A stretch of DNA of 64,000 nucleotides from Blattabacterium cuenoti (GTDB taxonomy: Bacteria > Bacteroidota > Bacteroidia > Flavobacteriales > Blattabacteriaceae), in NCBI RefSeq assembly GCF_014252335.1, contig NZ_CP059218.1, forward strand, positions 503,898 through 567,897, given 5' to 3'. Each line of letters opens with the position of its first letter. The stretch's first letter is position 1. The position numbers were made by a program, and so were the translations under genes. Positions 1 to 64,000 of the stretch are shown piece by piece. Under the pieces are notes generated by a model. That model did not search any database. It was given only the letters and a program-made list of their open reading frames with translations, and had not been told where the DNA came from.

Positions 1-59
1 GCTACATGTTTAGGGATATTATCATTATTATTTAAATTTTTTTCTAAACGTGTATTCAT
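1..59 (-). CDS. uppS: isoprenyl (undecaprenyl) diphosphate synthase, N-terminal fragment cut by window edge
   Basis: An ATG at 59-57 on the minus strand opens a frame reading MNTRLEKNLNNNDNIPKHVA before the window ends. The stretch IPKHVA is the usual lead-in to the UppS signature (IPKHVAIIMDGNGRWA in the family). This enzyme condenses isopentenyl diphosphate onto farnesyl diphosphate to make the C55 carrier lipid for peptidoglycan. It follows nadK on the same strand after a 67-base gap, and nadK and uppS are neighbours in many Bacteroidetes. Only 19 full codons are visible, so the call rests on one short motif plus the neighbour. Confidence 0.68.
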   Translation of the reverse strand, partial: MNTRLEKNLNNNDNIPKHV

Positions 60-126
60 TAGTTCAGCAATAAACAATACCAATCAAATAATATACAGAA
101 AAATAGATTGATCTTCAAATATTGAA

Positions 127-1017
127 TTAATTTCTTTGATCCATACCCCATAATAATTTTTCTCTTAAAGTTTTATAATAAATATATTCTTGTTCTTGAA
201 TAAGATATATATAAAATGGAGCTTTTTTAATATATAATTCATTTTCTTCTTTTAACGAAGTTAATCTAGTATCCATAGATAAAGAATAATATTGAACACG
301 ACTATGTATTTTTAAATGAATTTTTTTATTATCCGAAATAATTAGTGGACGAGAAAATAAATTATGAGGAGAAATTGGTGTAATAACAAAATTATTATTA
401 TCAGGATCAATAATTGGACCTCCACAGCTTAAAGAATATCCAGTAGAACCAGTTGGTGTAGAAATAATCAATCCATCTGCCCAATAAGATGTTAAAAATT
501 TATTATCTATATAAGTATCTATAGTAATCATAGATACTGTTTCTTTTCGTAAGATAACTATTTCATTTAAAGCAAAATTAAAAAATGGTTTTTTATTATC
601 TATTAATATAGATGTTTCTAAACATAATAAACTTCTAGGACAAATATGAAATTTATAATTAAATATTTGATCAAGTTTTTTTATTAAATCTTCTTGATTA
701 AACGTTGCTAAAAATCCTAAATTACCTGTATTTACTCCAATAATGGGAATTCTAGTATCTCTGATCAATGTAATAGCATATAATATTGTTCCATCTCCAC
801 CAAAAGTAAACATAAACTTAAAATCTTTTGTTAATTCATTATAATTATAAATTATAGGAAATTTTAAATGTTTTAATTCTTGAAATGATGATAATAAATC
901 AAAAAATGATTTTTCTATATATATATCTATTGCATGATGATATGCATAAGTTATAAATTGAATAAAATATGGAATATTTTTGGCAATAAATCTTTGTCCA
1001 TATAAAGCTATTTTCAT
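127..1017 (-). CDS. nadK: NAD kinase
   Basis: This is a cytoplasmic NAD kinase, which phosphorylates NAD with ATP to give NADP. The 296-residue length is normal for the family. The diagnostic GGDGT motif lies at residues 73-77, followed by a VNTGNLGFL stretch. Further on come an N-E pair (FALNEIVI) and a glycine-rich segment, TPTGSTGYSLSCGGP, typical of the substrate-binding domain. The C-terminal part is somewhat degenerate but complete. It is probably co-transcribed with uppS downstream. Confidence 0.95.
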   Translation of the reverse strand: MKIALYGQRFIAKNIPYFIQFITYAYHHAIDIYIEKSFFDLLSSFQELKHLKFPIIYNYNELTKDFKFMFTFGGDGTILYAITLIRDTRIPIIGVNTGNLGFLATFNQEDLIKKLDQIFNYKFHICPRSLLCLETSILIDNKKPFFNFALNEIVILRKETVSMITIDTYIDNKFLTSYWADGLIISTPTGSTGYSLSCGGPIIDPDNNNFVITPISPHNLFSRPLIISDNKKIHLKIHSRVQYYSLSMDTRLTSLKEENELYIKKAPFYIYLIQEQEYIYYKTLREKLLWGMDQRN

Positions 1018-1090
1018 TTTAGAAATGTTATGTTTAAGTAATTTACTAAATTACTTATAAAAATGTATTTTCACTTTGTTATGATGCAAC

Positions 1091-2035
1091 ATGAAAAATT
1101 ATTTTTTTACTTCTAAAATATTATTATTTGGAGAATATGTCATTCTAGAAAATTATAGTGGATTATCTATTCCAAATCATTTTTATACAGGATATTTAAA
1201 ATTTCCATCTGTATTTCGTTATTATAATAACAAGCAATTTAACTATACTAATCATGAATTAAGAAAATTTGCTTTTTTTTTAAAAAAAACAAGAATAAAT
1301 ATTGATTTTAATAAATTATATAATGACCTTAATAAAGGTATTATATTTTCTTCTAATATTCCTAAAGGATATGGAATTGGTAGTTCAGGTGCTTTAGTTG
1401 CTGCTATATATCATAAATATTATATAGCACCACAACCACAACAACAGAAAGGTCAACTATCAATGAATAATATAATTGCATTAAAACAAATTTTTAGTCA
1501 AATGGAGTCATATTTCCATGGAATTAGTTCTGGGATGGATCCGTTAATTTGTTATTTAAATAAACCAATTTTAATTAAATCAAAAAATGATATTACTATT
1601 GTCAATCTACCAAAAAAATTAAATCAAAATATTGGAAAAGGTGCTATATTTTTATTAAATTCAGGATTTCCAAAAAGAACTTATTCTATGATAAAAATTT
1701 TTTTCAACAAACTACAAAATACACAATTTAAAAAAATTTTCATTAAAGAATTTATACAATATAATAATAAATGTATTGTTTCCTTTCTACAAGGAAATTT
1801 CAAAATTTTATTCCATAATATCAAAATTATTTCCTTTTGGATATTAAAATATTTAAATACAATGATACCAAAACAAATATTAAAAATTTGGAAATATGGA
1901 TTATTAAATAATATTTTTTATTTAAAATTATGTGGATCAGGTGGTGGAGGATTTACTATTGGATTTACTTATGATTATGATTTATCTAAAAAAAAATTAA
2001 AAAAATATCAAACAATCGTAATTTTTAGATTTTAA
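1091..2035 (+). CDS. GHMP-family kinase (Bacteroidetes GYDIA-type; mevalonate-kinase-like)
   Basis: This is a GHMP small-molecule kinase. The N-terminal SKILLFGEYVILE segment is the usual lead-in of mevalonate-kinase-like members. The ATP-binding motif PKGYGIGSSGA lies at residues 91-101 and motif 3, CGSGGGG, at about 281-287. Length (314 residues) and pattern fit the Bacteroidetes GHMP kinase usually found beside mevalonate-pathway genes. No such partner lies here: the next genes are rluB (8-base gap) and aroQ. Its substrate is not known to me. It is not IspE, because the IspE N-terminal pattern is absent. Confidence 0.75.
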   Translation: MKNYFFTSKILLFGEYVILENYSGLSIPNHFYTGYLKFPSVFRYYNNKQFNYTNHELRKFAFFLKKTRINIDFNKLYNDLNKGIIFSSNIPKGYGIGSSGALVAAIYHKYYIAPQPQQQKGQLSMNNIIALKQIFSQMESYFHGISSGMDPLICYLNKPILIKSKNDITIVNLPKKLNQNIGKGAIFLLNSGFPKRTYSMIKIFFNKLQNTQFKKIFIKEFIQYNNKCIVSFLQGNFKILFHNIKIISFWILKYLNTMIPKQILKIWKYGLLNNIFYLKLCGSGGGGFTIGFTYDYDLSKKKLKKYQTIVIFRF

Positions 2036-2043
2036 AATAAATC

Positions 2044-2793
2044 ATGATAATCCAAAATAAAAAAATTCAATATTTACGTTTAAATCATTTTTTATCTATA
2101 TCTGGTATTGCTTCTAGACGAAATGCTGATAAATTAATTAAATCAGGAATTGTTAAAATAAATGGAAAATTAGTCAATAAACTGGGAACTTATATTCATA
2201 TTAATGATATTGTAACAGTGTATGGAACACGTGTTAAAAGTCAAAAAAAAATATATATACTTATCAATAAACCAAAAGGATGTATTACTTCAACACATGA
2301 TCCATTACATAGAAAAACAATTATGAATTTAGTTACAACACAAAAAATAGAAAATCAAAAAATTTATCCTATTGGACGATTAGATTATTTTACTACAGGT
2401 GTTTTATTATTAACTAATGATGGATATATTACAAATATATTCACACATCCAAAATATAATATACAAAAAATTTATCATGTTGTTTTAAATAAAATGATTA
2501 CAAATGAAGATATAAATAAAATAAAAAATGGAAAAATTTATTTAAAAGAAGGTAAAGTGATAATTGATTATATAAAATATTTAAAATATAAAAATCAATT
2601 AAAAATAAAAATGCATATAGGATGGAATAAAATTATTAAAAGATTATTTAAAAAATTGCATTATAAAGTGATTAAATTAGATAGAATAAATTTTGGAGGA
2701 TTTACAAAAAATAAATTAAAAAGAGGAAAATATAAATTTTTATCACAAGAAAAAGTATATAATATGTTAAAACAACATTTATATCATTTATGA
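2044..2793 (+). CDS. rluB: 23S rRNA pseudouridine synthase, RluB family
   Basis: An N-terminal S4 RNA-binding domain (about residues 13-60, with SGIASRRNADKLI) is followed by the RsuA/RluB-type catalytic domain. The catalytic motif GRLDYFTTGVLLLTNDG places the nucleophilic aspartate at residue 114. RluB members modify a uridine in helix 90 of 23S rRNA. Choosing RluB over RsuA or RluE rests on length and layout and is less certain than the family. The stop overlaps the aroQ start in an ATGA, which suggests translational coupling. Confidence 0.88.
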   Translation: MIIQNKKIQYLRLNHFLSISGIASRRNADKLIKSGIVKINGKLVNKLGTYIHINDIVTVYGTRVKSQKKIYILINKPKGCITSTHDPLHRKTIMNLVTTQKIENQKIYPIGRLDYFTTGVLLLTNDGYITNIFTHPKYNIQKIYHVVLNKMITNEDINKIKNGKIYLKEGKVIIDYIKYLKYKNQLKIKMHIGWNKIIKRLFKKLHYKVIKLDRINFGGFTKNKLKRGKYKFLSQEKVYNMLKQHLYHL

Positions 2794-3212
2794 AAAAAAT
2801 AAGTATAATTAATGGTCCAAATTTAAATCTTATAGGAACACGAGAAATTGAAATATATGGTAAAGATACATTTACAAAATATTTGAATAAAATTAAAACA
2901 AAATTTGTAAATATTGAACTGTCTTATTATCAAAGCAATTGTGAAGGTCAAATTATAAATATTTTACATAAAATTGGTTTCTGTATACTAGATGGTATCC
3001 TTTTAAATGCTGGTGCATATACTCATACATCTATAGGAATTGCAGATGCTATAAAATCTATAACTACTCCAGTTATAGAAATTCATATTTCTAATATTTA
3101 TTCTAGAGAATCTTTTAGAAAAAAATCTTTTTTATCTCCTGTTTGTAAAGGGACTATATTTGGTTTTGGATTAAAAACTTATGAATTAGGTATTTTAAGT
3201 TTTTCTATATAA
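2790..3212 (+). CDS. aroQ: 3-dehydroquinate dehydratase, type II
   Basis: This enzyme catalyses the third shikimate-pathway step, 3-dehydroquinate to 3-dehydroshikimate. It opens with the type II signature SIINGPNLNLIGTRE. The catalytic tyrosine is Tyr23 (EIYG) and the catalytic histidine lies in EIHISNIYSRESFR at residue 99, with NAGAYTHTS between them. At 140 residues it is full length. It starts inside the rluB stop (4-base overlap), and its last 18 bases overlap convergent engB. It contributes to aromatic amino acid and menaquinone precursors. Confidence 0.96.
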   Translation: MKKISIINGPNLNLIGTREIEIYGKDTFTKYLNKIKTKFVNIELSYYQSNCEGQIINILHKIGFCILDGILLNAGAYTHTSIGIADAIKSITTPVIEIHISNIYSRESFRKKSFLSPVCKGTIFGFGLKTYELGILSFSI

Positions 3213-3797
3213 AAATTTTTTATTTAAATTTTGTATATGTTGAATAATTTTTTTTCTTCCATCTTGATTTTTTATAAAAACAAATTTTTTATTAACCAAT
3301 TTATTAATTACATTTTGATATATATTTATATGATTATTTAAAAGTTTGAAACTTAATTTATCAGTTTTTGTAAATACAATACAAAAATGTATTTTATACA
3401 TAATTAATTTTTTTATAAAATTCAAATCAGATGTTTGAATAGTTAATCTACTATCTATAATCACAAAAACACAAACTAAATTATTTCTACTATGAAAAAT
3501 ATAATTATTCATTAATTGAATATTTTGTTGTTTGTGAAATTTTGATAATTTGGAAAATCCATATCCAGGTAAATCTACTATTTTCCATTTATTATCTATC
3601 AAAAAAAAATTAATATATTTAGTTTTGCCAGGAAAAGAAGATACTTTAGCAATTTTTATATTACCTAAAATAAAATTAATAAAACTAGATTTTCCTACAT
3701 TAGAACGCCCAATACAAGCATATTCTGGGTATATTGAACTTATTAATTGATTTGAATCAGTAACACTATATTCAAATTTAACAAAAAAATTTTTCAT
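3195..3797 (-). CDS. engB: ribosome-biogenesis GTPase EngB/YsxC
   Basis: This is a small TrmE-Era-EngA-like GTPase for assembly of the large ribosomal subunit. The P-loop GRSNVGKSS lies at residues 30-38, the G3 motif is DLPGYGFSK and the G4 motif is TKTD. It is 200 residues, normal for EngB. It is the last gene of the run starting at acpP, and its start overlaps the end of the upstream hydrolase gene by 20 bases. Its 3' end overlaps convergent aroQ by 18 bases. Confidence 0.95.
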   Translation of the reverse strand: MKNFFVKFEYSVTDSNQLISSIYPEYACIGRSNVGKSSFINFILGNIKIAKVSSFPGKTKYINFFLIDNKWKIVDLPGYGFSKLSKFHKQQNIQLMNNYIFHSRNNLVCVFVIIDSRLTIQTSDLNFIKKLIMYKIHFCIVFTKTDKLSFKLLNNHINIYQNVINKLVNKKFVFIKNQDGRKKIIQHIQNLNKKFLYRKT

Positions 3798-4554
3798 AAT
3801 TAAAATCTAATTTTGATAACCATTTTTCTAATATTGTAACAAAGATTTTTGGGTGTTCCATCATAGGAACATGTCCACATTTATCTATCCAATATAATTC
3901 AGAATGTGGTAATAATCTATGAAATTCTTGAGCAACTATTGGGGGGGTTACTGGATCTTGTTTTCCCCATATTAAACAAATAGGTTGTTGAATGATAGAT
4001 AAATCTTTAGACATATTATCTTTCATTGCACTTTTAGCGATATATAAGATTTTAATTCCTTTTTTTTTATCATTAACTATATTAAATACTTCATCTACTA
4101 ATTCTTTAGTTGCTATTTTTGGATCATAAAATACCTCTTGTGATTTTTTTTTTATATATTCATAATTTTCTCTTTTAGGAAAAGCTTCTCCAAAAGATTT
4201 TTCAAATAATCCAGAACTTCCAGTTAATACTAAAGAATGAACTAAATCATTTCTTTTTTTTGCTATAATTAGAGCAATATGTCCACCAAGAGAATTTCCT
4301 ATTAATGTAGCCTTTTGAATTCTAATTTTGATTAATAATTGTATAATATATTTTGATAAACTAAAAATATTTGTCAGTAATAAAGGCATTTTATAAATAG
4401 GTAATACAGGAATAATCACTTTATATCCTTTTTTTGGAAAAAATTCTAAGAGTGCATTAAAATTACTCAATCCCCCCATTAATCCATGAAGTAATATCAA
4501 TGGATGCCCCGTACCTTCTTTGATGTAAGAAAAGTCTTGTTTTTTAATAAACAT
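3778..4554 (-). CDS. alpha/beta hydrolase
   Basis: This is an alpha/beta-hydrolase fold protein of 258 residues. The oxyanion segment LLHGLMGG lies near residue 22. The nucleophile elbow is GNSLGG with Ser88, the acid is Asp200 in WGKQDPVTPP, and the histidine is His228 in KCGHVPMMEHP, so the triad is intact. There is no signal peptide, so it is probably cytoplasmic. The substrate cannot be told from sequence; related flavobacterial proteins sit beside rnc/fabF or engB genes. Being kept in such a reduced genome suggests a needed esterase or hydrolase role. Confidence 0.88.
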   Translation of the reverse strand: MFIKKQDFSYIKEGTGHPLILLHGLMGGLSNFNALLEFFPKKGYKVIIPVLPIYKMPLLLTNIFSLSKYIIQLLIKIRIQKATLIGNSLGGHIALIIAKKRNDLVHSLVLTGSSGLFEKSFGEAFPKRENYEYIKKKSQEVFYDPKIATKELVDEVFNIVNDKKKGIKILYIAKSAMKDNMSKDLSIIQQPICLIWGKQDPVTPPIVAQEFHRLLPHSELYWIDKCGHVPMMEHPKIFVTILEKWLSKLDFNYEKFFC

Positions 4555-4563
4555 ATTTATGTT

Positions 4564-5283
4564 TTATCTTCTTTCTTTGTTCATAATAATATATGCTTCT
4601 TTTGCCGCATTTTCTTCAGATTTTTTTTTTGAAAATCCTTTCCCTATTGTTTGAATTCCATCATTGATTAATGTTAATTTAGATAAATAATAATCTTTAT
4701 CTTGATTGGATATTTGATGACTATCTTCTTTATAAGTTTCAAATTTGATAAAAAATTTGTTTTTTTGAGCCCATTCTAAAATCCATACTTTATAACTAAA
4801 AATTTCTTTTTGTATTTTAGATAAGTCAACATAATAATGTAATATTTTATCATAAATAAAACGTTTACATCCTAAATATCCAAGTTCTAAATAAACAAAT
4901 CCTATTAAAGCTTCTAATGTATTTCCTAAAATATTATAAAATTTATGATTTAAAAAAATATTTTCAAACAATAATTTCTTGGAAATTTTATTTAAATTTT
5001 TTCTGCATACTATTTTTGATCTAACTTGTGTTAGATCTCCTTCTTTTTTTTCTGGTAGCTCTTCACACAAAAAATGTGAAATAATAGAATTTAATACTGC
5101 ATCTCCAAGAAATTCTAATCTATGAAAATCTAAATAATCATGATTTGAAGATTTTATTTTAGTATTCATTAAATCATATACAAATACTTTTTTTAAAAGT
5201 GTTAAATTTTTAGGATCAAATCCTAATATTTTTTTTAATGCATCAATTGAAAAAATTGAATTTTCTTTTTTTTGAATAATCAT
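4564..5283 (-). CDS. rnc: ribonuclease III
   Basis: This double-strand-specific endoribonuclease processes rRNA precursors. The signature HRLEFLGDAVL lies at residues 54-64 with the catalytic Glu and Asp, and a second acidic motif, NTLEALIGFVYLE, follows. A C-terminal double-stranded RNA-binding domain starts near residue 165 and ends in the typical KKKSEENAAKEAY segment. The length of 239 residues is normal. It lies 17 bases downstream of fabF in the acpP-fabF-rnc order that is widely conserved. Confidence 0.95.
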   Translation of the reverse strand: MIIQKKENSIFSIDALKKILGFDPKNLTLLKKVFVYDLMNTKIKSSNHDYLDFHRLEFLGDAVLNSIISHFLCEELPEKKEGDLTQVRSKIVCRKNLNKISKKLLFENIFLNHKFYNILGNTLEALIGFVYLELGYLGCKRFIYDKILHYYVDLSKIQKEIFSYKVWILEWAQKNKFFIKFETYKEDSHQISNQDKDYYLSKLTLINDGIQTIGKGFSKKKSEENAAKEAYIIMNKERR

Positions 5284-5300
5284 AATAATAGTATTATTAC

Positions 5301-6569
5301 TTACTTGACTATTTTGTTAAATAAAATACATACATTATGTCCACCAAAACCAAAAGTATTGCATAGATTTATATTAACATATTTTTTTATTTTATTATTT
5401 GGTATAAAATTGATTTTTGAATCTATTTTATTATCAATTTGAAATAAATTAATAGTTGGAGGAATGATATTTTTAGTTAATGGTAAAATCGAAGCTATTG
5501 CTTCGATAGCTCCAGCTGCCCCTAATAAATGTCCAGTCATGGATTTAGTAGAATTAATATATATTTTATAAATGTGTTCACCAAATACTTTTTTAATAGC
5601 TTTAATTTCTGCTAAATCTCCTAAAATAGTAGATGTTCCATGAGAATTAATATGATTAACTTCTTTATATGTAATTCCTGCATCTTTCATAGCTAATTTC
5701 ATAGCTATAATTATCCCTTTTCCTTCTGGATGTGGAGTAGTAATATGATATGCATCTCCTGACATACCAATACCTCCTATTTCTGCATACATTTTAGCGT
5801 TTCTATTTTTTGCATGAAAATATTCTTCTAATATAAGACATCCTGCTCCCTCTCCTAAAACAAATCCATCTCTATTTTTATCAAAAGGACGAGAAGCAGT
5901 TTTATAATCTTCATTTCTAGTAGATAAAGCATGTAAAGCATTAAATCCGCCAACTCCACTTTGCGTAATTGCCGCTTCTGAACCACCTGATATTATAATA
6001 TCCGCTTTTCCCAAACATATTAAATGATATGCATCAACAATAGCATTTGATGAAGACGCACAAGCAGAAACTGTAGCATAATTTGGTCCATGAATTCCAT
6101 ATTTCATTGAAATATATCCAGAAGTTGTATCAATTAACATTTTAGGAATAAAATATGGACTAAATCTAGGTGATCCATCTCCTTTTACATAATTAGAAAT
6201 AGAATTTTCTAAATTAAGTAATCCTCCTATTCCAGATGCCCAAACTACACCAATTCGTTCTTTATTAATGTTTTTATTAGTAAAATTAATTTTACTATCT
6301 ATTATTGCTTCATCCGTAGCAATAATACCATATTGAATACAATGATCTAATTTTATACGATCCTTTGAATTAAAAAAAATACTAGCATCATAATTTTTTA
6401 ATTCACAAGCAAATTTGGTTTTATATTTTTTAGTATTAAAATAAGTAATGAGTTCACATCCATTTACTCCATTAATAAGTGATCTCCAATAATCTTTTAT
6501 ATTATTTCCTATAGGTGTTATACACCCCATCCCAGTTACTACTACTCTTTTTTTTTTATATTTTATCAT
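5301..6569 (-). CDS. fabF: beta-ketoacyl-ACP synthase II
   Basis: This condensing enzyme elongates acyl-ACP with malonyl-ACP in fatty acid synthesis. The Cys-His-His triad is visible: Cys170 in VSACASSSNAI, a histidine in NSHGTST and a histidine in TGHLLGAAG. The length of 422 residues is normal. It lies 9 bases downstream of acpP, its substrate carrier. With fabG and the LpxC/FabZ fusion elsewhere in the window, three fatty-acid-synthesis activities are represented. Confidence 0.97.
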   Translation of the reverse strand: MIKYKKKRVVVTGMGCITPIGNNIKDYWRSLINGVNGCELITYFNTKKYKTKFACELKNYDASIFFNSKDRIKLDHCIQYGIIATDEAIIDSKINFTNKNINKERIGVVWASGIGGLLNLENSISNYVKGDGSPRFSPYFIPKMLIDTTSGYISMKYGIHGPNYATVSACASSSNAIVDAYHLICLGKADIIISGGSEAAITQSGVGGFNALHALSTRNEDYKTASRPFDKNRDGFVLGEGAGCLILEEYFHAKNRNAKMYAEIGGIGMSGDAYHITTPHPEGKGIIIAMKLAMKDAGITYKEVNHINSHGTSTILGDLAEIKAIKKVFGEHIYKIYINSTKSMTGHLLGAAGAIEAIASILPLTKNIIPPTINLFQIDNKIDSKINFIPNNKIKKYVNINLCNTFGFGGHNVCILFNKIVK

Positions 6570-6578
6570 ATAAAATAT

Positions 6579-6827
6579 TCATACTTTTTTATCTTTTATA
6601 AGCTCTTGAATAGATGTTATTGCCTCTTTAACAGTAGTAATTTTTTCTGCTTCTTCATCAGAAATACTAATATTAAATTCTTTTTCAAATTCCATAATTA
6701 ATTCCACAATATCCAAAGAATCAGCTCCTAAATCATTAGCAAAATTAGCAGATGGAATTACATCTTTCTTTTCTATTCCTAATTTGTCAGAAATAATAGA
6801 ATTAATTTTTGATGAAATATCAGACAT
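6579..6827 (-). CDS. acpP: acyl carrier protein
   Basis: This is an 82-residue acidic acyl carrier protein. Ser37 in the DSLDIVEL motif (GADSLDIVEL) is the 4'-phosphopantetheine attachment site. It carries growing acyl chains for FabF, FabG and FabZ. It is the first gene of the acpP-fabF-rnc-hydrolase-engB run, and a Bacteroidetes-type -7 element lies 23 bases upstream. Confidence 0.97.
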   Translation of the reverse strand: MSDISSKINSIISDKLGIEKKDVIPSANFANDLGADSLDIVELIMEFEKEFNISISDEEAEKITTVKEAITSIQELIKDKKV

Positions 6828-6849
6828 AAATTAAAATTTTGATTTCATA

Positions 6850-6857
6850 CAAAATTA
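6850..6857 (-). promoter_or_regulatory. possible Bacteroidetes -7 promoter element for the acpP operon
   Basis: The minus strand reads TAATTTTG, matching the Bacteroidetes housekeeping -7 consensus TAnnTTTG, 23 bases before the acpP ATG. No clear -33 TTG/TTTG partner is visible at the expected spacing, and such matches are not rare in AT-rich DNA. The call depends mainly on its place before an operon's first gene. Confidence 0.3.
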
Positions 6858-6937
6858 GAAAACTTTTTTAAATAAAAAATGAATTTTTTAAATTATTGAA
6901 TATGATTTATTTAGGTAATTATTAAATATTTTAATTT

Positions 6938-7177
6938 TTATAATAAAATAATTATATAATTATTATATATTTTCAATATCCCACCATATAAGATTTGTAA
7001 TTCTACTTGTTTATGATCATATAATTGTATTATTTTTATCAATCCTGTTTTCAATATAGCAATCAATGGTGCATGATTTTTTAATAATTGAAAACTACCA
7101 TATTCTCCAGGGAGAATCACTGACTTAACATGATTTTTATATAATAATTGTTGATCATTAATAATTTTTATTTTCAT
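6938..7177 (-). CDS. atpC: F1Fo ATP synthase epsilon subunit, short form
   Basis: This is the epsilon subunit of F1, linking rotor and catalytic head. The 79 residues cover only the N-terminal beta-sandwich (SVILPGEYGSFQLLKNHAPLIAILKTG). The C-terminal helical hairpin that inhibits ATP hydrolysis in the 130-140-residue versions is absent. Short epsilons are common in Bacteroidetes, so this need not be a symbiont-specific loss. It follows atpD after 2 bases, away from the other atp genes, as is usual in this phylum. Confidence 0.9.
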   Translation of the reverse strand: MKIKIINDQQLLYKNHVKSVILPGEYGSFQLLKNHAPLIAILKTGLIKIIQLYDHKQVELQILYGGILKIYNNYIIILL

Positions 7178-7179
7178 TA

Positions 7180-8763
<1,584 letters not shown>

Positions 8764-8808
8764 TTAACAGATTATTAAATTATTTAAAGTTACAAAAATT
8801 AAAAAATT

Positions 8809-9750
8809 TTGAAAATTTACTCATGTATAGAGGATTTTTACTCATTTTCTCCATGTGTATTTTCACTTGGATTTTTTGATGGAGTTCATTTGGGTCATAA
8901 AAAATTAATTAATTATTTATTAAAACAAACAAAAAAAGAAAAATATACCTCTGTTTTATTAACTTTTAATCCTCATCCTAAGGAAGTATTAAATCCAAAA
9001 CAAAAAATATTTTATTTAAATACTTTATCTGAAAAGATATGTCATTTAAAACAAACTGGAATTGAACATCTTATTATTCATCCTTTTACAACAAAATTTT
9101 CACAAATGAATATTCAAAATTTTTTAAAAAACAAATTACTTTCTTCAATTAAAATTGAAATTTTTATAATAGGATATGATTTTCATGTAGGAAAAAATAG
9201 AATACATGCTTATAATAATTTACAATATTGTTCAAAATTATATGGATTTACATTAAAACAAATAAATCCATATAAAATACAAAATACAATAATATGTTCT
9301 ACTAATATTAGACAATCTATTTTAAATGGAGACATTAAGTGGTCAAATCAAGCTTTAGGTTATTCATATTCTTTATCTGGTTATGTTATTAAAGGGAATG
9401 GAATAGGTAGAAAAATATTAACTTATCCTACTGCTAATATTCAAATAACTAATAATAAAATACTTCCTAAAAAAGGAGTTTATGCCGTCAATGTTTTATT
9501 TTTAGAAACAATATATCAAGGAATTATGAATATCGGAACTTCACCAACTATAAATATAAATAATAAAAAAATTAAAATTGAAGTTCATATTTTTAATTTT
9601 TGCAAGATTTTATATGGTAAAATAATCAATCTGTTTATTATAGAAATGATTAGAGAAGAAAAAAAATTTAATTCCATTCAAGAATTAAAAACACAAATTA
9701 AATTGGATCAAATAACAGCAAAATCTGTTTTAAAATTTCAATCAAGTTGA
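8809..9750 (+). CDS. ribF: bifunctional riboflavin kinase/FMN adenylyltransferase (TTG start)
   Basis: This enzyme makes FMN and then FAD from riboflavin. The N-terminal nucleotidyltransferase domain has GFFDGVHLGH. The C-terminal flavokinase domain starts near residue 185 with GNGIGRKILTYPTAN. The 313-residue length is normal. The start is TTG at 8809; the N-terminus MKIYSCIEDF aligns with family starts and no ATG precedes the conserved GFFDG region, so TTG is well supported. The stop overlaps the next gene's TTG start as TTGA. Confidence 0.94.
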   Translation: MKIYSCIEDFYSFSPCVFSLGFFDGVHLGHKKLINYLLKQTKKEKYTSVLLTFNPHPKEVLNPKQKIFYLNTLSEKICHLKQTGIEHLIIHPFTTKFSQMNIQNFLKNKLLSSIKIEIFIIGYDFHVGKNRIHAYNNLQYCSKLYGFTLKQINPYKIQNTIICSTNIRQSILNGDIKWSNQALGYSYSLSGYVIKGNGIGRKILTYPTANIQITNNKILPKKGVYAVNVLFLETIYQGIMNIGTSPTININNKKIKIEVHIFNFCKILYGKIINLFIIEMIREEKKFNSIQELKTQIKLDQITAKSVLKFQSS

Positions 9751-12425
9751 TAAATAATAATATTAATAATCTTATTCAAGATTTAAAAAAAACTTGTTTA
9801 AAAAAAATTATCAGATTAGTATCTTTTGATGAAAACGTTTCACATAATATTAAAACACAATATAAAAATAAACCCTTTTGTAATTATTCTACAATATCTC
9901 AATTAATGGAAAAAATATCTGGATTATCTATTTTTCCTGAATCCAACTTATTTTTTTATTTTTTTATTTTGCTAAAACAAAAAAAATGCATTTTATCTAA
10001 TACATTTCATTATTATTCAACATGGGCATATAATATATTAAAAGATTTCCAAATTTTAGATTTTAATTTAACTAATATAAAAAATTTTTTTTCTTATACT
10101 ATTTCTATAGAAAAAATAAACATATGGAATACAAATACTTATAATACACAATCTAACTTATTAAAAGAAAATATTTTGTTTTGGCAAGAAATAAAAAAAT
10201 ACTATTATTATCTTAATACTGAATTACTGAAAATCAAAAAGGGATATACTGGAATGATTTTTAGACAAGCAATTTCTCAATTTGAAAATTATTTATTTAA
10301 CAATCAAGAATATTTTTTATTTTTAATTCCTTCTAATTTATATTTTTTAAATGAATGTGAAAAAAAACTTATTCAAAATTCAATTAAATTTAATGTAGGA
10401 TCTATTTATTATTATAATAAATACTCAAAATCATATCATTATAATGTTTTTTTAAAAAAAAAAAAAAAGAATAACATTAAAATTTTTAGTGGATCTAGAG
10501 ATATTGATCAAATTAAAATAATAGAACAAATTATTCATAAACTGATAAAACAAGGATCTAAAATAGATCAAATAATTATTATATTAGGTGATAGTTATTT
10601 AATTGAATTGTTATCCAATACATTACATAACTTAAATATTCCAATACAAACATCTATTGAATTTCCATTATATAATTTGTTATTGCATAATACATTTTAT
10701 TCAATTTTACAATTGATTAAAAATAAAGAAATATATAAAAAATTTTATAAAAAAGATATATTACGAGTATTATCTAATGGATATATAAAAAAATTTTTTC
10801 TTAATAATAATATATCATGCATAGAAAACATTCATGCTATAAATGATGATAATTATTTAAACATACAACTTGTCAATAAATATATAATAGATGATATAAA
10901 AATTATTTTTAATAATTACAATAACATATTTATTTGGTTTTTACAAATACTTAAAATATTTCAAACATTTTTATCCCAATCTGTTAAAGAACATATATTG
11001 GAATTACAATTTATTCTGAAATTAGAAAAATATCTTACAAAAATCATTGATATAACAAATAATTTTAATTTTGATATACAAGATTTATTAATTATTTATC
11101 AAAACTTTATCACTAATAATACAATACCATATCCATATAATAATACAAAAGGATTAAAAATAATAAAATTTCATAATAACTTTAATTTAGATTATTTAGA
11201 AAATACAATTATTACATCTTTTAATGAAGGATGTATTCCTCCAATTATGCAAAATTATATAGACAAAACTTTTTTATCTACTGAGCTTAGAAATAAATTT
11301 AAAATCTATTGTATATACAATAATAAAAATAATAATAAATATTATTTTCAATATATTCAAAATATTTTGAATAATTCAAACAACATTTTTTTAATATATA
11401 ATAATGAAAAAGATGAATTTAATTCAGGAGAAAAAAGTCGATTTATACATCAAATGGAAATAAATTACACATTTGATGAAAATACAACAACAAAATATCA
11501 AGTATGTAATAATAATAATGAAAATAATCAACAATCAATAATAATAAAAAAAACAAATTATATAATTAATAGATTACATAAAATTGCCAATTCTGGATTT
11601 TCTCCATCATCTATTATGTTATATAATAAAAATAAATTAGATTTTTATTACAATAAAATACTTGAATTAAACAATATTAAAAATATTTCATTTAAACAAA
11701 AAATTGGAAATATTGTTCATAAAATATTAGAAATTTTATATTCTCCCATTAAAGGACATTTATTAAAATTAAAATATATTCATGAGATGAAAAATCATTA
11801 TTTTGATATTTCAAAAAGAGTAATATATAAATATAAAACTAAAGATACAGATACTAAAAATATATTCTTATTGTCTTTAGTTACCACTTATGTAAAAAAT
11901 TTTATTTCTTGGGATGAAAAAGAAATTTTAAATGGACATAAAATTGTGATAAAAGAAATTGAATATACCGTTTCTACAAAAATTAATCAAATGATCATGA
12001 TGCATTATGATACAGTTTATTTAAAAGGAATAATTGATCGTATAGATGAATATGACGGTATAACTAGAATTATTGATTATAAAATTGGAGTTTCCAAAGT
12101 AAAAAATCTTTATATATCTTCAAAAACAATTCAAAATATTTTTAACACTCCATATTATGGAAATATAATGCAATTATTAATTTATATATATTTATGGTAT
12201 AAATCCCCTATAGTTAACTCTAAAATCTCTCCATTAATTGCAATTGTTGCTCCTGAAAAAGAAAAAAATAATTATATTTCTACTATATATATAAATATTT
12301 TTAAAAATAAACAAATCATATATGAATGTTATAAACAAAAAATTTTTCCACATTTAACTAAAATAATTTCAGAAATTTTAGATCCCAAAATGCCAATTAT
12401 AATAAATTATATTAATGATTTTTAA
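9747..12425 (+). CDS. AddB-like PD-(D/E)XK nuclease/inactivated-helicase protein
   Basis: This 892-residue protein resembles the Bacteroidetes PD-(D/E)XK family related to AddB and RecB-type exonucleases used in double-strand-break repair. The C-terminal nuclease shows GNIVHKILEILY, then ILDR-like LKGIIDRIDEY and IIDYKIG (catalytic D and K). The middle (FSGSRDIDQIKIIEQIIHKL) matches the helicase-like core. The N-terminal helicase segment expected in the family is not recognisable. The start is TTG within the ribF stop. An A15 tract at 10454-10468 stays in frame. The partner AddA-like helicase is not here. Confidence 0.78.
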   Translation: MINNNINNLIQDLKKTCLKKIIRLVSFDENVSHNIKTQYKNKPFCNYSTISQLMEKISGLSIFPESNLFFYFFILLKQKKCILSNTFHYYSTWAYNILKDFQILDFNLTNIKNFFSYTISIEKINIWNTNTYNTQSNLLKENILFWQEIKKYYYYLNTELLKIKKGYTGMIFRQAISQFENYLFNNQEYFLFLIPSNLYFLNECEKKLIQNSIKFNVGSIYYYNKYSKSYHYNVFLKKKKKNNIKIFSGSRDIDQIKIIEQIIHKLIKQGSKIDQIIIILGDSYLIELLSNTLHNLNIPIQTSIEFPLYNLLLHNTFYSILQLIKNKEIYKKFYKKDILRVLSNGYIKKFFLNNNISCIENIHAINDDNYLNIQLVNKYIIDDIKIIFNNYNNIFIWFLQILKIFQTFLSQSVKEHILELQFILKLEKYLTKIIDITNNFNFDIQDLLIIYQNFITNNTIPYPYNNTKGLKIIKFHNNFNLDYLENTIITSFNEGCIPPIMQNYIDKTFLSTELRNKFKIYCIYNNKNNNKYYFQYIQNILNNSNNIFLIYNNEKDEFNSGEKSRFIHQMEINYTFDENTTTKYQVCNNNNENNQQSIIIKKTNYIINRLHKIANSGFSPSSIMLYNKNKLDFYYNKILELNNIKNISFKQKIGNIVHKILEILYSPIKGHLLKLKYIHEMKNHYFDISKRVIYKYKTKDTDTKNIFLLSLVTTYVKNFISWDEKEILNGHKIVIKEIEYTVSTKINQMIMMHYDTVYLKGIIDRIDEYDGITRIIDYKIGVSKVKNLYISSKTIQNIFNTPYYGNIMQLLIYIYLWYKSPIVNSKISPLIAIVAPEKEKNNYISTIYINIFKNKQIIYECYKQKIFPHLTKIISEILDPKMPIIINYINDF

Positions 12426-13482
12426 TATATAATTCTATATAATTACCTACTTCTTCAGTTGAATAATATTTTTCCAATGGATGAACAATATCCTTGGTGA
12501 TAATATTATTATTTATAGAATTTTTAACTGCATTTTCGATAAGTTTTTGTTCTTTATATAAACCAAAATAATGAAACATCATAGACACTGATAATATACA
12601 TCCTAATGGATTGGCAATATTTTTCCCTGCAGCTTGAGGATAAGATCCATGAATAGGTTCAAATAAAGCTTTTTTATTTTTTCCAATAGAAGCAGATGGT
12701 ATCATTCCTAAAGAACCACTTAATATACTAGCTTCATCAGATAATATATCCCCAAACATATTATCTGATAATATCACATCAAAATCTATAGGATTCATAA
12801 TAATTTTCATAGAAGCATTATCTACATATAAACATTCCAATTGTACATGTGGATAATCTAATGCCAGCTTTTGTATTACTTCACGCCATAATCTAGATGT
12901 TTCTAACACATTAGCTTTATCAACTAATGTTAATTTTTTTTTTCTAGCATCAGCGGCTTGGAATGCCATAATTCCAATTTCTTTAATTTCATCTTTCGAA
13001 TACATACAATAATCATAAGCTATTTCACCATTTTTTAAACGACCTTTTTTTCCAAAATAAATTCCACTACTTAATTCACGATATATTACAAAATCTACAT
13101 TAGGTAAGATTGGTTTGTTTATAGTATTAGATGAATAATGAATATTTTCATAACCAATTATTGGTCTTATATTACAAAATAATCTCATTTTTTTTCTTAA
13201 ACGTAATAATCCATCTTCTGGTCTCATTCCAATTGGATAATTATCATATTTATCATCACCTATAGCACCAAATAAGACTGCGTCTGCTTTCAGACAATTT
13301 TCTATAGTATCGTCAGGCATTGGATTATTATATTTTCTAATTGCTAATTTACCTGCTATAGCTTCTGTATACAAAAAATTATGATTAAATTTATTATTTA
13401 TACACAATAAAATTTTTTTCCCTTGTCGTATTACTTCAGGTCCAATTCCATCGCCCTCTATAATCACTATCCTTTTTTTCAT
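12412..13482 (-). CDS. leuB: 3-isopropylmalate dehydrogenase
   Basis: This NAD-dependent oxidative decarboxylase performs the third committed leucine step. It opens with IVIIEGDGIGPEVI. The substrate arginines lie in LLRLRKKM and RPIIGYE regions, and the metal site in SDNMFGDILSDEASI. The C-terminal FEPIHGSYPQAAGKNIANP contacts NAD. It is full length at 356 residues. It is last in leuA-leuC-leuD-leuB, 15 bases after leuD, and its 3' end overlaps the convergent AddB-like gene by 14 bases. Confidence 0.97.
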   Translation of the reverse strand: MKKRIVIIEGDGIGPEVIRQGKKILLCINNKFNHNFLYTEAIAGKLAIRKYNNPMPDDTIENCLKADAVLFGAIGDDKYDNYPIGMRPEDGLLRLRKKMRLFCNIRPIIGYENIHYSSNTINKPILPNVDFVIYRELSSGIYFGKKGRLKNGEIAYDYCMYSKDEIKEIGIMAFQAADARKKKLTLVDKANVLETSRLWREVIQKLALDYPHVQLECLYVDNASMKIIMNPIDFDVILSDNMFGDILSDEASILSGSLGMIPSASIGKNKKALFEPIHGSYPQAAGKNIANPLGCILSVSMMFHYFGLYKEQKLIENAVKNSINNNIITKDIVHPLEKYYSTEEVGNYIELYIKNH

Positions 13483-13497
13483 ATGATTTTGTATTAA

Positions 13498-14100
13498 TTA
13501 TATTATATGGAAATAGGAGGTTTTCTTTTCAAACATCTCAATATTTTCTGTTATAGATCTTAAATATGATAAATTATCATATCCATTAAGAAAACAATTT
13601 TTTTGATATGAATTAATTGTAAAATTTTGATATTCACTAGTTTCTAAAATCATTATTTTTTGCTTTATTAAATTAATTAAAATTTTGGTTTTATAATTTT
13701 GTTCTACTTGATAAAATAATTTATTCAAAAAGGTATTAGATACTTCTAAAGTTAATAATCCATTATTAAATGCATTTTCTTTAAAAATATCTGCAAAAAA
13801 ACTTGATATTACTACTTTAAATCCATATTGCATTATAGCCCATACTGCATGTTCACGACTAGATCCACATCCAAAATTTCTTCCAGATAATAAAATTTGG
13901 CCTGAAAAATAAGGGTTATTCAAAACAAAATTTGTATTTAAATTATCATTTTTATTATATCTCCAATCTCTAAACAGATGTTGACCAAATATTTTTATCC
14001 CAGTTTCTTTTAAAAAACGTGCAGGAATAATTTGATCTGTATCAATATTTTCCCTATTTAATGGAACTACTTGACTAATTAAAATAGAAAATTTCTTCAT
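13498..14100 (-). CDS. leuD: 3-isopropylmalate dehydratase small subunit
   Basis: This is the small (swivel) subunit of isopropylmalate isomerase, which pairs with LeuC to convert 2- to 3-isopropylmalate. Conserved segments are PLNRENIDTDQIIPARFLK and the GRNFGCGSSREHAVWA loop. The 200 residues are normal. It starts 2 bases after the leuC stop, so the two subunits are probably translated in a coupled way. Confidence 0.97.
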   Translation of the reverse strand: MKKFSILISQVVPLNRENIDTDQIIPARFLKETGIKIFGQHLFRDWRYNKNDNLNTNFVLNNPYFSGQILLSGRNFGCGSSREHAVWAIMQYGFKVVISSFFADIFKENAFNNGLLTLEVSNTFLNKLFYQVEQNYKTKILINLIKQKIMILETSEYQNFTINSYQKNCFLNGYDNLSYLRSITENIEMFEKKTSYFHII

Positions 14101-14102
14101 AA

Positions 14103-15500
14103 TTAAATATTTTGTTTGAGATACTTCATAATATCAACAATTTTTCCTGTAATAGCTATAATAGCAGCTGTTAAAGGACTAACTAATAAAGTTTTAACAT
14201 TTGTACCTTGTCGACCTTCAAAATTTCTATTAGATGTTGATATACAATATTCTCCTTTTGGAATTTTATCTTCATTCATGCCTAAACATATAGAACATCC
14301 TGGTTGACGAAACTCAAATCCTGAATAGTAAAAAATTTTATCTAATCCTTCTTTTTTTGCTTTTTGAATCACTCTTTGTGATCCAGGGACTATCATAGCC
14401 TTAACATGAGTCGCAATTTTTTTACCTTGTATTATAGAAGCAACTATTCTAAGATCTTCTATTCTAGAATTTGTACAACTTCCAATAAACACATAATTAA
14501 TTTTTTTCCCTATTAGTAATTCACCTGGCTTAAATCCCATATATTTTAATGCTCTTTTATGATTTTCATTAGATGAATATGGAATTCTATTAGTAATTTT
14601 TATCCCCATTCCAGGTGTTGTACCATATGTTATCATAGGTTCTATATTTTCAACATCTATAATATATTGTTGATCAAAATTATAATTTATATCTGTTTTT
14701 AAATTTTTCCAAAAAGATTTTAATTTATTATTTGGATTACCCTTTAATTTATTTTTTAAATAATTAAAAGTAATTTGATCAGGTGCAATTAATCCTCCCT
14801 TTGCTCCCATTTCAATACTCATGTTACATATTGTCATTCTTCCTTCCATACTCATATTTTCAATTACTAATCCAGTATATTCTATAAAATACCCTACACC
14901 TGCATCAACTCCTAATTTAGATATGAGATATAAAATTATATCCTTTGGAGTTACTCCTATTTTTAATTTTTTACCATTTAATTTAATATTCATTTGTTTA
15001 GGTTTTGTCACCAATAAACATTGAGATGCTAATACCATAGCAACTTGACTAGTTCCAATTCCAAAAGCAACACTACCAAACGCACCATGTGTAGAAGTAT
15101 GACTATCCCCACATACAATTGTCATTCCAGGAAGAGTCATGCCCAATTCTGGACCAATCACGTGTACTATGCCATGATTTTTATCTCCCATGTTATACAA
15201 ATCAATTCCAAATTTTTTACAATTTTTGGTTAATAAATCAATTTGTTTTTTTGATAGTGTATCTGAAATTGGAAGATGCTGATTTAATGTAGGAACATTA
15301 TGATCTGCAGTTGCAACAACTTGTTTAGATCTAAAAACAGATAAATTTCTTTTTTCTAATTCAGAAAAAGCTTGAGGGCTTGTAACTTCGTGAATATAAT
15401 GACGATCTATATATAGTATATTAACGTCTTTTTCTACATTAGTAGTAGTAACTAGATGAGAATTCCATATTTTATCAAATAATGATTGTTGAGTAGGCAT
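14103..15500 (-). CDS. leuC: 3-isopropylmalate dehydratase large subunit
   Basis: This is the aconitase-family large subunit of isopropylmalate isomerase, carrying a [4Fe-4S] cluster. Cluster cysteines lie in FIGSCTNSRIEDLR and in QPGCSICLGMN. CGDSHTSTHGAFG is the typical catalytic segment. The 465 residues are full length. It lies 8 bases after leuA. Cluster supply would come from the suf genes in this window. Confidence 0.97.
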   Translation of the reverse strand: MPTQQSLFDKIWNSHLVTTTNVEKDVNILYIDRHYIHEVTSPQAFSELEKRNLSVFRSKQVVATADHNVPTLNQHLPISDTLSKKQIDLLTKNCKKFGIDLYNMGDKNHGIVHVIGPELGMTLPGMTIVCGDSHTSTHGAFGSVAFGIGTSQVAMVLASQCLLVTKPKQMNIKLNGKKLKIGVTPKDIILYLISKLGVDAGVGYFIEYTGLVIENMSMEGRMTICNMSIEMGAKGGLIAPDQITFNYLKNKLKGNPNNKLKSFWKNLKTDINYNFDQQYIIDVENIEPMITYGTTPGMGIKITNRIPYSSNENHKRALKYMGFKPGELLIGKKINYVFIGSCTNSRIEDLRIVASIIQGKKIATHVKAMIVPGSQRVIQKAKKEGLDKIFYYSGFEFRQPGCSICLGMNEDKIPKGEYCISTSNRNFEGRQGTNVKTLLVSPLTAAIIAITGKIVDIMKYLKQNI

Positions 15501-15508
15501 ATAATAAT

Positions 15509-16696
15509 TTAAGAATGATGTAAAATAGCCAATTGATTATTTTTTAGTTGTGCTTTTTTTAATAAACATTTTAATTCTTGATCTTCTACTTGTTTATTTT
15601 TATCTGCATAATCTAAAAACACAGAATAAATAATATCTAATGTATTTTTTGTAAAAGAATATCCTAATTTTTTATAACGATATGCTAAAGCAGATCTTCC
15701 ACTTCTAGCAGTTAAAATAATTGATGAATCATCTATACCAACATCTTCAGGATTAATGATTTCATATGTTTCTCTTTTTTTAATAATTCCATCTTGATGA
15801 ATACCAGATGAATGAGAAAAAGCATTTTTTCCAACAATAGCTTTATTTGCTTGTACTTTCATTCCAGTATATTTAGAGACTAAATCACTAGTATAACAAA
15901 TTAATTTTGTATTAATATTAGTATATACATTCAAATTTTTATATTGTTTAATAATCATTGTTATTTCTTCTAATGAAGTATTTCCAGCTCTTTCTCCAAT
16001 TCCATTAATTGTACATTCGACTTGTTTTGCACCATTAAGAATACCATATAACGAATTAGCTGTTGCTAATCCTAAATCATTATGACAATGAGTAGATAAT
16101 GTGACGGTATGAATTTTGTTGACATTTTCTTGTAAAAATTTAATTTTATTTCCATACTCATATGGTAAACAATTTCCTGTTGTATCTGGAATATTAATTA
16201 CAGTTGCTCCATTTTTTATTACTTCTTCACACACTAAAGCTAAAAATTCATTATTTGTTCTACCAGCATCTTCTGCATAAAATTCTATATCTTCTACAAA
16301 TTTTTTAGCATATTTAACCGATGAAGCAGCAATTTCTAAAATTTTATCTTTAGTACTATTAAATTTATAACGTATATGACAATCCGATGTTCCTATGCCA
16401 GTATGTATTCTAGCTTGTTTTGCAAATTTTAATGAATTGGCAGCAATTTCTATATCTTTTTTGATTGCTCTAGATAATGCACATATAATTGGATTATATA
16501 CAGATTTACAAATTTCTTGAACAGATTGATAATCACCTGGACTTGACGCAGGAAATCCTGCCTCAATTATATCTACTCCTAACAATTCCAATTGTTTTGC
16601 TATTTGTACTTTTTCTACACAATTTAATTTACATCCTGGGACTTGTTCTCCATCACGTAGCGTAGTATCAAAAATTTTAATTTGATTTTTCCCCAT
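15509..16696 (-). CDS. leuA: 2-isopropylmalate synthase, short form without regulatory domain
   Basis: This enzyme condenses acetyl-CoA with 2-oxoisovalerate, the first committed leucine step. The catalytic TIM-barrel is intact: DTTLRDGEQ at residues 10-18, a metal HxH in STHCHNDLG, and GIHQDGI. The protein stops at 395 residues, soon after the linker, so the C-terminal leucine-binding allosteric domain of about 520-residue homologues is missing. I believe free-living flavobacterial LeuA is also short, so this may be ancestral. It heads the leucine operon. Confidence 0.95.
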
Positions 16697-16721
16697 AGTA
16701 TTTATTTTATTTAATTTTTTT

Positions 16722-16729
16722 CAAAACTA
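16722..16729 (-). promoter_or_regulatory. possible -7 promoter element for the leucine operon
   Basis: The minus strand reads TAGTTTTG, matching TAnnTTTG, 26 bases before the leuA ATG. This would leave a leader of about 20 bases, too short for a leucine attenuator or leader peptide. No -33 element is obvious, so support is modest. Confidence 0.3.
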
Positions 16730-16842
16730 TTTTTTATAAAATAAATATTCATATACATAATACAGACATTTACAATGTTTATTTATTTTGGAATAATATA
16801 CATTATACTTATTATCAATTTTAATAATAAGAAAATATTACG

Positions 16843-18396
16843 ATGTCCATAAAAAATGATAAATTATTTTTATTAATTAAATCATTATCAAAATCAGAAA
16901 AAATACATTTTAAATTATATGCAACAAGGATAAAAACAAATAAAAACGCTAAGTTCACTAATTTGTTTGAAAAAATAAATAAAATGAATTTTTATAATGA
17001 TAAGAAAATATTAAATAATACATCTATATCAAAAAAACAATTATCTAATATAAAAGCTCATTTATTTAAACAAATTTTAATCAGTTTAAAATTACAAAAT
17101 CTTGAAAAAGATAATGATTTGAAAATATTAAATTATATTTTTTTTGCTAAAATATTATATAATAAAGGATTATATATACAAAGTTTAAAATTTTTAGAAA
17201 AATCAAAAATTATTGCTAGAAATGAAGAAATGAATATCATTTTATTGGAAGTAATAGAATTTGAAAAAATGATTGAATCTCAACATATAACTAGGAGTAT
17301 TCGTACTAAATCTGGAGAATTATCTTTAGAATCAAAAGAATTAATTGAACAATTGAAATGTCAAAATGCGTTTTCTAATTTATCTTTAGAATTATATAGT
17401 TTATATCTTAAGGTTGGATATGTTAGAAATAAAAAAGATAAAATATTTATAGAATCTTACTTTAGAACCAATCTTCCAAAATTTAATATCAAACATCTTA
17501 ATTTTTATGAAAAATTATATTTATATCAAGCAAAAGTCTGGTATCATCATATACAACAAAATTTTATAATGTGTTACCAATTTTCCAAAAAATGGGTAAA
17601 ATTATTTAAAAATAATAAAAATAAAAAACAAATACTTCCAATTAGTTATTTAAAAGGATATCATCATTTATTAGATACTTTATTTTATTTAAATAATTAT
17701 TATAAATTCATTCATATTTTAGCAGAATTTGAACAAGAAGTCAAAAATAATAATATGATTTTAAATGTAAATACTAAAGTATTAATTTTTATGTATAAAT
17801 ATTCTAATCGAATTAATAAACACTATATGGAAGGAACTTTTTCAGAAGGAATTAATAATGTAATTCCTTCTTTATTAAAAGAATTCAATAAATTACATAA
17901 TTTATTAGATATTCATTATATTATGATTATTTATTATAAAATAGCTTGTTTATATTTTGGAAGTGGAGATAATCAAAATACTATTTTATATTTATTAAAA
18001 ATTATGGAAAATAAACAAATAAATATACACAAAGATTTACAATGTTCTGCAAGACTTTTATATTTAATGGCTTGTTATGAAAGTGGATTAGATGATAATA
18101 TGGATGGAAAAATACAATCTGCTTATAAATTTTTTGTCAAAATGGATGATTGGTATATTGTACAAAAAAAAATTATCTTTTTTTTTAAAAATATTGGCAA
18201 TATGTTTCCCAATCAAATTAAAACACAATTTAAAAAATTAAAATATAAATTATTAAAATATTATTTTCATCCTTATGAAAAAAGAACTTTTTTATATTTA
18301 GATATTATTTCTTGGTTAACTTCTAAAATCGAAAATAGACCCATAGAACAAATTATTAAAGAAAAATTTATATCACGTTATAATCATATCAGATAA
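16843..18396 (+). CDS. conserved Bacteroidetes hypothetical protein, helix-rich
   Basis: I do not recognise a function. The protein has 517 residues, is rich in Lys, Leu, Ile and Asn, and looks predominantly helical, possibly with TPR-like repeats. The start SIKNDKLFLLIKSLSKSEK resembles uncharacterised Bacteroidetes proteins that begin with a similar LIKSLTKSEKRYFKLF pattern. There is no signal peptide, membrane segment or catalytic motif. It lies alone between divergent leuA and co-oriented tyrS. Keeping a 1.5-kb frame open in such a reduced genome argues that it is expressed and useful. Confidence 0.75.
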   Translation: MSIKNDKLFLLIKSLSKSEKIHFKLYATRIKTNKNAKFTNLFEKINKMNFYNDKKILNNTSISKKQLSNIKAHLFKQILISLKLQNLEKDNDLKILNYIFFAKILYNKGLYIQSLKFLEKSKIIARNEEMNIILLEVIEFEKMIESQHITRSIRTKSGELSLESKELIEQLKCQNAFSNLSLELYSLYLKVGYVRNKKDKIFIESYFRTNLPKFNIKHLNFYEKLYLYQAKVWYHHIQQNFIMCYQFSKKWVKLFKNNKNKKQILPISYLKGYHHLLDTLFYLNNYYKFIHILAEFEQEVKNNNMILNVNTKVLIFMYKYSNRINKHYMEGTFSEGINNVIPSLLKEFNKLHNLLDIHYIMIIYYKIACLYFGSGDNQNTILYLLKIMENKQINIHKDLQCSARLLYLMACYESGLDDNMDGKIQSAYKFFVKMDDWYIVQKKIIFFFKNIGNMFPNQIKTQFKKLKYKLLKYYFHPYEKRTFLYLDIISWLTSKIENRPIEQIIKEKFISRYNHIR

Positions 18397-18701
18397 TTAA
18401 TCATTTTTTTTTGTAAAAAATAAAATATCATTAACAAAATTATAATCAAATATGAAAAAAAATAAATTCATAATCATTCTTATTGATTCATATTGATTGA
18501 TATTTATAATCTCTAATATAGTATTGTTTAATTTTTACTTACTTATCAAAGTATAAAACAAATACTACTCCACATTAAAGAAAAAAATTTTACATTTATT
18601 ATAAGAAACAAAAATCATAAAAATAATATTACTACATGTAACACAAATAATGCGACAACAATGCTTTTTTATCATTACAATTTTTATAATTATTTTTTTA
18701 A
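18397..18701. other. intergenic gap with no gene seen
   Basis: These 305 bases lie between two plus-strand genes. I see no tRNA, no terminator-like GC stem and no frame longer than a few codons worth calling. A short imperfect repeat occurs near 18481-18502, where TATTGATT is repeated with small changes. The segment presumably holds the tyrS promoter and may be a decayed gene. Confidence 0.5.
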
Positions 18702-19976
18702 ATGCAAAATATTCTCGATGAACTCTCTTGGAGAGGATTAATAAAAAATACAGTTTCTGGTATAGAAAAACAATTGCAAAATCCAACTACTATATATATT
18801 GGATTTGATCCAACTTCTGATTCATTACATTTAGGAAATTTAATACCAATAGTGTTATTAATTCACTTTCAAAAACTTGGACATAAATCTTTAGCATTAA
18901 TTGGTGGAGCAACTTCAATGATTGGTGATCCATCTGGTAAAACTAAAAAAAGAATAATGTCTTTTAACAAAAAAATTTTAAATGACAATACAATATCTAT
19001 TACAAAACAATTACATCAATTATTTACTTTCTATTTAAAAGATAAAAATATAGAAATATTAAATAATTATCATTGGATAAACAAACTAGATATATTATTT
19101 TTTTTACGTACAATAGGTAAAGAAATATCCATTAATTATTTACTGGCTAAAGACAGTGTAAAAAAAAGAATTGAAAATAATCAAGATGATGGAATGTCAT
19201 TTATGGAATTTTCTTATTCTCTTTTGCAAGGATATGATTTTTATTATTTAAATAATAAAAAAAATTGTTTTTTACAAGCTGGTGGATCTGATCAATGGGG
19301 AAATATTATTACTGGAATAGATATTATAAGAAAAATTACTAAAAAAAAAGTATATGGATTAACTTTTCCATTAATTACAAATTCTTATGGAACAAAATTT
19401 GGAAAAAGTGAAGAAGGAGAAAATATATGGTTAGATCATAAACGAACTACTCCTTATAAATTTTATCAATTTTTTATAAATTTATCAGATACTGAAATTG
19501 AAAAATTTGTAAAATGGTATACATTTTTTTCTAAAGAAAAAATTAATCAATTAATTATACAGCATAGAAAATATCCTGAAAATAGAAAATTGCAAAAAAT
19601 AGTTGCTTTTACAGTAACTCAATGGGTTCATGGAAAGAAAATTTCTGAAGAAGTAAGTAATATTTCAAAAATATTATTTGAAAATAATAATCTAAATTAT
19701 TTAAATGATAAAATATTATTTTCTATTTTCCAACATATTCCAAATTTCATTATTTCTTATGAAATATTTCAACAAGGTATATTTTTAATAGATTTATTAA
19801 AACATTTTTTTACATCTAAAAAAAATATTTTACATGCTATCAAACATAATTCTATTTCAATTAATAAAAAAATTATTAAAGAAAATATTGTCATTCAACC
19901 AAAACATATCATAGGATTAAAATATATTTTATTAAAATTTGGAAAAAAACATTTTTTTATTATTAAAATTGTATGA
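18702..19976 (+). CDS. tyrS: tyrosyl-tRNA synthetase
   Basis: This class I synthetase charges tRNA-Tyr. The HIGH-like motif is HLGN at residues 43-46, after YIGFDPTSDSL. The tyrosine site shows QAGGSDQWGNI, and the KMSKS-like loop is KFGKSEEGE. A C-terminal S4-like domain follows. The 424 residues are normal. Confidence 0.97.
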   Translation: MQNILDELSWRGLIKNTVSGIEKQLQNPTTIYIGFDPTSDSLHLGNLIPIVLLIHFQKLGHKSLALIGGATSMIGDPSGKTKKRIMSFNKKILNDNTISITKQLHQLFTFYLKDKNIEILNNYHWINKLDILFFLRTIGKEISINYLLAKDSVKKRIENNQDDGMSFMEFSYSLLQGYDFYYLNNKKNCFLQAGGSDQWGNIITGIDIIRKITKKKVYGLTFPLITNSYGTKFGKSEEGENIWLDHKRTTPYKFYQFFINLSDTEIEKFVKWYTFFSKEKINQLIIQHRKYPENRKLQKIVAFTVTQWVHGKKISEEVSNISKILFENNNLNYLNDKILFSIFQHIPNFIISYEIFQQGIFLIDLLKHFFTSKKNILHAIKHNSISINKKIIKENIVIQPKHIIGLKYILLKFGKKHFFIIKIV

Positions 19977-19993
19977 TATTAGTTCCTATACAA

Positions 19994-20896
19994 TTAGTAT
20001 CCAAAATATTTTAATTTATAATAATCAGATCTCCAATTTTTTAAAACTAAAATTTTTATTGAAATATTAATTTGTTTGTTAAAAAAATTTTTTATACTTT
20101 TTTTGGATTCTCGTTGTAATCTATTAAGAGATAATCCATGATGACCATTTAAAATAATTTTTTGAGAATGTTTTTCTACATATATTATAGACGATATATC
20201 AATATTATCATTTTTTTCTTTAAACATATTAGTCATTACCTCAGAAGAATATGGAATTTCTTGATTATATAAATAATAAATTTGTTCTCTAATTATCTCG
20301 TTTACAAAAAATCGTTGAGATCTATCACTAATCCATTCTTTTGGATAAAATGGAGGATGTTCTGATAATAAATTAACAATTTTTTGAATTAAAAATTCTT
20401 TATTAATATTTTTTAATGCAGATATTGGTAATATATCAGAACAAGGAAATAATTTATTCCAAAAATTAATAGTTTTATGAATAATATTGTTATCATAACA
20501 ATATAATCCTATTTTATCTATTTTATTAATCAAAATAATAATAGGAATATCTTGTTGTTTAAGATAAGTAAACATATTCATATATTCGTCGTGTAAAATC
20601 ATATATTTTCCTATCTCGGTAATAAATAAAATAATATCAGCATCTTCTATAGATTTTTTAACATATTTCATCATCATTTTTTGTATTAAGATATTTTGTT
20701 GTTTCATGATACCTGGTGTATCAGAAAATACAATTTGATAATTTGCTTCTTCCAAAAGACCTATAATTCTATGACGAGTAGTTTGCGCTTTTTTAGTTAC
20801 TATAGAAATGTTTTTTTTAACTAAAGAATTTATTAATGTAGATTTTCCTACATTTGGAAATCCAATAATATTTACAAATCCAGATTTATATATCAT
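19994..20896 (-). CDS. era: GTPase Era
   Basis: Era binds 16S rRNA and is needed for maturation of the small ribosomal subunit. The P-loop GFPNVGKST lies at residues 12-20, G3 is DTPGI, and G4 is INKID. A C-terminal KH RNA-binding domain has the IILNGHHG segment. The 300 residues are normal. Its start overlaps the clpB stop by 11 bases on the same strand. Confidence 0.96.
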   Translation of the reverse strand: MIYKSGFVNIIGFPNVGKSTLINSLVKKNISIVTKKAQTTRHRIIGLLEEANYQIVFSDTPGIMKQQNILIQKMMMKYVKKSIEDADIILFITEIGKYMILHDEYMNMFTYLKQQDIPIIILINKIDKIGLYCYDNNIIHKTINFWNKLFPCSDILPISALKNINKEFLIQKIVNLLSEHPPFYPKEWISDRSQRFFVNEIIREQIYYLYNQEIPYSSEVMTNMFKEKNDNIDISSIIYVEKHSQKIILNGHHGLSLNRLQRESKKSIKNFFNKQINISIKILVLKNWRSDYYKLKYFGY

Positions 20897-23051
20897 GATA
20901 TCTATTTTTTTTGATAAAAATTATTTTTTGTTGATTAACACAATCTATCAAGATTATAGAATGTTCATCAAGATTACCTTTAATAAGTTCTTTAGATAAT
21001 TTATTCATTATATCATATTGAATAACTCTTTTTAATGGTCTTGCTCCAAAAATAGGATCATATCCTTTTTTTGATAAATATAAAATAGCTTGTTCAGTAA
21101 TTTTTATATGTATATTTTTTGTTAATAGAAATATTTTGAATTTTTTAATTTGTAATTTAACAATATTTGTAATTTCTTCTCGCGAAAGAGGTTTAAAAAA
21201 AATAATTTCATCTATTCGATTAATAAATTCTATTTTTACTACATTTTTTAATAACTGTATTAAAGTAGTTTTTATATTTTTTATGTCTCTATTATCATTC
21301 AAAAAATTTTCATTATTAATGATTTCTGACCCTATATTAGATGTCATGATAATAATAGTATTTGTAAAATTTACTGTATTTCCTTTATTATCAGTTAATC
21401 TACCATCATCTAACACTTGTAAAAGAATATTAAAAACATCACGATGAGCTTTTTCAATCTCATCTAATAAAATTAGACTATATGGCCTACGACGTATTGT
21501 TTCTGTCAATTGACCACTTTCTTCATAACCAATATATCCTGGAGGAGCTCCAATCAATCTACTTATAGAATGACGTTCTTGATATTCACTCATATCTATT
21601 CTAACTATATTGTTTTCATCATCAAATAAATATTCAGCTAATGCCTTAGCTAGTTCTGTTTTACCAACTCCAGTAGATCCCATAAATAAAAAAGAACCTA
21701 TAGGTTTTGTTTCATACTGTAGTCCAGCTCTAGAACGTCTTATCGCATTTGAAACTGATTGAATAGCTTCATTTTGACCTATAACTCTTTCATGCAATTG
21801 TTTTTCTAAAAAAATTAATTTTTCTTTTTCACTGGTTAACATTGTTGTTACTGGAATACCAGTCCATTTGGAAACTACTTGAGCAATATTTTCTTTAGAC
21901 ACTTCTTCTTGAATCATTTTTTCCCCTTTTTTTTCTTTCTTTTTTAATTCTATTTCAAACTGTTGAATTTTTTTTTCTTCTTCTTTAATTTTTCCATATC
22001 TTAATTCAGCTACTTTTCCATAATCTCCTAATCTTTCTGCCTGTTCAGATTCAAATTTAAAATGCTCTATTTTATCTTTTGCCTTTTGTAATCCTTCTAC
22101 TAAATTTTTTTCATTTTCCCATTGAATTTGCAATTGCATTTGTTCTTGATTTAATTTGAATAATTCATTTTTCAAAGCATCTAATTTTTTTTGTTGATTT
22201 TTTTCTCTTTTAATAGCTTCTATTTGTATTTCTATTTTCATAATATTTCTATGCAAAATATCTAATCGTTCTGGTTTAGAATTTATTTCCATTCTTAATT
22301 TAGCTGCTGCTTCATCAATCAAATCAATAGCTTTATCTGGCAAAAATCGTTCATTAATATAACGTTTAGATAACTTTACAGCGGCAATAATTGATTCATC
22401 TTTAATCCTGACTTTATGATGACTCTCATATTTATCTTTAATTCCGCGTAATATAGAAATAGAATCTGAAATAGATGGTTCATGAACATATATCGGCTGA
22501 AATCTTCTTTCTAATGCTTTATCTGTAATAAAATATTTTTGATATTCATTTAACGTTGTTGCTCCAATAGCACGAAGTTCTCCTCTTGCTAATGCTGGTT
22601 TGAAAATATTTGCTGCATCTATAGTTCCTTCTCCACTTCCAAGACCTGTACTAACTAAAGTATGTATTTCATCAATAAACAAAATAATTTCTCCATTAGA
22701 CAATGTAACTTCTTTAATAACCAATTTTAATCGTTCTTCAAATTCTCCTTTATATTTTGCTCCAGCTATTAAAGAAGCCATATCTAAAGAAAATACTTGT
22801 TGTTTTTTTAAATTATCTGGAATATCACCATTAATTATTCTATGTGCTAATCCTTCAGCTATTGCTGTTTTTCCAACACCTGGTTCACCTATTAGTAATG
22901 GATTATTTTTTTTTCTTCTAGATAATATTTGCAATACTCGTCTTATTTCTTCATCACGTCCAATCACAGGATCTAATTTTCCTTTATTTGCCCATTCATT
23001 TAAATTTTTAGCATATTTTTCTAATGTTTTATAATTATTTAAAGATTCCAT
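20886..23051 (-). CDS. clpB: ClpB disaggregase lacking the N-terminal domain
   Basis: This AAA+ chaperone resolves protein aggregates with DnaK. Both ATPase modules are present: Walker A GEPGVGKT near residue 58 and GSTGVGKT in the second module, separated by a Lys/Glu-rich coiled-coil M-domain. The protein has only 721 residues and begins at the segment preceding NBD1 (KLDPVIGRDEEIRR starts near residue 21). The roughly 150-residue N-domain of standard ClpB is therefore missing. The 237 bases to the prfB region cannot hold it. This resembles the natural short ClpB isoform made from an internal start in E. coli. Confidence 0.93.
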   Translation of the reverse strand: MESLNNYKTLEKYAKNLNEWANKGKLDPVIGRDEEIRRVLQILSRRKKNNPLLIGEPGVGKTAIAEGLAHRIINGDIPDNLKKQQVFSLDMASLIAGAKYKGEFEERLKLVIKEVTLSNGEIILFIDEIHTLVSTGLGSGEGTIDAANIFKPALARGELRAIGATTLNEYQKYFITDKALERRFQPIYVHEPSISDSISILRGIKDKYESHHKVRIKDESIIAAVKLSKRYINERFLPDKAIDLIDEAAAKLRMEINSKPERLDILHRNIMKIEIQIEAIKREKNQQKKLDALKNELFKLNQEQMQLQIQWENEKNLVEGLQKAKDKIEHFKFESEQAERLGDYGKVAELRYGKIKEEEKKIQQFEIELKKKEKKGEKMIQEEVSKENIAQVVSKWTGIPVTTMLTSEKEKLIFLEKQLHERVIGQNEAIQSVSNAIRRSRAGLQYETKPIGSFLFMGSTGVGKTELAKALAEYLFDDENNIVRIDMSEYQERHSISRLIGAPPGYIGYEESGQLTETIRRRPYSLILLDEIEKAHRDVFNILLQVLDDGRLTDNKGNTVNFTNTIIIMTSNIGSEIINNENFLNDNRDIKNIKTTLIQLLKNVVKIEFINRIDEIIFFKPLSREEITNIVKLQIKKFKIFLLTKNIHIKITEQAILYLSKKGYDPIFGARPLKRVIQYDIMNKLSKELIKGNLDEHSIILIDCVNQQKIIFIKKNRYHDI

Positions 23052-23071
23052 ATATCATATTATGTTTTATG

Positions 23072-23107
23072 CAGTGATCAGTGATGCATAATAATACATA
23101 TTATGCA
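23072..23107. promoter_or_regulatory. heptamer direct repeat next to a 9-bp inverted repeat upstream of clpB
   Basis: CAGTGAT is repeated in tandem at 23072-23085. Immediately next to it, TGCATAATA at 23085-23093 and TATTATGCA at 23099-23107 form perfect 9-bp arms around a 5-base loop. It lies 34-56 bases upstream of the clpB ATG in a divergent gap with prfB. It does not match the CIRCE heat-shock operator. It could be an operator or an mRNA hairpin; neither is shown. Confidence 0.35.
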
Positions 23108-23288
23108 AATAAATTTATTATATTAAATATTTTCAATAAAATTGTATTTTGATTTCAATATATATGTATTTTCACTTTTATTTTTTCAACAAAATTTAGT
23201 GATTACTAAGTAAATTTATTGTAAAGAGATACATATTATAATTATGTTTCATGCCTAATGCCAATATTATATATGTATCAATATAAAA

Positions 23289-23306
23289 TTGATCATTTTT
23301 GATCAA
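23289..23306 (+). promoter_or_regulatory. inverted repeat just upstream of the prfB start
   Basis: TTGATCA (23289-23295) and TGATCAA (23300-23306) are perfect 7-base arms with a TTTT spacer, ending 15 bases before the chosen prfB ATG at 23322. As RNA it would fold into a small hairpin close to the ribosome entry site. A functional role is inference. Confidence 0.3.
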
Positions 23307-23321
23307 AAATTCTCATATATT

Positions 23322-24410
23322 ATGATAATACAAGATGAAATATCATCAATTTCGCAAAAAATCAATAAACTAGAACAATTATTAGATATTAAAAATATCA
23401 AAAAATCATTAGAACATGATCAAGATAAAATGTTAACTCCTAATTTTTGGAAAGACAAAATAAAATATAAAAAATTTGTAAAAAATTTTCAAACTTTAAA
23501 AATCAAAATAAAAGATTTTACGCAACTGAAAAATGCAATGGAAGAACTTGAATGTATGTATTATATTTATAAAGAAGAACATATAGACACCAATATAAAA
23601 GTTCAATTAAATAAAACTAAAAAATTAGTAGATGATATAGAAATTAAAACATTGTTTAAGAAAGAAGATACTTATAATGCAATACTACAAATATCTTCTG
23701 GAGCAGGTGGTACTGAAAGCTGTGATTGGACGGCAATGTTAATGAGAATGTATATATTATGGGGTGAACATAATCAATTTATTGTGAATAAAATTCATCA
23801 TACTCCAGGTGATATAATTGGTACAAAAACCGTTACTTTAGAAATTAATGGAATTTATGCTTTTGGATATTTAAAAGGAGAAAATGGAGTACATAGATTA
23901 ATTAGAATATCTCCATTTAATAATAATTCAAAACGTCATACTACTTTTTCTTCAGTATTTGTTTATCCGTTTATAGAAAAAAAGATAGATATTAATATTA
24001 ATGTATCAGATATTCATTGGGATACTTTTCGTTCTCGTGGATCAGGAGGTCAAAATGTAAATAAAGTAGAAACTGGAGTAAGATTAAAACATGTGCCAAC
24101 AGGTATTATTATTGAAAATACTGAATCTAGATCACAAATTCAAAATCGACAAACAGCATTACAAATTCTAAAATCTAGATTATTTGAAATAGAAATTAAA
24201 AAAAATCTAGATAAAAAAAATAAAATAGAATCTAAAAAAAAAAAAATTGAATGGGGATCTCAAATAAGAAATTATATTATGCATCCTTATCAATTAGTAA
24301 AGGATTTAAGAACAGGATATGAAACTCATAAAGTACAATCTGTAATGAATGGAGAAATTAATACTTTTTTAAAAAAATTTTTAATACAAAACAACAAAAA
24401 CATATTTTAA
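23322..24410 (+). CDS. prfB: peptide chain release factor 2, without programmed frameshift
   Basis: RF2 terminates translation at UGA and UAA. The recognition motif SPF lies near residues 197-199 and the catalytic GGQ near 242-244 (GSGGQNVNKV). I chose ATG 23322 (MIIQDEISS) because it matches the family N-terminus; the frame is open back to a TTG at 23289 that lies in an inverted repeat. The frame is continuous through the place where most prfB genes carry an internal TGA with +1 frameshift (here LEQLLDIKN). An A13 tract at 24234-24246 stays in frame. Confidence 0.94.
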   Translation: MIIQDEISSISQKINKLEQLLDIKNIKKSLEHDQDKMLTPNFWKDKIKYKKFVKNFQTLKIKIKDFTQLKNAMEELECMYYIYKEEHIDTNIKVQLNKTKKLVDDIEIKTLFKKEDTYNAILQISSGAGGTESCDWTAMLMRMYILWGEHNQFIVNKIHHTPGDIIGTKTVTLEINGIYAFGYLKGENGVHRLIRISPFNNNSKRHTTFSSVFVYPFIEKKIDININVSDIHWDTFRSRGSGGQNVNKVETGVRLKHVPTGIIIENTESRSQIQNRQTALQILKSRLFEIEIKKNLDKKNKIESKKKKIEWGSQIRNYIMHPYQLVKDLRTGYETHKVQSVMNGEINTFLKKFLIQNNKNIF

Positions 24411-24430
24411 TTAATGTTTTTTATAATTTT

Positions 24431-25822
24431 ATGAAAATTCGATATATAGATTTTATAGATCAAACTTTTAATTTTCCATCTGAGGAATTTTCTATTAAAA
24501 ATAATTTTTTAGAATTTCATGGTATACCATTGATCAATCTTATAAATAAATATGGTACCCCATTAAAATTTACTTTTCTTCCAAAAATTTCTAAAAATAT
24601 ACAACAAGCAAAAAAATGGTTCAAAAAAGCTATTCAATATAATAATTATAAAAAAAAATATACTTATTGTTATTGTACAAAAAGTTCTCATTTTGCCTTT
24701 ATTTTAGAAGAAGCATTAAAAAATAATGTAAGTATTGAAACTTCTTATGCATATGATATAGACATAGTAAAAAATCTATATAAAAAAGGAAAAACAAAAA
24801 AAAATATTGAAGTTATTTGTAATGGATTTAAAACTAAAAATTATATAGAAAATATATCTGAATTAATTAATAATGGATTTTATAATACCATTCCTATATT
24901 AGATAATGTTGACGAATTAGAACAACTAAATTTAGTTATAAACTATCCATTTAAATTAGGAATACGAATAGCTTCTGAAGAAGAGCCAAAATTTGAATTT
25001 TATACATCTCGTTTAGGAATAGGATATAAAGATATTATTGTTTTTTATTTAAATAAAATCAAAAATAATCCAAAAGTAGAATTAAAAATGTTACATTTTT
25101 TTATTAATACTGGGATAAAAGATACAGCTTATTATTGGAATGAACTATTTAAATGTTTACAAATATATGCTCAATTAAAAAAAATTTCTCCAGAATTAGA
25201 TATTCTTAATATCGGTGGTGGATTTCCAATTAAAACGTCTATGTCTTTTAAATATAATTATGAATATATGACTAACGAAATTGTATATCAAATTCATAAA
25301 TTTTGTAAAGAAGAAAATATTGAAGAGCCCAATATATACACAGAATTTGGTACTTATACTGTAGGCGAAAGTGGTGGTATAATATATCAAATACTTGATC
25401 AAAAAAAACAAAATGATAGAGAAAAATGGAATATAATTGATAGTTCATTTATGACAACATTACCAGATACTTGGGCAATTAGTCAAAGATTTATTATGAT
25501 GGCTATTAATAGATGGAATGATTCTTACGAGAGAGTATTTTTAGGTGGATTAACATGTGACAGTGAAGATTATTATAATTCTGAACAACATATCAACGCT
25601 ATATATCTTCCATGTTTTAGAACCACAACCCCACTGTATATTGGTTTTTTTAATACGGGTGCATATCAAGATACTATTAGTGGATATGGAGGCGTTCACC
25701 ATTGTTTAATTCCACAACCTATACATATACTGATTAATTATGATGAACAACAGAGATTTGTATATAAACTTTTTAGACGTTCACAAGAAGCTAATGAAAT
25801 ATTAAAAATATTAGGATATTAA
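24431..25822 (+). CDS. speA: arginine decarboxylase, PLP-dependent
   Basis: This enzyme decarboxylates arginine to agmatine. It is the roughly 460-residue Bacteroidetes type of fold III (alanine-racemase-like) decarboxylase. Lys84 in YCTKSSH is the expected PLP lysine. Other conserved parts are SEEEPKFEFYTSRLGIG, LNIGGGFPI, EFGTYTVGESGG and the C-terminal GGLTCDSEDYYNSEQH. It is followed 20 bases later by an agmatinase-family gene, which would use its product. Confidence 0.92.
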   Translation: MKIRYIDFIDQTFNFPSEEFSIKNNFLEFHGIPLINLINKYGTPLKFTFLPKISKNIQQAKKWFKKAIQYNNYKKKYTYCYCTKSSHFAFILEEALKNNVSIETSYAYDIDIVKNLYKKGKTKKNIEVICNGFKTKNYIENISELINNGFYNTIPILDNVDELEQLNLVINYPFKLGIRIASEEEPKFEFYTSRLGIGYKDIIVFYLNKIKNNPKVELKMLHFFINTGIKDTAYYWNELFKCLQIYAQLKKISPELDILNIGGGFPIKTSMSFKYNYEYMTNEIVYQIHKFCKEENIEEPNIYTEFGTYTVGESGGIIYQILDQKKQNDREKWNIIDSSFMTTLPDTWAISQRFIMMAINRWNDSYERVFLGGLTCDSEDYYNSEQHINAIYLPCFRTTTPLYIGFFNTGAYQDTISGYGGVHHCLIPQPIHILINYDEQQRFVYKLFRRSQEANEILKILGY

Positions 25823-25842
25823 ATTGATTTTTCTATAATATA

Positions 25843-26694
25843 ATGAATCCAAAAACTTTTGCAGGAATTCCACAACAATATGCTAGACTTGAAACATCTA
25901 AAATTGTTATCATTCCAATACATTATGATGATACAGTAACATGGCAAAAAGGTGCACAATATGGACCAAATGCTTTTATAAACGCATCTCAATATTTAGA
26001 ATTATATGATATAGAAACTAATTCTGAAGTGTATAAAAGAGGAATTTTTTTAGCTCCTTCTATAAAAAAATTTAATAATTCACCTAATAAAATTATATAT
26101 AATATTACAAAAAAATATTTATTAAAAAAAAAATTTGTTACTCTCATAGGTGGAGAACATTCTATATCCATTGGAAGTATTCGAGCTTTTGGAGAATTAT
26201 TTGAAAATTTAAGCATTCTTCATATGGATGCTCATGCTGATTTACGTCCTATTTATAATAATAATCCTTATAATCATGCTTGTTCTATGTATGAGGCTTC
26301 AAAAAAATACACATTAGTACAAATAGGAATTCGTAGTATGGATATAGAAGAAACACAATATGTTCAAAAAGGAAATATATTTTATACTCATGAAATTTAT
26401 AATAATAATAAATGGATGGAGCTAGCTATTAACAAATTGTCAAATAATATATTTATTAGTATAGATATAGATGTTTTTGATCCTGGTATTGCACCATCCA
26501 CTGGTACACCTGAACCAGGTGGTATGTCATGGTATAATACATTATTTTTTTTAAAACAAGTTTTTACAAAAAAACAAGTTGTGGGATTTGATATTGTAGA
26601 ATTATCACCAAATAAAAATGAATGTTCTACAGATTTTTTAGTTGCAAAACTTTTTTACAAATTGTTATCCTATAAATTTGAATTTAATATATGA
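25843..26694 (+). CDS. speB: agmatinase/arginase-family ureohydrolase
   Basis: This binuclear manganese ureohydrolase is probably an agmatinase splitting agmatine into putrescine and urea. Metal ligands are visible: GGEHSISIG, DAHADLRP, and SIDIDVFDPGIAP. The position right after speA favours agmatine over arginine as substrate, but the sequence alone does not exclude arginase. The 283 residues are normal. Its stop overlaps the cmk start by 4 bases. Confidence 0.9.
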   Translation: MNPKTFAGIPQQYARLETSKIVIIPIHYDDTVTWQKGAQYGPNAFINASQYLELYDIETNSEVYKRGIFLAPSIKKFNNSPNKIIYNITKKYLLKKKFVTLIGGEHSISIGSIRAFGELFENLSILHMDAHADLRPIYNNNPYNHACSMYEASKKYTLVQIGIRSMDIEETQYVQKGNIFYTHEIYNNNKWMELAINKLSNNIFISIDIDVFDPGIAPSTGTPEPGGMSWYNTLFFLKQVFTKKQVVGFDIVELSPNKNECSTDFLVAKLFYKLLSYKFEFNI

Positions 26695-27407
26695 TGACTA
26701 ATACTAATAAAAATCAAATTATATCTATAGATGGATATTCGTCTTCTGGAAAAAGTTTATTAGCCAAACAATTATCTAATAAATTAAAATATTATTATAT
26801 AAATACGGGTGCTATGTATAGATGTATTACTTTATTAGCTATTAGACAAAAAATGTTTAACAGTGATTTATGGAATGTAACTAATTTTATTCCTTATTTA
26901 AATAATATACATTTTACATTTAAATGGAATAAACAAATGAATAAAATAGAAACTTTTTTAAATAATGAAAATGTTCAAGATCAGATCACATCTATACAAG
27001 TAACAGAAAAGGTTAGTGTACTAGCTAGTATTCCTGAAATACGTAAAAAACTGAATATTATACAAAAAAAATTAATATATATATATAATAAAAAAGGATT
27101 AGTAATAGAAGGAAGAGATATAGGAACAACAATATGCCCACAAGCTAAAATAAAAATATTTATGAAAGGCTCTACTGAGATTCGTTCTTTCCGAAGATAT
27201 AAAGAATTAAAAAAAGAAGGACAAATAATATCTTATGACAAAGTAAAACATAATATTTTATATAGAGATAATTTGGATCTTTATAGAAAATATTCTCCTT
27301 TGCAAAAACCTACCAAAAATTGTATTGAAATAGATAATACTTATCTAAGTATAGATAAACAATTTCATATTATACTTAAATTAATTAATAAACAATTATA
27401 TAAATGA
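26691..27407 (+). CDS. cmk: cytidylate kinase
   Basis: This enzyme phosphorylates CMP and dCMP. The P-loop GYSSSGKS lies at residues 15-22, followed by INTGAMYR and the EGRDIGT motif, all characteristic of Cmk. The 238 residues are near normal. Two adjacent ATGs exist (26691 and 26694); the first overlaps the speB stop. The end overlaps fabG by 4 bases. Confidence 0.95.
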   Translation: MMTNTNKNQIISIDGYSSSGKSLLAKQLSNKLKYYYINTGAMYRCITLLAIRQKMFNSDLWNVTNFIPYLNNIHFTFKWNKQMNKIETFLNNENVQDQITSIQVTEKVSVLASIPEIRKKLNIIQKKLIYIYNKKGLVIEGRDIGTTICPQAKIKIFMKGSTEIRSFRRYKELKKEGQIISYDKVKHNILYRDNLDLYRKYSPLQKPTKNCIEIDNTYLSIDKQFHIILKLINKQLYK

Positions 27408-28144
27408 AATTATTAAATGGAAAAATAGCAATAGTGACAGGTGGTTCTGGTGATATTGGGTCTTCTATTGTCAAAACATTTGTACAACATGGAGCATTCG
27501 TAATTTTTACTTTTTTATCTTCTAAACAAAAAGCTGATAAATTATCTTTTGAATTAAAATTAAAAAATTTTGTTGAATCGTATCACATAGATTTAAAAAA
27601 TATAGATGCAACTAAATTATTGATAGAAAAAACTATAGAAAAATATAGACGTTTAGATATATTAGTAAATAATGCAGGAATTATAAAAGATAATTTTTTA
27701 TTAAGAATGTCGGAACATAATTGGGATAAAGTAATAAAAACTAATATTTATTCTATGTTTAATTTAACTAAATATGCGATTATTCCTATGATAAAGCAAA
27801 GAAAAGGAAATATTATTAATATGAGTTCTGTTATTGGATGTACTGGAAATTCAGGGCAATCTAATTATTCTACTTCTAAAGCTGGAATTATTGGATTCAC
27901 TAAATCGATTGCTAAAGAACTTGGATCCAAAAATATTCGTTGCAATGCTATAGCTCCTGGATATATATATACTAAAATGAATGAGCATCTTCCTAATACA
28001 ATAAAAACAAATTTTATAAATCATATTCCATTAAACAGAGCTGGAACTCCTCAAGATATAGCTAATTCAAGTTTATTTCTTGCTTCTGAATTATCAGATT
28101 ATATTACTGGATCTGTATTACATGTCAATGGAGGATTATTTTAG
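27404..28144 (+). CDS. fabG: 3-oxoacyl-ACP reductase
   Basis: This NADPH-dependent short-chain dehydrogenase/reductase reduces beta-ketoacyl-ACP in fatty acid synthesis. The cofactor motif TGGSGDIG lies at residues 12-19, with NNAG at 89-92. The catalytic Ser is in NMSSVIG and the YxxxK pair is Tyr155/Lys159. At 246 residues it is full length. It follows cmk with a 4-base overlap and precedes menD. Confidence 0.95.
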   Translation: MKLLNGKIAIVTGGSGDIGSSIVKTFVQHGAFVIFTFLSSKQKADKLSFELKLKNFVESYHIDLKNIDATKLLIEKTIEKYRRLDILVNNAGIIKDNFLLRMSEHNWDKVIKTNIYSMFNLTKYAIIPMIKQRKGNIINMSSVIGCTGNSGQSNYSTSKAGIIGFTKSIAKELGSKNIRCNAIAPGYIYTKMNEHLPNTIKTNFINHIPLNRAGTPQDIANSSLFLASELSDYITGSVLHVNGGLF

Positions 28145-28161
28145 TTATTTTACACACATAC

Positions 28162-29841
28162 ATGATTTACTCAAACAAAAAAATTGTTCAGAGTTTAGGA
28201 ATTATCCTAATTTCAAAATCAATTTTTCATATTGTAATATCACCAGGCTCCAGAAATGCTCCAATTATTATTCATTTTACAATGAATCCTAATTTTAAAA
28301 CTTATAGTATTGTAGATGAACGTTCTGCAGGATATTTTGCGCTTGGTATGGCACAACAAATTAATAATCCAGTATTACTAAATTGTACTTCTGGTACATC
28401 AGTTATTAATTATTATCCTGCACTTACTGAAGCTTTTTATCAACACATTCCACTTATTTTTCTAACTGCAGATAGACCTCAAGAAACATCTTATTTATTA
28501 GAAGGACAATCTATTCATCAAGAAAATATTTTTCAAAATCATGTAGTTTATTCTGTACAATTAACTGAAGAAGAATCTAAGAAAGGATTATGGTATAATG
28601 AAAAATTAATTAATGAGGCTATTAATGAATGTATTAAAAAAAATAGACCTGTCCATATTAATATTCCTTTTACAGATCCCCTTTATGATACAGTAAATAA
28701 TATACAAGTAAAACCTAAAATTATCAAGGAAATTCCAGTAGAAAATACAATAGTCAATTATTCATATCAAAAAGAAAAAAAAATATGGATACAATCTAAA
28801 AAAAAAATAATTTTTATCGGATTACATCCACCAAATAAAAATATAAAAAAAATCATAAAACTACTAAAAAAAGATTCTTCTATTGTTATATTTTCTGAAA
28901 CTTCTTCTCAATTATACGAGAATTTCTTTTTTTCAATAGATCAATTATTTTTTAAGATGACATTAACAGAATGGTTAAGTTTAAAACCTCAACTGTTATT
29001 AACCATTGGTGGCAATATTATATCTAATAGAATGAGATATATTATGCGAAAATATCCTCCTAAATATCATTGGCATATAGGAGAAGAAACTAAACATTAT
29101 CCAGATACTTATTATAAGCTAACAATTTATTGGCCTATCATACCTGAAAGATTTTTGAATATATTTCAAAATATACATTATGATTATTCTAATTATAAAC
29201 AAAAATGGGTAGATTTAAGAAACAAAAGAAAAAAAAATAATAATATTTTTATAAACAAAGAAAATAGTTTTTCAGATTTAAAAGTTTTATTTTTAATATT
29301 TAATTCTATACCAAAAAAATCAATTTTACATTTAGGCAACAGTACTATTATACGATACTATCAATTGTTGGATATAAAAAAAACTTCTGTGATATCTTAT
29401 TGTAATAGAGGAACATCAGGAATTGATGGTAGTGTTTCAACTGCTATTGGATATTCTATAAATAGTTTAAAAATAGTAACTTTAGTAATTGGTGATATAA
29501 GTTTTTTTTATGATAGCAATGCATTATGGAATAATTATACACCAAATTTTTTTAGAATTATATTAATTAATAATGGTGGTGGAAACATTTTTAAATTAAT
29601 TACCAAAAAAAAAATTAATCAAAAAACTTTTGATTTTTTTGAAACTAAACATTCTTTAACAGCAAAACCAATTTGTGACATGTATAATTGGAAATATAAA
29701 TATGTATCTAATATTGTTCTTTTGAAAGAAGTTTTATCTATTTTTTGGAATCCATCTCATAAACCGATGTTATTAGAATTAAATACAAGACAAACCAATA
29801 ATAAAAAAATATTTAATGATTATATATCTTTTATTTTTTAA
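28162..29841 (+). CDS. menD: menaquinone-pathway SEPHCHC synthase
   Basis: This thiamine-diphosphate enzyme joins 2-oxoglutarate to isochorismate in menaquinone synthesis. Its N-terminal pattern, HIVISPGSRNAP, and the segments VDERSAGYFALGMA, NCTSGTSVINYYPAL and TADRP are typical of MenD. The C-terminal cofactor domain has GNRGTSGIDGSVSTA and LINNGGGNIF. The 559 residues are normal. Its presence implies a menaquinone-based respiratory chain. It is 17 bases after fabG, and its end touches the convergent sanA. Confidence 0.95.
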   Translation: MIYSNKKIVQSLGIILISKSIFHIVISPGSRNAPIIIHFTMNPNFKTYSIVDERSAGYFALGMAQQINNPVLLNCTSGTSVINYYPALTEAFYQHIPLIFLTADRPQETSYLLEGQSIHQENIFQNHVVYSVQLTEEESKKGLWYNEKLINEAINECIKKNRPVHINIPFTDPLYDTVNNIQVKPKIIKEIPVENTIVNYSYQKEKKIWIQSKKKIIFIGLHPPNKNIKKIIKLLKKDSSIVIFSETSSQLYENFFFSIDQLFFKMTLTEWLSLKPQLLLTIGGNIISNRMRYIMRKYPPKYHWHIGEETKHYPDTYYKLTIYWPIIPERFLNIFQNIHYDYSNYKQKWVDLRNKRKKNNNIFINKENSFSDLKVLFLIFNSIPKKSILHLGNSTIIRYYQLLDIKKTSVISYCNRGTSGIDGSVSTAIGYSINSLKIVTLVIGDISFFYDSNALWNNYTPNFFRIILINNGGGNIFKLITKKKINQKTFDFFETKHSLTAKPICDMYNWKYKYVSNIVLLKEVLSIFWNPSHKPMLLELNTRQTNNKKIFNDYISFIF

Positions 29842-30395
29842 CATCCTTTAATTATCCAAATTACTACATATATTAACACTTTTATTCTTGCTAAAATTTC
29901 TCTAATTTGTATTTTACAATGAAATGGAATACTTTTGGCATTAAATCCAATCACATCTAATCCTAAACAATTACCAATAAAAATAGCTCTTTCATTATGA
30001 AATTTTTGAGAAATAATAGTAAATCTAATTTGATTATATAATTTATAAACTCTTAACACAGAATGTAATGTATCGATACCATAAAAATCTTCATATATAA
30101 AACGAGAAGGAACACCTTTTTTTATTAATTCTTTTTTCATCATTTTAGGTTCATTATAAGTATTGTCTCTATTATCTCCACTCACAATTATATAACGTAT
30201 TTTACCGTTAAAAAAAAGAGAACTTGCAGCATCTATTCTATATTTAAAATAGTAATTTATTCCACCTCCATGCAAATATTTAGAAGTTCCTAAAACAACA
30301 CCATATGTGTTATATGGAATTTGATTAATCGTATTATAATTTTTTTTCATTGACAAAATACTGATTCCACAATAAGAAACAATAAAATAAGTCAT
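29838..30395 (-). CDS. sanA: SanA-like DUF218 protein, N-terminal membrane segment uncertain
   Basis: This is a DUF218-family protein resembling E. coli SanA, a membrane-anchored envelope protein linked to vancomycin exclusion at high temperature. Diagnostic stretches are VVLGTSKYL, NYYFKYRIDAA, IIVSGDN, YNEPKMMKKEL, and SQKFHNERA. The ATG at 30395 leaves only a short hydrophobic lead (TYFIVSYCGISIL). The frame stays open upstream to 30494, and the in-frame codons just before the ATG encode IKRRIIII, which would complete a signal-anchor, but no ATG, GTG or TTG is present there. The exact start is therefore unresolved. Confidence 0.85.
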   Translation of the reverse strand: MTYFIVSYCGISILSMKKNYNTINQIPYNTYGVVLGTSKYLHGGGINYYFKYRIDAASSLFFNGKIRYIIVSGDNRDNTYNEPKMMKKELIKKGVPSRFIYEDFYGIDTLHSVLRVYKLYNQIRFTIISQKFHNERAIFIGNCLGLDVIGFNAKSIPFHCKIQIREILARIKVLIYVVIWIIKGC

Positions 30396-30515
30396 AATGA
30401 TAATAATTCTACGTTTGATGTTTACATTACAATAAATAATACTACTAACTAAATATGCTGTATAAATCAGTTGATTTTCATTAATTTTGAAAAATTATTA
30501 TGATTATTTACTTAA

Positions 30516-30527
30516 ACTTTATAAAGT
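30516..30527. repeat. 12-base perfect palindrome upstream of sanA
   Basis: ACTTTATAAAGT is a perfect 12-base palindrome in the 214-base gap between secA and sanA, about 120 bases before the sanA ATG. It could be an operator or chance in AT-rich DNA; nothing else supports a role. Confidence 0.2.
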
Positions 30528-30609
30528 ATAATCAATGTTGTAATTTTAATAATTACACTTGTTTTTTGTGAATAAATCATCAAAACATCACTATCTATAC
30601 TCTTTAGTA

Positions 30610-33600
30610 TCATTCTTTATTATATATAAATGATTTAAATAAAAAAGAAATAATTTTTTTATTAATATCATCAACTATGTCTTGAAATAAATGAAAAGCA
30701 TTTTGCTTATAAACAATTAAAGGATCTTTTTGTTCAAAAACTGCATTTTGTACTGAATGTCTTAAACTATCCATTTCTCGTAAATGCTCCTTCCATTTAT
30801 CATCTAAAAAACATAATATAGTTTTTTTTTCTATTATTGAAAATAATATATATCCATTACTATTAATAATATCTTTTTTGCTAGTATTTACTACTATTTT
30901 AGTAGATTTATTATGATCTGTAAAAATATATTTAATTTTATAATCATATTTTATATTAGTATTGTTATACAATATTGTATGTAAATATTTGTTAATAATT
31001 TGATTTTTCTTTTTTTCATATAAATCAATTAATATATCATGTAAGTAATTAATTATATATTGTTCTTGATTAGCTACAAATTCTTTTTTTTTGATTGGCA
31101 AATCCACACCAAATATATTAAGAAATTCATATTTTAGATGTTTATAATCAAACAACGATTTTTTCACTGCAATTAAAGAATATAATATACTATATACCAT
31201 ATTAGAAATATCTAAATTCAACTTTTCCCCACACAATGCATTTTTTCTTTTTTTATAAATAAATTCCCTTTGTTTATTAATTACATCATCATAATCTAAT
31301 AGACGTTTTCTTATACTAAAATTATTGTCTTCTATTTTTTTTTGTGCTCTTTCTATCGATTTTGTTAATAAAGGATGTTGGATAATATCTCCATCTTTAT
31401 GTCCAAATCGATCCATTAATTTTGATAATTTTTCTGAATGTAAAAATACACGTATTAAATTATCTTCTAATGATATATAAAATTGAGAAGATCCTGGATC
31501 TCCTTGTCTACCAGTACGTCCTCTCAATTGATTATCTACTCTTCTTGAATCATGTCTTTCTGTTCCTATTACCGCTAAACCACCAAATTGTACAACATCT
31601 TTATAAAGTTGAATATCTGTACCTCTTCCTGCCATATTAGTTGCTATTGTCACAGTTCCTGGTAATCCAGCTTTTGCAATAATATCTGCTTCTTTATGAT
31701 GTAATTTTGCATTTAATACATTATGTTGAATTTTCCTAAATTTTAATGTTCTACTTAATAATTCAGAGATTTCTACAGAAGTAGTTCCTACAAGTACCGG
31801 TCTATGTTTTTTTTTAGAAAGATATATAATTTGTTCTAAAATTGCATTGTATTTTTCTCGTTGTGTTTTAAAAATAAGATCTTGATAATCAATGCGTTTA
31901 ATAGGTTTATGTGTAGGTATTACAACTACATCTAATTTATAAATATCTAATAATTCACTAGCCTCTGTTTCTGCTGTACCAGTCATTCCTGATATTTTAT
32001 GATACATTCTAAAATAATTTTGTAAAGTAATGCTAGCTAAAGTTTGACTAGATGCTTCTATGTCTAAATTTTCCTTTGCTTCTATAGCTTGATGTAGTCC
32101 ATCTGAATATCGCCTACCTTCCATAATACGACCAGTTTGTTCATCTACAATTTTTACTTTTTTTTCTACAATTATATAATCTATATTTTTTTCAAATAGA
32201 GTATAAGCTTTTAAAAGCTGATTGATAGTATGTATTCTTTGTAATTTAATAGTAAAATTTTTTATTAATTGATCTTTTACTTTGATTTCCTTGTTTTTAG
32301 GTAAATTTTGTGTTTCTACTTTAGCAAGTTCTACATTAATATCTGGAACAACAAAAAAATTAATATTTAACATATTTTTAGATAAAAATTGAAATCCTAA
32401 CTCAGTTAGTTCTACTGTATTATGTTTTTCATCTATCACAAAATATAAGTCTTTATCTACTATTGTTAAATCTTTTCCATTATTTTGTAATAAATATATA
32501 TTTTCTATATATTGTAAAATAATTTTAATTTTATCTTCATTTAAAAATTTAATTAAAGATTTTTGTTTTGGAAATCCTCTATATGATTGAAATAGTTTCA
32601 ATCCACCTAATTGTTTGTTTCCAGATTTTATGAGATATTTAGACTCTTGTAAAAATTGTTTAACTTTCTTTTTTTGTTCTTTAACAAGAAGATCTACTTT
32701 TTCTTTTAAAAATTTAAATTCTTGTTTTTCCTCTTTATAAAAATTCACTGGACCGGAAATAATCAATGGTGTTCTAGCTTCATCTATTAATACTGAATCA
32801 ATTTCATCTATAATAGCATAATTTAATTCTCTTTGAACTAAGTATGATTGTGAAATTGCCATATTATCACGCAAGTAATCAAATCCAAATTCATTATTTG
32901 TTCCATAAGTAATGTCAGCTAAATAAGCTTTTTTTCTTAAACTAAATTGATAAGAATCATAATTATCTAAACAATCCACTCTTAATCCATGAAATTCCAT
33001 TAAAGGCCCCATCCAATTAGCATCTCTCTTGGATAAATAATTATTCACTGTAACAATATGTACGCCTCTTCCAGATAATGCATTTAAATAAGCAGATAAA
33101 GTAGAAACAAATGTTTTACCTTCTCCAGTAGCCATTTCAGCAATTTTTCCTTGATGTAAAACTACACCACCCATTAATTGGACATCATAATGAACCATAT
33201 TCCAAATAATATGTTTTCCATGAGCATTCCATTCATTACTCCAAATTGAATATCCATCTTTTAACGTTACATAAGATTTTATTTTGGATAATTCTTCATC
33301 AAGTAATGTTGATTTTACTATTAATTTTTTTTTTTCTTTGAATCGTTTAGCAGTTTCTTTTATGACGGCAAATGCTTCTGGTAAAATCTTAAGTAAGATT
33401 TCTTGTTCTATGTTATAACATTCTTTTTGTATATTTTCTTTTTCTAAATAACTTTGTTCTAAATCATGAATAGAACATGATCTCATTTTTGTTTTTTCAA
33501 TTAATTTTTTTTCTTTTTGACAAAGAGGATAAATAGCCGATTGTATTATATTTTTAAATTCTATAGTTTTTTTTCTTAAGCCATTATCTGATAAATCAGC

Positions 33601-33711
33601 AATTTTTTTTTCTTGAATTTTGATTTTCAACAAAAACTGTTTAAGTTTATGAAGATCTCTATCATTTTTATTTTTGAATAATTTTTTTAAAAATGTTTTA
33701 AAAAATTTCAT
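30610..33711 (-). CDS. secA: preprotein translocase ATPase SecA, lacking the C-terminal tail
   Basis: SecA drives protein export through SecYEG. Walker A MATGEGKT lies at residues 193-200, and the helicase-like motifs VDEIDS-like IIDEIDSVLIDEAR, TNMAGRGTDI and QLRGRTGRQGDPG are present. The 1033 residues reflect Bacteroidetes-type insertions. The protein ends a few residues after DDINKKIISFLF, so the linker and zinc-binding C-terminus that contacts SecB in many bacteria are missing. It follows the DUF2795 gene by 9 bases. Confidence 0.96.
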   Translation of the reverse strand: MKFFKTFLKKLFKNKNDRDLHKLKQFLLKIKIQEKKIADLSDNGLRKKTIEFKNIIQSAIYPLCQKEKKLIEKTKMRSCSIHDLEQSYLEKENIQKECYNIEQEILLKILPEAFAVIKETAKRFKEKKKLIVKSTLLDEELSKIKSYVTLKDGYSIWSNEWNAHGKHIIWNMVHYDVQLMGGVVLHQGKIAEMATGEGKTFVSTLSAYLNALSGRGVHIVTVNNYLSKRDANWMGPLMEFHGLRVDCLDNYDSYQFSLRKKAYLADITYGTNNEFGFDYLRDNMAISQSYLVQRELNYAIIDEIDSVLIDEARTPLIISGPVNFYKEEKQEFKFLKEKVDLLVKEQKKKVKQFLQESKYLIKSGNKQLGGLKLFQSYRGFPKQKSLIKFLNEDKIKIILQYIENIYLLQNNGKDLTIVDKDLYFVIDEKHNTVELTELGFQFLSKNMLNINFFVVPDINVELAKVETQNLPKNKEIKVKDQLIKNFTIKLQRIHTINQLLKAYTLFEKNIDYIIVEKKVKIVDEQTGRIMEGRRYSDGLHQAIEAKENLDIEASSQTLASITLQNYFRMYHKISGMTGTAETEASELLDIYKLDVVVIPTHKPIKRIDYQDLIFKTQREKYNAILEQIIYLSKKKHRPVLVGTTSVEISELLSRTLKFRKIQHNVLNAKLHHKEADIIAKAGLPGTVTIATNMAGRGTDIQLYKDVVQFGGLAVIGTERHDSRRVDNQLRGRTGRQGDPGSSQFYISLEDNLIRVFLHSEKLSKLMDRFGHKDGDIIQHPLLTKSIERAQKKIEDNNFSIRKRLLDYDDVINKQREFIYKKRKNALCGEKLNLDISNMVYSILYSLIAVKKSLFDYKHLKYEFLNIFGVDLPIKKKEFVANQEQYIINYLHDILIDLYEKKKNQIINKYLHTILYNNTNIKYDYKIKYIFTDHNKSTKIVVNTSKKDIINSNGYILFSIIEKKTILCFLDDKWKEHLREMDSLRHSVQNAVFEQKDPLIVYKQNAFHLFQDIVDDINKKIISFLFKSFIYNKE

Positions 33712-33720
33712 GATTATATT

Positions 33721-33954
33721 TTATAATTCATATTCATCTCTATTCCAATAAAAATCTTCATCATCTCGTGGATAATCAGCCCATATATCCTCTATAGATT
33801 CAAAAACTTCTCCATCAACATTTTCTAATTGTTGAAGATTTTCTACTACTTCTAATGGAGCACCAGTACGAATAGCAAAATCAATTAATTCTTCTTTTGT
33901 TGCTGGCCAAGGTGCATCTTCCAAATGAGAAGCTAATTCTAAAGTCCAATACAT
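33721..33954 (-). CDS. DUF2795 protein
   Basis: This 77-residue acidic protein matches the DUF2795 family common in Bacteroidetes. It begins MYWTLELASHLEDAPWPATKEEL and ends with a strongly acidic, aromatic tail (DDEDFYWNRDEYEL). Its function is unknown. It lies directly upstream of secA with 9 bases between, an arrangement seen in related bacteria, which hints at a link with secretion or simply at co-transcription. High conservation against a decaying background suggests strong selection. Confidence 0.88.
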   Translation of the reverse strand: MYWTLELASHLEDAPWPATKEELIDFAIRTGAPLEVVENLQQLENVDGEVFESIEDIWADYPRDDEDFYWNRDEYEL

Positions 33955-33979
33955 ATATTTATATTTTTTGAAAAAATTA

Positions 33980-34000
33980 TATGTTTGATTTTCAAAAATA
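33980..34000. promoter_or_regulatory. possible divergent -7 elements between DUF2795-secA and fmt
   Basis: On the plus strand TATGTTTG (33980-33987) and on the minus strand TATTTTTG (34000-33993) both match TAnnTTTG and point toward fmt and DUF2795-secA respectively. The -33 elements are not evident, so these are weak candidates. Confidence 0.22.
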
Positions 34001-34045
34001 AATGATTTTTAAAAAAAACATAAAATTAGCAATTTTAAATTAAAA

Positions 34046-35077
34046 ATGATTGAATATAATAATTCACAACTAAAAAAATATCCTAGAATAGTTTTTATAG
34101 GTGGAACATCTTTTTCTATATGTTCATTACAACAATTACACATGCTTAAATATAATATAATAGGAATTATCACTAATCCCGATAAATACATAAAAAAAAA
34201 TAAAAACATTGTATTTAATAATAAAATTAAACAATATGCAATCAAAAATAAAATTCCAATATTACAACCTACAAATTTTCTTGATACTGCATTTATAGAA
34301 ACATTAAAATCCTGGCATATTGATATACAAATTGTTGTTTCATTTAGAATTTTACCAAAACATATTTGGAATTTGCCAAAAATTGGAACCTTAAATTTAC
34401 ATGCATCTATACTACCTAATTATAAAGGTCCATTTCCTATTCATTGGTCAATTATCAATGGAGAAACACACACTGGATTAACTACATTTTTTATCAAAAA
34501 TGATCGCATAGATTCTGGTAATATTATATTACAAAAAAAAATACATATTGGAAAAAATGAAACATATGGAGAAGTTGAAAATAAACTAAAAAAAATCAGC
34601 GGAGATGTTATTGTCAAAACTTTAGACCAAGTCATAATAAAAAAACAAACACATGATAATACATCTACATCTACATCTACATCTACATCTACATCTACAT
34701 CTACATCTACATCTACATCTACATCTTTATTTTATGCTAGAAAAATATATAATGAAGACTGCAGAATTCAATGGCAAACATCATTTGTAGATGTTATATA
34801 TAACAAAATAAGAGGATTAAGTCCTTATCCAACAGCATGGACTTATTTATTTATTAAAAACAAATTTTATAGATTTAAAATATTTTTATCTAAAAAAATA
34901 TTAGTACCTCATTTATATACAATTGGATTAGTCACAATTTCTGCATTTGAAATGAAAATATCAGCAAAAAAAGGATTTATATCTATTCTTGAAGGACAAA
35001 TAGAAGGAAAAACAAAAATGTCTGTAAAAAATATCATTAATGGAATAAAAATTAAAACAAATATATTTGTTAAATAA
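34046..35077 (+). CDS. fmt: methionyl-tRNA formyltransferase with Thr-Ser repeat linker
   Basis: This enzyme formylates initiator Met-tRNA. The catalytic domain shows LNLHASILPNYKGPFPIHW (the HxSLLP-like motif) and DRIDSGNI. The C-terminal domain resumes at LFYARKIYNEDCRIQW. Between them residues 206-227 are eleven Thr-Ser pairs encoded by a DNA microsatellite, placed in the loop where homologues have a short acidic or proline linker. The 343 residues exceed the usual 310-315 by about the repeat length. The gene is otherwise intact. Confidence 0.95.
   Translation: MIEYNNSQLKKYPRIVFIGGTSFSICSLQQLHMLKYNIIGIITNPDKYIKKNKNIVFNNKIKQYAIKNKIPILQPTNFLDTAFIETLKSWHIDIQIVVSFRILPKHIWNLPKIGTLNLHASILPNYKGPFPIHWSIINGETHTGLTTFFIKNDRIDSGNIILQKKIHIGKNETYGEVENKLKKISGDVIVKTLDQVIIKKQTHDNTSTSTSTSTSTSTSTSTSTSTSLFYARKIYNEDCRIQWQTSFVDVIYNKIRGLSPYPTAWTYLFIKNKFYRFKIFLSKKILVPHLYTIGLVTISAFEMKISAKKGFISILEGQIEGKTKMSVKNIINGIKIKTNIFVK
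34661..34726 (+). repeat. hexanucleotide microsatellite (ACATCT)11 inside fmt
   Basis: Eleven perfect tandem copies of ACATCT occupy 66 bases and encode (Thr-Ser)11 in frame. Because the unit is two codons, gain or loss of copies keeps the frame. Confidence 0.98.
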
Positions 35078-35133
35078 AATAAATTAAACATAAACCTCAA
35101 TCAATCATTAATAATATATAACAAATCTTTAAT

Positions 35134-35141
35134 TATATTTG
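35134..35141 (+). promoter_or_regulatory. possible -7 promoter element for the HU gene
   Basis: TATATTTG matches TAnnTTTG, 39 bases before the HU ATG. No clear -33 partner is visible. Given the AT content, support is modest. Confidence 0.3.
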
Positions 35142-35180
35142 CTATTTTATATTAAAAAATAACTTAACTATAAATTATAT

Positions 35181-35447
35181 ATGAATAAAACCGAATTGGT
35201 ACACTCTATTTCTGAGAAAACAGGACTTGCAAAAAACGACGTTAAAACTGTCATAGAAAGTTTTATACAAACAATCATTAAATCTTTAAAACAAGGGAAT
35301 AAAGTGACTTTAATAGGATTTGGAACATTTTCTGTAATAGATAGAAATCCAAGAAAAGGGGTGAACCCTAGAACAGGACAAAAAATACATATTCCTGGAA
35401 AAAAAGTAGCTAAATTTAAAATAGGATCAGAATTATCAAAATTGTAA
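35181..35447 (+). CDS. hup: HU-family DNA-binding protein
   Basis: This is an 88-residue nucleoid protein of the HU/IHF family. It begins MNKTELVHSISEKTGLAKND and has the signature IGFGTFSVIDRNPRKGVNPRTG of the DNA-binding arm. HU bends and compacts DNA nonspecifically. It is monocistronic, between fmt and convergent pdxH. It may be among the few nucleoid or regulatory proteins left in this genome. Confidence 0.95.
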   Translation: MNKTELVHSISEKTGLAKNDVKTVIESFIQTIIKSLKQGNKVTLIGFGTFSVIDRNPRKGVNPRTGQKIHIPGKKVAKFKIGSELSKL

Positions 35448-35454
35448 TAATTTA

Positions 35455-36105
35455 TTATGGAGATAATCTAAAGACATTCCATTTTTTATCTGTTTCTAAA
35501 TAATAGACTAATCTATCATGAAGTCTATATGGTTGTCCCTGCCAAAATTCCATTTTATATGGTTTTACTATATATCCTCCCCAATCAAAAGGACGTTTTA
35601 TTATTATACATTTTTTGAAAAAAATTTTCCATTTGTTATATTGATCTAATAAATATTCTTTAGAAGGAATAATAGTGCTTTGTTTAGATGCCCAACTTCC
35701 AATCTTATGTTCTCTTGGTCTTTCATTAAAATATCTATCTGATTGTTGAATATTTAATTTAAAAGTTTTTCCTTTAATTAATATTTGTCTATTTGTATTA
35801 TAAAAATAAAAAGAAATACATGTTTGTGGATTCTGTTGAATTGCTAATCCTTTAGCACTTAAATAATTAGTATAAAATATAAATCCTTTTTCAGAATATT
35901 GTTTTAGTAAGACAATTCTTGTTTCAGGTGCACCATCTTTTCCAATTGTTGATATTGACATTGTATTTACTTCTTGATCATTAGAAGACATTTTTTTTTC
36001 TTCTTGAAACCAAGAATGAAATAATTCAATTGGAATGGTAGGAATATTTTGTTCTATTAAATATTTTCTTGATTCATAATTTTTTCTATAATTGCTTAAA
36101 TCCAT
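35455..36105 (-). CDS. pdxH: pyridoxamine 5'-phosphate oxidase
   Basis: This FMN enzyme makes pyridoxal phosphate, the cofactor needed by SpeA and SufS in this window. Family segments visible are NTMSISTIGKDGAPETRIVLLK, the FYFYNTNRQILIKG core, RPREHKIGSWASKQS and the C-terminal WQGQPYRLHDRL. The 216 residues are full length. It is convergent with hup, leaving 7 bases between stops. Confidence 0.96.
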   Translation of the reverse strand: MDLSNYRKNYESRKYLIEQNIPTIPIELFHSWFQEEKKMSSNDQEVNTMSISTIGKDGAPETRIVLLKQYSEKGFIFYTNYLSAKGLAIQQNPQTCISFYFYNTNRQILIKGKTFKLNIQQSDRYFNERPREHKIGSWASKQSTIIPSKEYLLDQYNKWKIFFKKCIIIKRPFDWGGYIVKPYKMEFWQGQPYRLHDRLVYYLETDKKWNVFRLSP

Positions 36106-36172
36106 AAATAACTAGTTTCTTTAAGTAAAAATATATTAACTTAACAAAAAAATTAAGTGTATTTCATAAATT

Positions 36173-36246
36173 GGCGTGATAGCTCAGTTGGATAGAGCGT
36201 TGGTCTCATAACCCAAAGGTCGGGGGTTCAATTCCCCCTCACGCTA
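36173..36246 (+). tRNA. tRNA-Met (CAT), elongator type
   Basis: The 74-base cloverleaf folds well: acceptor arms GGCGTGA/TCACGCT (first pair G-U), D-stem GCTC/GAGC, anticodon loop CTCATAA with CAT, and T-stem GGGGG/CCCCC around TTCAATT. The A discriminator follows; CCA is not encoded. Acceptor position 1-72 is paired, so it is not an initiator. The body resembles elongator tRNA-Met of Firmicutes. The last anticodon-stem pair is a T-C mismatch. It lies 20 bases before dnaN. Confidence 0.93.
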
Positions 36247-36266
36247 TTTTTTTTATTTAAAATAAT

Positions 36267-37445
36267 ATGAAATTTTATATTTGTAGTTCTTCTTTGTTAA
36301 ATAAACTATATTTTTTATATAAAATTTCAAATTGTAAAAAAAATTTATATTTTGTTGTTCTAGCAAGTAATAATAAGGAATTAATTATCTATATATCAAA
36401 TACAAATTCTGTTTTTATAACTAAAATACAAACATGTATAGAACAAACTTCTAAGGAACAAATATCAATTTCTATAACGTTAATGATAAATTTTCTTCAA
36501 ACATTTATAAATGACACTGTATTATTAGTAGAAAAAAGAAAAAATATATTAGTAATTTTATATAAACAAGATTCTTACTATCTTCCTATTTATAGGAATA
36601 ATGATACAAAACATTTGATTTATCCTATAATAAGTGATTATCAGAATAAACCAATTATTAAAATTGTTTTTTCTTATTCTATTTTATTAAAAATTTTAAA
36701 TTATACTTTGTTTTTTTATGAAAAACAATATTTGAAACACTTAAAATATATTATAAATGGAGTAGTTTTTCAATTAACTCCTGATGTATATAATTTTATA
36801 TCTACTGATACTTATAGACTTATACAATATACTATTACACATAATAACTTTACTAATAATTTACCTATAGAATTAATTATTCATTTTTCTTCTTTAAGAA
36901 AATTACATAATATTTTAAAACAAAAATTACATATTAAACAAATTATTATGGTAATAGAAAAATATAATCAAGAAAATATCGTTCAGTTTCAAATTGAAAA
37001 CAATATATTTTTTTGTAAATCTTTTAATAATCCATCTATAACATTTAATTCAATATTTCCAACAAGAACTGACATATCATTTATAATAAATAAAAATTTA
37101 TTTTTAAATTCTATTAAACGAATTTATATATTATCTAATAATAATCCTTGTATTATTAGATTTTCTTTTAAAAATAAGGTTAAAAATACATTAAAAATAT
37201 ATGAAGAAGCGTCAATCAATAATAATTATTCCATTATTAAATGTAAGTTTAAATTATTAGATAATAATCATAATATAATTATCATGAGATTTAATACTAA
37301 ATTTTTAATAGAAATTTTATCATCTATAGATGAATATTTGATCAATTTTGAATTTTCTTGCGATAAAAATATTGGATTGTTAAAACCAATCGTTAATAGA
37401 AATAATAAAGAATTAATTAAAATTTTGATTATGTCCATAATATGA
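36267..37445 (+). CDS. dnaN: DNA polymerase III sliding clamp (beta subunit)
   Basis: The beta clamp tethers the replicative polymerase to DNA. The sequence is diverged but keeps the clamp pattern: GVVFQLTPDVYNFISTDTYRLI corresponds to the family's G..F....D...L.ATD.HRL segment, and the C-terminal FNTKFLIEILSSI...LLKPI...ILIMSI matches domain III. The length of 392 is slightly above normal. The usual MPMR-like C-terminus is altered to IMSII. The stop overlaps pheT (ATGA). No dnaA is nearby, so an origin is not implied. Confidence 0.85.
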   Translation: MKFYICSSSLLNKLYFLYKISNCKKNLYFVVLASNNKELIIYISNTNSVFITKIQTCIEQTSKEQISISITLMINFLQTFINDTVLLVEKRKNILVILYKQDSYYLPIYRNNDTKHLIYPIISDYQNKPIIKIVFSYSILLKILNYTLFFYEKQYLKHLKYIINGVVFQLTPDVYNFISTDTYRLIQYTITHNNFTNNLPIELIIHFSSLRKLHNILKQKLHIKQIIMVIEKYNQENIVQFQIENNIFFCKSFNNPSITFNSIFPTRTDISFIINKNLFLNSIKRIYILSNNNPCIIRFSFKNKVKNTLKIYEEASINNNYSIIKCKFKLLDNNHNIIIMRFNTKFLIEILSSIDEYLINFEFSCDKNIGLLKPIVNRNNKELIKILIMSII

Positions 37446-39502
37446 AAATATCATATAATTGGCTCAAACAATATATTAATTTTAATCTCAATATAAAAAA
37501 AATATCCGATATATTAATAAATCTAGGATTTCTAGTAAAAAATATACAAAACAATATAATAGATATTGAAATGCCTCCTAATCGTCCTGATGCCATTAGT
37601 TATTATGGTATAGCAAGAGATTTATATGCTTTTTTAAAATTTAAAAATTATAAAAAAAATGTATTATTTCTTAATACACCAAAAGTATATCAATATCATG
37701 ATAATGAAAATTTAAAACAAAATAATTTTCAAATATCAATTGATCCAACTATTAAATGTATAAGATATTCTTATATAATAATTTTTAATACAAAAATTGA
37801 TAAATCACCACCTTGGTTACAAACTATATTAGAATCTATTGGAATTAAATCAATTAATAATATTATTGATCTTACAAATTTTATTATGTATGAATTAGGA
37901 CAACCTATACAAATTTTAAATATAGATCAAATAGAAGGTAAAAAAATTTTCATTAAATTAACAAATAACATCCATTTAAAAAATCAAGTAGAAGTTCATA
38001 CCAATCATACCAAATGTATGATAATATATGATATAGCAAAACCATTATTAATTAGAAATAATCAATTAATAAATGAAAACATAAATCAAAATATTTTACT
38101 ATTATGTATCAATTTACCGTATAAAAATATTCAACATTTTGATTTACATAATTTTATACAGAATGATTCAATAAGGTTTTTAGAAAAAAATATAGATCCT
38201 AATAACACATTACGTGCTTTAAGTAGATTTATTTTTTTACTAGAAAAAATAAATAATAAAAAAATATTTTTTTCTAATATTATTGATAATTATTTAAAAC
38301 CCATTTATCCTATACCAATAACAATACGTTATAAAAAAATTATAGATGTAATTGGAAAACGAATTTCCAAACAAATTATAAAACAAATTATTTTACTATT
38401 AGTAATCAAAATTATAGAAGAAAATGAAAAATCACTTACAGTACTTATTCCTATTTATAGAATAGATATTAAAAGAGAAATAGATTTAATTGAAGAAATT
38501 ATCCGTATATATGGTATTAATAAAATAACAAATAAATATAATAATAAACTTAAAACTTATCCATATACTTATTATTATAATAACACTACAACAAGCGAAA
38601 ATATAAAATATTTAGTAACTAATCAATTAATAAATCATGGATTTCAAGAAGTTATCAATTTACCTATGATAAATGATAAAAATCAAGAAATCATTGATTT
38701 AAATTCTTATATGAAAATCAAATCTATTCATGTTAAAAATCCAATTAATAAACATTACGATTCTATGCGAACCAATCTTTTTTTTGGCATGATAAATAAT
38801 TTGAAATCAAATTTTCATAAAACTGATAATGATATAAAATTTTTTGAATTAGGAAAAATTTTTTATGATAAAAAAAATCATTTTTGCGAAAAAAATTATT
38901 TAGGATTAAGTATATTAGAAAGCAAAAATAATAATAATTCTATTGAATATCTATTTTTATATTTAAAAGGTATTTTAGAACAAATTTTTCAAAAAACTGG
39001 AATTAAAAATTATACTCAAAAGATTTCTAATCACCCATTACTACACAATAGCATATTAATGATATATAAAAAAAATAACTTAGCAGAAATAGGAATCTAT
39101 AAAAATCATATAAAAGGTAAACAAGTAGTTTATGCAGAAATATATTGGGAATATTTTATATTATCAGTTATCAAGAACAAAAATTTCACGTTGTATAAAC
39201 ATTATAAATTTCCTATTTTAAAAAGAGATTTATCCATTTTAGTAGATAAAAATATATTATTTGAGACAATTTATCAAACATTAAAAAAACAACAATATAA
39301 ACTCAAATTAATCAAAAATATACAAATATCAGATTTATATGAAGGTAAAAATTTACCTATTTCAAAAAAATCTTACATGATCAGATTTTGGTTTGGAAGC
39401 AACAAACAAACATTAACTAATTCTATAATTACTAATCTAATAGATAATATCATCATTTTTTTAAAAAAAGAATTAGGAGCCGATATTAGAAGAAATATCT
39501 AA
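37442..39502 (+). CDS. pheT: phenylalanyl-tRNA synthetase beta subunit lacking the OB-fold (B2) domain
   Basis: This is the beta subunit of the alpha2beta2 PheRS. It starts MKISYNWLKQYI and keeps B1, B3/B4, B5, the catalytic-like core and a C-terminal anticodon-binding FDX-ACB domain (KFPILKRDLSILVDK). After LGFLVKNIQNN the sequence jumps straight to DIEMPPNRPDAISYYGIARDL. In homologues about 110 residues of EMAP/OB-fold tRNA-binding B2 domain lie between these points. That accounts for 686 instead of about 800 residues. The frame is open, so this is a clean internal deletion. Its end overlaps convergent glyS by 30 bases. Confidence 0.93.
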   Translation: MKISYNWLKQYINFNLNIKKISDILINLGFLVKNIQNNIIDIEMPPNRPDAISYYGIARDLYAFLKFKNYKKNVLFLNTPKVYQYHDNENLKQNNFQISIDPTIKCIRYSYIIIFNTKIDKSPPWLQTILESIGIKSINNIIDLTNFIMYELGQPIQILNIDQIEGKKIFIKLTNNIHLKNQVEVHTNHTKCMIIYDIAKPLLIRNNQLINENINQNILLLCINLPYKNIQHFDLHNFIQNDSIRFLEKNIDPNNTLRALSRFIFLLEKINNKKIFFSNIIDNYLKPIYPIPITIRYKKIIDVIGKRISKQIIKQIILLLVIKIIEENEKSLTVLIPIYRIDIKREIDLIEEIIRIYGINKITNKYNNKLKTYPYTYYYNNTTTSENIKYLVTNQLINHGFQEVINLPMINDKNQEIIDLNSYMKIKSIHVKNPINKHYDSMRTNLFFGMINNLKSNFHKTDNDIKFFELGKIFYDKKNHFCEKNYLGLSILESKNNNNSIEYLFLYLKGILEQIFQKTGIKNYTQKISNHPLLHNSILMIYKKNNLAEIGIYKNHIKGKQVVYAEIYWEYFILSVIKNKNFTLYKHYKFPILKRDLSILVDKNILFETIYQTLKKQQYKLKLIKNIQISDLYEGKNLPISKKSYMIRFWFGSNKQTLTNSIITNLIDNIIIFLKKELGADIRRNI

Positions 39503-40918
39503 TAATTTTTTCAATATTTTTGTCATACTAATTTTTTCTCTTAAAATATGGGAGATGGAAGCTATTGGAATTCTTTTTTGTTGCATAGTATCTCTATCTC
39601 TCATAGTTACTGTATTATTATTAATAGTATCATAATCTACAGTAAAACAAATAGGAGTACCTATAGCATCCTGTCTTCTATATAATTTTCCAATAGAAGT
39701 TTTTGCGTCATAAATTAATTTATGATCTATTTTAAGATCATTAAATATTTTTTTTGCAATTTCTGGAAGACCTTTTTTTGAAACTAATGGTAATATTGCT
39801 GCTTGAATAGGAGACAAATAATAAGGAATTTTTAATACAATCCTATTATTACCATTGGGTATTTTTTCTAACTTTAAAGAAGAAGAATATATAGCTAATA
39901 AAATTCTATCTAACCCAAGTGAAGTTTCAATTACATAAGGAATATAATTGTTTTTTGATTGTTCAAAAACTCTTAATTTTTTGTTTGAAAAACATTCATG
40001 TTTTCTTAAATCAAAATCTGTACGACAATGTATACCTTCTATTTCTTTAAAACCAAAAGGAAAATTAAATTTTATATCTGTTCCATAACTTGCATAATGA
40101 GCTAATTTTTTTTGTTCTATCATTTGATATTTATTATTTCCTAAATTAAGTTCTAAATGCCATTTTAAACGTAATTTTTTCCAATAATTATACCATTTTT
40201 TTTCTTCTTTTGGAGAAATAAAAAATTGTAATTCCATTTGTTCAAACTCACGCATACGAAAAATAAATTGTCTAGCTATTATTTCATTTCTAAATGATTT
40301 TCCCACTTGTGCAATACCAAATGGTATTTTCATTCTAATTGATTTTTTTACATTAATAAAATTAGTAAAAATTCCTTGAGCAGTTTCTGGACGTAAAAAA
40401 AATCCTCCTTGTGTTTCATTTATTTTAAACATCATATTAAATAAATGAATATTAGTCCAATTTTGTGATCCATAAATGGGATCACAAATATTTAATTTTT
40501 TTATCAAAGATTCAATATCATCTAACTTATTATTTAATAAATATTTATCCAATATGTCTAAAATTTCTTTTTTATTTTTTGGATTGTTTTTTAATAAAGA
40601 TTCTTTGATTAGAATTTCTGGACTATATCTCTTGTTAGAATCTTTATTATCAATTGATAAATCATTAAATTTATCTATATGTCCAGATGCTTTCCATACA
40701 TCAGTATGCATTAAAATCGAAGAATCTAATCCAACTATATTATCATGCAGTTGAATCATAGATCTCCACCAATATTCTTGGATATTTTTTTTTAATTCTA
40801 TTCCATATGGACCATAATCATAAATAGAACTTATTCCACCATAAATTTCACTAGAAGGATAAATAAATCCATAATGTTTTGCATGAGATACTAAAAAATG
40901 CAAATTTGTTTGATTCAT
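39473..40918 (-). CDS. glyS: glycyl-tRNA synthetase, dimeric class II
   Basis: This is the single-chain (alpha2) GlyRS type, 481 residues. The N-terminal motif region HAKHYGFIYPSSEIYGGISSIYDYGP, the FLRPETAQGIF glycine-site segment, the motif 2 FRNEI region with REFEQMELQFF and motif 3 GLDRILLAI are all present. A C-terminal anticodon-binding domain follows. It lies 5 bases after trxB and overlaps pheT by 30 bases at its 3' end. Confidence 0.95.
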   Translation of the reverse strand: MNQTNLHFLVSHAKHYGFIYPSSEIYGGISSIYDYGPYGIELKKNIQEYWWRSMIQLHDNIVGLDSSILMHTDVWKASGHIDKFNDLSIDNKDSNKRYSPEILIKESLLKNNPKNKKEILDILDKYLLNNKLDDIESLIKKLNICDPIYGSQNWTNIHLFNMMFKINETQGGFFLRPETAQGIFTNFINVKKSIRMKIPFGIAQVGKSFRNEIIARQFIFRMREFEQMELQFFISPKEEKKWYNYWKKLRLKWHLELNLGNNKYQMIEQKKLAHYASYGTDIKFNFPFGFKEIEGIHCRTDFDLRKHECFSNKKLRVFEQSKNNYIPYVIETSLGLDRILLAIYSSSLKLEKIPNGNNRIVLKIPYYLSPIQAAILPLVSKKGLPEIAKKIFNDLKIDHKLIYDAKTSIGKLYRRQDAIGTPICFTVDYDTINNNTVTMRDRDTMQQKRIPIASISHILREKISMTKILKKLLDISSNIGS

Positions 40919-40923
40919 TTTTT

Positions 40924-41874
40924 TTATAAAATATTATTCAAATATTTGTCTAAATCTAATGCGGCCATACATCCAGTTCCAGCTGAAATAATAGCCTGAC
41001 GATATATAGGATCTTGTACATCTCCTGCTGCAAATACTCCTGGTTTATTAGTAGATGTATTCCCATTTTGAACGGAAATATAACCTAAATTATCCATGAT
41101 AATTTGATTTTTAAATATTTTTGTATTTGGAACATGTCCAATAGCAATAAATAATCCACTAATTAAAATCGTATAACTTTTCTCATTTTTTGAATCAAAG
41201 ACTTTAATTCCTTCTAAAAACTGTTTACCTATAAACTTTACAATATGAGAACAAAAAAAAATTTTTATATTTTTTTTTTGAAAAATTATTGTTTGCAATA
41301 TTTTAGATGCTTTAAAATAATTTTTTCTTACTAAAAGATAAACATTATTACAAATTTTAGATAAAAAAATAGCTTCTTCTAAAGCAGTATCTCCACCACC
41401 TACAACAGCAACATCTTTTCCTTTATGAAAAAATCCATCACATGTAGCACAAAAAGAAATTCCTAATCCTAATAATTCTTTTTCTTTTTTTATATCTATA
41501 CCTAACAATTTAGGATTAGAACCAGTTGCAATAATTAACCCTATACTTCGTATATATTCTTTTTTACTATAATAAATATAATGTATACCTCCTTTTTTAT
41601 CAGATAATTCTACTTGAATAACATTTTTAGGAATTAAAATAACCTTAAATTTTTTGGCTTGTTCTTTGCAAAATTCCATAAATTGAGAACCATTAATACC
41701 TTGCGGATATCCTAAATAATTATCAATATAATGTGTAGTCGTTAATTGTCCTCCTGGCATCGATCCCATAAACATAATTGGATTAAGATCAGCACGTGCT
41801 GCATATATAGATGCAGAATATCCAGCTGGTCCAGATCCAATAATTACGCAATTGTTGATTTTATTTTTAAACAT
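40924..41874 (-). CDS. trxB: thioredoxin reductase
   Basis: This FAD/NADPH enzyme reduces thioredoxin. The FAD motif is IIGSGPAGYSASIYAARA, the redox pair is Cys142/Cys145 in FCATCDG, and the NADPH motif is VVGGGDTALEEA. The C-terminal GVFAAGDVQDPIYRQ is typical. The 316 residues are normal. It is the first gene before glyS on the minus strand and is divergent from the HsdR-N-like gene. Confidence 0.97.
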   Translation of the reverse strand: MFKNKINNCVIIGSGPAGYSASIYAARADLNPIMFMGSMPGGQLTTTHYIDNYLGYPQGINGSQFMEFCKEQAKKFKVILIPKNVIQVELSDKKGGIHYIYYSKKEYIRSIGLIIATGSNPKLLGIDIKKEKELLGLGISFCATCDGFFHKGKDVAVVGGGDTALEEAIFLSKICNNVYLLVRKNYFKASKILQTIIFQKKNIKIFFCSHIVKFIGKQFLEGIKVFDSKNEKSYTILISGLFIAIGHVPNTKIFKNQIIMDNLGYISVQNGNTSTNKPGVFAAGDVQDPIYRQAIISAGTGCMAALDLDKYLNNIL

Positions 41875-41899
41875 AAAAACATTATTTTGTGTTTTTAAT

Positions 41900-42334
41900 A
41901 TGTCAGATTTTAATTGTTTTATTACAAATTATTTATATTTAACTTATGTTAATAAAAAAACTTATATCTTCTGCAATATTAGAAAAAAATTTTATGCATT
42001 TACTGGAGAAGAATTAGTGCGACAATATATAATATTTTTATTAAAACAAAAACATTATAAAACATCTGATATATCTATAGAATATCCTTTTCAAATTAAT
42101 AATGTAAATAATAGATTGGATCTTTTAGTTTATAAACAACAAAAACCATATTTATTGATTGAATGTAAATCTCCAAATATTTCAATTACACAAAAAACAT
42201 TAGATCAAATTTCTAAATATAATCTAAAAATAAAAGCACCATATTTAATGATTAGTAATGGAATTAAACATTTAATCTTGAAAATCAATAAATATCATAA
42301 AAAATATTTATTTATGGATGATATTCCATTATAA
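41900..42334 (+). CDS. HsdR N-terminal-like PD-(D/E)XK orphan protein
   Basis: This 144-residue protein has a PD-(D/E)XK nuclease core: RLDLLVYKQQKPYLLIECK supplies D, E and K, as in the HsdR N-terminal domain family (HSDR_N_2). It has no helicase domain and no methylase or specificity partner, so it is not a restriction system. I chose ATG 41900 (MSDFNCFIT) over an earlier TTG-like start to avoid overlapping trxB. Standalone proteins of this kind are common in Bacteroidetes; their function is not known to me. Confidence 0.82.
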   Translation: MSDFNCFITNYLYLTYVNKKTYIFCNIRKKFYAFTGEELVRQYIIFLLKQKHYKTSDISIEYPFQINNVNNRLDLLVYKQQKPYLLIECKSPNISITQKTLDQISKYNLKIKAPYLMISNGIKHLILKINKYHKKYLFMDDIPL

Positions 42335-42337
42335 ATA

Positions 42338-43351
42338 TTAATAACAATTATGAATATACTCTATCAGATCTACTATTTTATATGCATAACCTACTTCATT
42401 ATCATACCATGATATTATTTTCACAAAAGTAGAATTTAACATCATACTTGAACTTGCATCAAAAATAGAAGTTCTAATATCTCCTATAAAATCTGTAGAA
42501 ACGACTAATTCGTCAGTATATCCTAATATTCCTTTTAATGATGTTTCAGATGCAATTTTCATACTAGATTTAATTTCATTATAATTTGTATAAGATTTTA
42601 AACAAACAGTTAAATCTAAAACAGAAGCATCTAATATTGGAACTCTAAAAGCCATTCCAGTTAATTTACCATTGAGACTTGGAATGATTTTTCCAACTGC
42701 ATCTGCCGCACCAGTAGATGAAGGAATAATATTATTTAATGATGATCTACCAGATCTCCAATCTTTAGAAGAAACAGAATCAACTACTTTTTGTGTTGCA
42801 GTAGATGCATGTATTGTAGTCATTAATCCTTTTATAACTCCAAAATTATCATTTAACACTTTCACAATAGGAGCTAAACAATTAGTAGTACAAGATGCAT
42901 TAGAAACTATAGAAGGCTGATGAATTTTGAATGTTTGATGATTCACACCCATTACATACATAGGAATATCCTTATCTTTTGGTGGGGCAGATAATATTAC
43001 TTTTTTTACTCCAGATTTTAAATGAAGACTAGCTAATTCTTTAGTTAAAAATAATCCTGTAGATTCTACAACATATTCAACATCCAATTTATTCCATTTT
43101 AAATTATATGGATTTGTTTCATTAGTAACTGTTATTTTGTTGCCATTTACAATTAAATCATTACCTTCTATATTAATTTCACCTTTAAATTTTCCATGAA
43201 TTGAATCATATTTTAACATATAAGCTAAATAATCAATTGGCGCTAAATCATTAACGGAAACAATATGAAAATTTTCTTTTTCTATAATAGAACTTAACAC
43301 CATTTTTCCTATTCTTCCAAGACCATTGATTCCTATTTTAATCACAGACAT
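42338..43351 (-). CDS. gapA: glyceraldehyde-3-phosphate dehydrogenase
   Basis: This NAD-dependent enzyme works in glycolysis/gluconeogenesis. It opens [15 protein letters not shown], has catalytic Cys154 in [12 protein letters not shown], and ends with the conserved [16 protein letters not shown]. The 337 residues are normal. It is the last gene of the lpxC/fabZ-efp-sucD-pth-lepA-gapA run, 10 bases after lepA. Confidence 0.97.
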
Positions 43352-43361
43352 AATAAAATTT

Positions 43362-45179
43362 TTAATTTTTTACTTTTAAAAAATTGATAAACGTAGAATT
43401 AGGAATATTTACTTTACCTATTTGACGCATTTTTTTCTTTCCTTTTTTTTGTTTTTCTAATAATTTTCTTTTTCTAGATATATCACCTCCATAACATTTA
43501 GCAGTTACATCCTTTCTTAAAGCTTTGACTGTCTCCCTTGCAACAATTTTACCAGAAATAGATACTTGAATCGGTATACTAAACTGATGTTTTGGAATAA
43601 GTAAAGATAATTCATGACAAATTTCTTTTGCTCGTATTAACATATAATTTTTATGAACAAGAATAGATAAAGGATCAATTTGTTGATGATTAATAAATAT
43701 AGTCAGTTTTTTTAAATCAGAACTTTTATAAGTTAAAAAATTATAATCAAATGATGCATATCCTCTAGAAATAGTTTTTAATTTATTATAAAAACCGAAC
43801 ATAATTTCAGATAGTGGCATTTCAAACGAAAAATTAACTCTTTTTCCAAAAGATAAATATTTATGTGATCCAATCATATTACCACGTTTTTCCATACATA
43901 AAGAAATAATAGATCCTATAAAATTTTCTTTACTTATAATATTAACTAAAACATAAGGTTCCTCTATTTTAATCAGTTTCTCCATATCAGGAAATTCTGA
44001 AGGATTATTGATGATCATAAAACCATTAATATTTTTTTTAAAAACTCTATAAGACACATTAGGAACCGTAATAATAACATTCAATCCATACTCTCTTTTT
44101 AAACGTTCTTTTATAATTTCCATGTGCAGTATTCCTAAAAATCCACAATGAAATCCATAGCCTAATGCAGAAGAAGATACGGTATTAAAAATTAAAGAAG
44201 CATCATTTAACTTTAATTTTTCCATTGATGAAAGTAATTCCTCATAATCATTAGAATCAGAAGGATAAATACTAGCAAATACCATTGGTTTTACTTCTTC
44301 AAAATCATCTATAGATGTTAATGCAGGATCTTTATCATTTGTAATGGTATCTCCAACTTTCACTTCATCCGCATTTTTTATTCCAGACACAACATAACCA
44401 ACATCACCAGTTATTATCTCATTTTGAGCTATTTTTTTTAATTTTAATTTACCTATTTCATGTGCATAATAAATTTTCCCAGTGGACATAAATCTAAGTT
44501 TTTGTCCTTTTTTTATCACTCCATTCATTACTTTAAAATAAGCAATAATTCCTTTAAAAGGATTATAAACAGAATCAAAAATCATAGCTTGAAGAGGATA
44601 ATGTAAATTTCCTTTAGGATGTGGTATTTGTGTAATAATGTTTTCTAATACCTGTTTAATACCTATACCTTGTTTAGCACTAACAGATATAATCTCTTTA
44701 TGAGATTTACATCCTAATAATTCCATCATTTCACAAATAGTATTATCATATCTAGGGTCATTATTATCTAATAAATCCACTTTATTAATAATTGGAATAA
44801 TAATAAGTTTTTTTTTCAATGCTAAATACAAATTAGATATAGTTTGTGCTTGAACACTTTGTGTACAATCGACTACCAATAAAGCACCTTCACAAGTAGC
44901 AATAGAACGAGAAACTTCATAAGAAAAATCTACATGACCAGGCGTATCTATTAAATTTAGAGTATACATATTATTTTTATAACTATAGTTCATATGAACT
45001 GCATGACTTTTAATAGTAATTCCTCTTTCTCTTTCTAATTCCATATCATCTAATAACTGATTTTTGTTGTTATTAGAAGGTATAATAGTATTTGTGAATT
45101 CTAATAATCTATCAGCTAAAGTACTTTTACCATGATCTATATGTGCTATAATACAAAAATTACGAATATAACGAATCAT
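43362..45179 (-). CDS. lepA: elongation factor 4 (LepA)
   Basis: LepA is a translational GTPase related to EF-G that helps stalled or misassembled ribosomes. The G1 motif [18 protein letters not shown] and NKVD are present. The C-terminal LepA-specific domain has [28 protein letters not shown]. The 605 residues are normal. It follows pth after a gap of about 118 bases. Confidence 0.96.
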
Positions 45180-45297
45180 ACAAAAATTAATTAAAAAAAA
45201 CCTTTAAGTAAAATAAGGAAATATTATTACCTATTCAATTTCAATCAATAGGATTACTAATATTATATTCTATACTACTTAATTAAACTACAAGGTA

Positions 45298-45911
45298 TTA
45301 TTTAATCATATTATTATTTAATTTACATTTATGATTAAAAAGATTCATAGTATATATTAATCCATGAACTACAAATGAAAAAATTATATCCATACTAATA
45401 TCTAAATTTTTTAATATATATTCTAATTCATTTTGATACCAAGTACCTAATACATAATCTTCTATTTTATATTTTTTTATCAAAAAATCATTTTTGATAC
45501 CAAATCTAAGACGTGCATAATTAGAATTTTCTAATTCTTTTTCAATACTTTTCAATCCATTATGTCCAGCAGTTCCACCTTTTCCTTTTAAACGAAAATT
45601 GCCAAAATTAAGATAAATATCATCTAATATGATAAGGATGTTCTGTAAAGACACTTTTTTTTTTTCATCCAATATTTTACTGCATGGCCACTTTCATTAA
45701 CATATGTATAAGGCTTTAAAAAAAATATTTTTTTATGTTTATATGATAACATTGAAGAAATAAATCCAAATTTTTTTTTTATAAAAGTAAATGAATACTT
45801 TTCAGATATTTTATCTAATATCAAAAATCCAATATTATGTCTAGTATAATTATACCTTTTTCCAGGATTACCTAATCCTATTATTAAATATTTTATATTA
45901 TTATCATACAT
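45298..45911 (-). CDS. pth: peptidyl-tRNA hydrolase, split by a frameshift at a poly(A) tract
   Basis: Pth recycles peptidyl-tRNA and is normally essential. The first frame (45911-45624) carries YLIIGLGNPGKRYNYTRHNIGF with the catalytic His. The second (45672-45298) carries ILIILDDIYL, the catalytic Asp and TAGHNGLKSI. The break is in an A11 tract (minus strand; 45665-45655), between WMKKKK and VSLQNI. One more A, or two fewer, restores a single frame. All active-site residues survive across the two frames. It may be expressed by polymerase slippage, be a sequencing error, or be newly dead. Confidence 0.88.
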
Positions 45912-45914
45912 ATC

Positions 45915-46832
45915 TCATAATATATTATTGATTTTATTACTTCTTATCTTATCGCACATAATTTCATGTACTCTAATACCAATTTCATACAGTGATTTTA
46001 CCATATGTATACCACATGTTTCTAATATTTTCATTTTTGATTGTGCTGTTTCAATTTCTTTTCCTATAATAGCGCCTGCATGACCCATAGTAATACCTTT
46101 AGGCGCAGTTTGACCAGCTATAAAACCAATTATAGGTTTTTTATTTATAGTTGGTAAATTTTTAAACCATTTTGCTGCATCTATCTCTAATTGTCCTCCA
46201 ATTTCTCCAATTAAAACAATACATTCAGTTTCTATATCATGCAAAAATAAATTAATTACATCCTTAATATTTATTCCAATAATAGAATCACCACCTATTC
46301 CAACTGCTGTGGAAATTCCATAACCAATTTTTAATATTTGATCTGCTGCTTCATAAGTTAATGTTCCTGATCTAGAGACAATTCCTATATTACCTTTTTT
46401 TCTAAAAACAATATTTGGCATAATTCCAATTTTTGATTTATCTGACGAAACTATTCCAGGACAATTGGGTCCAATTAAATAGCTGTTCTTACCTTTTAAA
46501 AAAGATTTTACTCTAATCATATCATATATTGGAATTCCTTCTGTAATACAAACAATAATTTTCATTTTAACACTAATAGCTTCCATAATAGCGTCTGAAG
46601 CAAATGCAGATGGAACAAAAATAATACTTACATTACCATTGGTATGCTTTACAGCTTTTTCCATAGTATTAAAAATCGGAAGTCCTAAAGATATTTGACC
46701 ACCTTTACCTGGAGTTACTCCACCAACTATTAATGTTCCATAATTCAACATTTGTTGAGTATGAAATAAACCTTCTTTACCAGTTAATCCCTGAACAATT
46801 ACACGAGAATTTTCATTAACTAAAATACTCAT
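45915..46832 (-). CDS. sucD: succinyl-CoA synthetase alpha subunit
   Basis: This is the alpha subunit of the TCA-cycle enzyme that makes ATP or GTP from succinyl-CoA. The CoA site GLTGKEGLFHTQQM and the active-site histidine in MGHAGAIIG are present, along with IGPNCPGIV. The 305 residues are near normal. The beta subunit SucC is not in the window. It is 3 bases upstream of pth. Confidence 0.95.
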   Translation of the reverse strand: MSILVNENSRVIVQGLTGKEGLFHTQQMLNYGTLIVGGVTPGKGGQISLGLPIFNTMEKAVKHTNGNVSIIFVPSAFASDAIMEAISVKMKIIVCITEGIPIYDMIRVKSFLKGKNSYLIGPNCPGIVSSDKSKIGIMPNIVFRKKGNIGIVSRSGTLTYEAADQILKIGYGISTAVGIGGDSIIGINIKDVINLFLHDIETECIVLIGEIGGQLEIDAAKWFKNLPTINKKPIIGFIAGQTAPKGITMGHAGAIIGKEIETAQSKMKILETCGIHMVKSLYEIGIRVHEIMCDKIRSNKINNIL

Positions 46833-46845
46833 AACAAATAATAAA

Positions 46846-47439
46846 TTATTTTATTTTTTTTGTTTTTATTCTTTCTATATAAGATTTTTTATATGTATTA
46901 ATTTTAATAAATTCTCCAGCATTTATAAATACAGGCACTAATAATGTATTTAGAGTTTCTAAAATAGCTATTTTACTAGATTTTTGAATAATATCTCCTT
47001 TTTTTACAGAAATGGTATCTTTAATTTGCAAAATAACAGTAGATGGCATTTTAATACATAAAATTCTTTTTATATTATTTTCAATTTGAAAATAAATATA
47101 AAAATTCATTCCTTCTTTGATAAATTCAATATTTTTCATAAATATATTATCAATTTGAATTGTTTGATAATTTTCAATATTCATGAAATAAAATAATTGT
47201 TTTATTTTATATAAAAATATATAAATTTTTGATTTTACTTCAACTTCTGGTATTTTATGTTTTGAAGGAAAATTCTGTTCTAATATATTTTGATTAATAA
47301 CATGTCTTAATTTAGTCCTCATAAATGCATCTCCTTTTCCAGGTTTGACATGCATAAAATCAATTACTTTATAAATTTCATTATTATATTTTATATATAA
47401 TCCTTTTTTAATATGTACATAAAGTTTTTTTTTTAACAT
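46846..47439 (-). CDS. efp: elongation factor P
   Basis: EF-P relieves ribosome stalling at proline runs. The N-terminal KOW-like domain carries the loop HVKPGKGDAFMRTKLRH, whose Lys is the position modified in many species. OB-like domains II and III follow. The 197 residues are slightly above 188. It lies between lpxC/fabZ and sucD with gaps of 9 and 13 bases. Confidence 0.94.
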   Translation of the reverse strand: MLKKKLYVHIKKGLYIKYNNEIYKVIDFMHVKPGKGDAFMRTKLRHVINQNILEQNFPSKHKIPEVEVKSKIYIFLYKIKQLFYFMNIENYQTIQIDNIFMKNIEFIKEGMNFYIYFQIENNIKRILCIKMPSTVILQIKDTISVKKGDIIQKSSKIAILETLNTLLVPVFINAGEFIKINTYKKSYIERIKTKKIK

Positions 47440-47448
47440 AACATTTTA

Positions 47449-48729
47449 TTATACTATTTGTTTTACTAATTTTGCTATTACTACTGCTTCAACAACTAAT
47501 TGACAGTTCACATATCCTTTTCCTTCCATATGTACAATGCCCATTTTTATAGGATTTTTTAAAATTACTCTAATAACTAATATATCTCCAGGAATTACTT
47601 TTTTTTTAAATTTAACTTGTTTTATTTGTAAAAAATATGTAGAATATATTTCTGGATTTTTTACTTTACTCAAAACTAAAACACCTCCAACTTGTGCAAT
47701 TGCTTCTACTTGTAACACACCAGGCATTATAGGTTCATTAGGAAAATGTCCAATAAAAAATGGTTCATTTATTGTTACATTTTTAATTCCCACTACATAA
47801 TTATCTTTTAATTCTAAAATTTTATCCACCAATAAAAATGGAGGTTTATGGGGTAAGATTTTCATTATATTTTTAATATCACAAATTGGTTTTTGTGTCA
47901 AATTAAATTTAATATTATGATTGTCTTGTTGCTTAATTTCACTAATAAGTTTATTAGCAAATTTTACATTAATTGAATGATATGGTTTATAAGCAATTAT
48001 TTTACCTATTAATTTTTTTCCAATTAAAGTTAAATATCCAATAAGATCTAAAAGAAAATGATTAGCAATTTCCTGATTATAATTATAAAATGATTGTTTT
48101 TTATTAGATGTTTCTGTATCATCACATTTTATTGGTCTATCATATAAAAAACAAACACTCTTTGAACTTGCTATATTATTTTTAAATTGATTTATATGTT
48201 TAAATACAGAATTTTGAACACTAACCCAACTTAAATCAAAATCTACTATCGTCATTATTTCAAACTTGTTAGATGGAAAGGCAAAAATGACGCTACCTGT
48301 TTTATTATCTTGATAAGAAACTACATTTTTTATATAATAACATTCTCTATCAGCATTTTGTTCTATCATTCCAGCTTGTTCAATAGCTTCTACAAAATAT
48401 TTAGAAGATCCATCCATAATAGGAATTTCTACATTATCTAATTCTACTATAATATTATCTAAATCCATCCCTGTTAAAGCGGCAAGTACATGTTCACTCG
48501 TACGAACTAAATATCCATTTTGATTTTTTAAAATAATTCCTTTATTTGTTTCATTAATTACATATGATAAATTTGCTTGAATACATGGATGATTTTCTAT
48601 ATCTTTTCTTATAAAAATAAATCCAGTATGTTCAGGTGCTGGTTTTAACGTCATTGTAACATATTCATTTGTATACAATCCTACTCCTTTTAAAGAAATT
48701 ATTTTTGAAATAGTTTTTTGCTTTTTCAA
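47449..48729 (-). CDS. lpxC/fabZ: bifunctional LpxC deacetylase/FabZ dehydratase fusion (TTG start)
   Basis: This is the Bacteroidetes fusion of UDP-3-O-acyl-GlcNAc deacetylase (lipid A synthesis) with beta-hydroxyacyl-ACP dehydratase. The LpxC part spans about 1-280, with HVLAALTGMDLDN, EIPIMDGSS, the zinc segment NHFLLDLIGYL, and PYHSINVKFA. FabZ starts near 286 with ILPHKPPFLLVDKI and has GHFPNEPIMPGVLQVEAIAQ with the catalytic His and Glu. The start is TTG at 48729, giving MKKQKTISKIISLKGVGLYT, which fits family N-termini. It implies that at least part of lipid A synthesis is retained. Confidence 0.94.
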   Translation of the reverse strand: MKKQKTISKIISLKGVGLYTNEYVTMTLKPAPEHTGFIFIRKDIENHPCIQANLSYVINETNKGIILKNQNGYLVRTSEHVLAALTGMDLDNIIVELDNVEIPIMDGSSKYFVEAIEQAGMIEQNADRECYYIKNVVSYQDNKTGSVIFAFPSNKFEIMTIVDFDLSWVSVQNSVFKHINQFKNNIASSKSVCFLYDRPIKCDDTETSNKKQSFYNYNQEIANHFLLDLIGYLTLIGKKLIGKIIAYKPYHSINVKFANKLISEIKQQDNHNIKFNLTQKPICDIKNIMKILPHKPPFLLVDKILELKDNYVVGIKNVTINEPFFIGHFPNEPIMPGVLQVEAIAQVGGVLVLSKVKNPEIYSTYFLQIKQVKFKKKVIPGDILVIRVILKNPIKMGIVHMEGKGYVNCQLVVEAVVIAKLVKQIV

Positions 48730-48822
48730 AATACTTTTTTATTTAAAATTATCAAATTCAAACTATTTTATAACATAAAAAAAATTACTAAATTAAATAC
48801 ACAAATTAAACTTGGTGTTATT

Positions 48823-48901
48823 ATGTTAAAACGTTTTATATTTTTTTTTAATAGGATTTATTCTTGGATGTATTATTATTTACTTAAAAATTAAAATTTA
48901 A
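48823..48901 (+). pseudogene. possible tiny membrane-protein gene broken at a T9 tract
   Basis: The ATG at 48823 opens a frame that reads MLKRFIFFF and then changes character at T9 (48841-48849), ending after 23 codons. With one T fewer, it would read a basic start and a single membrane helix ([19 protein letters not shown]) and stop at 48901. Small Bacteroidetes proteins with such a start exist (the DUF4258 type begins similarly), but that link is a guess. It may be a remnant, a slippage-expressed peptide or chance. Confidence 0.28.
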
Positions 48902-48930
48902 TCAAAATAAAATATTTTATTGCAATTTTT

Positions 48931-49080
48931 ATGAAACGAACATTTCAACCTTCTAATAAAAAAAAATTAAATCTACATGGATTTTTAATAAGAATGAAAA
49001 CCAAAAATGGAAAACAAATTATATCTAGAAGAAGAAAAAAAAAAAGGAGTAAATTATCAGTTATCAAATTTAAAAAATAA
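48931..49080 (+). CDS. rpmH: 50S ribosomal protein L34
   Basis: A 49-residue basic protein begins [19 protein letters not shown], exactly the L34 pattern (MKRTFQPS...HGF..RM.T.NG...). It continues [19 protein letters not shown], with a lysine-rich C-terminus. An A11 tract (49035-49045) remains in frame. L34 is a component of the large subunit near the exit tunnel. The gene stands alone on the plus strand between divergent lpxC/fabZ and the convergent peptidase gene. Confidence 0.95.
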
Positions 49081-49093
49081 ATTAATTAATTAA

Positions 49094-50281
49094 TTAATAA
49101 ATATTAAATAATTCGATTTCTCCTAATTTTGGTAAATGTTTTTGTCCTTTTTTGTATACAATACGTTTACCTTTACATAAAATATCTTGGTATGCAAAAA
49201 AATGAGATAAATCACCTATATCGATTATTGTTGGGATTAAATCAATGTCATATGTAACACAATTATACTTATCAATATAATTTATTCCTATATCAAAAAT
49301 AAATTGTTGTCTGTTTTTTTCAATTAAAATTTGTCTATAAATTTTATCCATTAATTTGATTTTATTTTCAGGAATATCAGAATAAAAATATGCTTCTTGT
49401 TCTAGATTTTTTGTAGTCGCAAGTATATACAAACCTATTAAAATAGATAATGCATTATATTTTCTTATAATTTTTTTTTTCAAATCTCCAGGATAATTTC
49501 CAGCTTCAAAAAGAATACAAGATGTTCCACTGTTTTGAAAATTATCACCTACTGCTGTAGGATAAATTTGATCAGAATATCTTCCTATAGATCCTATTTG
49601 TGGTAAAAAATTATACATTGTTTTTGCAATAATAGAAATCAATCCCATAGCTTTTTTTCTTTCTAAATGTATTTTAATGGAATGTTCTTTTCCAATTGAA
49701 GGAGATAAAAATGATATAATAGATGGATTAAATATTTTATCCCCAATATTATAAATACTTTTTTGATCATGTAAATTAAATAATATATTTGGTTGATGAA
49801 TTTTGATTTCATTAAATAACACTTGAATTTCAGGAGATTGTAATTGTAAGGCATCTCTATTTAAATCAATATTAATAGCATTTCTTCTTTGAAATATTTC
49901 AGATCCATCTGGATTTAACATAGGAATAAAAACAATATTTAATTTTTGTTCTAAAAATTTTACTAAATCGGTATTGTTTTGTTTTAAAAAAAAATGTAAA
50001 ATATCAAACATTGCTTTTGTTCCAGTTGTTTCATTTCCATGCATTTGTGACCAAATAAAGACTTTATAATATCCTAGTCCCCATTTGATTTTAAAAATTT
50101 TTCTATTTTCTATAGATCTTCCAATTGGACTTATAGAACAAATTTTTTTATATTTTTTTATTATCTTTAAAAGATTAAAATATCGAAATACTTTAGAATC
50201 ATTGATTTCATGATCCATAATGATAGAATAATAATTAGATAACCAAGCATCTATATTCAAAAAACTAAATATGTTACTCAT
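49094..50281 (-). CDS. M14-family zinc carboxypeptidase
   Basis: This is a zinc carboxypeptidase-like protein. Zinc ligands are in SQMHGNETTG (HxxE near residues 81-84 of the chosen start) and in NLHDQKS; the general-base glutamate is in LFEAGNYPG. DLNRDALQ is the arginine-containing substrate segment. I chose ATG 50281 (MSNIFSFLNIDAWL); an ATG 24 codons earlier gives a basic, hydrophobic lead with no clear export signal. It may therefore act in the cytoplasm. The substrate is unknown. Confidence 0.85.
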   Translation of the reverse strand: MSNIFSFLNIDAWLSNYYSIIMDHEINDSKVFRYFNLLKIIKKYKKICSISPIGRSIENRKIFKIKWGLGYYKVFIWSQMHGNETTGTKAMFDILHFFLKQNNTDLVKFLEQKLNIVFIPMLNPDGSEIFQRRNAINIDLNRDALQLQSPEIQVLFNEIKIHQPNILFNLHDQKSIYNIGDKIFNPSIISFLSPSIGKEHSIKIHLERKKAMGLISIIAKTMYNFLPQIGSIGRYSDQIYPTAVGDNFQNSGTSCILFEAGNYPGDLKKKIIRKYNALSILIGLYILATTKNLEQEAYFYSDIPENKIKLMDKIYRQILIEKNRQQFIFDIGINYIDKYNCVTYDIDLIPTIIDIGDLSHFFAYQDILCKGKRIVYKKGQKHLPKLGEIELFNIY

Positions 50282-50406
50282 AAAACATGTTATAAAAAAA
50301 TTATATTTTGCATTGCATTTAAAATAAAATAATAAATTGTAATATAAATGCATAATAAATATAAATACATATATATTTTAATTAATAAATAAATACCATA
50401 TTTTGT

Positions 50407-51207
50407 ATGAAAAAATTATATAAAATCAATTATATTGAATCTTTTATATTAATTTTACAATTTTGTATATTAAATGTTATTAATCTTATTTTTAAAAATT
50501 TCTTAATATCAATTAATATACCTAAATATATTATATTTTCAATATTATATATTATTCCATTTTTATGTTTATTTGCATATATTTTTTATACAAATAAAAA
50601 AAAAAATATATATATAGATTTTTCATTTAAACTTTCTTCATATAAAATTTATACTATATTATTTATTATAATGTTATGTATAATAATATGTAATAATTAT
50701 TTTATTTCTTTAATTCCTAAAAATGGCCCTATTATAGGCAATATGCACAAAGAAATAGAACACTTTGTTATAGAAGAATCTAAAAATATAATTACTTTTT
50801 TTTTTATAACATCTATATTAGCGCCTATATGTGAAGAAATTCTATTTAGAGGAATTATTTTACATGGCATGTTAAAAAATAATATACATCCAGTCAAAGC
50901 AATTTTATTTTCTTCTTTTTTATTTGGATTAACTCATATGAATCCTTGGCAATTTATAAGTGGATTCTTAATTGGAAGTTTTATTGGATTTATTTACTTT
51001 ATTAATGTTTCTATTACAGATTGTATATTCTTACATATATTTAATAATGTTTTTGCTTCATTCATGTTATTATTTATGAAAAATCATGAACAAATATTTT
51101 ATAATTTTACTTCCAATTATATTATATTAATTAGTTGTATTACTATTATTATTTTAGGTTGCATTTTTATTTTTAAAAATAAAAGAAAATGGAAAATACT
51201 GCCTTAA
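50407..51207 (+). CDS. CPBP-family intramembrane metalloprotease
   Basis: This is a polytopic membrane protein with about seven to eight hydrophobic segments. The CPBP (Abi) motifs are present: APICEEILFRGII (EExxxR), LFGLTHMNPWQ and the later HIFNN. These proteins are glutamic-type or metal-dependent intramembrane endopeptidases; the substrate is unknown here. The 266 residues are normal. Its end overlaps the start of rnz by 19 bases on the same strand. Confidence 0.88.
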   Translation: MKKLYKINYIESFILILQFCILNVINLIFKNFLISINIPKYIIFSILYIIPFLCLFAYIFYTNKKKNIYIDFSFKLSSYKIYTILFIIMLCIIICNNYFISLIPKNGPIIGNMHKEIEHFVIEESKNIITFFFITSILAPICEEILFRGIILHGMLKNNIHPVKAILFSSFLFGLTHMNPWQFISGFLIGSFIGFIYFINVSITDCIFLHIFNNVFASFMLLFMKNHEQIFYNFTSNYIILISCITIIILGCIFIFKNKRKWKILP

Positions 51208-52106
51208 CAATTCTAGGATGTCACTCTTCCATACCTACAACTAAATTTTATCCAACATCTCAAATTTTGAAAATAAAAGGTTATTATTTTCTTATAGATT
51301 GTGGAGAAGGAACACAAGTACAATTAAGAAAGTCAAAAATCAAATTTAATAAAATTGAACATATTTTTATTTCTCATTTACATGGAGATCATTTTTTTGG
51401 ATTAATTGGATTATTATCAACATTTAATTTATTAGGCAGAGAAAAATCTGTGAATATTTATGCACCAAAAGGGTTAAAAGAAATTATAGAATCACATTTT
51501 AAATGGTCATATACTAAATTAAAATATTATATTATTTATATAGAATTATCTTCTGATAAAACAGAAAAAATTTTGGATAATGAAAAGGTAGCAATTTATA
51601 CAATTCCATTAAAACATAGAATTTATACTAATGGTTTTTTATTTAAAGAAAAATCTAATTATCGTAAATTAAATATGCATGCAATACAACAAATTCCTTA
51701 TATAAATGTTGTGGATTATAAAAATTTAAAAATAGGAAAAGACTTTAAAACACATGATGGGATAATTATTCCAAACTCAAAATTAACTTTTAATCCAAAA
51801 AACACATTATCTTATGCTTTTTGTTCAGATACTTCTTTTTATCCTAATATTATAGAACAAATACAATTTGTAGATTTATTATATCATGAATCAACTTTTT
51901 TGAATATAGAAAAAATTAGAGCAATTAATACTGGTCATTCAACTGCTTATCAAGCAGCTATTATAGCAAAAGAAGCAAAAGTAAAAAAATTATTATTAGG
52001 TCATTATTCTCATAGATTTACGGATATTCAAGATTTTGAAAAAGAAGCACAAGAAATTTTCAATCATGTAGAAGCATCCAAATCTTTACAGACTTATTTA
52101 TTATAA
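51189..52106 (+). CDS. rnz: ribonuclease Z
   Basis: This zinc endonuclease of the metallo-beta-lactamase fold trims tRNA 3' ends. The zinc motif HLHGDH lies in FISHLHGDHFFGLIGLLSTF, with CSDTSF and LLGHYSHRF as further ligands. The 305 residues are normal for the short form. It is needed because the tRNA genes here do not encode CCA. It overlaps the CPBP gene by 19 bases. Confidence 0.95.
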   Translation: MENTALTILGCHSSIPTTKFYPTSQILKIKGYYFLIDCGEGTQVQLRKSKIKFNKIEHIFISHLHGDHFFGLIGLLSTFNLLGREKSVNIYAPKGLKEIIESHFKWSYTKLKYYIIYIELSSDKTEKILDNEKVAIYTIPLKHRIYTNGFLFKEKSNYRKLNMHAIQQIPYINVVDYKNLKIGKDFKTHDGIIIPNSKLTFNPKNTLSYAFCSDTSFYPNIIEQIQFVDLLYHESTFLNIEKIRAINTGHSTAYQAAIIAKEAKVKKLLLGHYSHRFTDIQDFEKEAQEIFNHVEASKSLQTYLL

Positions 52107-52188
52107 CATAATATTTAAATAATTTATTTTATTGTAGTACCAAAATATCGTTTGACTTTTGCTTTCTAGATAATAATAAGTTTTCATA

Positions 52189-52497
52189 TCAGAAAGAATT
52201 ATTCAAAATAATAAAATTTAATCTAGGAATTTTTTTGACATGATATCGTAATTTTTTAGAAAGATATTTTCTAAAAATTTTAGTTTTATAGTTAATTTGA
52301 TTTATAATTTGTTCATCTATAAAAGGATAAATTGAAATATATCCTTTTATTAAATTCATATTTTGACTAAAACTAATTTTAATTAATGTAATTAAAATGC
52401 CTTTTTTTAAAATTTCTTTATTGACTTCTTCTTGAAGCATATTTGCTATTTCTGAATAAAATATTGAATTTAATTTTTTCTTTTGAAGAGGATTCAT
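52189..52497 (-). CDS. rbfA: ribosome-binding factor A
   Basis: RbfA helps 16S rRNA maturation. The 102-residue protein begins NPLQKKKLNSIFYSEIANML, like RbfA, has a KH-like fold pattern, and ends LRYHVKKIPRLNFI, corresponding to the family's LR..L..R..P.L.F segment. It is monocistronic. Confidence 0.85.
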   Translation of the reverse strand: MNPLQKKKLNSIFYSEIANMLQEEVNKEILKKGILITLIKISFSQNMNLIKGYISIYPFIDEQIINQINYKTKIFRKYLSKKLRYHVKKIPRLNFIILNNSF

Positions 52498-52585
52498 TTA
52501 TTCATAATTTTAATTATGTAATTTTAATTAATAAAAATTTGTAATCATACAAATAATTTTGTAAAATTGTATTTTTTATTGTATT

Positions 52586-52660
52586 GGTCCCATAGCTCAG
52601 TATGGTTAGAGCACCTGACTCATAATCAGGTAGTCGTTGGTTCAAATCCAACTGGGACCA
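52586..52660 (+). tRNA. tRNA with CAT anticodon, possibly tRNA-Ile2
   Basis: The 75-base cloverleaf has perfect acceptor arms GGTCCCA/TGGGACC, D-stem GCTC/GAGC, anticodon stem CCTGA/TCAGG around loop CTCATAA, and T-arm GTTGG/CCAAC. The discriminator is A and CCA is absent. With a paired 1-72 position it is not an initiator. Because the tRNA at 36173 looks like elongator Met, this one may be tRNA-Ile2, whose CAT is changed to lysidine. Without TilS-determinant analysis, Met remains possible. Confidence 0.93.
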
Positions 52661-52693
52661 CACCCAATCGTCTACCTACTACTACATAGTTAG

Positions 52694-52767
52694 TGACTGG
52701 ATGAGGATTCGAACCTCAAACTTATAGTTTAGGAAACTATTGTTCTATCCAATTAAACTATCCAGCC
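52694..52767 (-). tRNA. tRNA-Arg (CCT)
   Basis: On the minus strand the 74 bases fold into acceptor arms GGCTGGA/TCCAGTC, anticodon stem ATAGT/ACTAT with loop TTCCTAA (anticodon CCT) and a T-arm with GAGG/CCTC around TTCGAAT. It decodes AGG. Its first 10 bases are also the last codons of rpmA, including that gene's TAG stop. CCA is not encoded. Confidence 0.93.
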
Positions 52768-53024
52768 AAGTATTTTTTTGATATAATAGATATTGTAAGC
52801 TTATTTTTTCTTTTTTTAAAAAAAACAAACCCATTTTTCATTGCATATAATGTATGATCTTTTCCAATTCCTACATATTTACCTGGAAAAAATTTTGTTC
52901 CACGTTGACGAACAATAATACCACCAGATTTAATATATTGATTACCATATACTTTTACACCTAATCTTCGACCAGCAGAATCTCTACCATTTCTAGAACT
53001 TCCAGAACCTTTTTTATGTGCCAT
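52758..53024 (-). CDS. rpmA: 50S ribosomal protein L27
   Basis: This is an 88-residue L27, recognised by [24 protein letters not shown] and [26 protein letters not shown]. It lacks the short N-terminal extension that is cleaved in Firmicutes. It follows rplU by 3 bases. Its 3' end (YLAG, then TAG) lies inside the 5' end of tRNA-Arg. Confidence 0.97.
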
Positions 53025-53027
53025 ATA

Positions 53028-53348
53028 TTATTTTTCTACAAAATTCATCACTTTTAACTTGGTAAATTTAGGTTTAAATCCTCTTTTTACTTTATATCCT
53101 TTTCTTCTTTTTTTTTTAAAAATAATAATTTTATTTCCTTTTACATGTTTCAAAATTTCAACTTTAATTTGAATTGTTTCTAAAAATGGGCTACCTATTT
53201 GAACTAATCCATTTTTATAAAAAAACAATACTTGATCAAAAACAACTTTTGTTCCTAATACCATATCACAATTAAAAGGAATATATAAATATTTATTTTC
53301 AATAAATTTAAATTGTATTCCTCGAATATTAGCAATAGCATATATCAT
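53028..53348 (-). CDS. rplU: 50S ribosomal protein L21
   Basis: This 106-residue protein has the L21 pattern: YAIANIRGIQFKF at the start, then VVFDQVLFF and the basic KKRRKGYKVKRGFKPKF segment. The rplU-rpmA pair is conserved across bacteria. Its start overlaps the sufS stop by 4 bases, so these ribosomal genes ride on the suf transcript. Confidence 0.94.
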   Translation of the reverse strand: MIYAIANIRGIQFKFIENKYLYIPFNCDMVLGTKVVFDQVLFFYKNGLVQIGSPFLETIQIKVEILKHVKGNKIIIFKKKRRKGYKVKRGFKPKFTKLKVMNFVEK

Positions 53349-54595
53349 AATCCAATTGATTTAAATAGCATATTTTGTGCTTTTATAATACATTCATAAA
53401 GATAATCTACTTCTTGAAAAGTATTATATATAGAAAAACTAACACGAATCATACCTTCTACATTAAAAAAATTCATTAATGGTTGTGCACATAAAGTTCC
53501 CGTTCTAACTGCAATTCCTAATTTATCTAAAATAATACCAACATCAAAATAATGTAATCTATCTAAATTAAAAGAAATCATACTAGATTTAACATCAATA
53601 TTATTCATACCACCTCCATATAAATGAATTCCATCTATAGAATTTAAACGTTTTATTGCATAAATTAAAAGTTCTTTTTTATATAACTGAATATTTTCGA
53701 TTCCAATTTCTTGAACAAAATCAATAGCGCTACCCCAAACAATAATTCCTTCTATATTTGGAGTTCCAGCTTCAAATTTAAACGGTAAATCTGAATAATG
53801 ACATTGTTGAAAACTTACATATTTAATCATTTCTCCTCCTGATTGATAAGGAGGTATTTTATCTAAAATATTTTTTTTACCATATAAAACTCCTATTCCA
53901 GTAGGTCCATACATTTTATGTGCAGAAAATACATAAAAATCTACATTCAAATCTTGTACATCTATATTAAAATTAGATGGAACTTGTGCTCCATCAATTA
54001 ACACCATTGATCCATATTGATGAGATTTTTTTATAATATATTTTACTGGATTTATAATTCCTAATACATTAGATAAATGAGTTATGGAAACTAATTTAGT
54101 TTTATATGAGATAATAGAGTCAAAATATTCTAATTCTAATAATCCATTTTTATTAATTGGAATAATTTTTAATATTGCTTGTTTTCTATCACAAAGAATT
54201 TTCCATGGAATAATATTAGAATGATGTTCCATAGATGAAATAATTATTTCATCTCCTTTTTCAAGAAATATTTCAATACTGTAAGCAATTAAATTAATAG
54301 ATTCTGTTGCTCCTTTTGTAAAAATAATTTCTGAAGCAGATTTAGCATTAATCATGTTTTGTATTTGTTTTCTAACAAATTCTACTTTATCTGTAGCTTT
54401 TCTACTTAAAAAATGTACACCTCTATGAATATTAGAATTGTGGTGTATATAAAATTCATTTGCTGTTTTAATAACTTTTATTGGTTTTTGAGTAGTAGCA
54501 GCATTATCTATATATACTAAAGAATGGGAATCAATTTTAGTTTTTAAAATAGGAAATTGATCTCTAATAGTTTGAATTTCTTTTTGTGACAACAT
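53345..54595 (-). CDS. sufS: cysteine desulfurase SufS
   Basis: This PLP enzyme takes sulfur from cysteine for Fe-S assembly. The PLP lysine is Lys227 in SAHKMYGPTG and the persulfide cysteine is Cys369 in RTGTLCAQP. The 416 residues are normal and match the SufS/CsdA group II type. No sufE or sufU sulfur-acceptor gene follows here; rplU comes next with a 4-base overlap. Confidence 0.95.
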   Translation of the reverse strand: MLSQKEIQTIRDQFPILKTKIDSHSLVYIDNAATTQKPIKVIKTANEFYIHHNSNIHRGVHFLSRKATDKVEFVRKQIQNMINAKSASEIIFTKGATESINLIAYSIEIFLEKGDEIIISSMEHHSNIIPWKILCDRKQAILKIIPINKNGLLELEYFDSIISYKTKLVSITHLSNVLGIINPVKYIIKKSHQYGSMVLIDGAQVPSNFNIDVQDLNVDFYVFSAHKMYGPTGIGVLYGKKNILDKIPPYQSGGEMIKYVSFQQCHYSDLPFKFEAGTPNIEGIIVWGSAIDFVQEIGIENIQLYKKELLIYAIKRLNSIDGIHLYGGGMNNIDVKSSMISFNLDRLHYFDVGIILDKLGIAVRTGTLCAQPLMNFFNVEGMIRVSFSIYNTFQEVDYLYECIIKAQNMLFKSIGL

Positions 54596-55929
54596 TATAC
54601 ATTATATATATTATTTTTAATTTTATATTCGATATAATTAATAATTAATATTTTAATTTTACTAATCTTAATATTTTGTAATATTTTGTCTAAAAAAGAA
54701 ATTAACAATAAAATTTGTACATTATATTTATTCAGTCCTCTAGATTGTAAATAAAATATATCATTTTTATTAAAATTTCCTATAGTACATCCATGTGAAC
54801 ATCTAATGGCATTAGAAAAAATTTCCAATTGAGGTTTGGATATAACATGAGCTTCTTCTGAAAGAAGAATATTTTGATTTTTCTGAAAAGCATTAATTTT
54901 TTGAATTAATTTACTAACAAAAATTTTTCCATGAAAAATACTAATTGATTGATCTAATAAAATATTTTTATATAATTGTAAACATTTAGAATTAGAAAAT
55001 AAATGTTGAATAAAAGTTTCATTATCAATTATTTGTTGTTGAGATAACAAAGAAATGCCATATAAATAAGATGAAGTATTCTTTCCATGAGAAAAAAAAT
55101 TGAGATAATTTTTAATAAATTTTGCTTTCAATGATAAAGTATATGTAGAACAAGAACTATCCATATATTGTTTAATATAAGTATTATCTACAAAATATGT
55201 ATCTTCTAAATCATTTTGTACTTTATAATAATCAATTTTACTATTATGCATAGCATAAATTTCAGTGACAGAATTATTAATAAATGAAGATTTTTCCAAT
55301 GATAATGATTTACAACTTTCAATAATGTTTACATAAGAAGATTTTCCAACTATAATTAAATTCCTGAAATATAACATAGTTTTTTTATAAGATTTAGTAG
55401 AAATATGTAATATTTCTATTGGATGTTTCAAAATAACATGATCAGGAATATATATATAAACACCATTTATTGAAAAAATAGTATTTATGATACTAAACGG
55501 ATTATAATATACATTTAATAATGTACTATAAAATGGTTTAATATATTTTTCTTTTTGTGAAAAAATATTAGATATAATGATTTTATTGTCGTATACATTA
55601 TCAGGATAAATAATATAATTATATTGTCCATTAATACACACAATAATATAAGATTTTTTACAATATAAAAAATGTTTTATTTTTTGTAATATGGTATAGT
55701 TGGAATTAGGATTTACTAATTCTATATTTTTTTTGATTGCAAAAAAATTAAATTCTTTATCAAAAATTGAAAATAATGTATTGTATTTATTATCAAATAT
55801 AAACCCTTTTTTGATAAAAGTATTAATTGCTTGATGTCTTAATTTAGAAATAAAAAGATGCTCTCCTTTATAATGTTTTGCAGAAAAAGAAGAAATTACT
55901 TGTTTTTTTAAACAATCTTGGTTTTCCAT
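54595..55929 (-). CDS. sufD: Fe-S assembly scaffold subunit SufD
   Basis: SufD forms the SufBC2D scaffold. The protein is strongly diverged, but the C-terminal region keeps the SufD pattern: SEEAHVISKPQLEIFSNAIRCSHG with TIGNFNKNDIFYLQSRGL. The 444 residues are normal. Between sufC and sufS it is in the expected place; it overlaps sufS by one base. Confidence 0.92.
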   Translation of the reverse strand: MENQDCLKKQVISSFSAKHYKGEHLFISKLRHQAINTFIKKGFIFDNKYNTLFSIFDKEFNFFAIKKNIELVNPNSNYTILQKIKHFLYCKKSYIIVCINGQYNYIIYPDNVYDNKIIISNIFSQKEKYIKPFYSTLLNVYYNPFSIINTIFSINGVYIYIPDHVILKHPIEILHISTKSYKKTMLYFRNLIIVGKSSYVNIIESCKSLSLEKSSFINNSVTEIYAMHNSKIDYYKVQNDLEDTYFVDNTYIKQYMDSSCSTYTLSLKAKFIKNYLNFFSHGKNTSSYLYGISLLSQQQIIDNETFIQHLFSNSKCLQLYKNILLDQSISIFHGKIFVSKLIQKINAFQKNQNILLSEEAHVISKPQLEIFSNAIRCSHGCTIGNFNKNDIFYLQSRGLNKYNVQILLLISFLDKILQNIKISKIKILIINYIEYKIKNNIYNV

Positions 55930-55967
55930 ATAAATATATTACTGTTTCAGTATAATTAGTATAAAAA

Positions 55968-56711
55968 TTAGTTGATTATCCAATCATATCCTTGTTTTTC
56001 TAATTTTTCCACTAATTTTTGATTTCCAGATTTAACAATTTTTCCATTATGTAAAACATGAACAATATAATCTGAAAATAAATAATCTAAGAATCTTTTA
56101 TAATGTGTAATTATAAGGAGAGAATTTAGATTGGTTTTGAATAATTTTATTACTTTTGAAATAATACGTAAAGAATCAATATCTAATCCTGAGTCTACTT
56201 CATCTAAAATAGATAATAAAGGATTCAACATTGCCATTTGAAAAATTTCATTTTTTTTTTTTTCTCCTCCTGAACAGCCATCATTTAAAGATCTATAAAA
56301 AAATTCTTTAGAAAGATTTAAAAGTGTAGCAATTTCTTTCATTTTTATTATAATATCTTTAGCTAGTAATTCTGGTAATCCTTTTGATTTTCTAATTTCA
56401 TTAATCGATGTTTTTATAAAATTAATCACAGAAATACCTGGTATTTCGATAGGATGTTGAAATGATAAAAAAATACCTAATTGAGATCTTTGTTCAGGAG
56501 AACAATTAATTAAATTTTTATTATAAAAAAAAATATTTCCTTTTGTTATTTTATATTCTGGTTTACCAGATATAACAGATGCTAATGTACTTTTCCCGGA
56601 TCCATTAGGTCCCATAATTACATGTATTTCTCCAGGTAAAATTTTTAAATTTAATCCTTTCAAAATGTGAGTTTGATTAATATCAACATGTAAATTTTCA
56701 ATATGTAACAT
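55968..56711 (-). CDS. sufC: Fe-S assembly ATPase SufC
   Basis: SufC is the ABC-type ATPase of SufBC2D. Walker A GPNGSGKST lies at residues 34-42, the signature is CSGGEKKKNEI, and Walker B is LSILDEVDSGLDID. The 247 residues are normal. An A13 tract on the coding strand (56263-56251) encodes the lysines of the signature motif and stays in frame. Homologues usually read GGEKKRNE, so the R-to-K change has lengthened the tract. Confidence 0.96.
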   Translation of the reverse strand: MLHIENLHVDINQTHILKGLNLKILPGEIHVIMGPNGSGKSTLASVISGKPEYKITKGNIFFYNKNLINCSPEQRSQLGIFLSFQHPIEIPGISVINFIKTSINEIRKSKGLPELLAKDIIIKMKEIATLLNLSKEFFYRSLNDGCSGGEKKKNEIFQMAMLNPLLSILDEVDSGLDIDSLRIISKVIKLFKTNLNSLLIITHYKRFLDYLFSDYIVHVLHNGKIVKSGNQKLVEKLEKQGYDWIIN

Positions 56712-56726
56712 ATAATGATTATTTGA

Positions 56727-58178
56727 TTATCCTATAGTTCCTTCTAGGGAAATTTCCACAAGTTTTTTGGCTTCTATAGAAAATTCCATTGGTAATTTAT
56801 TTAAAATATCATTACTAAATCCATTAACAATAATAGAAATAGCTTTATCTTTACCTATTCCTCTTTGATTACAATAAAAAATTTGATTTTCTCCTATTTT
56901 TGATGTAGTTGCTTCATGTTCAACTTTAGAAGTTGAATTGTTAACATCAATACTTGGAAAAGTATGTGCTCCACATTTATTTCCTATTAATAATGAATCA
57001 CATTGAGAAAAATTTCTGGAATTTTTAGCCTTATCAGATATTTTAACTAATCCTCGATAATTATTTTGTGCATTTCCAGAAGATATTCCTTTTGATATAA
57101 TAACACTTTTTGTACCATTTCCTAAATGTATCATTTTACTTCCTGTATCAGCTTGTTGAAAATTTTTGGTCATAGAAAGTGAATAAAATTCACCAATTGA
57201 ACCATCACCTTTTAAAATACATGATGGATATTTCCACGTAATAGAAGATCCTGTCTCTACTTGAATCCAAGATATTTTAGCCATTTTTTCACATAAACCA
57301 CGTTTTGTGACAAAATTCAATACGCCTCCTACACCTTGTTTATTTCCTGGGTACCAATTTTGAACCGTAGAATATTTAACTTCAGCTTTATCTAAAGCAA
57401 CAATTTCTACAACTGCTGCATGTAATTGATTTTCTTTTCTTTGAGTAGCTGTACATCCTTCTAGGTAACTTACATAAGATCCTGTATCAGCTACAATTAA
57501 AGTTCTCTCAAATTGGCCAGTTCCACTTTCATTAATTCTAAAATATGTAGACAATTCCATTGGACAACGTACTCCTTTTGGAATGTAACAAAAAGATCCA
57601 TCTGAAAAAACAGCTGAATTAAGTGAAGCATAAAAATTATCTTGTTGACCAACTACTGAACCAAAATATTTTTGAACTAAATTTGGATATTTTGTTATAG
57701 CTTCATTAATTGAACAAAATATAATACCATTTTCTTGTAATAATTTATCTTGATATGTAGTAGTTAACGAAACAGAATCTAATACAAAATCCGTAGCAAC
57801 ATAATGTGATTTTTTATTTGTATACACTCCTAATTTATCAAATGTTTGTGATAATTCGGTGGTATCGGTATTTATATTCTTTAATTCATCATTTATAGTT
57901 AATTTGGTTTTTGGAGCAGAAAAATATATAATATTGTTAAAATCAGGTATATTATATGTAATATTTGACCAACGTGGTATTTTCATTTTTTTCCATTTTG
58001 AATAAGATTCTAATCTCCAATCTAAAATCCACTTAGGTTCATTTTTTTTTTTTGATATTGTTTTAATAGTTTCTACGTTTAATCCTTTTGGTATTTTTTC
58101 TGATTCTATAGGTGTATAAAATCCATATTTATATTCAGAATGAATAAAATTTTCCAATGATTTATTTTTCTTTATCAT
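56727..58178 (-). CDS. sufB: Fe-S assembly scaffold subunit SufB
   Basis: SufB is the main scaffold on which clusters form. It is well conserved: [37 protein letters not shown], and the C-terminal [21 protein letters not shown]. The 483 residues are full length. It lies 8 bases after the sufA-like gene and 15 before sufC. Confidence 0.97.
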
Positions 58179-58186
58179 ATTTTATT

Positions 58187-58516
58187 TTATGATGAAAAAC
58201 TTTTTCCACAACCACAAGTATGTTTAGCATTAGGATTTTTAAAATAAAATCCTTTTCCATTCAATCCTCCTGAATATTCTAAAGTGATTCCTAATAAATA
58301 AGGATAACTATTTTTATCTATTAAAATGTTCATTTCTTTATAATGAAAAATTTTATCTTCTTGATTTGGTTGATTATCAAAAGACAATTCATATGATAAT
58401 CCAGAACAACCACCATTTTTAACTCCAAATCTTATAAATGAACTATGATAAGATAACCCTTCATCTTTCATAATAGAAAATAATTTATTTTTAGCTTGAT
58501 CAGATATAATAATCAT
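58187..58516 (-). CDS. sufA: A-type Fe-S carrier (SufA/HesB/IscA family)
   Basis: A 109-residue A-type carrier with all three cysteine positions: GCSGLSYEL near residue 38 and TCGCGKSF at the C-terminus. Such proteins pass clusters from SufBCD to apo-enzymes such as aconitase and LeuC. It is first in sufA-B-C-D-S. SufA, ErpA and IscA are not separable by sequence here; context favours SufA. Confidence 0.92.
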   Translation of the reverse strand: MIIISDQAKNKLFSIMKDEGLSYHSSFIRFGVKNGGCSGLSYELSFDNQPNQEDKIFHYKEMNILIDKNSYPYLLGITLEYSGGLNGKGFYFKNPNAKHTCGCGKSFSS

Positions 58517-58520
58517 ATAA

Positions 58521-59036
58521 TTAATTTTTTATTGTTTTTAACAAAAATTTTGTTTTATTTAATTTAATACCAAATTTATCACATAAACCAGAATTAATCT
58601 CTAAAATATATTTTATATTATTTAATTCTTTATTAAGAATTATCTCTTCCATGGGAAAAACATTTTTCTTAATAAACGAAACAACATAATTTTGATTTAT
58701 ATATATAATATCTAAAGGAATTCTAATATTGTCCATATTTAAATTCTTTATATCTTCTTCATTATTCAAAATAAATAACATTCCTCTATTTTCTTTTAAA
58801 GAAGATCTATATGATAATCCATTATTTATTTGTATTTTATCTACTGCGATTTCTACATCTATCTTTTTTAGATCATTTTTATTTATTATATATAATTCTC
58901 CATTCTTGATAAAATTAATTTCTAATTTATTTCCAATATCAAAATCAAATAACATATCATTTTCATTATCTTCTTTTTCAGAAGAAATAATAAAAAATAA
59001 AAATAAAAACAAAATAATAACAAATATTTTTTTCAT
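58521..59036 (-). CDS. DUF192 protein, exported or membrane-anchored
   Basis: A DUF192-family protein of about 171 residues. From ATG 59036 (MKKIFVIILFLFLFFIISS) it has a clear N-terminal hydrophobic export signal or anchor. The domain shows YRSSLKENRGMLFIL, MDNIRIPLDIIYI and KYILEINSGLCDKFGI, matching the family's R..M.F.... D..FI pattern. I preferred this ATG over one 6 codons upstream because it avoids overlap with lgt. The function of DUF192 is unknown. Confidence 0.85.
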   Translation of the reverse strand: MKKIFVIILFLFLFFIISSEKEDNENDMLFDFDIGNKLEINFIKNGELYIINKNDLKKIDVEIAVDKIQINNGLSYRSSLKENRGMLFILNNEEDIKNLNMDNIRIPLDIIYINQNYVVSFIKKNVFPMEEIILNKELNNIKYILEINSGLCDKFGIKLNKTKFLLKTIKN

Positions 59037-59041
59037 AATTT

Positions 59042-59917
59042 TTAAGAAAAACAATTTTTATTTTGTTTGATAATAAAAAGAAGAATAATTCCAAAAATAA
59101 TGCAAGGTATACTCAGATATTGAGCAGTATTTAACCAAAACATATGATGATGAATTTGTTCATGTTGTGGTGATTCTTTTAAAAATTCTAAAATAAAACG
59201 AAATGACCAAATAATTGTAAAAAATAAACCAGATAAATATCCAACAATATATTGATCTTTTTTTATAAAAAAATATATACATAATAATAAAAAAACAACC
59301 AAATAAATAATAGATTCATATATCTGAGTAGGATGTCTAGGAATTAATGATGATCCATATACACTATCCATTTGATAAAATATTACTGACCAAGGTAAAT
59401 TAGAAGGTTTACCAACTATTTCAGAATTAAAAAAATTTCCTATTCTTATAAAGAAAGCAGCTAATGAAATTACTATACATAATCTATCAGTTAACCAAAA
59501 AAAAGGTTTTCTAATTACTTTTTTTCTGTATAATAAACTAGATATTATAATACCTAATGTAGCTCCATGACTAGATAAACCTCTAAATCCAACAAATTCA
59601 TATCCTTTAATAATACCTAATAAAAAATGTGTTTTATTTTCTTTAATTGGAAAAAATGCTTCAATCCAATGATCAAAAAAATATGAAAAATCATAAAATA
59701 ATACTTGTCCAACTCTAGCTCCAATAATAGTTCCTAATGTTGTATATATTAATAATGAATCCAAATATTTGATAGAAATATTTTCTAATTCATAAATAGA
59801 TTTCATAATATACCATCCTATCAAAAAAGATAAAAAAAACATTATACTATAAATATGAATAGTAAAATATCCCCAAACAACAAATTTATTTATTGGATCC
59901 CAATGTATATATATCAT
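59042..59917 (-). CDS. lgt: prolipoprotein diacylglyceryl transferase
   Basis: This inner-membrane enzyme transfers diacylglycerol to lipoprotein precursors. Several hydrophobic segments and the Lgt landmarks are present: GARVGQVLFY, FRGLSSHGATLG, the signature IRIGNFFNSEIVGKP, RHPTQIYE and SFRFILEFLKE. The 291 residues are normal. It shows that lipoproteins are made in this reduced cell envelope. Confidence 0.95.
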   Translation of the reverse strand: MIYIHWDPINKFVVWGYFTIHIYSIMFFLSFLIGWYIMKSIYELENISIKYLDSLLIYTTLGTIIGARVGQVLFYDFSYFFDHWIEAFFPIKENKTHFLLGIIKGYEFVGFRGLSSHGATLGIIISSLLYRKKVIRKPFFWLTDRLCIVISLAAFFIRIGNFFNSEIVGKPSNLPWSVIFYQMDSVYGSSLIPRHPTQIYESIIYLVVFLLLCIYFFIKKDQYIVGYLSGLFFTIIWSFRFILEFLKESPQHEQIHHHMFWLNTAQYLSIPCIIFGIILLFIIKQNKNCFS

Positions 59918-59980
59918 TATTTATATTGAATAATATTTCAAATTATTTATACATGTTGAAACAAATTTTCATAAAACATA

Positions 59981-62260
59981 TTAACACTTTTTTTTTTGTA
60001 TAAAATTTAAATAAGATCCATATTCAAACCATTTAATTTCTTCTTCATTATAAGAATGTTTTACAGTGATATTATCAACTAAACCATTGTTATGAACTAA
60101 TCTAACTTTGATATTTTTACCATTTTGAAAATTATAATTACTGATAAAAAAATTTAACACATCATCTTCATATATTTTATCATAATCAGATAGTTTTAAA
60201 AAAGTTAATGCTAAAATACCTTGTTTTTTTAAATTCATTTCATGTATTCTGGCAAAGGATTTTACTAAAACAACACGTATTCCTAAATAACGTGGTTCCA
60301 TAGCTGCATGTTCTCTAGATGATCCTTCTCCATAATTTTCCTCTCCTACAATAACAGTTCCTATATTTACAATTTTATAATATTTTGCCACATCTGCAAC
60401 AGTACCGTAAGATTTTGTTATAACATTTTTAATATTGTTATTTTTATTATTAAATGAATTAATTGCTCCAATTAATAAATTATTAGATATATTTTTCAAA
60501 TGTCCTCTATACTTAAGCCAAGGACCAGCCATAGATATATGATCTGTGGTGCATTTTCCTTTAATTTTCATTAATAATCGAAGATTTAATAAATCTTTTT
60601 GGTTCCAAAATGAAAAAGATGATAATCTTTGTAATCTTTCTGATTTAGGATTTATATTAATCGATATATTATTTTTTGGATTGTTTTGTTGGTACAAAAA
60701 TTTATATCCAAATAATTTTAATTTTTCTTTTTTATTTTTAAAAAATATTGGAAGATCACTATATTTAGGAATGTCTAATTTTATATTAATTCCATTTTCA
60801 TTTTTTATACTATCTTCTTTTGGATTAAAAGTTAAATTGCCAGAAAATACTAATGCAGTTACAATTTCTGGTGATGCTATAAAAGCATGTGTATTTGGAT
60901 TACCATCATTTCTAGACGAAAAATTTCTATTAAAAGAATGAATAATTGTGTTTTTTATATTATTATTGTTATTTCTAGACCATTGTCCAATACATGGACC
61001 ACATGAACTAGAAAATATTTTAGCTCCAATACTCTTAAAAATTGATAACCATCCATTATTTTTCATTAAATAATAAATTATATTAGAGCCTGGTGTAATT
61101 AAATATTCAGAAGATAGTTTTAATTTAGTCTTTTTAGCTTGTTTAATAATAGATATTGCTTTTGAAAAATCTTCATATGATGAATTTGTACAAGACCCAA
61201 TTAATCCTACTTCTATCTTAATTGGCCAATGATGTTTAAATACTTCTTTTTTCATGTTAGAAATTGGAATACTTCTATCTGGAGTAAAAGGACCATTAAT
61301 ATGTGGTTCTATCATAGATAAATTCATATTAATGACTTGATCATAATATTTTATTGGATTTTCATAAACTTGTATATCTGATTGAAAAAGATTTTTGATT
61401 GGATGTAATATTTCAGAAATTTTTGTTCTTCCACTTTTATATAAATAGTCTTCCATTGTATCATCATACGGAAATATCGATGCTGTAGCTCCAATTTCTG
61501 CTCCCATATTACATATGGTAGCTTTTCCAGTACATGATAATGTTTCAGCTCCTTTTCCAAAATATTCTATAATTGAACCTGTAGCGCCAGATACACCTAT
61601 TATTCCGGATAATTTTAATATTACGTCTTTAGGTGATGCCCATCCACTTAATTTTCCAGATATATGAACTCCAATGATTTTTGGTTTTTTTAATTTAAAA
61701 GGTATACCATACATTACTTCTACTGCATCTGCCCCACCTATTCCTATGGCTAACATTCCTAATCCTCCAGCATTAGGAGTATGAGAATCTGTACCCAGTA
61801 TTAAGCCAGCTGGAAATGCATAGTTTTCTAAAATAACTTGATGAATAATTCCATATCCAGGTGGCCAAAATTCTATTCCATATTTTGCAGATGCAGATTT
61901 TAGAAAATTATATATTTCTTTATTTTTTATTTCAGAATTTATGACATCATGTGAATATCCATATTGAGCTTGTATCAGATGATCACAATGAATAGTAGTA
62001 AGAAGTTCAGTATGCTCTTTGTTTGTCTGCATAAACTGTAATAAGGCCATTTGAGCTGTTGCATCTTGCATAGCTAAACGATTTGGAATTAATTTTAAAT
62101 AAGAATTATGTTTAATAATATTATTTTTTACATCATATAAATGTGAATACAATATTTTTTCAGAATAGGTCATGGGAGTTTGAATTTTTTCTTTTATTTC
62201 ATTTATTTTTACTTCAAACTGTGAATAAAAATTTTTAATCATATTAAAATCACAAATCAT
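59981..62260 (-). CDS. acn: aconitate hydratase
   Basis: This is a TCA-cycle aconitase with a [4Fe-4S] cluster. It is 759 residues, the mitochondrial-like type found in Bacteroidetes. Visible parts are TTIHCDHLIQAQ, GTDSHTPNAGGLG, IGSCTNSSYEDF, the cluster segment SSSCGPCIGQW and the swivel-domain GEENYGEGSSREHAAMEPR. It is the first gene of the long minus-strand run. The cluster would be supplied by the suf genes downstream. Confidence 0.96.
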   Translation of the reverse strand: MICDFNMIKNFYSQFEVKINEIKEKIQTPMTYSEKILYSHLYDVKNNIIKHNSYLKLIPNRLAMQDATAQMALLQFMQTNKEHTELLTTIHCDHLIQAQYGYSHDVINSEIKNKEIYNFLKSASAKYGIEFWPPGYGIIHQVILENYAFPAGLILGTDSHTPNAGGLGMLAIGIGGADAVEVMYGIPFKLKKPKIIGVHISGKLSGWASPKDVILKLSGIIGVSGATGSIIEYFGKGAETLSCTGKATICNMGAEIGATASIFPYDDTMEDYLYKSGRTKISEILHPIKNLFQSDIQVYENPIKYYDQVINMNLSMIEPHINGPFTPDRSIPISNMKKEVFKHHWPIKIEVGLIGSCTNSSYEDFSKAISIIKQAKKTKLKLSSEYLITPGSNIIYYLMKNNGWLSIFKSIGAKIFSSSCGPCIGQWSRNNNNNIKNTIIHSFNRNFSSRNDGNPNTHAFIASPEIVTALVFSGNLTFNPKEDSIKNENGINIKLDIPKYSDLPIFFKNKKEKLKLFGYKFLYQQNNPKNNISININPKSERLQRLSSFSFWNQKDLLNLRLLMKIKGKCTTDHISMAGPWLKYRGHLKNISNNLLIGAINSFNNKNNNIKNVITKSYGTVADVAKYYKIVNIGTVIVGEENYGEGSSREHAAMEPRYLGIRVVLVKSFARIHEMNLKKQGILALTFLKLSDYDKIYEDDVLNFFISNYNFQNGKNIKVRLVHNNGLVDNITVKHSYNEEEIKWFEYGSYLNFIQKKKC

Positions 62261-62612
62261 AATTATTTTTTATTAATGTTTTATTTATAAAAACATAAAC
62301 TTTTGTATAAAAGTAAATAGGTTTTTATCTATGTGTTGTATACAAGGTTGATAATTATTATATTAATCGTCGTAATTATATAATAATAAGGTAACATAAT
62401 TTAATACCTGTAATATTATCAAAATTATAATAATAATTTTGTAGGACATATATTTACATACAATAATTTTTTTTGTAATTAATTAATGGAGAATGAAAAA
62501 ACAATTTTATCACTGCCTAACTAACCTAACCATAAAATATCAAATTATAATATGATTTTTTAAATCAATATTATTTAATTATTATTAGGTATGAGTAGTA
62601 AATCATATTTAA
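62261..62612. other. intergenic gap upstream of aconitase with no gene seen
   Basis: These 352 bases lie between two minus-strand genes (acn and the channel gene). I find no tRNA and no frame longer than about 12 codons on the plus strand that looks real. It holds an AT-only stem-loop (listed separately). It probably includes the acn promoter and the end of the channel transcript. Confidence 0.5.
62354..62387. repeat. AT-only inverted repeat, possible terminator or control hairpin
   Basis: ATTATTATAT (62354-62363) and ATATAATAAT (62378-62387) form perfect 10-bp arms around a 14-base loop containing CGTCG. All pairs are A-T, so stability is low. It lies upstream of acn and downstream of the channel gene. 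Confidence 0.25.
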
Positions 62613-63833
62613 TTAATTTTGATTTGAAGTAATTTGTGTAACTAATAAATTAAATTCTTTAGCAGCAGTTAATAAATGATCAAATACACTTGATTGTATT
62701 TTTTCATATTTTATAGATTCAGAAGTAATAGCAAAACAATAAAATTCAACAGGTAATCCATATGGAGTTGGTTCTAAATTTCTCACCATTAATACTTCTT
62801 CATTTGAAATTTTTGGATGTTGATATAAATATGATAAAGCATATTGTCGAAATAATTCTATATTTGTTAAATTCATTTTTTTTAAAAACGAATTTTTAAT
62901 AAATTGATTTTTAGTTATCATTTCTATTTCTCGTTTTTTTTCCTGAATATAATTTTTTATCAACTGTATTTCATCAAATTTTTTTAAAATTGAAGCAGTA
63001 CAAAAATGAAATGATCTAATATCAAATAAAATAGATCGTTTAATTCTTCTAATGTTTTTTATTTTCATCACTTCAAAATTAGTTATGGCAGTAGATATTA
63101 AATCATAAGTAGGAACAATGGTAATAGTTTTATCAAAATTTTCTATTTCTGCAGAAATTAAATTAATTTCTTTTATAGTTCCTTCTACTTTATATTTATG
63201 AATTCCAACCCAATCTCCTACTTTAATCATTTTAGTAAATGCCATTTGAACACCAGAAACAAAACCTAATATTACGTCTCGAAATACTAAAATTAAAATA
63301 GCTGTAATTGCTCCTAAACTAGTGAATATAGTTGTAAGATCATTTTTGGTTAATATTGCGATAATAATTAAAAAACACAAAATAACAGATAAAATTTTCA
63401 AAAGTTGAGAAAAAGATCTTACTGCAATTGTTTGATGATTATTTTCATTAGTAGCAATTTTCATAATTGAGTTAATTACTCTAATTAAAAATTGTAAAAT
63501 AATCAAAACAAATAATATATCAAATATTTTTGATAGATAACTAATTGCATTTGGATATTCATTAAAAAATGGATGAATTAAAATATAACTAATAAAAAAT
63601 GTAAAAAAATGAGATAAACTATCAAAAACTTTATTTTCATAAAAAATATTGTTCCAATTAAAATTAGTAGAATCTCCTATTCTTCTACTTATAAAACGTA
63701 CTCCTTTATTAAAAATCCATGCTATAACAATAATTAAAATAATAAATAATAATAATTTGAAAATTATAATCATTGTTATGCTCCACCATTTTTTAATTTC
63801 TAACTGATTAAAAAAAATAATGATACCCTTCAT
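62613..63833 (-). CDS. MscS-family mechanosensitive channel, YbdG-like
   Basis: A 406-residue inner-membrane protein with about four to five hydrophobic segments in the first half and the MscS core VFRDVILGFVSGVQMAFTKM, followed by the beta domain KVGDWVGIHKYKVEGTIKEINL. The later segment RRIKRSILFDIRSFHF resembles E. coli YbdG, a miniconductance channel. It would relieve osmotic stress. It is unusual for a small symbiont genome to keep such a channel. Confidence 0.9.
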   Translation of the reverse strand: MKGIIIFFNQLEIKKWWSITMIIIFKLLLFIILIIVIAWIFNKGVRFISRRIGDSTNFNWNNIFYENKVFDSLSHFFTFFISYILIHPFFNEYPNAISYLSKIFDILFVLIILQFLIRVINSIMKIATNENNHQTIAVRSFSQLLKILSVILCFLIIIAILTKNDLTTIFTSLGAITAILILVFRDVILGFVSGVQMAFTKMIKVGDWVGIHKYKVEGTIKEINLISAEIENFDKTITIVPTYDLISTAITNFEVMKIKNIRRIKRSILFDIRSFHFCTASILKKFDEIQLIKNYIQEKKREIEMITKNQFIKNSFLKKMNLTNIELFRQYALSYLYQHPKISNEEVLMVRNLEPTPYGLPVEFYCFAITSESIKYEKIQSSVFDHLLTAAKEFNLLVTQITSNQN

Positions 63834-64000
63834 ACTGTTATATACTAACCAATCCCAATGTTTTTATTAAATATGATACACAATAATTTTTGAATCATTG
63901 TCTTTTTCTTGGAAGATTGAATAATATAATAGATATTAAGTTTTTTTGCATTATAAAAATATAAAATAAATTTTTAATTTAATTTTTAAATTAACCAGGT

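Follow-up and report, generated by a model that had tools for sequence, protein, structure and literature searches.

Peptidyl-tRNA hydrolase (Pth) is normally essential in bacteria. Judged by open frames alone, 8 of 49 Blattabacterium genomes seem to have a broken copy of its gene, pth, as if the enzyme had been lost, and one of these copies lies in the window analysed here (the whole stretch of 64,000 nucleotides). Does such a split gene still yield the enzyme? Comparison across the genus suggests that full-length Pth is probably still made, because RNA polymerase slipping at a homopolymer run would sometimes add a base to the RNA copy or leave one out.

The split pth locus

The genome to which the window belongs (G000) is a single contig of 567,897 bases (568 kb). 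The gene order on the minus strand of the window is sucD, pth, lepA: sucD (45915..46832), directly upstream, ends 3 nt before the pth start, and lepA (43362..45179) lies downstream; both are intact here and in all 49 genomes. The 5′ part of pth (45624..45911, minus strand) is a 95-aa open reading frame (ORF) that matches positions 1–79 of the 183-position PF01195 profile with 87.6 bits; its first ~80 residues are Pth sequence and the remainder is an out-of-frame tail. The 3′ part (45298..45672, minus strand) is a 124-aa ORF with a TTG start, matching positions 77–183 with 87.2 bits. Each half exceeds the cut-off of 27 bits, but it takes both, in neighbouring frames, to cover the whole profile. 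The two ORFs overlap at a run of 11 adenines on the coding strand (45655..45665, minus strand), the site of the frame change, which ends in A AAA AAG. This bears out the sequence-only reading, which had placed Pth in two overlapping frames at an 11-base A run. That reading had also held that one added A restores the frame; the downstream frame is indeed −1 relative to the upstream one, an offset that a single-base insertion in the RNA would bridge.

The closest relative, G006 (567,420 bases, record labelled Blattabacterium cuenoti), carries an intact pth encoding a 202-aa protein. Among its ORFs of at least 90 aa compared with the window, 52 of 53 were matched, 51 of them cleanly, pth being the sole interrupted one. 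The 3′ ORF is 79% identical to the G006 protein, which was also its best match outside its own genome in a protein search (best 120 of 539 matches listed); the same 120 matches held no one-frame Pth of the window's own species. The 5′ ORF retrieved six short proteins, the first the window's own and the second an 83-aa protein labelled Blattabacterium cuenoti. A scan of 45200–47000 was uninformative, with 22 promoter-like sites against 16.7 expected and no terminator, and a plasmid search matched only a distant lepA.

All five catalytic segments are present, as had been claimed for the His, Asp and Asn segments on both sides of the run: GLGNPG, TRHN and YVNESG lie 5′ of the A11 run, and LDD and GHNG lie 3′ of it. 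On the minus strand, the Asn codon of GLGNPG (45867..45869; N19 of G006) presumably corresponds to E. coli N10, the His codon of TRHN (45837..45839; H29) to the catalytic H20, and the Asn codon of YVNESG (45696..45698; N76) presumably to N68. Beyond the run, we take the Asp-Asp codons of ILDDI (45619..45624; D101 and D102) to represent the D93 region and the Asn codon of GHNGLK (45559..45561; N122) to represent N114. Each of these residues is invariant in the alignment. The one departure is G119A (G006 numbering), an alanine beside the intact GHNG where at least 95% of the aligned intact copies have glycine.

Profile searches of the G000 genome found no substitute for Pth in the form of a second pth, PTH2 or ArfB. 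No other PF01195 match occurs in the 567,897 bases, PTH2 gave 0 matches, and PF00472 matched just a 371-aa and a 383-aa frame; because both are of release-factor size, the genome holds no ArfB-sized candidate. A tmRNA was found; tmRNA rescues stalled ribosomes and is not known to replace Pth.

Among five genomes tested for a tRNA-Arg(CCG) gene 3′ of pth, one was found in G006, G004, G032 and G026 and none in G000, where 45242–45296 (minus strand) holds a 52-nt relic with a 78% match. Searching 30 genomes of the genus with the 74-nt tRNA-Arg(CCG) gave strong matches in 26, a shorter relic in G011 and none in G041 or G047. In window ORFs of at least 120 aa, none of the 19,112 codons is CGG, compared with 3 of 18,752 in the corresponding G006 region. 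Because this tRNA is reduced to a relic and CGG codons are absent from these ORFs, CGG may go unread in G000. On the plus strand, 41852–42334 encodes a small protein resembling HsdR_N (PF13588, from a scan of the G006 counterpart) that is intact in 42 of 49 genomes.

Recurrence of the split in the genus

PF01195 was searched in 49 genomes, and 17 genes were surveyed in the 20-kb stretches around pth. The gene is present in all 49 and split in eight. Three split copies (G000, G011 and G027) share one place of break, four (G021, G025, G026 and G037) share a second and one (G048) has a third; G026 is Blattabacterium cuenoti strain EUPOLsin. The break positions fall at about residues 62–69, 87–90 and 143–147 of G006. 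Sister genomes in which pth is plainly degraded on both sides, a case raised by the sequence-only reading, are not what the survey found: the gene forms one open frame in 41 genomes, each split copy is broken once only, and none of the eight has a stop in either part.

The break regions contain A11 in G000, G011 and G037, A12 in G027, A10 in G048 and T11 in G021, with A10 followed by C and T10 in G025 and A12 followed by T10 in G026; seven of the eight breaks are at lysine runs. The one-base gap in G026 is aligned within a short stretch of Ts immediately 5′ of the A12 run, so the long run may not be where this copy first broke. Relative to the upstream frame, the downstream one is shifted by −1 in six copies (G000, G011, G027, G025, G026 and G048) and by +1 in two (G021 and G037); with two offsets of equal likelihood, chance alone would give at least six −1 copies among eight about once in seven.

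In a tree built from nine proteins encoded near pth (3,484 columns), Fitch parsimony over the 49 genomes places six changes between the intact and split states. G025, G026 and G037 (hereafter the trio) form one clade with support 1.0, while every other split genome has an intact sister. The trio has a common place of break, but run length and offset differ among its members, which suggests that the run either changed length while out of frame or broke more than once. Parsimony points to inheritance of one old split by the trio, separate breaks being the other possibility.

In an order-wide survey of 148 genomes (20 of the genus, two of these split), a pth match was found in 139 and none in nine. 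Adjoining pth pieces occur in only one of the 128 genomes outside the genus, G113, which is incomplete (71% complete). In G081 a further, partial match lies on a different contig, and the matches in G092 and G139 are partial. A literature search, largely of titles and abstracts, found no report of a split pth in Blattabacterium, and a term search of PMC9603385 and PMC6039017 found no mention of peptidyl-tRNA hydrolase.

To place the runs on the protein, we used the predicted fold of the intact G006 Pth (mean pLDDT 90). The A runs map to about residues 62–65, between strands 59–61 and 64–71; to residues 87–90, at the end of helix 75–89; and to residues 143–147, at the end of strand 137–144. The T run of G021 is the only one within a strand (64–71). 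Because the A runs sit between or at the ends of structural elements of this model, lysines gained or lost by three-base slippage are likely to be tolerated in most split copies.

Constraint and homopolymer controls

Within the trio, pth shows a dN of 0.06–0.15, a dS of 0.17–0.46 and a dN/dS of 0.21–0.35 across its 5′ and 3′ parts; in pairs from the trio, dN/dS is ~0.25–0.28 for the neighbour pheT and ~0.16–0.25 for lepA. The split gene is constrained in this clade, slightly less than its most conserved neighbours. Neutral simulations with substitutions only, which take the break and the trio to be of equal age, kept the sequence free of stops in 2–3% of runs when 0.10 substitutions per site were applied and in 0.07–0.33% with 0.20.

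For five of the eight split copies, lineage-specific residue changes could be compared with an intact sister; the trio lacks one inside its clade, and G010 served as partner of G011. The ratios of split to intact were 12:8, 6:6, 9:21, 11:17 and 21:39, and because they total 59:91, these five split lineages show no acceleration. The signal for the window's own copy is weak: against G006, dN/dS is ~0.45 in the 5′ part and 0.53 in the 3′ part, with changes of 12:8, and a very young loss in G000 alone would not yet show in decay tests.

Two neighbouring loci, efp and lpxC-fabZ, show the series expected of gene loss, unlike pth. efp has no match in 6 of the 49 20-kb stretches and 4–17 stops in five, and lpxC-fabZ has 5–8 stops in four genomes (G002, G004, G015 and G016). 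Altogether, efp gives no match or at least four stops in 11 of 49 genomes; the 20-kb loci with such changes in efp or lpxC-fabZ include L084 (G002), L094 (G028) and L086 (G004). Elongation factor P and the lpxC-fabZ step of lipid A synthesis look dispensable in parts of the genus. The split pth group shows neither the accumulating stops and indels of a pseudogene nor a dN/dS near 1. Three of the five features that define a slippage-rescued gene, the others being a mixed mRNA pool and a full-length protein, are found instead: a single indel in an A/T run in G000, a gene otherwise intact in all eight copies and under purifying selection in the trio, and recurrence among relatives. With respect to the single indel, G026 is ambiguous, and G025 carries an A10 run as well as a T10 run.

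Intact copies of the 17 genes in the 49 neighbourhoods contain 72 in-frame A/T runs of at least 11, only two of them in pth (counted in 39 of its 41 intact copies; G013 and G014, which have no ATG start, were left out). Runs of this length are broken in six cases and in frame in two in pth, against three broken and 70 in frame in the 16 other genes (Fisher p = 7e-6, which is indicative only, the related genomes not being independent). The three broken runs outside pth are all in a dnaN-like gene. In the eight assemblies with a split pth, these 16 genes contain 50 in-frame runs of at least 10, and none of them changes frame. Runs of 12–15 also lie inside long ORFs of the window; A15 at 10454 and A13 at 24234, within ORFs of 839 and 362 aa, would make good in-genome controls for a measurement of RNA slippage.

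The survey recorded 29 frame changes in nine genes, 8 in pth and 21 elsewhere. The latter include changes at runs shorter than 11 (hyp13306 of G009 at A10, efp of G004 near T9 and rpmA of G046 near A8), gene ends without a run (six in glyS, one in lepA), changes in decayed genes and those in the dnaN-like gene. The latter gene has a weak PF02768 match, below the cut-off, and changes frame near A runs of 11–13 in L070 (G030), L080 (G015) and L088 (G032); the G030 and G015 matches are without any stop. A passage of a Blattabacterium paper (PMC6039017) lists dnaN as a pseudogene. Survey stop counts of up to three for split pth arise where a second match extends back over the break, sufS is cut off by the end of the stretch in many genomes, and the neighbour labelled lpxD? 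is an M14-peptidase-like gene.

Readings of the split gene and known systems

The sequence-only reading had named slippage rescue, a sequencing error and recent loss as the options, and the comparative data favour slippage. At the break site, G006 reads AAAAAAGAAAAAG, and the interrupting G is absent from G000. Its loss may have created a long pure A run, whose length could then have been altered by replication slippage, with loss of the frame in DNA. The longest A run at this site is 6 in 25, 10 in seven and 11 in one of the 46 genomes not split there, and 11, 11 and 12 in the three split copies. RNA polymerase slipping on such a run would produce mixed RNAs, a minority of them mRNA in frame, and the reduced dose might be tolerated if Pth, as a catalyst, is needed in small amounts. 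Passages of PMC5574713 report that homopolymers in Buchnera transcripts account for 151 of 157 insertions as against 16 of 57 deletions, and that single bases make up 80% of insertions. The −1 offset in six of eight copies fits slippage, because these insertions are mostly single-base and in homopolymers. Against it, single-base insertion alone leaves the +1 copies, G021 and G037, unbridged, and the same paper, PMC5574713, found no frame-restoring transcription error.

An error in homopolymer length is very unlikely. Runs of 10–12 are error-prone, but the break is found in eight assemblies whose equal or longer neighbouring runs stay in frame. The grouping of three split copies (the trio) in a single clade is unexpected of random errors, and the excess of broken runs in pth, the unbroken runs of the same eight assemblies and the runs of 12–15 in the window all speak against miscalled bases. 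A very recent pseudogenisation, with Pth now dispensable and each copy caught at its first lesion, is unlikely. The frame-splitting change in G000 can be arbitrarily young, and G119A alters a conserved glycine there, so that the case against loss is weak for G000 alone. For the group, dN/dS, relative rates and the lack of stops disfavour it: pth is missing from none of the 49 genomes while efp and lpxC range from intact to decayed or without a match, the trio is constrained, the five other lineages show no acceleration, and no alternative Pth was found.

Slippery heptamers of the dnaX type and programmed frameshifting of the dnaX/prfB type are familiar, and ribosomes might bridge a faithfully transcribed run by −1 frameshifting, a route that we consider rather unlikely here. 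The heptamer A AAA AAG in G000 is the likeness to these systems, and the −1 offset in six copies, all at A runs coding for lysine, agrees with it. The offset is not constant, however, being +1 in G021 (at a T run) and G037. Unlike the programmed cases, G000, the one site folded, shows no unusual RNA structure in the 106 nt around and after the run (z = −0.53), and hence no stimulatory structure, nor is there any sign of a programmed short product. Ribosomal slippage in dnaX is mentioned in a passage of PMC3017870. Separate translation of the two halves and their assembly into an active split enzyme is extremely unlikely. A TTG just before the run and a GTG just after it are possible starts for the 3′ ORF, but the places of break differ, so that several unrelated split enzymes would be needed; moreover, the G000 break falls between strands 64–71 and 96–106 of the predicted fold, with catalytic segments on separate pieces. 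We also considered whether an out-of-frame poly-lysine run could act as a self-adjusting valve on Pth supply, which seems highly improbable. Impaired growth of E. coli without Pth has reportedly been attributed to Lys-tRNA starvation. If a valve existed, Pth shortage would let peptidyl-tRNA-Lys accumulate and deplete charged Lys-tRNA, and ribosomes, once stalled, would shift by −1 at the AAA/AAG run, making more full-length Pth. Such a valve would explain the frequent breaks at lysine runs (seven of eight) and the mostly −1 offset (six of eight), and pth would then be an RF2-like autoregulated gene that arose repeatedly.

Rescue by RNA polymerase slippage, the reading that we prefer, has been met before. 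Slippage-corrected frameshifted genes of Buchnera and Blochmannia were reportedly described by Tamas (2008) and Wernegreen (2010). The sequence-only reading had pointed to these two symbionts, and passages of PMC3017870 and PMC5009743 supply the precedent, describing homopolymer frameshifts corrected by transcriptional slippage; corrected transcripts make up 12–50% in other symbiont genes (a passage of PMC5009743). Like those genes, pth here belongs to an AT-rich insect symbiont, carries one poly(A) or poly(T) indel, is otherwise intact and constrained, and has a frameshift kept or recurring in relatives. It differs in being a translation-maintenance gene of the Bacteroidota. If the reading holds, a constrained gene can stay out of frame in DNA across a clade while its run length differs; open frames would then say little about whether a gene works in AT-rich symbionts.

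The nearest counterpart is pth of Blochmannia vafer, for which a passage of PMC3017870 describes a homopolymer frameshift without rate acceleration and proposes correction. It is the same gene with the same kind of lesion and, as here, no acceleration; there, one of three genomes is affected, whereas here the split is found in 8 of 49, with six inferred events at three places in pth. Walczuchella is likewise a flavobacterial symbiont with homopolymer frameshifts, said in a passage of PMC3971599 to be possibly functional; pth is not mentioned in that passage among its frameshifted genes. G064, a 300-kb genome of the window's family, has pth in one frame. Compared with the cases in Buchnera and Blochmannia, those in Blattabacterium add another phylum, the recurrence of the split and a clade that has likely retained it. 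Repeated breaks in so small a gene, also seen in Blochmannia vafer, would make pth a natural test of how far an enzyme can be supplied by transcription errors.
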